From assembly GCA_028658405.1 (NCBI GenBank), contig JAKOGY010000018.1, forward strand, positions 1 to 38,409: DNA of 38,409 nt. The letters are read 5' to 3'. Below, in pieces: positions 1 to 38,409 of this stretch. Within the stretch, counting starts at the first letter, position 1. Each line of letters begins with the position of its first letter. The notes beneath the pieces are model-generated. The model was not told the DNA's origin. It saw only the letters and a list, made by a program, of their open reading frames with translations, and searched no databases. This stretch comes from Dolichospermum sp. ST_sed8. Lineage in GTDB: Bacteria; Cyanobacteriota; Cyanobacteriia; Cyanobacteriales; Nostocaceae. A program made the translations under genes and the position numbers.

Positions 1-314
1 GTGCCAGAGAAAACATTTTTCTTGTTCTGCTTATCTGCTGTTAACAAACCTTTTTGCATGGCAACATAAGGTATGGCGTTAACAACATCTCGGAGAGTTA
101 TTCCTGGTTGTAATTCCCCTGTAAATCTTACCAAAACTGATTCGGGCATATCCAAAGGTATTACACCAAAAGCCTCCGCAAACGCTACTAACCCAGAACC
201 AGCAGGGAAGAATATTCCTAACGGGAAACGGGTATGGGAATCTCCACCCGTTCCCACTGGGTCCCAAGAACCCACTGTAGCCATGATTGGTTCGCAAGAT
301 GTCCCCGAACGTAC
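1..314 (-). pseudogene. Partial second copy of acnB with an internal deletion
   Basis: Bases 1-260 align without gaps to 8801-9060 of the full acnB gene, and 261-314 align to 9286-9339; the 225 bases between (75 codons, AcnB residues about 424-498) are missing. Similarity stops abruptly near 314. The AcnB frame is open through the whole fragment and runs off the window edge, so the deletion kept the frame; an ATG lies at 284. The removed block includes part of the region linking the swivel and catalytic domains, so aconitase activity is very unlikely. The copy differs from the intact gene at scattered positions, so it is not a fresh duplication. How far it extends to the left cannot be seen. 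Confidence 0.85.
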
Positions 315-428
315 AGGAGCATTTTTTGTACAAGTGTTTAACTTTTTTGGTATTTTTACGGTATTGGTTTCTGGAAACGATTTTAGTTTACGATCAATTT
401 ATTTTGATTTGTGAGGAGGTTAAATAGG

Positions 429-857
429 TTGTCGTTTGATGAGTTAAAATATATAGAGATTGTAGAATCTGATATTATTGATGATACAGTCGAGGTAGGT
501 AGTAGTTGTGAGTGGCGAGGAACGGGAAAAGAACCGCAATGGGATAATCCTAAATCAACTAAGGCTTATGATCATATCATCCGTCATCATGGTGCAAAGT
601 TGAAACATAGTAATTTACAGGGTAGAGCATCTAGCAAAAATCAAGATCAAGGACAATGGTTAAATGATCAAGATTGGTTACAATTGGAAAAACTAATTCC
701 TAAGTATTATGGAAATTATACTATTAAATTGAGTCGTCCTATTGGTAGAGTTTATCATACTGATGGCAGTGTTACAGAAGATGTAATTTATGCTCAAATT
801 GGTAGAAATTCAGATGGTACAATTAAATATGCTTATCCGATAGTAAAGCCTAAATAA
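429..857 (+). CDS. CdiA-CT RNase A-like toxin domain protein (orphan)
   Basis: A protein of about 142 aa resembling the bacterial CdiA C-terminal RNase A-like domain: an N-terminal His-rich motif (DHIIRHHG), a mid-domain stretch with RASSKN, then a RPIGRV...VTEDVIYAQI strand and a closing YAYPIV. In that family the first His and a Thr/Tyr pair just before the terminal AYP form the RNA-cleaving site. No CdiA or Rhs delivery part is present, so this is an orphan toxin module. I prefer the TTG at 429, with GGAGG at 414-418; a GTG at 411 is in frame but overlaps that ribosome site, and an in-frame stop lies at 384. The next gene, 26 bases downstream, is the likely immunity gene. Family assignment is from pattern memory and needs a profile search. 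Confidence 0.6.
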   Translation: MSFDELKYIEIVESDIIDDTVEVGSSCEWRGTGKEPQWDNPKSTKAYDHIIRHHGAKLKHSNLQGRASSKNQDQGQWLNDQDWLQLEKLIPKYYGNYTIKLSRPIGRVYHTDGSVTEDVIYAQIGRNSDGTIKYAYPIVKPK

Positions 858-883
858 AATTCAATAAAAATTAAGGAGTAATA

Positions 884-1399
884 ATGAATAAAGTTGAGAA
901 ATTTAAAATCAGATTAGCAGAACGGAATTTAGAGAATTTTGCAGATCCTCCTGATGATCCTCTAGTAGAATTATCTGAGTTTGAATTAGGGTTAAGAATC
1001 TTCTGTTATCAATATGATCATAAAGTGACTGTAGAAATAGGAAAAACAAAATTTAATGTGTTTTTTGACCCAGATATTTGTATGTTATTAGAGGATAGAT
1101 TTGCTCAACACATAGGAGATTTAGAGCAGGGTAAAACTATTCGGTTGGATTTTGTTGAGAGTTATTGGTTAATGATGAAATTTGTACCTTTTGGTAATGA
1201 TATTAAATGTTATTTAAGAGAGGTTGGTTATTCTACTGAGGAAAGGTTAGTGATGTTGAATAAGCAGCAGGTTTTAGATGAGTTACGGCGGTTTTTAACT
1301 GAATTGATGGATATGGCTGTTAATTTGGGTTATATTAGTTTGGAGGATAAGAATGAGTTTATTAAACCTGCTTTTAATAATTCAAGGGTTTTAGTATAA
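884..1399 (+). CDS. Putative immunity protein for the upstream RNase A-like toxin
   Basis: A 171-aa acidic, mostly helical protein with no signal peptide or membrane segment. I do not recognise a family. It has a good Shine-Dalgarno (AAGGAG at 873-878) before its ATG and follows the toxin-like gene by 26 bases on the same strand. Immunity proteins are typically small, acidic, poorly conserved cytosolic proteins encoded directly downstream of their toxin, which fits. The role is inferred from position only; the protein itself shows no diagnostic motif. Confidence 0.5.
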   Translation: MNKVEKFKIRLAERNLENFADPPDDPLVELSEFELGLRIFCYQYDHKVTVEIGKTKFNVFFDPDICMLLEDRFAQHIGDLEQGKTIRLDFVESYWLMMKFVPFGNDIKCYLREVGYSTEERLVMLNKQQVLDELRRFLTELMDMAVNLGYISLEDKNEFIKPAFNNSRVLV

Positions 1400-1557
1400 G
1401 ACAGTGATACTTATGGACGGACATAAATATATTGCCATATTGCCGAAAATTCAATAACTTGATATAATATCAGTATGAAGCACTATAACTTTCATAACCT
1501 CCTACATTAAAGGGCGATCACGGTCATCAATGATTACTACTGAATTATAATTCTAAC

Positions 1558-2121
1558 TTAACCAATAGCAAATTCAGTATGTTTTCTCAAATCTGGTGGA
1601 TGAAAAGCAAGTACAATATCGTGATTAGTTAAACCTTCTCTCATTAACTCTGTAGCCATTCCTTCCTCTGTCCAATCTTCTTCTATGTAAATTTTTTCGT
1701 TAACAATGCGAATATGAACATGAATATTTTTAGTTTTATTACCATCTTTCCATCCCATAAACATCCAAAGATATTGATCATGAATTTCATCAAAAACAAG
1801 ACAACTTTCTTCATCAAGATTACGTGCGCCAGAAATCCATTCATGGTATTCTGTTAAAACTTTTTTAATACATTGGCGATATTTTTCTAATTTATCGGTT
1901 GTGAATTGTTTTCTAATTACGGTTTTATTTTTAAGTGCTTCTAAATATTCTAATGCTTCTTTTTTAGACAGAGTTTGATTATTTTCATATTCTTCCATTA
2001 ATTTGATTGTTTGGTAATTTCCTAAAATTTCTTCTATTTTTTCAAACTCAGCAATAGGAATTTGAACAGCGATAGGTTTTTGATTTTGATCTAAAAGATA
2101 ATTTTTATTGATTTCTAACAT
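1558..2121 (-). CDS. Fusion of a Phd-type antitoxin domain to XisI
   Basis: Residues 1-70 (from MLEINKNYLLDQNQKP) match the orphan antitoxin at 13163-13384 almost residue for residue. From about residue 77 the protein is a full XisI (DKLEKYRQCIKKVLTEY ... [11 protein letters not shown] ... DIVLAFHPPDLRKHTEF), very close to the three other XisI proteins here. XisI normally begins MDKL; here that position reads TTDKL (ACC in place of ATG), so XisI is translated only as part of the fusion. I chose the ATG at 2121 because it has a GGAG site and matches the antitoxin start; an open frame extends 18 codons further. XisI partners the nuclease-like XisH in control of developmental DNA excision in Anabaena; no xisH lies next to it here. 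Confidence 0.8.
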   Translation of the reverse strand: MLEINKNYLLDQNQKPIAVQIPIAEFEKIEEILGNYQTIKLMEEYENNQTLSKKEALEYLEALKNKTVIRKQFTTDKLEKYRQCIKKVLTEYHEWISGARNLDEESCLVFDEIHDQYLWMFMGWKDGNKTKNIHVHIRIVNEKIYIEEDWTEEGMATELMREGLTNHDIVLAFHPPDLRKHTEFAIG

Positions 2122-2213
2122 TTTAGTGACTCCAATAGAGGTTTTATTGATATTAAACTTTATTATTAATTTCAATCTGCATAGATAATAATATTGCTAT
2201 CAAGTAACATAAT

Positions 2214-2279
2214 TTAATCACGATTGGTAAGATGGCGATCTTGACGAATTTCTTGTTGCCATTTTACTGGGTCAATTTC
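2214..2279 (-). pseudogene. Possible tail of a small antitoxin-like gene
   Basis: Downstream of the UPF0175-like gene the minus strand reads EIDPVKWQQEIRQDRHLTNRD and a stop. The end DPVKWQQ...DR is reminiscent of C-termini of small cyanobacterial toxin-antitoxin proteins. A stop codon lies three codons upstream, and no start is available, so at most a decayed remnant is present. Assignment is weak. Confidence 0.3.
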
Positions 2280-2321
2280 AGAAAATTAAAGGGGAAGAGT
2301 TAAATACTATTTTCATCATAC

Positions 2322-2561
2322 TTACCAAGTTTTCTCTAAAGCGATATCTTCAACGGTAAGATATGAAAAATCTATCCCCATTAATTCTAAAATTTTCAAA
2401 AATACTTCTGTATCCATTTCCATGATTTCGGCTGCTTTATGTAAACTTATTAACCGAGATGTTAAAGCACCAATTATAAATATAAATGTTTCTTTCTGTT
2501 CTATACTCTGGAATAATTGCACTTGAGAAGCAATTTCTTGAAAGGTAGTTTGGTGATTCAT
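2322..2561 (-). CDS. UPF0175-like antitoxin
   Basis: A 79-aa protein with the HTH-like core typical of UPF0175 antitoxins: a run SLHKAAEIMEMDTEVFLKIL followed by MGIDFSYLTVEDI. Such proteins usually precede a DUF3368/PIN-type toxin. No intact toxin follows here; only the short remnant at 2214-2279 does. It therefore looks like an orphan antitoxin. The length is near the family norm. Upstream (2562-2626) is a short promoter-sized gap before a long inverted repeat. Confidence 0.6.
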   Translation of the reverse strand: MNHQTTFQEIASQVQLFQSIEQKETFIFIIGALTSRLISLHKAAEIMEMDTEVFLKILELMGIDFSYLTVEDIALEKTW

Positions 2562-2626
2562 TTATTTGATACTGGTTCATGGATTAAGTCTATTTTTACA
2601 ATTATATCAAATGGTAAAGCGATATT

Positions 2627-2716
2627 GACCTCTCCCCCAACCCCTCTCCTACAAGGAGAGGGGAGTAAATCTTGCTCCCCCTTCCCTGGTAGGGAAGGGG
2701 GCTGGGGGGTTAGGTC
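2627..2716. repeat. Long inverted repeat of the CCTCTCC/GGTTAGG type, copy 1
   Basis: Starts GACCTCTCCCCCAACCCC and ends GGGGGGTTAGGTC. Inside are two nested hairpins, CCCCTCTCCT/AGGAGAGGGG and CCCCCTTCCC/GGGAAGGGGG. This organisation is common in Nostocales genomes. Its last 7 bases supply the stop codon of the DUF559 gene. Confidence 0.9.
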
Positions 2717-3111
2717 TTTTCAGAACAAGTTTGATAAATTTGCATCAAAACTTGGTCAATTTTCTCTGTTATTTCTTCATTTTTAAATCTCAATAAACGC
2801 AAACCTCTAGCTGATAAAATTTTATCTCTTTCTATATCATATTCAATTTGTTGTTCGTGAATTTTTCCATCTACTTCTATGACTAAACTAGCAGCATGGC
2901 AATAAAAATCTACTATAAAACCATCTATAACTTGTTGTCGGCGAAAATGTAAACCATGCAAGCGGTTTGCGCGAAGATGTTCCCACAGAATTTTTTCTGC
3001 TGGTGTCATTTGGCGACGCATTTCTTTGGCGCGTTCGAGTTTTACGGGTTCTATTTTTTGTCCAATGACTATGTTACGAAGTCCGTCTTTTTTCGGTGGT
3101 TGGTTGTTCAT
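2710..3111 (-). CDS. DUF559 (Vsr-fold) endonuclease domain protein
   Basis: A 133-aa protein with the DUF559 pattern: MTPAEKILWEHLRANRL, then HGLHFRRQQVIDGFIVDFYC, then LVIEVDGKIHEQQIEYDIERD and RGLRLLRFKNEEI. The Asp of IVDFYC, and the Glu and Asp of IEVDG with the following His, form the nuclease core related to Vsr mismatch endonucleases. Small stand-alone DUF559 proteins abound in cyanobacteria; their substrate is unknown. The last codons and TAA lie within the flanking repeat, so the gene ends where the repeat begins. Two copies of the same long inverted repeat frame the gene. Confidence 0.85.
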   Translation of the reverse strand: MNNQPPKKDGLRNIVIGQKIEPVKLERAKEMRRQMTPAEKILWEHLRANRLHGLHFRRQQVIDGFIVDFYCHAASLVIEVDGKIHEQQIEYDIERDKILSARGLRLLRFKNEEITEKIDQVLMQIYQTCSEKT

Positions 3112-3139
3112 TTGTGGGGTGTGTTTTTATATCGTGTTT

Positions 3140-3228
3140 GACCTCTCCCCCAGCCCCTCTCCTAGAAGGAGAGGGGAGCAAGATTTCTCCCTCTTCCCTT
3201 GTAGGGAAGGGGGTTGGGGGGTTAGGTT
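3140..3228. repeat. Long inverted repeat of the CCTCTCC/GGTTAGG type, copy 2
   Basis: Same arrangement as the copy at 2627-2716 in the same orientation: outer arms GACCTCTCCCCC / GGGGGGTTAGGTT and two inner hairpins, CCCCTCTCCT/AGGAGAGGGG and CCCTTCCC-type/GGGAAGGGGG. Lies 28 bases upstream of the DUF559 start. Confidence 0.9.
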
Positions 3229-3307
3229 AGTTTTCAATGTACTGAAGCTTAAAACTAATGATATGATAATTTTGATATGTCAATACAATAAATATTCGGT
3301 GTAAAAA

Positions 3308-4279
3308 ATGGATATTAATAAATTAATCGAAGAATTTAAGAACATTAGTGGTCGTCCTACACCTCTAAAAGCTTGGAATCAAGGTAAAATACTAAAAAGC
3401 ATTAAAGAAAATCCTGGATATATTGAACAGTTTAATTATATTCATTTTGAAACATTTGTTGAGCAACATTTAGAAATAACTGCTGGTAAAGCAAGGCAAT
3501 ATTTAAGAATATATGAAATTTGGGAATCGAAAGAAGTACCAGAAATATTAAAAAAGAATAAAAATATGCTTTTAGAACATCTTTATACTTTGATTAAAGT
3601 GGAAGATGAAGTAAGACGAGATAGAATATTAGACGCAATGGCAAATGTAGAAGAATATTTTGAAAAACATCTGAAAAAGAAAAAATTAAAAACATTGTAT
3701 CGAGAAGATGATATAATCTTTCTTATAAATGCCATATCACAATCAAAAAAAGATTTTTCAATTAAAGATATAGAGAAGGCACTTTTGAAGGATTTTATCA
3801 ACCCTAGAATCACAGAAAATAAACAACCAATCAAACCAGATATTAGACCCAAAACAGATATTAACACATCAAACTTTGGTGAATTAGCTGAACTTTATCC
3901 AAACGAACCCGTAGATGAACAAAGTTTTGTAGCATTGTTCTGTACAATGTTTTATTTAATAAAAGAAAATAATATACAATTTTTATGGCGTAATTATCAA
4001 ATTAGTTTTAGCAAAATTATTAATGTAAAAGTAAGTTTTCCCGATGCAGAAATTGAGTTTTTTACTTATGAAAATTCAAGAACTGGAAAAATTAGATTAA
4101 ACGTAGAATTTGAATATGAAAGCATTAATTATATTAAGCACCAACATCATAGAGAATTTGAGAAATGTGATTTGATTATATGTTGGGTAAACAATTGGTC
4201 TAGTCCTGCATATTATGCACCTATATTATGTATCAAGGAATTATTAGAAACTGGTCAAATAAATTTACATTACTTTTAA
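3308..4279 (+). CDS. Predicted nuclease with N-terminal helical DNA-binding-like region
   Basis: A 323-aa soluble protein. Residues 1-170 are helical and Lys-rich, with a possible winged-helix or KilA-like part (ETFVEQHLEITAGKARQYLRI). A Pro-rich linker lies near 180-200. The C-terminal half holds FPDAEIEFFTYE, LNVEFEYESINYIKHQHH and CDLIICWVNNW. The order Asp/Glu strand, E-x-E strand and D-x-I-x-C-W-x-N-W resembles the C-terminal predicted restriction-endonuclease-like domain seen in many orphan bacterial proteins. No methylase or partner gene adjoins it. Function is inferred; specificity is unknown. ATG start at 3308, 80 bases after the inverted repeat. Confidence 0.55.
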   Translation: MDINKLIEEFKNISGRPTPLKAWNQGKILKSIKENPGYIEQFNYIHFETFVEQHLEITAGKARQYLRIYEIWESKEVPEILKKNKNMLLEHLYTLIKVEDEVRRDRILDAMANVEEYFEKHLKKKKLKTLYREDDIIFLINAISQSKKDFSIKDIEKALLKDFINPRITENKQPIKPDIRPKTDINTSNFGELAELYPNEPVDEQSFVALFCTMFYLIKENNIQFLWRNYQISFSKIINVKVSFPDAEIEFFTYENSRTGKIRLNVEFEYESINYIKHQHHREFEKCDLIICWVNNWSSPAYYAPILCIKELLETGQINLHYF

Positions 4280-4320
4280 GTAATCCAATAAAAAATGCCT
4301 AATTGTGATTGCAAGTTGAT

Positions 4321-4560
4321 TTACCTTAACAAACTTTCAATCTCCTCATCTGTAAAACCAAACTGCCGAAAAATCCGTAAAACATAACCTGGAGACATTT
4401 CCCTTGCACCCATATCTATAGGAACTACTCTCCTTTTCCCTTCAACTTCACGACTATATAAACAATGATCACCTTTTCCCTCTCGATGAAATGTACAACC
4501 TACTTTTTCTAATAATTTAATTAATTCCTTTGGTTTCAGAGAAGGTATATTTTTAGGCAT
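4321..4560 (-). CDS. hicA: HicA-type mRNA interferase toxin (YcfA family)
   Basis: A 79-aa protein with the HicA dsRNA-binding-like fold: LKPKELIKLLEKVGCTFHRE, then GKGDHCLYSR, where the His in GDH fits the catalytic His, then RRVVPIDMG and SPGYVLRIFRQFG. HicA toxins cut mRNA and are neutralised by HicB. The gene overlaps the upstream hicB-like gene by 8 bases, the usual coupling, here in the hicB-hicA order. The family length is 60-85 aa, so it looks intact. Confidence 0.85.
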   Translation of the reverse strand: MPKNIPSLKPKELIKLLEKVGCTFHREGKGDHCLYSREVEGKRRVVPIDMGAREMSPGYVLRIFRQFGFTDEEIESLLR

Positions 4561-4819
4561 AAACCTTCCTTAATTCATATATTTCTGAACTTTGTTCTTG
4601 TTCCTCAACTAGCAAAAATTCATGTAATTCATCTATAGAAATAGAAGATTTATAAATATTGTCTTCAGACTCACAAACATCTTCAAAAGATGCAATTGCT
4701 TCCTTTAATTTATTAATTGCATTCTCTTGAGTCTTTCCCTGTCCAACAATACCATTTTCTAAACACAAACCCACCCAGAAGCCGGAACTTTGTCTGAGGA
4801 TAACTGTGTAAAAGTTCAT
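4553..4819 (-). CDS. hicB: HicB-type antitoxin
   Basis: An 88-aa protein with the HicB N-terminal partial RNase H-like fold: FYTVILRQSSGFWVGLCLEN, GIVGQGKTQENAINKLKEAI. The C-terminus is short and acidic without a clear HTH or RHH, as in minimal HicB proteins. It is the first gene of the pair and overlaps hicA by 8 bases, so both are probably translated from one transcript. Confidence 0.85.
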   Translation of the reverse strand: MNFYTVILRQSSGFWVGLCLENGIVGQGKTQENAINKLKEAIASFEDVCESEDNIYKSSISIDELHEFLLVEEQEQSSEIYELRKVYA

Positions 4820-4865
4820 TTTTGTTCCCTATTGATTATGTATAACCATCTTCTTTACATTATAG

Positions 4866-5207
4866 TTAAGCCACAGCAAACTCAGTCAACTTCCGAGTTT
4901 CTGGATCATGAAAAGCCAAAACAATATCCTCTTTTGGTACACCTTCTCTTAATAACTCAGTTGCAATTCCTTCCTCAGTCCAATCTTCCTCAATGTAAAT
5001 TTTCTCATTTTTAATGCGAATATGAACATGAGTATTATTAATCCTTTTTTGATTTACCCAATCTACAGACATCCATAAATAATGATCATGAGTTTCATCA
5101 AAAATCAAACAAGTTTCATATTTTTTCTTAGATGAACGATTAGCCAGATTATCATAATCTGTTAAGATTTTTTGAATAGTTTCACGATAGTTAACTAATT
5201 TATCCAT
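4866..5207 (-). CDS. xisI: XisI-family protein
   Basis: A 113-aa XisI homologue ([54 protein letters not shown]). XisI and XisH were described as factors required for excision of the Anabaena fdxN element; both families are widespread in cyanobacteria outside that element. The gene begins inside an eroded xisH tail at 5195-5305, in the ordinary xisH/xisI overlap geometry, but no functional xisH remains. Confidence 0.9.
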
Positions 5208-5305
5208 TGGACAATTTCCTCTTTTTGTGTATCAATAATAACTAAAGCAATTTGATTTAGTTTAACTACAGCTTTAATTGATTTCCTTTGAAAGAAAGTT
5301 TCATA
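5195..5305 (-). pseudogene. Eroded C-terminal tail of xisH
   Basis: Minus-strand frame reads YETFFQRKSIKAVVKL, then [18 protein letters not shown] and a stop that overlaps the start of xisI. This matches the last 36 residues of the intact XisH at 11432-11848 (QSFFLQKAIS ... IVVDLNKEEIIQWIN). The rest of xisH is gone. Confidence 0.8.
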
Positions 5306-5348
5306 TTTGTTCTTCTAATTCAAACAAAACTCGATAATCACCAACTCT
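5301..5348 (-). pseudogene. RelE/ParE toxin tail remnant
   Basis: Reads [15 protein letters not shown] and a stop, the typical C-terminal strand pair of RelE-type toxins (RVGDYRVLF). It is wedged between the end of one xisI and the start of the xisH remnant, with only a few bases overlap. No upstream part exists, so this is a scar of a lost toxin gene. Confidence 0.6.
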
Positions 5349-5688
5349 AAGCCACAGCAAACTCCGTCAACTTACGAGTATCAGGATCATGAAAAGCCAA
5401 AACAATATCCTCTTTTGGTACACCTTCCCTTAATAACTCAGTTGTAATTCCTTCCTCTGTCCAATCTTCCTCAATGTAAATCTTCTCATTTTTAATGCGA
5501 ATATGGACAGAAATTCCCTTAATTCTTTCCTCAGTTGTCCAACCAACTTGAAACCATAAATATTGATCTCTTTGCTCATCAAAAGCTAAGAGCATTTCTA
5601 TATTATCAGGAGATGCAGAGGAAAAAAGTTGATGATATTCTGTTAAGATTTTTTTGATTAAAAATCGGTAATTTTCTAACTTATCCAT
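5347..5688 (-). CDS. xisI: XisI-family protein
   Basis: A 113-aa XisI protein, about two thirds identical to its neighbour at 4866-5207 and nearly identical in the C-terminal third ([12 protein letters not shown] ... RKLTEFAVA). As with the neighbour, its ATG lies inside a decayed xisH end (5676-5729), so it was once the second gene of an xisH-xisI pair. The two tandem xisI genes probably come from separate xisHI cassettes, with a RelE scar between them. Confidence 0.9.
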
Positions 5689-5729
5689 TTGGTAATAACC
5701 TCTTTATCTGTATCTACAATTAAAAGTTT
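5676..5729 (-). pseudogene. Eroded C-terminal tail of a second xisH
   Basis: Reads [17 protein letters not shown] and a stop overlapping the xisI start, equivalent to LKLIVVDLNKEEIIQWIN of the intact XisH at 11432-11848. An in-frame TAA lies just upstream, so only about 17 codons remain. Confidence 0.7.
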
Positions 5730-5767
5730 TTAACATTATTTGTTCACCTTTTTATAATTTCCATACA

Positions 5768-6478
5768 CTAATTATTTTCACTATTTTGCTCATTTCTCTG
5801 TAAATATTCTTGATTTGATATATACATTTCTATATTTTCTAATATTTCCCTTAAATAACAAATAACTCTTTTTTGAATTTTAAATAACTCATCAGCAGTC
5901 GCATCTTTACCAATTTCTTCAAAAGACTTAAAACCATGTGCTAAGTCTTTTCTATGATTTTTAATCTTTTCTAAATTACTACCATTTCCAGTTTTTCCAG
6001 CATTAGTAGTATATGAAAATCCATACATTTTGGCTGTATCTTTGATTCTTTTTCCATCAATATTTCCTGAAAATAATCTATCTCTATTAAAAGTAGCTGA
6101 TATGATATCAACAGAAATATTTTGAACTGTAACCAAAATATCTTTAGTAGATTTATTATCTTTATCTTTTAGATTATCAATAACAATCTTTTTAATTTCG
6201 TCTCTTACATCATCGAAAGAAACTCTTTGAGTTTTTAATTCATCAAAAATTGTTACAATTGCATTACGCATTGTAGATTCTACTAGGTTGTAAAGTAGCA
6301 AATATCCTGTTGCTTTAAGAGTTTTTTCTAGATCCTCATTAATAGGTTTAATTTTGGGATTGTTTGCATTTCCCAGACTTAATTGAATTGAACCTTTCTC
6401 TAAATTTTTCAAGAATATAAAATATCGTCTTACTTCTTGAGCGCGTTTATCAAAATCTTCAAATAATGTACTTCTCAT
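5768..6478 (-). CDS. MAE_28990/MAE_18760-like HEPN nuclease
   Basis: A 236-aa helical protein. The C-terminal half carries the HEPN signature R-x4-H (R176 KDLA H181 in NHRKDLAHGF), the usual RNA-cleaving motif of HEPN effectors. The N-terminal half has the LLLYNLVESTMRNAI helix typical of MAE_28990-like HEPN proteins, a family first noted in Microcystis defence islands. Its start overlaps the end of the DUF262 gene (ATGA), so the two are translationally coupled. A likely role is RNA-targeting effector of an abortive-infection or toxin-antitoxin type system; this is inference from family and context. Confidence 0.8.
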   Translation of the reverse strand: MRSTLFEDFDKRAQEVRRYFIFLKNLEKGSIQLSLGNANNPKIKPINEDLEKTLKATGYLLLYNLVESTMRNAIVTIFDELKTQRVSFDDVRDEIKKIVIDNLKDKDNKSTKDILVTVQNISVDIISATFNRDRLFSGNIDGKRIKDTAKMYGFSYTTNAGKTGNGSNLEKIKNHRKDLAHGFKSFEEIGKDATADELFKIQKRVICYLREILENIEMYISNQEYLQRNEQNSENN

Positions 6479-7581
6479 GAATTACCTAAAAGCTGATCAC
6501 GGACATACTCAATACGACTAATAACTTTATTTTGAGAAATACTAGCATTAGATTTCGTTAGTTTTTTAAATTCCTCAGAATCTAAAAAAGAAGTAGATTT
6601 TGGTATTAATGTTTGATTTTGTCTTAATGCTAGAGTAACTCCTACCGTAATAGATTCAAACTTAATTCTAGTGGTAGGTTCATACAAATTCTTAATTTTT
6701 CGATAAATATGTAAAGAATTAGGACAATATTTTTCTATAAATTCTAACATTGAATAGAAGTCATTTCTCATAACATCTATCTTGAGTAAATCAGATTTAT
6801 TTTCTTGTTTTAAATATTCATCCAAAAATTGATGAACTTTGTTATCAGACAAACCATAATTTTGATAATTATTTAAAAATGCAAAAAACCGTAAGACAAA
6901 TTCTTGTGGATCTCTTTTGTCAATTTCAGTTTTACTAAAAGAGCATAAATTTAAAAATCGTTGTTCTTTCGATAGTTTCTCAATTAAATCAAGACACTTT
7001 CCTGGTTGACCTCCTCTCCGTTTTTCCATTTCATTCAATTCAAGACTACCACTATTAATTCTTTGAAAAAGATCCCTTCTAATTTCTTCATCTGCTTCTT
7101 TTGTTAATACAATTATCCTAATACTAGTTCTCTTAAAACGTCTTTGACGTGGTAAGGGTAAATTTTCAAAAGTAAACCCATTTAGAGTTTTTAATTTCTC
7201 AAGATTTTTTAATTTAAGTTTATTGTTAATAAATCTAATTAAAGTGCGAATACGTTGTGTTCCATCTATAATTTCTAATCGTGCTAAATCTTCAGAACCT
7301 GATATATCAGCAACAAAAATATAAGGTATTGGTAAACCTAATATTACAGATTCAATAAATTTTGATTGTCTATCTTCATCCCAAGCCATTTCTCGTTGAT
7401 AGTCTGGAATAAATAATTCATTTTCATCTTCATCTTTTCCATCTAAATATTTTTGAACAATTACTTCTATAGGGTATTCTAAGGTGTTGTAGTCAACACG
7501 TTTTGTATTTTCACGAATTTCTGCTTCAGCATTTTCTTTGCGTTGATCTGTAATTTCTAATTGATTTACCATAGTTGACAA
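6475..7581 (-). CDS. DUF262 (ParB/Srx-fold) domain protein
   Basis: A 368-aa protein with the DUF262 core: FIPDYQREMAW (residues 57-67), KFIESVILGLPIPYIFVAD (74-92), IDGTQRIRTL (105-114), then DLFQRINSGSLELNEMEKRR. DUF262 domains are nucleotide-dependent enzymes in defence proteins such as GmrS; the DGTQR loop and DYQRE are the conserved active-site segments. The usual C-terminal DUF1524 HNH nuclease is absent; the coupled HEPN gene would supply the nuclease instead. An ATG nine bases downstream is an alternative start. Transcription is away from the MITE at 7703-7875. Confidence 0.8.
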   Translation of the reverse strand: MSTMVNQLEITDQRKENAEAEIRENTKRVDYNTLEYPIEVIVQKYLDGKDEDENELFIPDYQREMAWDEDRQSKFIESVILGLPIPYIFVADISGSEDLARLEIIDGTQRIRTLIRFINNKLKLKNLEKLKTLNGFTFENLPLPRQRRFKRTSIRIIVLTKEADEEIRRDLFQRINSGSLELNEMEKRRGGQPGKCLDLIEKLSKEQRFLNLCSFSKTEIDKRDPQEFVLRFFAFLNNYQNYGLSDNKVHQFLDEYLKQENKSDLLKIDVMRNDFYSMLEFIEKYCPNSLHIYRKIKNLYEPTTRIKFESITVGVTLALRQNQTLIPKSTSFLDSEEFKKLTKSNASISQNKVISRIEYVRDQLLGNS

Positions 7582-7702
7582 TTTATTTTCGTTAATGTTT
7601 ACAATCAGAGATTTGTTGATTAAGTGATATAAAATAATTAATTGTATTTTACCACAGGAATAAATTAATGTGGAGTGTAAAGAATCTTAATAATTGTACT
7701 AA

Positions 7703-7875
7703 GAGAACTCCATAAAAAAGATGAACTGCTTGCAGCAGCGCTAGTTCCCTCCGGGACGCTCTCGCGTTCGCTATCCAATCTTGTGGGATGGGCATCTTGC
7801 CCGTCCTAATATTATTAGCAGGCAAGATGCCTGCGCCACAAGAAATTTTGGGGTATTTTTTTATTTGGAAGTCTC
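7703..7875. mobile_element. MITE copy A (TWA target site)
   Basis: A 173-bp element starting GAGAACTCCATAAAAAAG and ending ATTTGGAAGTCTC, which gives imperfect terminal inverted repeats (GAGAACTCC / GAGACTTCC). It is flanked by TAA on both sides (7700-7702, 7876-7878). The interior has GGGCATCTTGCCCG and CAGGCAAGATGCCTG hairpins. There is no coding capacity. It occupies the gap between the DUF262 gene and acnB. Two further copies lie at 23735 and 24970. Confidence 0.85.
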
Positions 7876-7923
7876 TAACTTCCTAAAATTCAGGTGAGCC
7901 ATCAAGACCCACCCTACACTACA

Positions 7924-10554
7924 TTATACCAACAAAGCTTGTTCCTCCTTGCTAATCACCCTCCCTTCATCCTCAAAACCAACAATTTGATCAAAGTTCA
8001 AATAGCGATACAAATCATCAGCAAAAGGATGAATTCTTTCCGACACAATATCCATATATTCCTGCACATTAGGAATACGTCCCAACAACGCACAAACTGC
8101 TGCTAATTCCGCTGAACCTAAATAAACTTGAGCGCCTTTACCCATGCGATTATTGAAATTACGAGTCGAGGTAGAAAACACCGTTGTATTATCATCAACT
8201 CGCGCCTGATTTCCCATACATAAACTGCATCCGGGAATCTCAGTTCTGGCATTTGCAGCTACGAAAACATTATAAACACCTTCTGCCTTTAATTGGTGTT
8301 CATCCATGCGAGTTGGCGGCGCTATCCACAACCGAGCTTTCACCTCACCTGCACCTTCCAAAACCTTCGCAGTTGCCCGATAATGTCCGATATTTGTCAT
8401 ACAAGAACCCACAAATACTTCTTGTACAGGATCATTGGCAACTTCCGATAATAACTTAACATTATCTGGGTCATTGGGAGCAGCTACAATTGGTTCTTTG
8501 ATTTGGCTTAAATCAATTTGAATTATTTCTGCATATTCCGCATCAGCGTCAGCCGATAATAATACAGGATTGTCTAACCATTCTTGCATTTTGGCTACTC
8601 GACGCATCATGGTTCTGGCATCACTATAACCCCGTGCTACCATATTTTTTAACAAAGCAATATTGGAACGCAAATATTCCGCAATTGTTTCTTCACTCAA
8701 CTTAATTGTACAACCAGCACAAGAACGTTCTGCGGAAGCGTCGGTTAATTCAAAAGCTTGTTCAACTTTCAAATTTGGTAAACCTTCAATTTCCAAAATC
8801 TTGCCAGAGAAAACATTTTTCTTGTTCTGCTTATCTGCTGTTAACAAACCTTTTTGCATCGCAACATAAGGTATGGCGTTAACAACATCTCGCAGAGTTA
8901 TTCCTGGTTGTAATTCCCCTGTAAATCTCACCAAAACTGATTCGGGCATATCCAAAGGCATGACACCCAAAGCCCCCGCAAACGCCACTAAACCAGAACC
9001 AGCAGGGAAGGATATTCCTAACGGGAAGCGAGTATGGGAATCTCCCCCTGTACCTACGGTGTCGGGTAACAACATCCGGTTTAACCAGGAGTGAATGATA
9101 CCATCCCCAGGACGCAACGCCACACCACCACGAGAGGATATGAAGTCGGGTAGTTCTTGGTGGGTTTTAATATCCACAGGTTTGGGATATGCGGCTGTGT
9201 GACAGAAACTTTGCATTACCAAGTCTGCACTGAAACCGAGACAAGCGAGTTCTTTTAATTCGTCTCTTGTCATTGGGCCTGTAGTGTCCTGAGAACCCAC
9301 TGTAGTCATGATTGGTTCGCAAGATGTCCCTGGACGTACTCCTGGTAAACCAGCGGCTTTCCCGACCATTTTCTGTGCCAATGTGTAGCCTTTGCCGGTG
9401 TCCACTGGGGCTTGAGGACGAATAAATAAAGTGCTGGGTGCTAAACCTAATGCTTGACGGGTTTTATCGGTGAGGGTCCGCCCAATTAATAAAGGAATCC
9501 GTCCACCGGCGCGAACTTCGTCTAAAATAGTGTCAGGTTTGAGGCTGAAGGTGGAAATTATTTCTCCTGCGGCATTGAGAATATTGCCTTTGTAGGGATA
9601 AATAGTGATTACGTCGCCGGTTTCCATTTTGGTGACATCGCATTGGATGGGTAATGCACCGGCATCTTCGGCTGTGTTAAAAAAGATGGGAGCGATCGCA
9701 CTTCCTAATACATAACCTCCAGCCCGTTTGTTTGGCACAAAGGGAATATCATTGCCCAAGTGCCATAATACAGAATTGATTGCAGACTTACGAGATGAAC
9801 CTGTACCAACGACATCACCGACGTAAGCAATCGGATAACCTTTTTTCTTTAACTCTGCAATGGTTTCTAAACTTCCTGGTTGACGAGTTTCCAACATCGC
9901 CAAAGCGTGTAAAGGAATATCTGGTCTGGTTGTAGCGTGGGTTGCGGGTGATAAGTCGTCGGTGTTAGTTTCTCCGGGAACTTTGAAAACGGTAACAGTG
10001 ATAAATTCTGGTAATGTGGGACGCAAAGTAAACCATTCTGCTTCTGCCCATGAGTTTACCACTTGTTTGGCGTAGGGGTTGGTTTTCGACAATTCCAAAA
10101 CATCATGGAAAGCATCATACACCAACATAATTTTGCTAAGGGCGTTAGCTGCATAAGCGGCGATTTGTTCTCTTCCTTCTCCTCCCATTACCAAGGGTGT
10201 TTCTGAAGATGTTGATACAGAGGTGCTGGAAACTTGGAGTAAATCAATTAAGGATTGAACATTGTAACCACCAATCATAGTTCCCAGTAATTCTACTGCG
10301 TCTACTGGAGAAACTAAAGGACTGGTAATTTCTGCTTTAGCGATCGCAGTCAGAAATCCAGCTTTTACATAAGCAGCTTGATCTACTCCGGGGGGAATGC
10401 GATCGCGTAATAAATTTAATAATAACTCTTCTTCGCCTGTAGGGGGATTTTTCATTAATTCACACAATGCTGATGTTTGTTGTGCGTCTAATGGTAAAGG
10501 AGGAATACCCAGTTGAGCGCGATCGGCAACCTGTTGACTATATTCTTGTAGCAT
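7924..10554 (-). CDS. acnB: Bifunctional aconitate hydratase 2 / 2-methylisocitrate dehydratase
   Basis: An 876-aa AcnB (E. coli AcnB is 865 aa) interconverting citrate, cis-aconitate and isocitrate in the open cyanobacterial TCA pathway. Order: N-terminal helical domain (1-160), swivel domain (about 170-385; includes [16 protein letters not shown]), then the catalytic domain with substrate motifs such as [11 protein letters not shown]. The three 4Fe-4S cysteines are Cys718 (GSCMTN), Cys776 and Cys779 (GCSLCMG), spaced as in E. coli. ATG at 10554 with AGGAG about 13 bases upstream. Several HIP1 sites lie inside, supporting long residence in this genome. Transcribed divergently from the DUF433 module. 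Confidence 0.97.
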
Positions 10555-10600
10555 GGTTTAGATTTTTCTCCTGTAATGTCTTGCTTTGATTATTATTTTA

Positions 10601-10668
10601 TTGTAAGGGAATTGTTACAGGAGTTACTGGTAAACGAATTTGTCAGAATTAGACAGTTTATGGGTTAT
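10601..10668. repeat. 68-bp direct repeat, copy 1
   Basis: About 64 of 68 bases match 11327-11394 (core ATTGTTACAGGAGTTACTGG, then TAAACGAATTTGTCAGAA). It lies in the acnB upstream region just before the DUF433/DUF5615 module; the second copy lies just after it. The period between copies is 726 bases. Confidence 0.9.
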
Positions 10669-10724
10669 ACTTTAAGAAGTAAAGTTTACATTAACTAAGT
10701 AATAATGTTGATAAGGAGTTCATG

Positions 10725-10949
10725 ATGTCATACAAAAATATTATTACCATAGAACCTGGAAAGAGAAGCGGAAAACCTTGTATTAGAGGTATGAGAATTA
10801 CTGTTTATGATGTTCTTTCTTATTTAGCATCAGGAATGACTTTTGAAGAAATATTAGCCGATTTTCCTTATTTAACTAAAGAAGATATTTTAGCCTGTTT
10901 AAGTTATGCAGCAGATCGTGAACGTCAAACCATTTTAGTTAATTCATGA
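10725..10949 (+). CDS. DUF433 antitoxin
   Basis: A 74-aa DUF433 protein: IITIEPGKRSGKPCIRGMRI, TVYDVLSYLASGMTFEEILA, DFPYLTKEDILACLSYAADR. This is the small HTH-like antitoxin that pairs with DUF5615 PIN-like toxins. Two adjacent ATGs exist; I chose the second (10725) because the AAGGAG at 10713-10718 then sits at a normal distance; the first is at 10722. It overlaps the next gene by 4 bases. Confidence 0.9.
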   Translation: MSYKNIITIEPGKRSGKPCIRGMRITVYDVLSYLASGMTFEEILADFPYLTKEDILACLSYAADRERQTILVNS

Positions 10950-11281
10950 AACTACTTTTTGATCATAATTTATCACCCAGTTTAGTTAATTCTTTGGCTG
11001 ATCTTTATCCTAATTCTAATCATCTTTATTTAATGCAATTAGATCAAGAATCAGATTATACAGTGTGGGAGATTGCCAAAAATAAAGACTATATTATTGT
11101 TACCAAAGATGCGGATTTTAATGAATTATCAATTCTGAGAGGTTTTCCGCCTAAAGTAATTTGGATTCGTTCAGGAAATTGTTCAACTAAAACCATAGAA
11201 TTAATGCTTAGAAATAACTACGAAATTATTTTATCTTTTGCTGAAGATCAAAATACTGGTATTCTGGCTTTGTATAGGTAA
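10946..11281 (+). CDS. DUF5615 (Mut7-C-like PIN) toxin
   Basis: A 111-aa protein with PIN-fold acidic residues: LLFDHNLSPSLV (Asp6), EIAKNKDYIIVTKDADFNEL (Asp pair after VTKD). DUF5615 proteins are predicted RNA-cleaving toxins held by the DUF433 partner. ATGA overlap with the antitoxin gene indicates coupling. The whole module sits between two direct repeats. Confidence 0.85.
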   Translation: MKLLFDHNLSPSLVNSLADLYPNSNHLYLMQLDQESDYTVWEIAKNKDYIIVTKDADFNELSILRGFPPKVIWIRSGNCSTKTIELMLRNNYEIILSFAEDQNTGILALYR

Positions 11282-11326
11282 AATATAAGTTAAATTTTAC
11301 AGCTTTGAGCAAGTTTTAGCGTTTAG

Positions 11327-11394
11327 TTGTAAAGGAATTGTTACAGGAGTTACTGGTAAACGAATTTGTCAGAAATAGACAGTTTATAGTTTAT
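11327..11394. repeat. 68-bp direct repeat, copy 2
   Basis: Partner of 10601-10668. It lies upstream of xisH, so acnB/DUF433 and xisH have near-identical leader segments. No terminal inversion is seen, which points to a tandem-type duplication or recombination rather than to transposition. Confidence 0.9.
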
Positions 11395-11431
11395 GATCAG
11401 ATTATTAAAATTTTACTGAATTTAATTTTTA

Positions 11432-11848
11432 TTGTCAGCCAGGGATACTTACCATGAAGCAATTAAAAATGCCTTAATTAAAGATAGTTGGATGATTATT
11501 CGTGATCCTTATACTATTAAATATGAAGAGATACAATTATTTGCTGATTTATTAGCTGATAGAACTTTAGAAATTGAACGCAATGGACAACAAATTATTG
11601 TGGAAGTTAAGAGTTTTATTGGTCGTTCACCCATGCGTGAATTTGAAACAGCTTTAGGGCAATATATTATTTATCGTACCTTGTTAAAAGTTATTCTTCC
11701 TAAAGTGAAAATTTATTTAGGTGTAAGTCGCAGCATTTATCAATCTTTCTTTTTGCAAAAAGCGATTTCGTTTATTATGGAAGAAAATGATTTAAAATTA
11801 ATAGTTGTTGATTTGAATAAGGAGGAAATAATTCAATGGATAAATTAA
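11432..11848 (+). CDS. xisH: XisH-family protein (endonuclease-like)
   Basis: A 138-aa XisH. The start is TTG at 11432, giving MSARDTYHEAIKNALIKDSW, which matches the family N-terminus. It has a PD-(D/E)XK-like core: ADLLADRTLEIERNGQQIIV, then EVKSF (the E-x-K pair), and ETALGQYIIYR. XisH together with XisI is required for fdxN element excision in Anabaena; its molecular activity is inferred from the fold. This is the only intact xisH in the window. It overlaps xisI by 13 bases. Confidence 0.9.
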   Translation: MSARDTYHEAIKNALIKDSWMIIRDPYTIKYEEIQLFADLLADRTLEIERNGQQIIVEVKSFIGRSPMREFETALGQYIIYRTLLKVILPKVKIYLGVSRSIYQSFFLQKAISFIMEENDLKLIVVDLNKEEIIQWIN

Positions 11849-12180
11849 ATCAATATCGCAATGTGATTAAGAAAATTCTGACTGAATATGAACAGTTAGC
11901 ATCACAAACACCTAATCCTGATGGTGTTGATAGTATTTTAGCTTTTGATGAACATAGAGATCAATATCTTTGGTTTCAAACAGGTTGGCATAATGATCGT
12001 AAAGTTAGAGGAATTACTGTTTATGTGAGAATTAAAAATGATAAAATTTACATTGAGGAAGATTGGACAGAAGAAGGTATTGCAACAGAGTTATTAAGAG
12101 AAGGTTTACCAAATGAAGATATTGTTTTAGCATTTCATGATCCTGAAACTCGTAAATTAACTGAGTTTGCAGTAGCTTAG
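11836..12180 (+). CDS. xisI: XisI-family protein
   Basis: A 114-aa XisI ([54 protein letters not shown]), second gene of the only complete xisH-xisI pair here. GGAGG at 11821-11825 precedes its ATG inside xisH, so translation is probably independent or coupled. The protein shares its C-terminal half with the other XisI copies. Confidence 0.92.
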   Translation: MDKLNQYRNVIKKILTEYEQLASQTPNPDGVDSILAFDEHRDQYLWFQTGWHNDRKVRGITVYVRIKNDKIYIEEDWTEEGIATELLREGLPNEDIVLAFHDPETRKLTEFAVA

Positions 12181-12242
12181 ATTGAATATCTAGGTTATTG
12201 AAGATTATATGATCACAAGATAGAATTTACAAGTTTTTGATT

Positions 12243-12998
12243 ATGAAAAAACCTGCTAATTGGAATACTCTTATAGATTCATTTGGTGACTGTAATTGTC
12301 CCTATGCTTATATAGTAGGTTATTATCTTTCAAGATTTGATAAAGATGCTTATCAGAAATTAGAACTTGGTAATAACAAAGGGGAAACACATCAGAAGAT
12401 TGGTTCTATACTTGAAATTTCATCTAATACACTTAAAAATTTTAGAGATGCTTTTGATCCTTATCATGAAAACAGTCGTAAAGGTTGGTGGCAAAGAGAT
12501 TTATGGCGTGTTGAAAAAGAAATTTATAACGGATTTAAAGCATATTCTGAAAATGAATTATATGAGTTAGTATGTAAAATTTTAAGTAATCCAAAACAAG
12601 ATTTTAAAGACTTTTTTGATTCTGATCAATTAACCACTGAAATAGATAATATCACACTATTTCCTGATGAAGTAAACGACACACAAATTTTAACAGAAGG
12701 ATCTGTTAGACAAGTAACAGTTAATGCTTATGAAAGAAATAATCAAGGTCGAAAACTATGTATTGAATATTACGGCACAAATTGTTATGTATGTGGGGTG
12801 AACTTTGAAAAAATTTATGGTGAAATTGGTCAAGAATTTATTCATGTTCATCATTTAATTCCTTTATTTGAAATTAATCAAGAATATGAAATTGATCCAA
12901 TTCAAGATTTACGTCCAGTATGTCCTAATTGTCATGCCATGATACATCGAAAAAATCCACCATATACTATAGAAGAAATTAAAAATATGCTTCAATAG
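12243..12998 (+). CDS. HNH endonuclease
   Basis: A 251-aa protein. The C-terminal 100 residues are a zinc-finger HNH nuclease: CYVCGVNFEKIYGEIG, FIHVHHLIPL (the catalytic His of HVHHL), DLRPVCPNCHAMIHRKN. The N-terminal 140 residues are mostly helical with no family I recognise; they may bind DNA or a partner. An in-frame TTG lies 6 bases earlier, but the ATG at 12243 is more natural. A close relative of the HNH part occurs at 15702-16007, fused to a different N-terminal half. It may be a restriction-type (modified-DNA-cutting) enzyme; no methylase adjoins it. Confidence 0.85.
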   Translation: MKKPANWNTLIDSFGDCNCPYAYIVGYYLSRFDKDAYQKLELGNNKGETHQKIGSILEISSNTLKNFRDAFDPYHENSRKGWWQRDLWRVEKEIYNGFKAYSENELYELVCKILSNPKQDFKDFFDSDQLTTEIDNITLFPDEVNDTQILTEGSVRQVTVNAYERNNQGRKLCIEYYGTNCYVCGVNFEKIYGEIGQEFIHVHHLIPLFEINQEYEIDPIQDLRPVCPNCHAMIHRKNPPYTIEEIKNMLQ

Positions 12999-13059
12999 CT
13001 GATATAGTGAATAAGAAGAGAGATTGATTACTTAATGTCTCATCCTCAAAAATAACTCC

Positions 13060-13093
13060 ATCCTGTAAATCCTCAAATCCTGGATATCCTGAT
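13060..13093. repeat. ATCCTG-type 40-bp dispersed repeat (copy 1, partial)
   Basis: ATCCTGTAAATCCTCAAATCCTGG... followed by ATATCCTGAT. Made of ATCCT steps roughly every 9 bases. Lacks the TTCTGAC end found in other copies. Lies in the leader of the antitoxin gene at 13163. Confidence 0.85.
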
Positions 13094-13162
13094 ATGGCTT
13101 GCGCCACGCTACGCTATCAGACAATATGCTATAATCTACCTAATGATTTAGGAGTTAATTCA

Positions 13163-13384
13163 ATGCTACAAATCAATAAAAATTATGTTTTAGATCAAAA
13201 TCAAAAACCAATTGCTGTACAAATTCCTATTACTGAATTTGAACAAATAGAAGAAATATTAGAAAATTATGGATTAGCAAAACTAATGGAAGAAGTAGAA
13301 ACTGATCAAGTTTTATCTAAAAATGAAGCTATACAATATTTACAAATGCTGAAAAATAGAAATGTGGAAAGTTTGACAATATGA
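13163..13384 (+). CDS. Phd/YefM-like orphan antitoxin
   Basis: A 73-aa protein (MLQINKNYVLDQNQKPIAVQ, IPITEFEQIEEILENYGLAK, ending LSKNEAIQYLQMLKNRNVE) whose sequence also forms the N-terminal domain of the antitoxin-XisI fusion at 1558-2121. I chose the ATG at 13163: GGAG lies at 13151-13154, and the extra 23 codons of open frame upstream run through a dispersed repeat. No toxin gene follows directly. Confidence 0.75.
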   Translation: MLQINKNYVLDQNQKPIAVQIPITEFEQIEEILENYGLAKLMEEVETDQVLSKNEAIQYLQMLKNRNVESLTI

Positions 13385-13427
13385 TATAATCAATAAACCA
13401 GTATATATTATTTAAGGAACATGAATA

Positions 13428-13661
13428 ATGATCACAAACATCCACTTCCAAGCAAAAGTTAATCATGGTTAAATTGAAATTCCTCTGGAATATCAAGAAG
13501 AAATAAACAGCGCGGAAATAGTCGAGATTGTGATTTTACAAGCTATAGCCAAAAAGAAACAATTTCCAGCAACAGGAATAATTAATAACTTAACTGCAAA
13601 CCCTATCAAAATTGTCAATTTTCAACCACTGACTAGAGAAGAAGCAAATGAACGGTGGTAA
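13428..13661 (+). pseudogene. Small antitoxin-like gene with an in-frame stop
   Basis: A 77-codon frame starting MITNIHFQAKVNHG, then TAA at 13470-13472, then IEIPLEYQEEINSAEIVEIV ... PLTREEANERW and a stop. The two parts are in one frame and resemble small cyanobacterial antitoxin-like proteins of this length (FQAKV-x-NG-x-IEIPLEYQ). One nonsense codon therefore breaks the gene, unless a later start restores a shorter protein. An AAGGA site lies before the ATG. Confidence 0.7.
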
Positions 13662-13740
13662 TATGTTACTTTCGCCAAAATATGTTCTAATTCTAACTTA
13701 CTAGTAGATAAAAATATAAACAAAGGAGTAAATTAAATTC

Positions 13741-15051
13741 ATGCTAATTGAATTTCAAGTGGGGAATTTTCTATCTTTTAAAGATACAGTTACTTTTAGT
13801 ATGGTTGCTTCTGATATTCAGAGTCAAAATGCAGAATTAGATGAAAATAATGTATTTTCAGTTAATGAAGAATTGAAATTACTGAAAACAACGGCTATTT
13901 ATGGTGCTAATGCTAGTGGAAAAAGCAATCTTGCTAAAGCATTTGGTTTTATGAAAGACTTCGTGATTAATTCTTCTAAAGAAATGCAATTCACAGATGA
14001 TATTGCAGTTGAACCTTTCAGACTTAGTACAGAAACAGAAGATAAACCATCTTTTTTTCAAGCAATTTTTTATATAAACAAAAAAAATTATAAATATGGT
14101 TTTAAAGTATCTCAAAATAAAGTAGTACAAGAATGGCTATTTTTTCAAGCTAATATTAAAGAATATCAACTATTTCAAAGAAATGGCAATAAATTTAAAA
14201 TCAATAAAAAATCTTTTCAAGAAGGATTAAAATTAGCAGATAAGACTAAACATAATTCTCTTTTTCTTTCTGTTGTAGCACAGTTTAATGGTAAAATTTC
14301 TGCTGAAATAATAAAATGGTTTGCTAATTGTCAAGTTATATCTGGTTCGGGAATACATGATAACTTTTATAAAACAGTTACTTTAAAATTGCTTGAGTCT
14401 CCTTTAATAAAAAAAGATAGTATTAAATTAATTAAAGATTTAGATCTATCAATTCAAGATATCAATATTACCAAAGAAAAACTATCTTTAGAAAATTTGC
14501 CATTATCCATACCAGATGAATCAAAAAGTATAATTCTCCGCTCATCTTCGGGTGAATTATCTAGTATCCAAACGTCTCACGAAAAATATAATGAAAATGG
14601 TGAAATAATTGGATTTGAGAAATTTGACTTGGAAGAAAATGAATCTGAAGGAACGAAAAAGCTATTTTATTTTTCCGCGTTACTTTTACACGCTTTGAGA
14701 TTTAGTCAAATTTTAATTATAGATGAATTGGATGCAAAATTGCATCCTATTATCACTCATAAAATTATTGAGTTGTTTAATTCAAAAAAATATAATTCAA
14801 AATCTGCACAGCTTATTTTTATGACTCATGATACTAATTTACTCAATCCTAATTTATTTGGTGGTAGATTATTAAGAAGAGATCAAATCTGGTTTACCGA
14901 AAAAAATCAACAAGGAGCAACCGATTTATATTCTTTAGCTGAATATGATGATATTGCAGAAGATGATCCTTTGGAAGCAGATTATATTCGCGGAAGATAT
15001 GGAGCAATTCCCTTTATTGGTAATTTTAAAAATCTATTATCTAATGATTAA
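13741..15051 (+). CDS. COG1106-type AAA ATPase (AbiL/RloC-like)
   Basis: A 436-aa ABC/SMC-like ATPase of the AAA15/AAA21 type. Start motif IEFQVGNFLSFKDTVTFSM; Walker A GANASGKSN (residues 55-63); a signature-like SEGTKK (302-307); Walker B ILIIDELDAKLHP with Glu329; then the FMTHDTNLLNP His switch and the family end DPLEADYIRGRYGAIPFIGN. These ATPases are sensors in abortive-infection systems and are usually followed by an RloB-like nuclease gene. Here the next gene is an HNH-type nuclease broken by a stop. AAGGAG at 13722-13727 precedes the ATG. Confidence 0.9.
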   Translation: MLIEFQVGNFLSFKDTVTFSMVASDIQSQNAELDENNVFSVNEELKLLKTTAIYGANASGKSNLAKAFGFMKDFVINSSKEMQFTDDIAVEPFRLSTETEDKPSFFQAIFYINKKNYKYGFKVSQNKVVQEWLFFQANIKEYQLFQRNGNKFKINKKSFQEGLKLADKTKHNSLFLSVVAQFNGKISAEIIKWFANCQVISGSGIHDNFYKTVTLKLLESPLIKKDSIKLIKDLDLSIQDINITKEKLSLENLPLSIPDESKSIILRSSSGELSSIQTSHEKYNENGEIIGFEKFDLEENESEGTKKLFYFSALLLHALRFSQILIIDELDAKLHPIITHKIIELFNSKKYNSKSAQLIFMTHDTNLLNPNLFGGRLLRRDQIWFTEKNQQGATDLYSLAEYDDIAEDDPLEADYIRGRYGAIPFIGNFKNLLSND

Positions 15052-15227
15052 AAATGGCAAGACAAAATTCAAGAAATAATTCAATGTATTCTCAAAGGAA
15101 TGTGATATAGTCAATTAGAAGTATGTTATATTTGTTTAATGCTTTTTAATATACAAATTGCTATTAGTTTAAATAGAGATGCAAGTGAAGACTAAAATTT
15201 TTAAAAAAAGTGAGATTTTAGAAAATC

Positions 15228-16007
15228 ATGAAAATACATAAACTTGATAATTTACCATCAAAAGAACAATATGTTCAGGGATTTAAATATCTTAAACCAC
15301 CCATAAATGATCAGCAACTATGCTTACTTCAAAAACAATATTATTCTCTTAATAAAATAGTTACAGCAACACAACTCGCAGAATTAGCAGAAATCAAGGG
15401 AGGTTTTGCACGTGTTAATATTATTTATGGTGGCTTAGGACATTCATTATCAGATGCAATTGGAATAGAACCTAGTTATAAGTATTGGACTATTTTATCC
15501 AGTGGTGGCTATATTGATAAAAATAATCCAAATAAGGTTTTGTGGCAAATGTATGAAGAAGTTGCAATGGCTTTAGAAGAATTAGGTTGGGTTAATAAAA
15601 AATCAAATTATGATTTCAATGAAGTATCTTTTAAATTAGCTGAAGAATTAGCAGATAAAGATGAAATTATTAGTCTTTATGAAGGTTCAAAATAAATAAT
15701 AACTGTAAATCGTTATGAAAGAAATAATCAAGCTCGAAAACGATGTATTCAACATTATGGAACAAATTGCTATGTCTGTGGATTTAATTTTGAAAAAGCT
15801 TTTGGAGAAATAGGTAAAAGTTTTATTCATGTTCATCATTTAATTCCTTTATCTGAAATTAATCAAGAATATGAAGTTAATCCCATTGAAGATTTACGTC
15901 CAGTATGTCCTAATTGCCATACAATGATACATCAAAAAAATCCTCCATATATCATAGAACAAATTAAAAATATGGTTAAATATCTGAATATATTCAATCA
16001 AAATTAG
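15228..16007 (+). pseudogene. HNH endonuclease gene interrupted by one in-frame TAA
   Basis: Codons 1-155 (15228-15692) encode a protein ending LYEGSK; TAA at 15693; the same frame then continues IITVNRYERNNQARKRCIQH ... CYVCGFNFEKAFGEIG, FIHVHHLIPL, DLRPVCPNCHTMIHQKN to TAG at 16005. The second part is a full HNH domain, close to that at 12721-12998. The first half (LWQMYEEVAMALEELGWV) is the kind of N-terminus seen in full-length HNH proteins of this group. A single stop therefore divides a 259-aa endonuclease; the upstream product may still be made without the nuclease. Sequencing error or stop read-through are alternatives. Confidence 0.8.
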
Positions 16008-16067
16008 TTAGCGATAGCGAAGCTGACCTAAGGTATCGCTTAATCTTTTATCCTCTAAAATAACCCT

Positions 16068-16107
16068 ATCCTGTAAATCCTCAAATCCTGGATATCCTGA
16101 TTCTGAC
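16068..16107. repeat. ATCCTG-type 40-bp dispersed repeat (copy 2)
   Basis: ATCCTGTAAATCCTCAAATC ... GATATCCTGATTCTGAC. Forward copy after the HNH pseudogene. Confidence 0.9.
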
Positions 16108-16160
16108 AAAATGATATAGTGAATTTTAAGAGCAATCGCTATTTTAGCAAAAATAACTCA

Positions 16161-16200
16161 ATCCTGAAAATCCTTAAATCCTGGACATCCTGATTCTGAC
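16161..16200. repeat. ATCCTG-type 40-bp dispersed repeat (copy 3)
   Basis: ATCCTGAAAATCCTTAAATC ... GACATCCTGATTCTGAC. Same orientation as copy 2, 93 bases further on; shared flanks (AAAATAAC before, ACAA/AATAT after) show that the repeat unit is a little longer than 40 bp. Confidence 0.9.
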
Positions 16201-16208
16201 AATATCAC

Positions 16209-16234
16209 GGTGCGTTACATTTCATTAACGCACC
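16209..16234. terminator. Hairpin after the DUF3153 gene
   Basis: GGTGCGTTA and TAACGCACC form a perfect 9-bp stem with an 8-base loop, 9 bases past the stop of the minus-strand lipoprotein gene. No U-run is clear. It is also a common cyanobacterial repeat, so the terminator role is a guess. Confidence 0.45.
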
Positions 16235-16242
16235 CTACTAGA

Positions 16243-17022
16243 TTACTGAATACTAGGATTTGGTAAGAATGTATATCTCAGATATAATCCCAACCAAACA
16301 AATCCAATAATTAACAAAGTCCCAATTCCCAGAAAATTAGGTAACCAAAAAACTACATCAATATGATTTATAGCCCCTGGTTTAATTGTCCATATTAGTT
16401 GATTATCATGCTTTTCTGGTTGGATAGCATTTTCACTATTATCAATGTTCTTTATTCCCCAAGGTGTCTGTAAACTAAAGTCCAAATTGACAATAGAACT
16501 ATCATCTTTAGTCGTCAGCATAGCCAAAGAACGCAAATCTAAATCATAGACTAGATGATTTCTAGATAATAGGAAAAAATTCGTATCTTCTGCAACTAAA
16601 GTTGAGGTAATATTTGATATTTCTGAACCATCACTATCTTCAGATGTCCGCGTATTGAAAAAGCCAGTAAATTTTTCTTGTAATTCCTTCGCACTAGTAA
16701 AGGGAATTTTAACAATAATTTCTGTTGGGGAAACTCTTTCTATCGAACCTGCTAATGTTCGCGCTCGATTTTCTAAAGTCTTTAACCATTGCGATAGATA
16801 ATCACTACTAAAAATCGTGATTTTTTCCGATAACTGAATATGCTGGACTAATTCACCATTATTTGTGCTGTTAAAATTTACTCCTAAATCATACTTCATA
16901 CAACCTGATAAAAGTAATGAAGAAAGCATTACCATAAATACAATAGGTTTGATTTTGATAATTGCTAAAGATACAGATTTCATTAACTGTGATCTAATCT
17001 TAATTAGAGTGAATACATTCAT
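16243..17022 (-). CDS. DUF3153 lipoprotein
   Basis: A 259-aa envelope protein: N-terminal hydrophobic segment ending in a lipobox (SLLLSGC, Cys at 41), a beta-rich extracytoplasmic domain (LGVNFNSTNNGELVQHIQLS ... IIVKIPFTSAKELQEKF), and one C-terminal membrane helix (NFLGIGTLLIIGFVWLGLYL). DUF3153 is nearly confined to cyanobacteria; its function is unknown. An internal ATG at 16983 (MKSVSLAI) would give a shorter, more typical signal peptide. It follows the TPR gene by 21 bases, so the two are probably one operon. Confidence 0.85.
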   Translation of the reverse strand: MNVFTLIKIRSQLMKSVSLAIIKIKPIVFMVMLSSLLLSGCMKYDLGVNFNSTNNGELVQHIQLSEKITIFSSDYLSQWLKTLENRARTLAGSIERVSPTEIIVKIPFTSAKELQEKFTGFFNTRTSEDSDGSEISNITSTLVAEDTNFFLLSRNHLVYDLDLRSLAMLTTKDDSSIVNLDFSLQTPWGIKNIDNSENAIQPEKHDNQLIWTIKPGAINHIDVVFWLPNFLGIGTLLIIGFVWLGLYLRYTFLPNPSIQ

Positions 17023-17043
17023 GACTAAATTTCTCCTGATTTG

Positions 17044-17565
17044 CTAAAAACTCAACCAAACTAAATAGGAAATTGTCAAACCAACAGCAATTAAAGCTAC
17101 CCAAATAAAGCGATTATCTGTAGTATTGACTGTACTAAGGTCAATATATTCTGGTTCTACAGGTTTTGGTTTAGATGTAGATTTGTGAGATTGAGAAGTA
17201 ACAAAGATTTTAGATTTGTTGTCAGAAATTACGTCAAGATCAGGAATTTCTGTCATCCACTCTTTTGGCCGATTTAGTTTGGGGGCTTTTAAAATATAGA
17301 GTAGACGCTTTGACTGTTGACGAATTTCATAATGGGGATGACGGCTGAGTTCTTGACAAAGAGCGATCGCTTCTTCGGAACGTTCCGCAGCTTCATAAGC
17401 ATTCACCAACCAAATTTGGACTTCACCAGCAAAACGGCTATTTTTTCCTAATAAGGCGCTGGCTTTTTCCAAATTTTCTACAGCTTCCCGATATTGACCA
17501 TTTTCAAAAGCAGTTACCCCAATTTGATAACGCGATTTAGCGAGTTCTAAACTTTCTGTAGTCAT
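17044..17565 (-). CDS. TPR-repeat protein with C-terminal membrane anchor
   Basis: A 173-aa protein. Residues 8-80 hold about two TPR units (SRYQIGVTAFENGQYREAVE, NLEKASALL; then VQIWLVNAYEAAERSEEAIA). A flexible Ser/Lys/Pro linker follows, and a C-terminal helix (FIWVALIAVGLTISYLVWL) anchors it in a membrane. TPRs suggest a scaffold role. It is the first gene of the pair with the DUF3153 lipoprotein, which suggests a shared envelope job that I cannot define. Confidence 0.8.
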   Translation of the reverse strand: MTTESLELAKSRYQIGVTAFENGQYREAVENLEKASALLGKNSRFAGEVQIWLVNAYEAAERSEEAIALCQELSRHPHYEIRQQSKRLLYILKAPKLNRPKEWMTEIPDLDVISDNKSKIFVTSQSHKSTSKPKPVEPEYIDLSTVNTTDNRFIWVALIAVGLTISYLVWLSF

Positions 17566-17652
17566 TTGTCAGTTGTTATTCAATAGCTTGACTTTACTCC
17601 TGATACCAATTCTATGTGAGACTGTACAGAATATTCGGTATGAATCTTGTAG

Positions 17653-17673
17653 GGGTTTAGCATTGCTAAACCC
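17653..17673. terminator. Hairpin downstream of argB
   Basis: GGGTTTAGC and GCTAAACCC pair over 9 bp with a three-base loop, 40 bases after the argB stop on the minus strand. It may end the argB transcript; it is also a common intergenic palindrome in these genomes. Confidence 0.45.
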
Positions 17674-17712
17674 TTCTGAATTAATTTTGCTGTAATTTAT
17701 CCCCAATCCCGA

Positions 17713-18609
17713 TTATTGTTTCGACTGATGAGAACCCAGAATCATTGTCCCAATCCCCACATCTGTAAACACTTCTAATAATAAGGCGTGAGGAATGCGG
17801 CCATCAATGATATGCGAAGCTTTAACTCCTTGAGCAAGCGATCGCACGCAACAATTCACTTTAGGAATCATCCCCCCACTGACTATACCATCGGTAATTA
17901 ATTGCCGCGCTTCCCGAATATCCACTTTTGGAATTAAGGTAGAAGGGTCTTTATAATCTTTTAAAATTCCTCTGGTATCAGTCAGCAAAATTAACTTTTC
18001 TGCTCCCAAAGCTGCGGCTATTTCTCCCGCTACAGTATCAGCGTTAATATTATAAGCCTGTCCAGTTTCATCAGCCGCAACGCTAGAAACAACGGGAATA
18101 TAGCCATTACTAGAAAGTGTTTCTAAAATTTTGATATTGACATTACTAACTTCCCCGACAAAACCAATTCCTTCATCACCTTGAGGACGAGCCGTAATTA
18201 AATTACCATCCTTACCACAAAGCCCTACAGCCATCCCCCCAGCTTGATTAATCAGTTCCACAATTTCTTTATTTACGCGTCCAACTAATACCATCTCCAC
18301 TACATCCATCGTAGCTGCATCAGTGACGCGCAAACCATTTTTAAACTGTGGTTCAATTCCCAGCTTACCTAACCAACTGTTAATTTCTGGCCCACCACCA
18401 TGAACTAGAATGGGACGTAAGCCAACGCAAGATAAAAAGACCACATCACGGATCACTTTATCTTTGAGGTCACTATCCTTCATTGCTGCGCCACCGTATT
18501 TAACAACAACGGTACGACCGGCGAATTGTTGAATGTAAGGTAGTGCTTCGCTGAGAATTTCTACGCGATTAGCTTCAGCTTGCCTGATATATTCCGTATC
18601 ATTAATCAT
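17713..18609 (-). CDS. argB: Acetylglutamate kinase
   Basis: A 298-aa N-acetyl-L-glutamate kinase, the controlled second step of arginine synthesis: ATP-dependent phosphorylation of N-acetylglutamate. Motifs: [10 protein letters not shown] (phosphate loop), [13 protein letters not shown] (substrate glycine loop), [21 protein letters not shown] and GGMIPKV near the C-terminus. The N-terminal helix ([20 protein letters not shown]) marks the hexameric, arginine-inhibited, PII-activated type known from cyanobacteria. I chose the ATG at 18609 from family N-termini; an ATG at 18621 adds four residues. Stands alone, 147 bases before the TPR gene. Confidence 0.96.
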
Positions 18610-18706
18610 GTTTTTACCCAAGATGCTAGTTATCTAGTTTATGAGATAACTAGCAAATAGAGCTAATAAGCTATTGTCATGATAACAGGGGGGTAGAGGA
18701 AGATTG

Positions 18707-18758
18707 ACTACCCATTACCCATTACCTATTACCCATTACCCATTACCTATTACCTATT
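18707..18758. repeat. Tandem heptamer repeat (CCCATTA/CCTATTA)
   Basis: About seven tandem copies of TACCCAT or TACCTAT units between argB and the FHA gene. Short tandemly repeated heptamers of this kind are typical of filamentous cyanobacteria. It ends just at the stop of the FHA gene. Confidence 0.9.
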
Positions 18759-18759
18759 C

Positions 18760-19731
18760 CTAAGAGAGTTGAAACAAGAAAGTAACTAAATCTCCCTTAC
18801 CTAAGCTGATGCGATCGCCTGGACGGAGGCGATGTCTGTTCCCTGGTAACAGAGGTAAGTTGTTAACGTAAGTACCATTGGAACTACCTCCATCTTCTAG
18901 ATAACAAGCATCTCCCTCAATCCGAATATCTGCATGAATCCGCGAGACAATCTCCGAATTTGGGAATCCAGAAACATCTATATCTGGCGGAATTCGATCA
19001 TTAGGCTTACCAATATGCACAACCGAGAGATTTTGTGGTAATTCTATTTCTTGGTTAGCTTGAACATGAAATAACCGCGCTACTACCTGTTGTAATTGGG
19101 TATTTGCCACCTTTCCTTGAGGTGCGGCTGGGGCTGCTTCAGGAATAGCGATGGGATCTATCTGGGGTACATAAGCAGGGGGAATATAAGCTTCTGGTTC
19201 TGGTTCTGGTGCTACAGGTGCAGGGGTAAGAACAGGAGGAATATATATTTCTGGTGCTGGTGCTACAGGTGCAGGTACAGAAGGAATATAAACAGCTTCT
19301 TCCTGAACTGCAGCTACAGCTACAGGTGCGGGTGGAGGGGTAAGAACAGGAGGAATATATATTTCTGGTTCTGGTGCTACAGGTGCAGGTACAGAAGGAA
19401 CATAAACAGCTTGTTCCTGAACTACAGCTACAGGTGCAGGAGGATTGGCTACAGGCGCAATTTCCAAAACATCGGGCTGTAAAAGTTGCATCATGAGGTC
19501 AGGAGCGACCACTGGGACTGGTTGTACAGGGTTAAGAGCAATAGTTGGGGCAACGGCGGGAGTAGCGTTATAATGGAGGTTATAACCGCACTGACCACAG
19601 AAAGCGGCATCTGATTGGACAGTTGCTCCGCAATTAGGACAATTAGCTGTAGCTGGTAACGGCGTATAGCAAGCTTCACATTGAACAGCGCCGTCTGGGT
19701 TGGGATGATTGCAATTAGGGCAGACGATCAT
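18760..19731 (-). CDS. Double zinc-ribbon / FHA domain protein
   Basis: A 323-aa protein in three parts. Residues 1-52 form two zinc ribbons (CPNC...CEAC; CPNC...CGQC). Residues 65-205 are a Pro/Ala/Val-rich linker with repeated blocks (PSVPAPVAPEPEIYIPPVLT occurs twice with small changes). Residues about 215-323 are an FHA domain with the phosphopeptide-binding SRIH and GSSNGTYVNN motifs. FHA domains bind phosphothreonine peptides, so a role in Ser/Thr kinase signalling is likely; the partner is unknown. Cytoplasmic: no signal or membrane helix. Confidence 0.93.
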   Translation of the reverse strand: MIVCPNCNHPNPDGAVQCEACYTPLPATANCPNCGATVQSDAAFCGQCGYNLHYNATPAVAPTIALNPVQPVPVVAPDLMMQLLQPDVLEIAPVANPPAPVAVVQEQAVYVPSVPAPVAPEPEIYIPPVLTPPPAPVAVAAVQEEAVYIPSVPAPVAPAPEIYIPPVLTPAPVAPEPEPEAYIPPAYVPQIDPIAIPEAAPAAPQGKVANTQLQQVVARLFHVQANQEIELPQNLSVVHIGKPNDRIPPDIDVSGFPNSEIVSRIHADIRIEGDACYLEDGGSSNGTYVNNLPLLPGNRHRLRPGDRISLGKGDLVTFLFQLS

Positions 19732-19887
19732 GGATTTAAGCCTTAGTGAAGGTCATTGTAAAAATATTACTGGCAAGCACATAAGTAACTTTAGCTGGTG
19801 ATGCTAAAAATTACTTAGAGTGAGAACAAATTGATCATTGGTGATTATTCTTAATCATCTAAATCATCCAAATCTCAAAAATCATAG

Positions 19888-20610
19888 TTAGTGGTTGAGT
19901 TCTAAACCAGCCGCTGCATCTAGCAACCAGTAAAGTTCTCCTTGGGGTTGAATTAGCCGAGATGGATAGGCGAAATCATCTGCCACAGGCGCGAAAATTT
20001 GGGCTAAGGCTGGTCTTTTGTTAGCACCAGCAGCCAAAAAAATCACACTACGAGCCGCGTTAATAAATGGGTAAGTAAAGGTGATGCGTTGATTGTCATC
20101 TTTGTTACCGACAGTAATTAGGCGATCGCTCACCTTGAGAGCCGCTGTGTGGGGAAATAAAGATGCAGTATGGGCATCATCACCCATTCCTAGTAAAACT
20201 ACATCTAATGCAGGGAACTCTCCCGAACCAGAATTAAAAAATGCTTGTAGATGCTGGTTATACTTAGCTGCATCCACTTCTGGGTTAGCAGATAAAGTGG
20301 GGATAGCATGAATATTAACCTGGGGAAGTGCCACCTGATCTAACCATGCACGTCGCGCCATCAGTTCATTGCTATCAGGATGATCTGCCCGAACATAACG
20401 CTCATCTCCCCAGAATACATGAATTTTATCCCAGGGCAACTTTTGATTAGCTAGGGCTTCATACAAAGGTTTAGGCGTGCTGCCACCTGATAAAGCAATT
20501 GTAAATTTCCCCCGTTCGCTAATAGCAGTTTCTACTTTCGACAGGATCAACTCTAGCGCCCGTTGGACGAGCGCGGATACACTGGAGTGGACTTCAACAG
20601 TTTTGTTCAT
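19888..20610 (-). CDS. pgl: 6-phosphogluconolactonase
   Basis: A 240-aa Pgl hydrolysing 6-phosphogluconolactone in the oxidative pentose phosphate pathway, which supplies NADPH to heterocysts and in the dark. Motifs: FTIALSGGSTPKPLYEAL (sugar-phosphate binding), WGDERYV, DSNELMARRAWL, LLGMGDDAHTASLFP. I chose the ATG at 20610 (MNKTVEV), the family N-terminus; the frame is open for 13 more codons to 20649. No zwf or opcA adjoins. Confidence 0.95.
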   Translation of the reverse strand: MNKTVEVHSSVSALVQRALELILSKVETAISERGKFTIALSGGSTPKPLYEALANQKLPWDKIHVFWGDERYVRADHPDSNELMARRAWLDQVALPQVNIHAIPTLSANPEVDAAKYNQHLQAFFNSGSGEFPALDVVLLGMGDDAHTASLFPHTAALKVSDRLITVGNKDDNQRITFTYPFINAARSVIFLAAGANKRPALAQIFAPVADDFAYPSRLIQPQGELYWLLDAAAGLELNH

Positions 20611-20774
20611 GGCATTATCAATACATAGCCTGTTTCTTTGCAATACCATAGCGAACTTCTGACAATTTTCCGGTTTAACTCAAGAAACTTTTAATATCAT
20701 CAAGTTAAGCTAGAAATTATCGTCCTTCACCTTCTTTATCATTATTTTTGGTTGGTTGTCAGTAGTCAGTTGTA

Positions 20775-21053
20775 CTAATCGCTGATCATCACCGCAGCGG
20801 ATTGTTGAGAGAATAAAGAATACATCGGTAAATAAACAAAACAGAAATATTCTTTTGCTACATCCAGTAATCTCTTATACTTTCCAACTAATTCATCTAA
20901 AGCTTCATAATTAAGAATGTATAAACCACGATGCCAAACTTTATTCCTTAAGGCATTTAATGTTTCAAGCATTTCCTTGCAATCGGTTAGAAAAAATAAC
21001 TGTTCGTTATAATAATTATTTTTTAAACTTTTTTCGTGAATAAGTTCTAACAA
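20775..21053 (-). CDS. Small helical protein with an R-x4-H (HEPN-like) motif
   Basis: A 92-aa frame with a TTG start, lying 20 bases after the MlaE-like gene. It contains LNALRNKVWHRGLYILNYEA, in which R-NKVW-H fits the HEPN R-x4-H signature followed by a YEALDELV helix. The frame is open further upstream into the permease end, so this may be the C-terminal part of a lost HEPN gene. No recognisable family; low confidence that it is expressed. Confidence 0.4.
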   Translation of the reverse strand: MLELIHEKSLKNNYYNEQLFFLTDCKEMLETLNALRNKVWHRGLYILNYEALDELVGKYKRLLDVAKEYFCFVYLPMYSLFSQQSAAVMISD

Positions 21054-21073
21054 TGCTTTTAAAGTCTTTAAAA

Positions 21074-21859
21074 TTACAATAGAGGTTTTTCAAAAAGTAG
21101 CAAAGCCAAGATAAAATCCATAATGAAAATTGCTACCCAAGTAGTGACAACAGCCGTTGTTGCTGATTCTCCTACTTCCTTTGCTCCCCCTTGGGTTGTC
21201 AGTCCCCAACTACAACCATTCACAGAGACTATCATCCCAAAAATTATCCCCTTAAGTAAAATAATAAAAATATCTGATGGTAATAAAAAAGTTCTCACTG
21301 ATTCTAAAAATATTTCAGGAACGACTTGATAAAATTGTGCCGCAGCAAAAGCCCCTCCTATGATACCTGTGACAACAGCAAAAATCATCATTACAGGCAG
21401 CATCAAACAGCAAGCAATGACTCTAGGTAAAACTAGATAATCAATAGGATCTGTTCTGAGCATATATAAAGCGTCAATCTGCTCTGTCACCCGCATTGCT
21501 CCTAATTCTGCGGCAAAAGCTGAACCAACTTGTCCAGCAATAATACTAGCAGTTAAAATCGGGGCTAATTCTCGACAAAATGCTAAGGCAAATGCACCAC
21601 CAACAGAATCTACAGCCCCAAATCTCACTAATTCCCTAGCAGTTTGAATAGTGAAAATCATCCCAGCAAAACCACTTACTAGCAAGACGGGAGGGAGGGA
21701 AGCCGGTCCTGCTGTGACTGTATGTTCTAATATCTTGCGATAGTAGGTTTTTCCGCGCAGGAAATGCAGTAAAATTTGACCGAACAACAGGAATGCTGAC
21801 AAACAGCGAATTAGCCAAGATTGCTCTAAATTTCTTTTTGGTTGCAAGTTTAGGGCCAC
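21074..21859 (-). CDS. MlaE-family ABC lipid transporter permease
   Basis: A 261-aa integral membrane protein with five or so helices and the MlaE signature: GPASLPPVLLVSGFAGMIFT, the coupling region ELAPILTASIIAGQVGSAFA followed by ELGAMRVTEQIDAL, and the end GVGES-like GGAKEVGESATTAVVTTWVA. In cyanobacteria such permeases work with MlaF-type ATPases and MCE proteins in lipid movement between membranes (the TGD1 counterpart in chloroplasts). No ATPase or MCE gene is next to it. It follows rph by 34 bases and may share its transcript. Confidence 0.92.
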   Translation of the reverse strand: MALNLQPKRNLEQSWLIRCLSAFLLFGQILLHFLRGKTYYRKILEHTVTAGPASLPPVLLVSGFAGMIFTIQTARELVRFGAVDSVGGAFALAFCRELAPILTASIIAGQVGSAFAAELGAMRVTEQIDALYMLRTDPIDYLVLPRVIACCLMLPVMMIFAVVTGIIGGAFAAAQFYQVVPEIFLESVRTFLLPSDIFIILLKGIIFGMIVSVNGCSWGLTTQGGAKEVGESATTAVVTTWVAIFIMDFILALLLFEKPLL

Positions 21860-21893
21860 TAATTGAATTTTTGTACTTGGGAATTATGACAAC

Positions 21894-22637
21894 TTAATTT
21901 TCTACAAACAAGGTATTCCAATCACTAATTGCATTTCTTTGAGCAGTTAATAATTGCTGGATACCTTGTTCAGAAAAATCTAACATTTGATTCAATTGGT
22001 GACGGCTAAAACTTCCGGCTTCTGCTGTTCCTTGAACTTCAATAATTCCCATTTTCTGATTCATGACTACATTAAAATCCACATCTGCGGCTACATCTTC
22101 AAGGTAGTTAAGATCCAAAAATGGTTCACCCTGCAACAAGCCTACAGAAACTGCGGCTATTTGTCCACATAAAGGCGATCGCTCTAATACTCCCTGCTGT
22201 AATAATTGAGAAATAGCATGAGCTAAGGCCACAAAACCCCCTGTAATGGCCATTGTCCGCGTTCCTGCGTCAGCTTGTAATACGTCTGCGTCTACAGTCA
22301 GCGTCCGTTCTCCTAAAGCCTCAAAATCTAACGCCCCTCTTAAACTCCGCCCGATTAACCGTTGAATTTCCTGGGTTCTCCCTGACAATTTCATTAATTC
22401 CCGTTCATTGCGTTTCTGGGTAGCAGAAGGCAACATTCTATATTCAGCCGTTAACCAACCTTTACCACTGCCGGTGAGAAATTTAGGTACTCCTTCCGCG
22501 ACACTGACAGTACACAGAACCTGAGTATCACCACATTTAGCCAAAACCGAACCAGGAGCAAAGCGGGTGAAATTAGGGTAAAAACTATGGGGACGGAGTT
22601 CACCGGGGGTTCTCCCGTCAGGACGTTGCCAAGTCAT
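21894..22637 (-). CDS. rph: Ribonuclease PH
   Basis: A 247-aa phosphate-dependent 3'-5' exoribonuclease that trims tRNA 3' ends. Motifs: [12 protein letters not shown] at the start, [71 protein letters not shown] and TG. Length matches the family. First gene of a probable rph-permease transcript; the GGTGGGCATTGCCCACC hairpin lies upstream, between it and the divergent CobO-like gene. Confidence 0.97.
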
Positions 22638-22766
22638 TGAAATTGCCTCAAAATGTTTGCTTACTGCCTTGTAGATTACCCCAGGATGCAGGGGAACAAT
22701 TCAAAATTCAAAAATAACTATCTGTTTTTTTTATAGGACTTCTATTTGATTTTTAAACTCGTCTAC

Positions 22767-22783
22767 GGTGGGCATTGCCCACC
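22767..22783. repeat. GGTGGGCATTGCCCACC palindrome
   Basis: Near-perfect palindrome (stem GGTGGGCA/TGCCCACC around T) in the divergent gap between rph and the CobO-like gene. A very common intergenic repeat of filamentous cyanobacteria. Confidence 0.8.
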
Positions 22784-22892
22784 CTACAATACTTACTATT
22801 TTTCACCGAATCATTTAGAATGGCTATATCAGCGAAAATTTACATTTAATTGTCAGTCAATAAATTTATAATGAGTTTTTAAACTTTGCCTT

Positions 22893-23429
22893 ATGGTTGC
22901 CCAACTAGAAACCCCAGGTCTAAATTCGACTCTCAGCTTACCATATTCTGTAAAAGGACTAGTCCAAGTCTTTACTAGTCCTGAACGGAGCTTTTTTACG
23001 AGCGTGATGGCACAAGCGCTGAGAATTGCTGGACAAGGTACACCAGTATTAATAGTCCAGTTCCTCAAAGGTGGTATTCGTCAAGGACATGAACGACCTA
23101 CCCAAATGGGACAACATTTAGATTGGATTCGCTGTGATTTGCCCCGTTGTATTGATAGTTCAGATTTGGACGAAGCGGAAAATCAAGCCTTACAACAACT
23201 GTGGCAACATACCCAAAAGGTAGTTAGTGAAGGCAAATATTCTTTACTGGTATTAGATGAGTTGAGTTTGGCGATTAATTTGGGTTTAATTCCGGAAACT
23301 GAGGTTTTAGAGTTTCTTTCTCAATGTCCTTCTCATCTGGATATTATTCTCACAGGTTCTCAGATGCCAAAGTCTCTGTTAGATGTGGCAGATCAAATTA
23401 CAGAAATTCGTCGTAGTCATCAACCTTGA
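22893..23429 (+). CDS. CobO/CobA-like ATP:corrinoid adenosyltransferase homologue lacking the P-loop
   Basis: A 178-aa protein with the CobA/CobO layout: a beta strand (GLVQVFTS), a helix, VLIVQFLKGG (usual substrate-binding strand), LVLDELSLAINLGLIPETEV (Walker B and the following helix), and DIILTGSQMPKSLLDVADQI (usual LTGR-type end). In genuine enzymes residues 28-36 are a P-loop of the GDGKGKTT type; here the segment reads SPERSFFTS, with no Gly-Lys-Thr. ATP binding in the normal way is therefore doubtful. It could be a structural or regulatory relative; this variant may be general in cyanobacteria. Confidence 0.8.
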   Translation: MVAQLETPGLNSTLSLPYSVKGLVQVFTSPERSFFTSVMAQALRIAGQGTPVLIVQFLKGGIRQGHERPTQMGQHLDWIRCDLPRCIDSSDLDEAENQALQQLWQHTQKVVSEGKYSLLVLDELSLAINLGLIPETEVLEFLSQCPSHLDIILTGSQMPKSLLDVADQITEIRRSHQP

Positions 23430-23734
23430 GACAGAGAGCCTTGTTTACGAGAGAGGTTAAAAAAGTAGGACTTACGCACTGTACAAATCAATCATGATAT
23501 GCATTCACCAAAATACCTTATTTCAGGCTGCAACTAATTCTATATGTTACCGATAAATTAACCGTGGGGTAGGGGTAAAAGTAAAAGCTCACAAGTGTCA
23601 ATTTAAGTCAAGAATGGCTTATCTGTTAGCTTTCACACCCGCCCAGAAATGAATTATGGCTTACGCCACGCTTTGCTATCAGGGCTAATACCCAAAGTAA
23701 ACTTTTACTAAACAAGTTAAAAATTTTCCGGTTA

Positions 23735-23895
23735 GAGAACTCCACAAAAAAAATGATCTGCTTGCAGCAGCGCTAGTTCCCTCCGGGACGCTCCGCGAAC
23801 GCTATCCAATGGTATCTTGCCAGTTCTTGTATTATTAGGGGACCAGATGCCCGCACTACAAGAAATTTTGGGATATTTTTTAAATTGGAAGTCTC
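23735..23895. mobile_element. MITE copy B (TWA target site)
   Basis: A 161-bp element starting GAGAACTCCACAAAAAAA and ending AATTGGAAGTCTC, flanked by TTA on both sides (23732-23734, 23896-23898). Same orientation as copy A; the interior shares CTTGCAGCAGCGCTAGTTCC. Upstream of dcd. Confidence 0.85.
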
Positions 23896-23901
23896 TTATT
23901 C

Positions 23902-23951
23902 AGTCATCTTCAGATGACTTGAGCTATTAGACTGGGAATTCATTCCCAGTC
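23902..23951. repeat. Two adjacent palindromes
   Basis: AGTCATCT-TC-AGATGACT at 23902-23919 and GACTGGGAAT-TC-ATTCCCAGTC at 23930-23951, directly after the MITE. They could form a double hairpin in RNA; they are probably another dispersed repeat. Confidence 0.7.
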
Positions 23952-24293
23952 GGGTAATAGGTTTTACGTTAAGTTGACAGCAATGAAGCTCTTGCTAAAC
24001 CCCTAGGATAAGTGTGGTTTTTACAGCAATACATATTTGAGGTTGCTATTAGTATTGGACTTATTACATTTCATATTTATATAAACTATTAGCATTTATA
24101 TTATAAAGTAAATCTAATGACATCGCTTAGATTTTCTGAAGTACAAAAAATTATGCTGATATATAACACAATACACAATCGAATAAAAATTTCGGATCAT
24201 TTTTTATAACTTGGTATCCTTAATCATGCTAGGATGACAAGCTTGGGAATTTAAGTAATATCAAATAAAGTCTAGTAAAAAGGTAACTATCAA

Positions 24294-24890
24294 ATGTTGA
24301 AGAATGACAAGTGGATAATTGAACAAGCAAAGAAAGGAATGATTGAACCATTTGAACCTAGTTTACTTCGCACTATCAGGTTAGAATCTGGCGCAGAAGT
24401 ACCTGCATTAAGTTATGGTTTATCTTCCTATGGTTATGATATACGTTTATCACCTAAAGAATTTTTAGTATTTAAACATATTCCTGGAACAGTTGTTAAT
24501 CCTAAAAAATTTAATCCCAAAAATCTAGAATCTGTGGATTTACAACATGATGAAGATGGAGATTTTTTTATTATTCCTGCACATTCTTATGGACTAGGAG
24601 TAGCATTAGAAAAATTACAAATGCCTCCTAATGTAACTGCAATTTGTTTAGGGAAAAGCACTTATGCCCGTGTTGGTTTGATAGCAAATATTACACCAGC
24701 AGAGGCTTCGTGGAATGGCGCACTTACCCTGGAATTTAGTAATTCATCAAGTGCTGATTGTAGAATTTATGCCAATGAAGGAGTTGTACAATTATTGTTT
24801 TTAGAAGGAGAACCATGTCAAACTACCTATGCAGATAGAGTAGGTAAATATCAAAATCAGCCTGAAAGAGTGACTTTAGCTAAAGTATAG
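24294..24890 (+). CDS. dcd: dCTP deaminase
   Basis: A 198-aa dCTP deaminase making dUTP, the dUMP source for thymidylate synthase. Motifs: LSYGLSSYGYDIRLSP, HSYGLGVALEKL, CLGKSTYARVGLIANITPAE (catalytic Glu in TPAE), LEFSNSS, and [13 protein letters not shown]. The C-terminus reads SWNGALTLEF ... QTTYADRVGKYQNQPERVTL, unlike the cyanobacterial form ([10 protein letters not shown] ... [14 protein letters not shown]) preserved in the remnant at 35076-35258. It is also more AT-rich and sits between two inverted MITEs, so I infer that it is an acquired gene that replaced the native one. Confidence 0.95.
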   Translation: MLKNDKWIIEQAKKGMIEPFEPSLLRTIRLESGAEVPALSYGLSSYGYDIRLSPKEFLVFKHIPGTVVNPKKFNPKNLESVDLQHDEDGDFFIIPAHSYGLGVALEKLQMPPNVTAICLGKSTYARVGLIANITPAEASWNGALTLEFSNSSSADCRIYANEGVVQLLFLEGEPCQTTYADRVGKYQNQPERVTLAKV

Positions 24891-24969
24891 TTATTGTTTA
24901 TTATTGACACATAAAATATCAATAATCAGTATTACATTCGGAACTTAGCCAACGTAGGCGATCGCTTTA

Positions 24970-25150
24970 GAGACTTCCAATTTAAAAAATATCCCAAAAC
25001 TTCTTGTAGTGCGGGCATCTTGCCCGCTAATAATACAACCCACCTTCCGCACCCTAAACTGTCACACAACGAAAAATGGTCGTTTGGGGATTTGAGATTG
25101 GCGATAGCGAAGCGCTGCTGCAAGCAGTTCATTTTTTTTGTGGAGTTCTC
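24970..25150. mobile_element. MITE copy C, inverted (TWA target site)
   Basis: A 181-bp inverted copy: starts GAGACTTCCAATTTAAAAAA and ends TTTTTTTGTGGAGTTCTC, flanked by TTA on both sides (24967-24969, 25151-25153). It carries about 60 bases of extra sequence near 25030-25090 not present in copies A and B. With copy B it brackets dcd. Confidence 0.85.
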
Positions 25151-25237
25151 TTAAGATTGATAGCTTTTTGCTGTTTGAGATATATCCCACATTCCGCACT
25201 TCAAAAGTAGTATACAAAAACTACATTTACTTCCCAA

Positions 25238-28132
25238 CTAATTCCTTAAATCTATATCAGTCTTAACATCATTATTTAGTCCTAATTCAGCCAGTGCAAC
25301 TTTAGTTTCCTCAATCTTTTGGGTAGCTATTTCTCCCTCTACTAAAACCTCCACTTTTAATGTTAATTTCAAATCCTTGATGGTTGCAAATTTAGATACA
25401 ACTTTTGTGTAAAAATTCATCCATTTTTGCGGTGTAATTACACCACTCCACTTTAATAATTTTGGTAATACAACTGGGGTTATAATCTCAGGTTCATCTT
25501 TTTTTGGTTCTGGTTCATCTTGTAATTTTTTCGTATTACTATCATAGGACGCAGGTTTCTCTCCTACAGTATTTAGAATCGGTGTAGAACCACTTTTATT
25601 ATTATTTGAGAGATCAGTAGTAGTTTCCCCATTTTCTGGTGGTGTTGATGGCTTTTCAGGAATAGAAACACTTGCAGCTAAAGCTGTTTGATAAGCTTCT
25701 GCTGTTTCTTTAGTAATGATAAACATATCCTCAGAAATTTCTACATCTCTCACAGAAAGATCACATTGAAAATAGAAAGGTTGATAGCCATTATTACTTT
25801 TACCAATATAAGCTAAAGTTCCATCTTTGACACCGCGAGATATAGCATCTTTGACAGCATCACTATTCAACAGTCTGGGAAATAATGGAGATGCAAAAAA
25901 GGCATCGCGGACAGCTTTGGTACTCCATTCTGTAAATGCAGGTGGCCAATTTCTACTTAAAAAGCGCGGGTTAATAGTATCAATAACGTCATCACTTTGG
26001 CGTAACCGGTTGATAATTAAATTCACCAATTTATCAGCTTGACTAGAGTTTACTTGTCCAAAATCAATTACACGAATTTTGTTATCTTTCCCCAATAAAG
26101 CCACAAATTTATAGGCATTCCACACGCTTTCTTTTAAATTAGATTCACATTTTTTCAGATTTTCTCCTAACTGACGTTTTTGGTTTTCATCTAATCTTTC
26201 TTTTTCTTCATCGTTAATATCTTCCCATGCTAAAACTTTTCTAGCTTCTTCTCGTAGTTTGGTATCAGTATCAGCAATTGCCCAAATTATTCCACTCTTA
26301 AATGTTCGGTTGGATGTACCACATTCTTTAGTCATGGACTCAATCATTTTTAGAGTCTGACTATCTTGCATAGAATGTTCTGGTGATAATATTGCTAAAT
26401 TCAAAACAGGCTGATTAGTAATTTTACTGGATACTTCTGGAAATTCAATTGATTGAATTCCTGGATGAGAAGTGAAAACTTTTTGAATTTCGGCTTTGAC
26501 TCTTTCTGTAATCCTTTCTGATTGGATATTGGCGCGACGGTCTGCTAAAATTTTATTTAAGTTGGGTGACAGACTAAAACGATATTTATTTTTTTCTATT
26601 GATAAATAATAGCAATTAGTCGCCAAGGTCTCTAAAACTGTTTCTACATTACCAATATCTAAAGATGGTTCTGCTACTGCTAAACGAATTTCTGGGATAG
26701 TAGATTCTGCACGCAAAATACCACCATTAGATTCAAAGAATATTGTGGTTGTGACTTTGCGGTGCAGTCGTGCTTTTTTAATTTGGTCATCCGCTTCCGC
26801 ATCCAAGCGGACTGCATGGGAATCTTTTTTACCACAAATATCAGTTGTGACAGCACCTTCTAATCTATTTTCTCCCAATTGTTCAAAGACAGCAGCGCGA
26901 AATTGTGGGTCATCTAGGGGTGCAGTTCCTAAAGTAACTAAAGGGTCACGGTGTGCGCCTTGATATCCTTGTTGATAGGCGTTAGATACCCATAATGCTA
27001 GGAGTCGCAGCACTCCCCTAGTACGTTGGAAACGAGGTAAAACTTGCCATTTGCGCTCAAATACTGATAATACTGAGGGATGGAAAGGATAGGTAGCATA
27101 AAAGGCTTCACGGGGATTATCCAGGGGAAACCAACTAGGTAGTTGTTGACGATGATCTAGTACCCAGTCAGCGTATTCATTGCAAGTGGCGATCGCATCT
27201 TTTGGTAACATAATCCTACCATCCGCACTCACAGCCCCAGCATCCCATTCAAATAGTCTTCTTCTAATAATTTCTGAAGTTTCTGCTTCTGCTGACATCA
27301 TGATAGGTTTACCCACCCTATCCAGCATTTTCTTAAACCGTTGTTCATCCCCTTCATCGGCTGAGGTGTATTCTAATTCTGAAGCGGGAACGGAAACTAC
27401 TAACACCACATTATCTAAACCTCTAGCAGTTTCTGATAATGCTTGAATGAAATTGTATAAACTGTTGTGATAACCCTTGCCACGATAGGAACTAACATAA
27501 TTAATAATTTCATCCATTAATATCAAACAGGGTTTATCTTTGGGCAGAAATTGTTTAATTACATCGCCTTTAGGTTCAATAAATTCTGCTTCATGTTGTG
27601 CCAATACAGCTAGTGCAGTTTCACCACCTAATTGATAGGCAATTTCTCCCCAAGGTGTTTTCCGTAATGATGTACCATCATTTCCTCCCCGTCCTGTAAG
27701 AGAATCAAATTCAGTGCCGACAAACACGGCTACTGCTGCTTCTGGAACTGAAGAAATACCAGCTTTTTGTAAAATCTTTTGTACACCAGTCCAATTATTA
27801 GCAATAGCACCACCTTTAGCTAAATGGTAAAGTAAAGTGAGAGCGTGGGTTTTACCGCCACCAAACTGAGTAGCCAGGTTAAATACAGCAGAAGTTTCTG
27901 TTTTTTCTCCAGACAGACGACGGATAACTTGGGCGGAAAATTCAGTTAAATATTTAGTTAAATAGGTACGTTCAAAAAACCTTTCTGGTTGTTGATAGTC
28001 AGCAGGTGCTTTTTGATTTCTTACCTGATCTAAATGTACTGCAAATTCGGAAGCATCTAAGGGTTTACCTTCCCGTAAGTCTTCGCGGGGTGTTAGTCCA
28101 TCAATTTTGTACCAAGGTTTGATATTTGCCAT
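25238..28132 (-). CDS. DUF499 ATPase of an anti-phage cassette
   Basis: A 964-aa protein of the DUF499 family. N-terminus IKPWYKIDGLTPREDLREGK; Walker A TQFGGGKTHAL (residues 88-98); Walker B CLILMDEIINYV (202-213); then the long conserved region through VLPRFQRTRGVLRLLALWVS. The C-terminal quarter has a Pro/Ser/Thr-rich linker and an unrelated-looking end domain (KLLKWSGVITPQKWMNFYTK). DUF499 proteins, related to BrxC/PglY ATPases, recur with DUF1156 methyltransferases and SNF2 helicases in anti-phage clusters. The neighbours here fit that set. The gene appears intact. Confidence 0.92.
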   Translation of the reverse strand: MANIKPWYKIDGLTPREDLREGKPLDASEFAVHLDQVRNQKAPADYQQPERFFERTYLTKYLTEFSAQVIRRLSGEKTETSAVFNLATQFGGGKTHALTLLYHLAKGGAIANNWTGVQKILQKAGISSVPEAAVAVFVGTEFDSLTGRGGNDGTSLRKTPWGEIAYQLGGETALAVLAQHEAEFIEPKGDVIKQFLPKDKPCLILMDEIINYVSSYRGKGYHNSLYNFIQALSETARGLDNVVLVVSVPASELEYTSADEGDEQRFKKMLDRVGKPIMMSAEAETSEIIRRRLFEWDAGAVSADGRIMLPKDAIATCNEYADWVLDHRQQLPSWFPLDNPREAFYATYPFHPSVLSVFERKWQVLPRFQRTRGVLRLLALWVSNAYQQGYQGAHRDPLVTLGTAPLDDPQFRAAVFEQLGENRLEGAVTTDICGKKDSHAVRLDAEADDQIKKARLHRKVTTTIFFESNGGILRAESTIPEIRLAVAEPSLDIGNVETVLETLATNCYYLSIEKNKYRFSLSPNLNKILADRRANIQSERITERVKAEIQKVFTSHPGIQSIEFPEVSSKITNQPVLNLAILSPEHSMQDSQTLKMIESMTKECGTSNRTFKSGIIWAIADTDTKLREEARKVLAWEDINDEEKERLDENQKRQLGENLKKCESNLKESVWNAYKFVALLGKDNKIRVIDFGQVNSSQADKLVNLIINRLRQSDDVIDTINPRFLSRNWPPAFTEWSTKAVRDAFFASPLFPRLLNSDAVKDAISRGVKDGTLAYIGKSNNGYQPFYFQCDLSVRDVEISEDMFIITKETAEAYQTALAASVSIPEKPSTPPENGETTTDLSNNNKSGSTPILNTVGEKPASYDSNTKKLQDEPEPKKDEPEIITPVVLPKLLKWSGVITPQKWMNFYTKVVSKFATIKDLKLTLKVEVLVEGEIATQKIEETKVALAELGLNNDVKTDIDLRN

Positions 28133-28203
28133 AAATTTAAGTGTGTGAGATAAATGTGTGAGTGTGCAAGGTAGGTTTTAATAGTTCAATTAATCATTAA
28201 ATA

Positions 28204-28249
28204 GTGGAACAGGCTTCTAGCCTGTTGACAGGCAAGATGCCTGTTCCAC
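28204..28249. repeat. Nested palindrome
   Basis: Outer arms GTGGAACAGG and CCTGTTCCAC enclose AGGCTTCTAGCCT and CAGGCAAGATGCCTG, giving a cruciform-like structure upstream of the DUF499 gene. The inner palindrome also occurs inside MITE copy A. Confidence 0.8.
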
Positions 28250-28356
28250 ATTTGAGAAGATGTAGGTTGAGTTGAGGACTTTTGACAATAGTTTTATTTT
28301 GATAGGGGATAATTTTATTTTTCTGTTTTCATAATTAAAATAATGTTCATAATTAC

Positions 28357-28767
28357 TTAACGTAACAAAGCAATAAACCCAGCTTGTTCAAAATGTTTAT
28401 CATAAGCAAGTGCTTCTAATATATTTTTTTGGGACATAATATGAAATGATGTACAATCTGTAAGACTCCATGCTTGATCTGGTCGTTGATTATATAAATC
28501 TAGTCCACTTTTAAATAGTTCATCTGTTTGTATCACTACTTCAATCTCAGGATTATCAAAGCAGTAATTAATAAATTGAACTGCCTTTTGTCTATAATAA
28601 ATACCTTTTCCTGAAAAGGCATTTAGTAATTCAGTAAATACCATTTCGCTGGTAACAAGAGGAATAAATTTTATAGAGGTTGTTATTTGTTTAGCTTTTT
28701 GATGTAAATCATCATCAGGATTTAGTAAAGCAATCCAATAACCTGTATCAGCAAATATTTTTCTCAT
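28357..28767 (-). CDS. PIN-domain (VapC-like) toxin
   Basis: A 136-aa PIN protein: IFADTGYWIALLNPDDDLHQ (first Asp), VTSEMVFTELLNAF (Glu), WSLTDCTSFHIM (third acidic residue), EALAYDKHFEQAGF (fourth). All four metal-binding acidic residues are visible, so it is probably an active ribonuclease toxin. It overlaps its antitoxin gene by 4 bases. The pair interrupts the defence cassette between DUF499 and DUF1156. Confidence 0.88.
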   Translation of the reverse strand: MRKIFADTGYWIALLNPDDDLHQKAKQITTSIKFIPLVTSEMVFTELLNAFSGKGIYYRQKAVQFINYCFDNPEIEVVIQTDELFKSGLDLYNQRPDQAWSLTDCTSFHIMSQKNILEALAYDKHFEQAGFIALLR

Positions 28768-29036
28768 AATTCTTCTTTAGGTGAACCATATAAATAGTGA
28801 TCTAGATTTTTTGATAAATCTCTTGGTAGCTGTAAATTATCTGCTGTTGGTGTTTCAGAATTAATTTGATCTACGAAATTTAACAAAGATGGATAATCAG
28901 AATTATGAGAATCATGTTTTTCCAGTAATTCTTGATTTGACCTGGATTTAATAAATAACAGAAAGTCTAAAACTTCTCTTATTAAGAGATCCGGTGTTTG
29001 GGATATTTCATTGATTAATTGTTCTCTTGCAGACAT
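28764..29036 (-). CDS. VapB-like antitoxin (DUF2281 type)
   Basis: A 90-aa protein beginning SAREQLINEISQTPDLLIRE followed by VLDFLLFIKSR, the helical N-terminus of DUF2281-type antitoxins, with an acidic toxin-binding tail. AAAGGAG lies before the ATG. ATGA overlap with the PIN gene. Confidence 0.8.
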   Translation of the reverse strand: MSAREQLINEISQTPDLLIREVLDFLLFIKSRSNQELLEKHDSHNSDYPSLLNFVDQINSETPTADNLQLPRDLSKNLDHYLYGSPKEEL

Positions 29037-29074
29037 TTATTTTCTCCTTTAGATTGTATTTGTATATGCCCAGC

Positions 29075-29140
29075 AGATCCCCGACTTATAACATTAATTT
29101 ATCATATTTATCTACAGGCTGAAAAAGAAGTCGGGGAGCT
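29075..29140. repeat. Interrupted inverted repeat AGATCCCCGACTT / AAGTCGGGGAGCT
   Basis: 13-bp arms with one mismatch and a 40-base spacer, between the antitoxin leader and the DUF1156 fragment. Resembles the cyanobacterial AAGTCGGGGA family of intergenic repeats. Confidence 0.7.
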
Positions 29141-29171
29141 TAATAGCAATATTCTGTAATTTTCCTCCTAT

Positions 29172-29800
29172 TTAAAATCCTAATCCTTTTTTCCTTGCTA
29201 ATACCCCATCTACCCAGCGTTTTTCATCTGTACCGGTGGGGTATAATGCCGATAATGCCTGAGCAAGTCCCCAAAAGCGTTGGTCGTTTCCTGCTCCTTC
29301 ATCTACTAAAAAGCGTTTTAGGGCTTCGCTGCGTCCGGCTGCAAATAAAATCATGCTTTGGTGAATGCGGTCTAATGTAGTATTCCCTAATTGCGGGACT
29401 GTTTTTTCACCCCAGTCTGTATCTTCTTCTGTCTCGGTGATACCTAGCACTGCGAATAAGTTGAGTTGTTCAGGTTCTTTGTTTTTGCCTTTTTTACCTT
29501 TGGTTTTGCTGGGGGTTTGGGCTTCTTCTTTACCAAATAAATATTGTGTACGTTCTGATACTGGTAAAAGTTTGGCGGTGCTGCCTTTGACTTCTACTAA
29601 GCGGGTAAGCTGTTCTAAATGTGCGCCTAGTCCTTGGGCTATTTTCCGGGCTGCATCAAATTCTAGGACGTAACCGCCGGTTTTGCTGGTTTTGCTGCTG
29701 GTTTCTTCGTCGTCTTCGTCGTCGGTTTCTGATTCGCTGCTGTTGTTGTCGGTGCTACCTGTGGAAAGTGCCGATGAGTGCGGAGTGCGAGAGTAATTTT
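29172..29800 (-). pseudogene. C-terminal fragment of the DUF1156 methyltransferase
   Basis: About 210 codons without a proper start. From upstream: an acidic Ser-rich linker (ESETDDEDDEETSS), then GGYVLEFDAARKIAQGLGAH, LEQLTRLVEVKGSTAKLLPV, LFGKEEAQ, a Lys-rich stretch, then TLDRIHQSMILFAAGRSEAL, KRFLVDEGAGNDQRFWGLAQ and ALSALYPTGTDEKRWVDGVL. This matches the end of anti-phage DUF1156 proteins, which are about 900-1000 aa. The frame stays open back into the dispersed repeat at 29809-29848, where homology ends. The whole catalytic middle is missing between here and the N-terminal piece. Confidence 0.75.
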
Positions 29801-29808
29801 CTGTTTTA

Positions 29809-29848
29809 ATCCTGTAAATCCTTTAATCCTGGATATCCTGATTCAGAC
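29809..29848. repeat. ATCCTG-type 40-bp dispersed repeat (copy 4)
   Basis: ATCCTGTAAATCCTTTAATC ... GATATCCTGATTCAGAC. Lies exactly at the break between the two DUF1156 pieces. Confidence 0.9.
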
Positions 29849-29856
29849 ATTTTACC

Positions 29857-30024
29857 CTTGGTGGTGCAGAAAAATCCTGAAACACCTATAAATAAAGGAT
29901 TATACCCGAAACAATGAATTTTGGATTTCTCAAGACATCGAACGAGGTCATTGGGTTTCAGCTTCTATTTTGACCCTTCAGGCTTTTTATTGTGAAACTC
30001 AAAAAAGTTTTCTGCACCACTAAG
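29857..30024. mobile_element. 168-bp MITE-like element with 9-bp target duplication
   Basis: Terminal inverted repeats of 17 bp: CTTGGTGGTGCAGAAAA at the left and, inverted, CTTAGTGGTGCAGAAAA at the right, with one mismatch. CATTTTACC occurs directly on both sides (29848-29856 and 30025-30033), a 9-bp target duplication. Too short for a transposase; probably a passenger of an insertion sequence elsewhere. It supplies the last 20 codons and the stop of the DUF1156 N-terminal piece. Confidence 0.85.
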
Positions 30025-30300
30025 CATTTTACCTAACGAGTAACTTACATTAACAAATAAATTTATCTCATTAATGGCTAAATCACGAAAAGATTGGGGG
30101 CAATTTTCATCAACAGGGTCAGGCCATAAAGCCGCACATATTACAGCCCGACAAGCGGCTAAAGGTCGTCTAGCCCACCAAATATGTAAAGTAGAAATAT
30201 GCCCATGTCTGATTGATTTCTCCCGTCGTGCGTGGGCAGAAATGCGTTTAATGGGTAGGTCAACTTCGATTAGGCGTTTAGGGTATTTGGTGGTATTCAT
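29965..30300 (-). pseudogene. N-terminal fragment of the DUF1156 methyltransferase
   Basis: A 111-codon frame. Residues 1-75 are the DUF1156 start: [60 protein letters not shown]. These proteins are adenine-type DNA methyltransferases that protect host DNA in DUF499-helicase anti-phage clusters. From about residue 92 the frame is encoded by the inserted 168-bp element, which brings the stop. The SAM-binding and catalytic motifs are absent, so no methylation is possible from this gene. Confidence 0.85.
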
Positions 30301-30301
30301 T

Positions 30302-30341
30302 GTCAGAATCAGGATTTATAGGATTAGAGGATTTACAGGAT
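30302..30341. repeat. ATCCTG-type 40-bp dispersed repeat (copy 5, inverted)
   Basis: GTCAGAATCAGGATTTATAG ... GATTTACAGGAT, inverted relative to copies 1-4, ending two bases before the DUF1156 start codon on the minus strand. Confidence 0.9.
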
Positions 30342-30382
30342 TTTTATTTATCAATTGTCTGTGAGTTGATAACATTTTATTT

Positions 30383-30422
30383 GTCTGAATCAGGATGTCC
30401 AGGATTAGAGGATTTACAGGAT
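30383..30422. repeat. ATCCTG-type 40-bp dispersed repeat (copy 6, inverted)
   Basis: GTCTGAATCAGGATGTCCAG ... GATTTACAGGAT. Same orientation as copy 5. It overlaps the last codons of the ParE-like gene, whose final EIL is encoded by the repeat. Confidence 0.9.
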
Positions 30423-30737
30423 TTCATCGGTTTCATCTATAGATGATTGGTGACTATGACGAACATGAATAATCGCAACAATATATTCTTCAACTACAAA
30501 TAAAACTCGATATTTTCTTTGTTTTCCAATCCAAAGTTGTCTGACTTCACGACCAATAGCTTTTGCTTCTGGTGCTATAGTACAGCGATTAGGAAATTTT
30601 TTTAGTGATTCTATAGCATCTTCAAATTGATAGTACCATTTATTGGCTAATTCAGGAGTTGTATTATCGCACATCCAACGATAGGCTGTTTCGATTTCTA
30701 AAAAAGCAGTAGGTTGTATAATAACTTCGTAATTCAT
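30414..30737 (-). CDS. RelE/ParE-family toxin
   Basis: A 107-aa protein: YEVIIQPTAFLEIETAYRWM, FEDAIESLKKFPNRCTIAPE, REVRQLWIGKQRKYRVLFVV, IIHVRHSHQ. This is the ParE/RelE fold with the usual basic strand RKYRVLF and C-terminal VRH. It overlaps the antitoxin gene by 4 bases. The tail has been reshaped by the dispersed repeat (DETDEIL), which may extend the natural end by a few residues. Confidence 0.88.
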   Translation of the reverse strand: MNYEVIIQPTAFLEIETAYRWMCDNTTPELANKWYYQFEDAIESLKKFPNRCTIAPEAKAIGREVRQLWIGKQRKYRVLFVVEEYIVAIIHVRHSHQSSIDETDEIL

Positions 30738-31000
30738 GGACGTGGAGGAATATTAAACTGGTTTTTTAATGTTGCTAAGGCTTTCTCTGCTGGTATTCCT
30801 TGTCCTTGATTAAATTCATCTAATCCTTTACGAATACCTACTATTGCTTCCAAATAATCAATTCTTTCTAATAGTTCTTGATATGTACCTAGAGATGATT
30901 TTGGTGTAGTTTTCAGCGAGTGTAAAAAACTTAAAAGATCCTCTAGTAATTCCTTGGGACTATTATTAATTTCTTGTAACAGTAATTCTTTGATAGTCAT
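30734..31000 (-). CDS. Antitoxin partner of the ParE-like toxin
   Basis: An 88-aa protein. The N-terminus (TIKELLLQEINNSPKELLED) resembles DUF2281-type antitoxins; the second half (GIRKGLDEFNQGQGIPAEKA) is the toxin-binding helix typical of antitoxins paired with ParE. First gene of the pair, ATGA overlap. Confidence 0.78.
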   Translation of the reverse strand: MTIKELLLQEINNSPKELLEDLLSFLHSLKTTPKSSLGTYQELLERIDYLEAIVGIRKGLDEFNQGQGIPAEKALATLKNQFNIPPRP

Positions 31001-31065
31001 GGTGGTTAATTGTTAAAGTTTATGCTTTGATTATAGCAAGTTTTTAGATTATGTAAAAGTAAGAA

Positions 31066-31218
31066 TCATATCAGATTTTCTCCATACCCACCCCGACGTT
31101 CTACCTTTTCTTTATCTGCTTCTTCTGCTGTTAATAGCGGTATTCCAGAAGCAATAATTTCTTGGCGAATTTCCCGTAACTTTTGACCTAATTTAAAACC
31201 ACATTGTTTGGGTATCAT
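31066..31218 (-). CDS. 50-aa helical protein
   Basis: Reads MIPKQCGFKLGQKLREIRQE, then IIASGIPLLTAEEADKEKVE and RRGGYGENLI. Short charged proteins of this pattern (KLREIR...LLTxEEIxxE...RRGG) are common in cyanobacteria, often beside toxin genes; the role is unknown. The start codon lies at the edge of a 40-bp dispersed repeat. It sits just after the helicase on the same strand. Confidence 0.6.
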   Translation of the reverse strand: MIPKQCGFKLGQKLREIRQEIIASGIPLLTAEEADKEKVERRGGYGENLI

Positions 31219-31256
31219 CTTGTAAATCCTATAATCTTGGACATCCTGATTCTGAC
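31217..31256. repeat. ATCCTG-type 40-bp dispersed repeat (copy 7)
   Basis: ATCTTGTAAATCCTATAATC ... GACATCCTGATTCTGAC, forward orientation, filling the gap between the helicase stop and the 50-aa ORF. Confidence 0.88.
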
Positions 31257-31262
31257 ATTATC

Positions 31263-34200
31263 CTATATTATACCTCCTAAAATCTCCTCTGCTCCAAGGT
31301 GATAATGCTCAATTTTTACAAATGGTTGCCAAGCTAATTTTACAGGGTCTTGAATAGTGTGAACTTCTGGAGATAAAGCACAATTAAATACTACATATAA
31401 CCAGTAATCTCTCTTCAATCTTTCTGCTGTTTTATATTCATTTGTTGTTAACGCTACTTCACCAACATTTGCCCTTCCTTTAACTTCAATAAATCTGACA
31501 GCACTAGCTTTCAACGGATCTCCAGAATCAATTTGACGCGATATCAAATCAAATCCGCGATTCTCTTTTTCTACACTGACAACTTGCCATCCTCTAGCCT
31601 CCTCATAATCTATAACTGTCTGAATTGCTATTTTTTCAATTTCATCATTAGATACCATTGGCGCAATTTCTGGAGAACTTCTTTCAGGATGTGGTAATAC
31701 CCAAGCACGGCCATAATGATGAATGTCGGTAATTGCACAACTGGCTTCTTGCTGCAATTCTTCCCGTCGTTGTTCTAACCTCCCATTTAATTCAAATAAT
31801 CGGTCTTCTAATTGTTTAATGCGACCATCTAAACCCTGTTCTTTAGAACCAGATTCTTTCAGTTGCAACAACTCTATAAACTGAATCTGTACCTTATCAA
31901 TAATCACATTCAGACTAATTTCTATATGGTTAGAAATTGTCTCTACTTCCTTTTGTCGCTGTGTCCGAATTTCTGTTAAAAAGCTATTTAATTCCTGTTC
32001 AATTAAGGCTTGTTCTACCTGTTCTCGACTGGGTAAATTAGTATCATCTGGTAAATAATTAACTAAATTCCCATTGTCCCCAGCTTCCTCCTGCCTATCG
32101 GCAGACAGAGTAGATGTATGATTCTGAACAGTGGACTCTATACTCTTAGCAGGGAGTAAATCTAAAAATAAAGTTGGTTGGCGGACAGTCATTGTTCCAT
32201 CTAACTCTGTCTGCACCACATATAAACGTTCATGGAGTTTTCTACCCCGTCCATCAGTAATAGCAGATGAAAATATATCTAATCTAGCTGGTGATTTCCT
32301 ATGCAAATCGAAGAATATCGCACCCCGACACAAATCTTCCTGTACCTGTGCAGAAACTTCATCTCGTACACATTCAAATAAGGGATGTCCTGGCGTTACC
32401 CATTCCAACGTCGGATCATCCGTCAAGATATTTTTATCAAACGTAATCTTTTTATACTCTCGTCCCAACTTGCCAAAGCGATTTTCTAACCTATCTCCCG
32501 TTCCCCATAGAGTCCGAGGAACACGCCCAATTCTATATATTTTCTTACCTTTAGCCGTTTCCTTGGGATGAATCCCCGCTATATGTGCTGCTTGCACAAA
32601 AAAGTCATGGATAACTTCAGGTACTAATCTCCGTTCCTTAGCTTCAGCAGATTTACCAATAATTTGTGATAAATTTAATTCCCGTTTAGCAAGTCCTTCT
32701 AAAGCCGAATCGCTAATTTTACGGAAACGTTCTGTATCTACTTGTTCCACAATCCGATTGAGAATTACAGACTCAGTAAGGTTATGAGCATACATATCCC
32801 GCATCATCCGTTCTAACTGATTAGCAGGGAAAATATCACCCAGTACATTAAATACTTTACCCGTTCTCTCTGGATCTAAATCCATCTCAATAGCGCGAAT
32901 CCGTTCAAACAGTTTCCATAACACCTTACCTTCGCTGGTGTTAATAGCTACAAAGTTAAAAATTAAACAATCCTTATCCTGTCCATAACGGTGAATCCGT
33001 CCCATGCGCTGTTCTAACCGGACTGGATTCCAAGGAATGTCATAATTAATCATGAACCAGCAGAATTGTAAATTAATACCTTCTCCTGCGGCTTCTGTAG
33101 CTACTAAAACTTGACAATCTTCTCTAAATTCCCGTTCTGAATAAATCCGAGTATTGGGGGTATCTCTATTACCTATTTTCATTCCTCCATGAATTTGGGT
33201 AACAGTTAATCCCCATTCTTTTAATTTCCCAACCAAATAATCTAAGGTATCTTTATGCTCACTAAATATGAGCATTTTCATCTTCGGATCTGCAAATATT
33301 CCCTCTTGAATAATTACTTCTTTCAGCTTGACTAATTTAGATTCAATTTCTCTCTTTTCTAATATCAGTGCTTGACTAATTAATTCATTTAATTGCAAGA
33401 TTTCTCTTTTCAAAGCAACAGGGTCAACAGAAGCAACTACACCTTCTAAATCACCTATAATCTTTTGTTGTTCTATTTCAGTTAATTCATCAAAATCTTC
33501 TGGTAGCTTCTTATTAATTTGCTCTTGACGATAGCTTTCTGGATCTTCTAAAATCCTCTGACGTTTATCGCGCATCCGTTCTAAACTCCGACGGACAGCG
33601 TAAATACTAGAAGCAAAGCGACGTTGTAACATCGCCATTGTAAAACCTAAAGCTCTACCTCTGGCTGTATCATCACTGGAGGCTTTAATTGATTGGTCTT
33701 CCACATAATCAGTGAGTGCATTATAAAATTCCAATTCTTCCGCATCAATTTGAAATTCAATAGTTTCAACTTTGCGATTAGTGAATAATTTTTTCACAAT
33801 TCCCGTTTCTTCAGGGAATGTAACTAGAGCTTCTTTAGTCCGACGCAGATAAAAAGGAGCATTATTCCGTTTCATTGCTTCCTCTAAACTGCTGACATCA
33901 CCATAAACATCTCTATCTAATAATTCTAAAAATAAACAAAAGTTTTTCGGATCGCCTTTATGGGGCGTAGCTGTCATTAATAAATAGTGGTCGGTAATTT
34001 TAGAAAGTTCTTCACCGAGTTTATAAGCCAAAGTTTTATTATCAGAACTATAAGCACTCATTTTATGTGCTTCATCTACAATAATTAAATCCCAATTACT
34101 TCTTAATAAACTATCTTTTGCGTCTTCAATGCGAGAAACCCAAGATACAGAAGTGATAACTTGATTTTTTTCTTGCCAGGGATTAGAACCATAATTAGCC

Positions 34201-34754
34201 CGAAGCACATCTCCACGTACCACTTCAAATTCTTCTCGAAATTTGTCTTTGAGTTCTCGTTGCCATTGAAATGTTAGGTTAGCAGGGGTAATAATCAGGA
34301 TGCGTTTAACTAATCCTCTAATTTTTAGTTCTTTAATTAATAATCCTGCCATGATGGTTTTCCCAGCACCAGGATCATCAGCAAGTAAAAACCGAATACG
34401 TGGCTGTTTTAAAAAATACTCATAAACTGCTTCTAATTGATGGGGTAATGGGTCTACTCTTGCGATCGCCAATGCGAAGTAAGGATCATATTCATAAGCT
34501 AACCCCAACCGCAAAGCTTCTACACCGAACCGAAAATACTGGGCGTTACCGTCAAAGGGTTCTTTTTCAGGTGAGGATTCTAACTTTTCCAACTGTTGAG
34601 CATTGAGAATTGGTTGATAAGTATGATTGGTATTAATTCCAGTCCCAATGAGTTTTATCGAATCACCCATTGGTACAACTACCAATACCTGTACAGGTTC
34701 GGGAAAGATTGAACCACGAACAATTACATTTGCTTTCAGTTGGTCTAGTTTCAC
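31263..34754 (-). CDS. SNF2-type helicase with C-terminal DUF3883-like domain
   Basis: A 1163-aa superfamily 2 helicase of the type found in anti-phage clusters (DrmD-like). Walker A DDPGAGKTI (126-134), LIIVDEAHKMSA (DEAH 227-230), TATPHKGDP (motif III), a helicase C domain with EGINLQFCW and QRMGRIHRYGQ (motif VI), a coiled coil (EDRLFELNGRLEQRREELQQ), and a C-terminal domain (RGWQVVSVEKENRGFDLISR ... VRFIEVKGRANVGEVALTTN), which matches the nuclease-fold DUF3883. Start GTG at 34754 overlaps the stop of an upstream gene tail, as in a coupled operon. Intact. Confidence 0.92.
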   Translation of the reverse strand: MKLDQLKANVIVRGSIFPEPVQVLVVVPMGDSIKLIGTGINTNHTYQPILNAQQLEKLESSPEKEPFDGNAQYFRFGVEALRLGLAYEYDPYFALAIARVDPLPHQLEAVYEYFLKQPRIRFLLADDPGAGKTIMAGLLIKELKIRGLVKRILIITPANLTFQWQRELKDKFREEFEVVRGDVLRANYGSNPWQEKNQVITSVSWVSRIEDAKDSLLRSNWDLIIVDEAHKMSAYSSDNKTLAYKLGEELSKITDHYLLMTATPHKGDPKNFCLFLELLDRDVYGDVSSLEEAMKRNNAPFYLRRTKEALVTFPEETGIVKKLFTNRKVETIEFQIDAEELEFYNALTDYVEDQSIKASSDDTARGRALGFTMAMLQRRFASSIYAVRRSLERMRDKRQRILEDPESYRQEQINKKLPEDFDELTEIEQQKIIGDLEGVVASVDPVALKREILQLNELISQALILEKREIESKLVKLKEVIIQEGIFADPKMKMLIFSEHKDTLDYLVGKLKEWGLTVTQIHGGMKIGNRDTPNTRIYSEREFREDCQVLVATEAAGEGINLQFCWFMINYDIPWNPVRLEQRMGRIHRYGQDKDCLIFNFVAINTSEGKVLWKLFERIRAIEMDLDPERTGKVFNVLGDIFPANQLERMMRDMYAHNLTESVILNRIVEQVDTERFRKISDSALEGLAKRELNLSQIIGKSAEAKERRLVPEVIHDFFVQAAHIAGIHPKETAKGKKIYRIGRVPRTLWGTGDRLENRFGKLGREYKKITFDKNILTDDPTLEWVTPGHPLFECVRDEVSAQVQEDLCRGAIFFDLHRKSPARLDIFSSAITDGRGRKLHERLYVVQTELDGTMTVRQPTLFLDLLPAKSIESTVQNHTSTLSADRQEEAGDNGNLVNYLPDDTNLPSREQVEQALIEQELNSFLTEIRTQRQKEVETISNHIEISLNVIIDKVQIQFIELLQLKESGSKEQGLDGRIKQLEDRLFELNGRLEQRREELQQEASCAITDIHHYGRAWVLPHPERSSPEIAPMVSNDEIEKIAIQTVIDYEEARGWQVVSVEKENRGFDLISRQIDSGDPLKASAVRFIEVKGRANVGEVALTTNEYKTAERLKRDYWLYVVFNCALSPEVHTIQDPVKLAWQPFVKIEHYHLGAEEILGGII

Positions 34755-34861
34755 ACTGTCACCATCACTTTAGAATGATCTCTCTCTAACCACACCGGAA
34801 TCACAGCTTTACCTTCATCTAGCCAAGCGCGACCTAGGAATCGCTCTTTTACTGTCGAATC
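34751..34861 (-). pseudogene. Tail of a lost gene upstream of the helicase
   Basis: Thirty-six codons without a start: DSTVKERFLGRAWLDEGKAV, IPVWLERDHSKVMVTV, and a TGA that overlaps the helicase GTG. The overlap shows that it was the preceding gene of the operon. The small DUF3780 protein of these clusters is a candidate from position and feel, but I cannot confirm it. Beyond 34861 an in-frame stop appears and similarity is lost. Confidence 0.6.
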
Positions 34862-34900
34862 TTAATATTAATGTAATATAGAATGTGAATAATAACGTAA

Positions 34901-34945
34901 TTTACTTTACGTAAATATATACTTTCTATATTTACGTAAAGTAAA
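34901..34945. promoter_or_regulatory. Perfect 19-bp inverted repeat (TTTACGTAAA-rich)
   Basis: TTTACTTTACGTAAATATA (34901-34919) and its exact complement TATATTTACGTAAAGTAAA (34927-34945) surround a 7-base spacer. Each arm contains the small palindrome TTTACGTAAA. It lies about 150 bases upstream of the helicase start. It may be an operator for a dimeric or tetrameric repressor, or a terminator hairpin. Confidence 0.7.
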
Positions 34946-35075
34946 AATTCTGTTTTTATGTAGTCGGATTTTTTCTGTTGTTTAGAAGGAGTTTCTCTTA
35001 GCTTTGTTTACATACAAATAAGGCAAAAATCTTGTCCAGCAACAATTGTGACGATTTGACTATAAATAAAAAGCG

Positions 35076-35258
35076 GCTTGGCGTGGTCATCTTACCTTAG
35101 AATTCTCTAATTCTTCCAGTGCTGACTGTCGCATTTATGCTAATGAAGGTGTGGTACAGTTGCTATTTTTAGAAGGTGAGCCTTGTGCCGTTAGTTACGA
35201 TACTCGTCAGGGTAAATATCAAAATCAGCTAGAGATTGTTACACTGGCTCGGATATAG
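35076..35258 (+). pseudogene. Last 60 codons of a second, cyanobacterial-type dcd
   Basis: Reads [60 protein letters not shown] and TAG. It is collinear with the end of the intact Dcd but only about 70 percent identical in DNA; its residues fit the form usual in cyanobacteria. Homology begins abruptly at 35076. It is in the same orientation as the intact dcd, with the defence island between. Confidence 0.9.
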
Positions 35259-35373
35259 TCCAATATTTAGAAAAAATAGTTTTATTCTAAATATAGTATC
35301 TTAGAAATTATGTTTTGAAAAACTAAATAGCATAGCTATCATTTAACTTTTGCAAGCGTCCAATTAAATAATC

Positions 35374-35721
35374 ATGCCAGAAGAAGAATCAATCTTAGAC
35401 CCATTTCTAATACAGCTATTAGAAGGTTATACTTTAACAGAGGTGGCTGAGATTGAAAGATATATGACTGAATGGGATGCTGCTACTTATAGCAGTGTTG
35501 CTCAGAGTATATTAGACCATGCTGATAGAAAACAAATTGACCCTTTAAAGTATCTACGTAAAGCTCATAACTTTAATAAAAGAGGAGCAGTCAGAGTTCC
35601 AAAAACTGGATATCGTGGAGATAGTTCAGCAGTATATCGTAAAGGTAATGAATATCTGATTGTCAGACCAGACAAATATGGTAGCGAAAAGATAGTTACT
35701 TATGGAGTTAATGATGACTGA
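35374..35721 (+). CDS. Unknown protein, first gene of a three-gene operon
   Basis: A 115-aa protein I do not recognise. The N-terminal half is acidic and helical (DPFLIQLLEGYTLTEVAEIE); the second half is basic and strand-rich (FNKRGAVRVPKTGYRGDSSA, VYRKGNEYLIVRPDKYGSEK). No signal or membrane helix. Overlaps the next gene by 8 bases at ATGACTGA. Position before a nuclease gene suggests a small DNA-associated or regulatory partner. Confidence 0.7.
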   Translation: MPEEESILDPFLIQLLEGYTLTEVAEIERYMTEWDAATYSSVAQSILDHADRKQIDPLKYLRKAHNFNKRGAVRVPKTGYRGDSSAVYRKGNEYLIVRPDKYGSEKIVTYGVNDD

Positions 35722-36106
35722 AGCAGTTTTAAATCAGCAAGAAGTGACAAAGAAAAATATTAGTCAATTATTGTCACAATTGACTAATACTTATCAAAAT
35801 ACCCGCAGCGAAAGAAAAGAAATTGCTACTCATTTTTTCCCAGAAAATGAAGAGTTTTCACTGTTAGAAGAAATTGAACTTTTAACTGTAAATCTAAGAG
35901 GGTATGCCAGTCAAGTTACAGCTACAGGTCAAATACTTAATAAAGAACAGGTAATTTTTAAATTGCAGGGAATGCGAGTTTTTAGTATGTCTCCAATTGG
36001 GAAATTTTACTTTAGTAATAATGGAAAGTATGAACAAATAAAGAATTATATTAGGATGTTGGATTACTTGCGGTTACTATTGTTAGAATATTTGCAGAGT
36101 ATTTAA
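35714..36106 (+). CDS. Unknown protein, second gene of the three-gene operon
   Basis: A 130-aa soluble protein without a recognised family. Helical N-terminus (LNQQEVTKKNISQLLSQLTN), central FFPENEEFSLLEEIELLTVN, and a Leu-rich end helix (YIRMLDYLRLLLLEYLQ). I chose the ATG at 35714, 6 bases after GGAG at 35704-35707; ATGs at 35702 and 35711 are alternatives. Fourteen bases separate it from the nuclease gene. Confidence 0.7.
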   Translation: MTEAVLNQQEVTKKNISQLLSQLTNTYQNTRSERKEIATHFFPENEEFSLLEEIELLTVNLRGYASQVTATGQILNKEQVIFKLQGMRVFSMSPIGKFYFSNNGKYEQIKNYIRMLDYLRLLLLEYLQSI

Positions 36107-36120
36107 TCAAATATGATATT

Positions 36121-36735
36121 ATGAGTCGCTCCCGAATCATTCAACCTGGTCAAAGTTATACCTTTAGTAAATACTTTGAATTATCATTTTCTCCAGAGGA
36201 TATCCTGGCAGAACTTGGTTGTGTTTATCAACGTGAAAGGCTGAAATTACCAACTATAGAATCAACACCTAACTATGTTGAAGAATTGCAGCGAGTAATT
36301 GAGCGTAACCTGCGACGGGTTAAATTACTAAGTGAAGATGCGCGTAAACAAGCAATTATAGCGCCAATTCTTTTAGAAGTTTGTGAAATTACAGAAACTC
36401 AATTGAATATTGAATATCCTATTAGTGTTAGCGACCAACTAAAAGGTAGTTTAGATTATTATATTAATAAAGGTGAAAGTTTATTAGTCATTGAAGCTAA
36501 ACAAGCTGATTTGAGTAGAGGATTTACTCAATTAGCGGTTGAATTAATTGCTCTTGACCAATGGATAAATTCAGAAAAACCAATGCTTTATGGAGCAGTA
36601 ACTACTGGTGAAGATTGGCGATTTGCTATATACAAACGTCAAGAAAAAGAAATAATCGAAGATATAAAATTATATCGAGTTCCTGAAGAATTAACTGAAT
36701 TAGTGAGAATTTTAGTTGCCATAGTTAGTAATTAA
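36121..36735 (+). CDS. PD-(D/E)XK-like nuclease, third gene of the operon
   Basis: A 204-aa protein resembling the N-terminal nuclease domain of type I HsdR-like proteins: a helical start (ELQRVIERNLRRVKLLSEDA, RKQAIIAPILLEVCE), then LKGSLDYYINKGESLLVIEA followed by KQADLSRGFTQLAVELIAL. The Asp of SLDYY with E-x-K of IEAK and the Q-x3-E helix form a plausible catalytic site. No helicase or methylase is fused. Convergent with the thymidylate synthase gene with no gap between stop codons. Confidence 0.75.
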   Translation: MSRSRIIQPGQSYTFSKYFELSFSPEDILAELGCVYQRERLKLPTIESTPNYVEELQRVIERNLRRVKLLSEDARKQAIIAPILLEVCEITETQLNIEYPISVSDQLKGSLDYYINKGESLLVIEAKQADLSRGFTQLAVELIALDQWINSEKPMLYGAVTTGEDWRFAIYKRQEKEIIEDIKLYRVPEELTELVRILVAIVSN

Positions 36736-38253
36736 TCAAGGTTGAGTTTTCAGCGGTTTATCTTGTTCATAAATACACTGTTCTTTCATTACCAAAGCAA
36801 CTTCCGCTTTTTGTAACTCTACACCTAAATACATTGCATGGGAAACTTGCAAACCAGGACAATCTGTAAAGATTTGCTGAGAAAGTTTATGTGCTGATTT
36901 ACCAGAATAACAATTAACTACTTCTCCAGAACCAGGCGTTGTATGTTCGACAATAATACTATTATTCTGTACAGTAATAATAAAACTACCAGCAGGATCA
37001 AAATAATCTTTTCTCTGGGCAATTTTAGTATATTGGGATTTAATCACATTTTCTACATTTTCAAAACAATCATCATAAATATGGGCGCTTTGACTAATAG
37101 TAATTAATGCTCCCATTTTCAATGTATGATCAGTTTTTTTAACTAAAGAATTATAAATATATTTTTGTAAAGCCCTTAATCCCATTGCATTTGCTGGCCA
37201 AGCTGAAAACATATCATTACTGCGAAAAGTTGCCGTTAAAGATAATTCATGATCAACTATTCTCACCCAAATATGATTCAGACAAGGCGGGTTATCATTA
37301 TCATCTTGACTAGCATCCCATAAAGACATCACAGCCCTAGCGGAATCTATATCATTTGCTAATTTATTTATAACTTGTTCAATTTGATCACGTCCAAACC
37401 AAGAACGCAAACGTTGCCCATAAGTATATTTTACTCCTTCTCTATTAGGTGCATCATCTAAAATTTGCGAAATATATTCCTCTAAAAAGCCTCTATCTAT
37501 GGGTAAATAATTGGGTTCAGGAAAATAAAAATCATCAGGTTCATCAGTAACAACTGCCATTAAATCTATCAATTCTTGCCATTTACCATCATAACCAGTT
37601 GGTCTAATTGTTCCCGTTGTTTTAATCCTGTGAATGATTTTCACCCAAGTTTCAGCGATGGTTTTACCTTCTATTCTATGTCCATAGCGTGTTCCTGGAA
37701 AAACGGTCGGTTCAACTGTAGTCATGGGAAACTCTTCAGGTATTCCCCAAGGTACAACTATTTCTTTTTGGGCGTAATATTTAATTTTTTCGACAGCATC
37801 ATAAATTGATATCGCGTCTTGAATTTCTAGAGAATTTCGTAATTTTTCTAAGGCATTGATATCAACATCAATATCAATATAACCAGGAACATCAGAACGA
37901 ATTACCCAAGATTTTCGCCCAGCATCACTAATATTTTCTTCTACACCATGACGGAAAAAATCACCTAAACATTGACAAGCACCGGCATTTTTATCTTCTT
38001 TGGTGGCGTTGAGAATGACTAAGTAGTGAACATGAGGATTGAGTAATAAATTGCGAATTAGTAAATTTATACCCCTGGTTGGTGAGTATAACTGTCCAAT
38101 TACAGCATATTCATTTGATTGTAGATGTTTAGCGATCGCTTGCTTCACCATCCACCCTGTAATCACTGCGGTTTGCCCACTGCCATAAATTAACTGGTTG
38201 GGCTTGTGCTGTGCTGTATAATAGAATTGGGTGGGTTGACCCATTTTTGTCAT
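36736..38253 (-). CDS. thyA: Thymidylate synthase (long cyanobacterial form)
   Basis: A 505-aa protein. Residues about 1-175 form an extra N-terminal domain (YAVIGQLYSPTRGINLLIRN, ILNATKEDKNAGACQCLGDF) of the DUF4346 type. Residues 185-480 are thymidylate synthase: GTRYGHRI, the catalytic Cys324 in NPPCLNHIW, then TATFRSNDMFSAWPANAMGL (nucleotide binding). It converts dUMP to dTMP with methylene-tetrahydrofolate. The first ATG (38253) is used; a second ATG is three codons later. The dcd remnant lies only 1.5 kb away, so dcd and this gene were probably neighbours. Confidence 0.88.
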   Translation of the reverse strand: MTKMGQPTQFYYTAQHKPNQLIYGSGQTAVITGWMVKQAIAKHLQSNEYAVIGQLYSPTRGINLLIRNLLLNPHVHYLVILNATKEDKNAGACQCLGDFFRHGVEENISDAGRKSWVIRSDVPGYIDIDVDINALEKLRNSLEIQDAISIYDAVEKIKYYAQKEIVVPWGIPEEFPMTTVEPTVFPGTRYGHRIEGKTIAETWVKIIHRIKTTGTIRPTGYDGKWQELIDLMAVVTDEPDDFYFPEPNYLPIDRGFLEEYISQILDDAPNREGVKYTYGQRLRSWFGRDQIEQVINKLANDIDSARAVMSLWDASQDDNDNPPCLNHIWVRIVDHELSLTATFRSNDMFSAWPANAMGLRALQKYIYNSLVKKTDHTLKMGALITISQSAHIYDDCFENVENVIKSQYTKIAQRKDYFDPAGSFIITVQNNSIIVEHTTPGSGEVVNCYSGKSAHKLSQQIFTDCPGLQVSHAMYLGVELQKAEVALVMKEQCIYEQDKPLKTQP

Positions 38254-38409
38254 TTTTATCGGTTAAAAATAAAACTTAATTATTATAGCACTAGTGTCGC
38301 AGATTCTTTCCTTTACAAAAATTAACTATTAATTACAGAAGAAGGGAACAGGGAACTCTTAACTGGAAATAAGAAACACTCATTTGCACCAGTTTAAAGC
38401 TCAGTCAAA
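38254..38409. other. Upstream region of thymidylate synthase
   Basis: 156 bases to the window edge, AT-rich, presumably with the promoter of thymidylate synthase. I see no further gene. Confidence 0.5.

Follow-up and report, generated by a model that had tools for sequence, protein, structure and literature searches.

On a contig of the cyanobacterium Dolichospermum sp. ST_sed8 (GCA_028658405.1, JAKOGY010000018.1), a complete dcd gene and the 3' end of another lie at one locus, with defence-type genes between them. The locus raises the question of whether a defence island carrying its own dcd broke into the resident gene, as a sequence-only reading had proposed, or whether the exchange of dcd and the arrival of the defence genes were separate events. 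We call the whole 38,409-nucleotide stretch that was analysed the window; its features are listed in Table 1.

Table 1. Features around the two dcd copies, in window coordinates (a dot marks features without strand)
Feature	Position	Strand	Basis or detail
btuR-like P-loop gene (PRK07414), left flank	22893..23429	+	NF005648 305.8 bits; synteny
Filler, partly dispersed repeats; G013 homology ends at 23449	23450..24176	.	
Left inverted copy of dispersed repeat	23734..23896	.	arms 23734-23774, 23827-23896
Stretch common to the window and Cuspidothrix CHARLIE-1 (upstream region and dcd)	24177..24889	+	97.6% nt
Intact xenologous dcd, 198 aa	24294..24890	+	TIGR02274 profile match, homologues, tree
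Right inverted copy of dispersed repeat	24969..25151	.	arms 24969-25038, 25111-25151
Hma module, widest homology to Hma modules elsewhere	25225..34790	-	
hmaC (DUF499)	25238..28132	-	PADLOC PDLC00662 419 bits, E 1.1e-125
PIN-domain gene	28357..28767	-	domain match
Small ORF overlapping upstream end of PIN gene	28764..29036	-	no Pfam match
Broken hmaB (DUF1156)	29172..30300	-	C-terminal DNA 29172-29770 and N-terminal DNA 30077-30300 left
hmaA (SNF2-type helicase, NOV C-terminal domain)	31263..34754	-	PDLC00659 630.7 bits, E 1.2e-189
Sequence neither Hma nor dcd	34791..35000	.	
69 bp matching the sequence before the G054 dcd stump	35001..35069	.	
Native dcd stump, last 62 codons	35070..35258	+	reading frame, homology to G013 dcd
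ORF115 and ORF134 (115 and 134 aa), located after native dcd in G013	35374..36106	+	synteny
thyA-like / DUF4346 gene, right flank of native site	36736..38253	-	Pfam Thymidylat_synt and DUF4346

The native dcd site and its remnant

The sequence-only reading had suggested comparing the locus with relatives that lack the island. In one such genome of the same genus (G013), the site is undisturbed: dcd lies directly between the btuR-like gene and the two small ORFs (ORF115 and ORF134), and the thyA-like gene comes next. Native dcd follows the btuR-like gene in G013 and in most genomes of the genus that keep dcd. The flanks of the window match G013 in nucleotide homology blocks that are 96-98% identical. 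This homology stops at position 23449, 37 bp before the native dcd, and restarts at 35071, inside the gene; in place of 449 bp of G013 (the 37 bp upstream plus 412 bp from the start of native dcd), the window has 11,621 bp (23450-35070).

The native dcd has been lost in the ST_sed8 genome and only its last 62 codons are left, two more than first described (codon numbers of this and the other stump and of the G259 intein, both treated below, follow the intact window protein of 198 aa). The stump is in the same orientation as the intact dcd, as had been stated, and its open frame spans 35070-35258, with the stop at the end; it lacks a start codon and has an in-frame TAA immediately 5' of it. Compared with the G013 dcd, 60/61 aa and 183/186 nt are identical. 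The distance of about 1.5 kb to thymidylate synthase that had been pointed out also holds, the end of the thyA-like gene lying 1.48 kb from the stump.

The intact copy scores 119.6 bits against NCBIfam TIGR02274 (cut-off 92.8), carries no intein and has an unbroken frame, with changes relative to other carriers that are mostly synonymous (8/1, 8/3, 12/2 and 12/2). Solved dCTP deaminases align with its protein (4dhk, E 1.6e-47), which supports, without proving, its predicted function as a dCTP deaminase. The stump matches the C-terminal part of this protein at 76% identity with an E-value of 1.3e-25, and the match is therefore not due to chance. These two are the sole matches to the intact Dcd in the genome (5.78 Mb, 532 contigs), and the one addition from a Pfam DCD search is a 93-aa frame on another contig (C46, 27.6 bits). 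The gene at 24294-24890 is the sole complete dcd found in a genome that is listed as 99.99% complete.

Two cyanobacterial lineages of dcd

Among the 16 genomes of the genus, including that of the window, dcd is uninterrupted in six others (67-71% identical to the intact copy of the window), split by an intein in five and without a match in four. The phylogeny that the sequence-only reading had proposed was built from 86 Dcd proteins out of 116 collected, after picocyanobacterial rows were thinned to 1 in 6 and rows shorter than 175 aa were dropped. In this tree, the intact copy groups with proteins of Cuspidothrix CHARLIE-1, two further family members (G032 and G080), Anabaena sp. FACHB-1237, Nostoc sp. 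RI_552 and one MAG, and 11 native rows of the genus lie across branches with 100/99 support. An approximately unbiased (AU) test rejects a clade of the window copy and the native rows (p 7e-160), placing the two copies in separate lineages and leaving no room for a duplication within the genome. The undisturbed site, the tree and the near-identical stump together support the idea that a complete dcd from a different lineage took the place of the native gene in situ. The description of the stump as cyanobacterial and of the intact copy as foreign has to be redrawn. Both types are cyanobacterial, and the distinction is between native to the genus and xenologous: the rows were gathered as relatives of the window copy and the cellular ones are cyanobacterial, so the incoming dcd is xenologous yet not from outside the phylum. 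A phage or plasmid was considered as immediate donor and none was found in the phage, plasmid and IMG/VR collections, the best phage match being at 75% aa, the best in IMG/VR at 76%, and those to plasmids at most 51% among the matches listed (all 21 under 60%).

The incoming dcd was detected at 98-100% aa identity in 5 of 145 genomes of the family, including that of the window. In the four others (98-99%) it occupies three different places, one of them likewise after btuR, in FACHB-1237 (98% aa). It is located near pth- and tatA-like genes in Cuspidothrix CHARLIE-1 and near a hisS-like gene in G032 and G080 (gene names assigned by eye). A Uma2-type gene follows it in all four genomes (by Pfam for the G032 copy, by sequence for the rest). 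As well as the stretch shared with Cuspidothrix (Table 1), the window has about 0.7 kb in common with FACHB-1237 (95.7% nt) and 0.6 kb with G032 and G080 (97.7% nt); with G054, a genome of another genus discussed below, homology continues to position 24928. Neighbouring genes common to the window and Cuspidothrix or FACHB-1237 are 75-85% identical. In Cuspidothrix, a Uma2-type gene and a small ORF are followed by 46 bp that repeat the 3' end of dcd (L019:12078-12123); this copy looks like what remains of an insertion at that end of the gene.

In FACHB-1237, the incoming-type gene comes after what is left of the strain's native dcd, roughly its first 36 codons. This is a second swap at the btuR locus that kept the opposite end of the native gene and is island-free in the fetched flanks. 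More distant relatives of the incoming dcd also lie directly after btuR in Nostoc sp. RI_552 (90%) and in the MAG (88%), and no Hma genes were found near dcd in the fetched flanks of these three. The sequence-only reading had tied the presence of the intact type at this place to the island. Island-free relatives with that type after btuR do exist, namely these three; within the genus of the window, none of the other genomes among the 16 has the incoming type there, nor did we find a swap-without-Hma intermediate among them.

The Hma cassette and the order of events

The genes between the two dcd copies were largely as first described, comprising genes for DUF499 and DUF1156 proteins and for an SNF2-type helicase, together with small ORFs of which one encodes a PIN domain; the toxin-antitoxin genes of that description are represented by the PIN-domain gene and its overlapping small ORF, which may form such a pair by inference. 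The three larger genes correspond to Hma, named as a candidate defence system in PMC8565338. The window is alike in HmaA and HmaC, whose models are matched over most of their length, and differs in hmaB: its ORF matches only positions 3-68 of the 967 in the PADLOC model, leaving the HmaB methylase incomplete. Since about 2.25 kb of the hmaB found in G011 is missing and the set is incomplete, the module is probably inactive.

Of 208 family genomes, 24 have an HmaA match at E <= 1e-150; identity is at least 74% in 17 of them and 37-39% in the remaining seven, whose matches may be other helicases. At eight Hma loci elsewhere, homology to the window is confined to 25225-34790 and dcd falls outside it; none of these eight fetched loci contains a dcd. 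Conversely, Hma is absent from the six xenologous-type dcd loci and from the G054 contig (0/7 fetched). Three genomes, namely those of Cuspidothrix, FACHB-1237 and RI_552 (the last with a dcd at 90%), have dcd and hmaA on separate contigs, the two genes being assigned to one genome via identical contig numbers and coordinates.

Pfam recognised no integrase, transposase or recombinase in 23450-35070, across all 13 ORFs that are 80 aa or longer. The block junctions carry no direct repeats, the only repeats being in homologous dcd coding DNA or short chance matches. A 19-bp direct repeat (24843-24861 and 35211-35229) was rejected as an attachment core, both copies lying inside homologous coding DNA and native sequence running on both sides of the right one. 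The inverted repeat copies that flank the incoming dcd were likewise rejected as transposon ends, given a third copy at 7687-7876 and relatives at other loci of the genus; they belong to a dispersed repeat that possibly served as a recombination substrate. A group II intron end at the stump found no Rfam match, either in window positions 22800-36800 (E up to 0.5) or in the G054 contig (L250). Taken with the Hma loci elsewhere, these results give no support to the claim that dcd arrived with the defence island.

The incoming dcd and Hma occur apart elsewhere and FACHB-1237 shows the swap without an island, so we consider a recent xenologous displacement of dcd in situ, with the Hma cassette inserted separately, the likely explanation. 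A short DNA segment comprising dcd and its upstream region would have recombined from incoming DNA into the native gene or next to it, and the dispersed repeats may have assisted. With the new gene supplying dCTP deaminase, the native copy would have been free to be broken, and the Hma cassette, which is found alone elsewhere, could then have lodged in the redundant gene and begun to decay. We infer that dcd entered first and Hma later, and the link between the swap and the island is probably coincidental. The 69-bp match between the window and G054 at the stump falls outside this account.

The rival in which an island with its own complete dcd and Hma integrated in the native gene and replaced its front part would explain why both lie in one block that takes the place of a single 449-bp stretch, and why a complete gene marks one end of the block and a 3' stump the other, the pattern expected of such integration; the G054 stump, which shares its contig with a DRT-type gene, can at least be reconciled with it. 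We hold this single event to be unlikely, as dcd and Hma are together in no other fetched locus and on separate contigs in three genomes, no recombinase or junction repeat was recognised, and FACHB-1237 has the swap without the island. A recent duplication within the genome, for which the shared orientation, the 76% identity over the stump and the tandem dcd pairs known in G142 and G158 might speak, has next to no probability in view of the AU test and of the 98-99% aa matches of the intact copy in other genera. That two places of the genome were wrongly joined is very improbable. The structure is known from one assembly, in 532 contigs and with dispersed repeats beside the incoming dcd, but the gene order on either side agrees with that of G013 at the orthologous position, and the intact copy is the sole complete dcd found in a nearly complete genome.

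A possibly recurrent break point and comparison with known systems

The G054 genome holds a stump of the incoming-type dcd (59/60 aa identical to the intact copy of the window); it has no complete match to the window Dcd, and a 146-aa DCD-superfamily protein is encoded on another contig. In each of the two stumps, codon 136 is an in-frame TAA and homology starts at codons 137-139, the G054 gene being cut within about 6 bp of the point at which the native dcd of the window is cut. The 69 bp before the two stumps match with a BLAST E-value of only 0.004; their alignment score is 62, whereas 5000 shuffles never exceeded 31 and 209,100 other 69-mers never exceeded 38. The Dcd of G259 has an intein inserted after residue 138, ahead of residue 139 (PAEA^S). 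The shared cut point, the common flank and this intein suggest, from two stumps, a targeted site. The G054 contig with the stump also encodes a reverse transcriptase of the UG34 DRT type (PADLOC), which adjoins a predicted exonuclease (L250:714-3089).

Searches for further copies of the supposed element end returned little. A 23-mer, with up to two mismatches in 217 family genomes, was found in G000, G054 and three others that appear unrelated by eye (the reversed control gave two), and a 30-mer, with up to three mismatches in 388 genomes of the order without G054, in G000 only. The exact element-end pattern was absent from IMG/VR, the element end matched in plasmids only through a dispersed repeat before the G054 end and, for the window, through a short stretch outside the 69 bp, and short element-end queries had no match in phages and plasmids. 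We offer only tentatively, as a doubtful proposal, that dcd codons 137-139 might be the target of an unrecognised mobile or homing element that cut two lineages (with different dcd types, the same 69-bp flank and different defence-type genes on the same side) and whose site coincides with the G259 intein site; cells would recover through an other-type dcd travelling by itself or through a dCMP-deaminase route. If true, selfish elements would be forcing the replacement of a core enzyme at the dcd locus time and again, thereby opening a landing site for defence genes.

Other lesions of dcd are spread through these cyanobacteria. Inteins occur at GK^S in five genomes of the genus and in G340, and at STYAR^C in G045, G051, G111, G243 and Aphanizomenon phage CL131. 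The five of the 16 genus genomes concerned (G002, L105:9046-10728; G001, G008, G014 and G015) have a 360-aa LAGLIDADG-type intein, and the G002 extein is identical over 198 columns to the intein-free Dcd of G005. In G294, G326 and G254, a group II intron interrupts dcd near codon 50 (L299, L300 and L301; Rfam RF00029, RF04357). The genome G006 has no canonical dcd; between its btuR and thyA genes lie a dCMP-deaminase-type gene above the Pfam cut-off and deoxyribosyltransferase-like and DCD-like genes, both below their own cut-offs. G011 encodes proteins similar to this set by eye, G010 has ORFs of the same order and sizes, and G003 has no DCD match at E <= 0.5. Because of the three intein sites, the group II intron, the absence of dcd with a dCMP-deaminase-type gene in its place and the xenologous replacement, the evidence points to dcd as a repeatedly disturbed gene in these cyanobacteria. 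The dCTP deaminase of phage CL131 carries a published intein according to PMC6293099; the likeness to the window is in dcd as a target of selfish elements, whereas the intact dcd of the window is intein-free.

The btuR-thyA interval also varies within the genus (L136, L137, L139, L099 and L103), with dCMP-deaminase-type, deoxyribosyltransferase-like, dUTPase-like (by eye) and DCD-like genes, the DCD-like proteins having a hydrophobic C-terminal part by eye. In G012 (L140 and L104), about 13 kb between btuR and dcd consists of polyketide-synthase, oxidoreductase and transporter-type genes; we considered this insert as a defence island and recognised none. The two members of the tandem dcd pairs in G142 and G158 (L254 and L262) fall in the native-like clade.

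The dcd replacement is real, recent and well supported, ordinary in kind and unusually well preserved. In titles and the beginnings of abstracts we found no report of dcd displacement in cyanobacteria; most subscription journals lie outside that coverage, so missing reports are no proof of novelty. Trees are usually the sole basis for inferring that a core metabolic gene was replaced in situ. At this locus, the stump of the replaced gene, the undisturbed site and a second, island-free swap that kept the opposite end are all visible, and homing elements or phage pressure can now be tested as drivers of the turnover of DNA-precursor enzymes. The locus also cautions that a defence cassette next to a swapped gene need not be its carrier.

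Site-specific islands insert into a housekeeping gene and supply a new end for it. The window resembles them in having a complete copy on one side, a 3' stump on the other and foreign cargo between, but differs in that no recombinase or junction repeat was recognised and gene and cargo are unlinked elsewhere. In xenologous gene displacement in situ, an orthologous gene is replaced by horizontal transfer. The window is like it in that a gene at a conserved place has been exchanged for a copy from another lineage; it differs in that the stump of the displaced gene was left, with a defence cassette between the old and the new copy.
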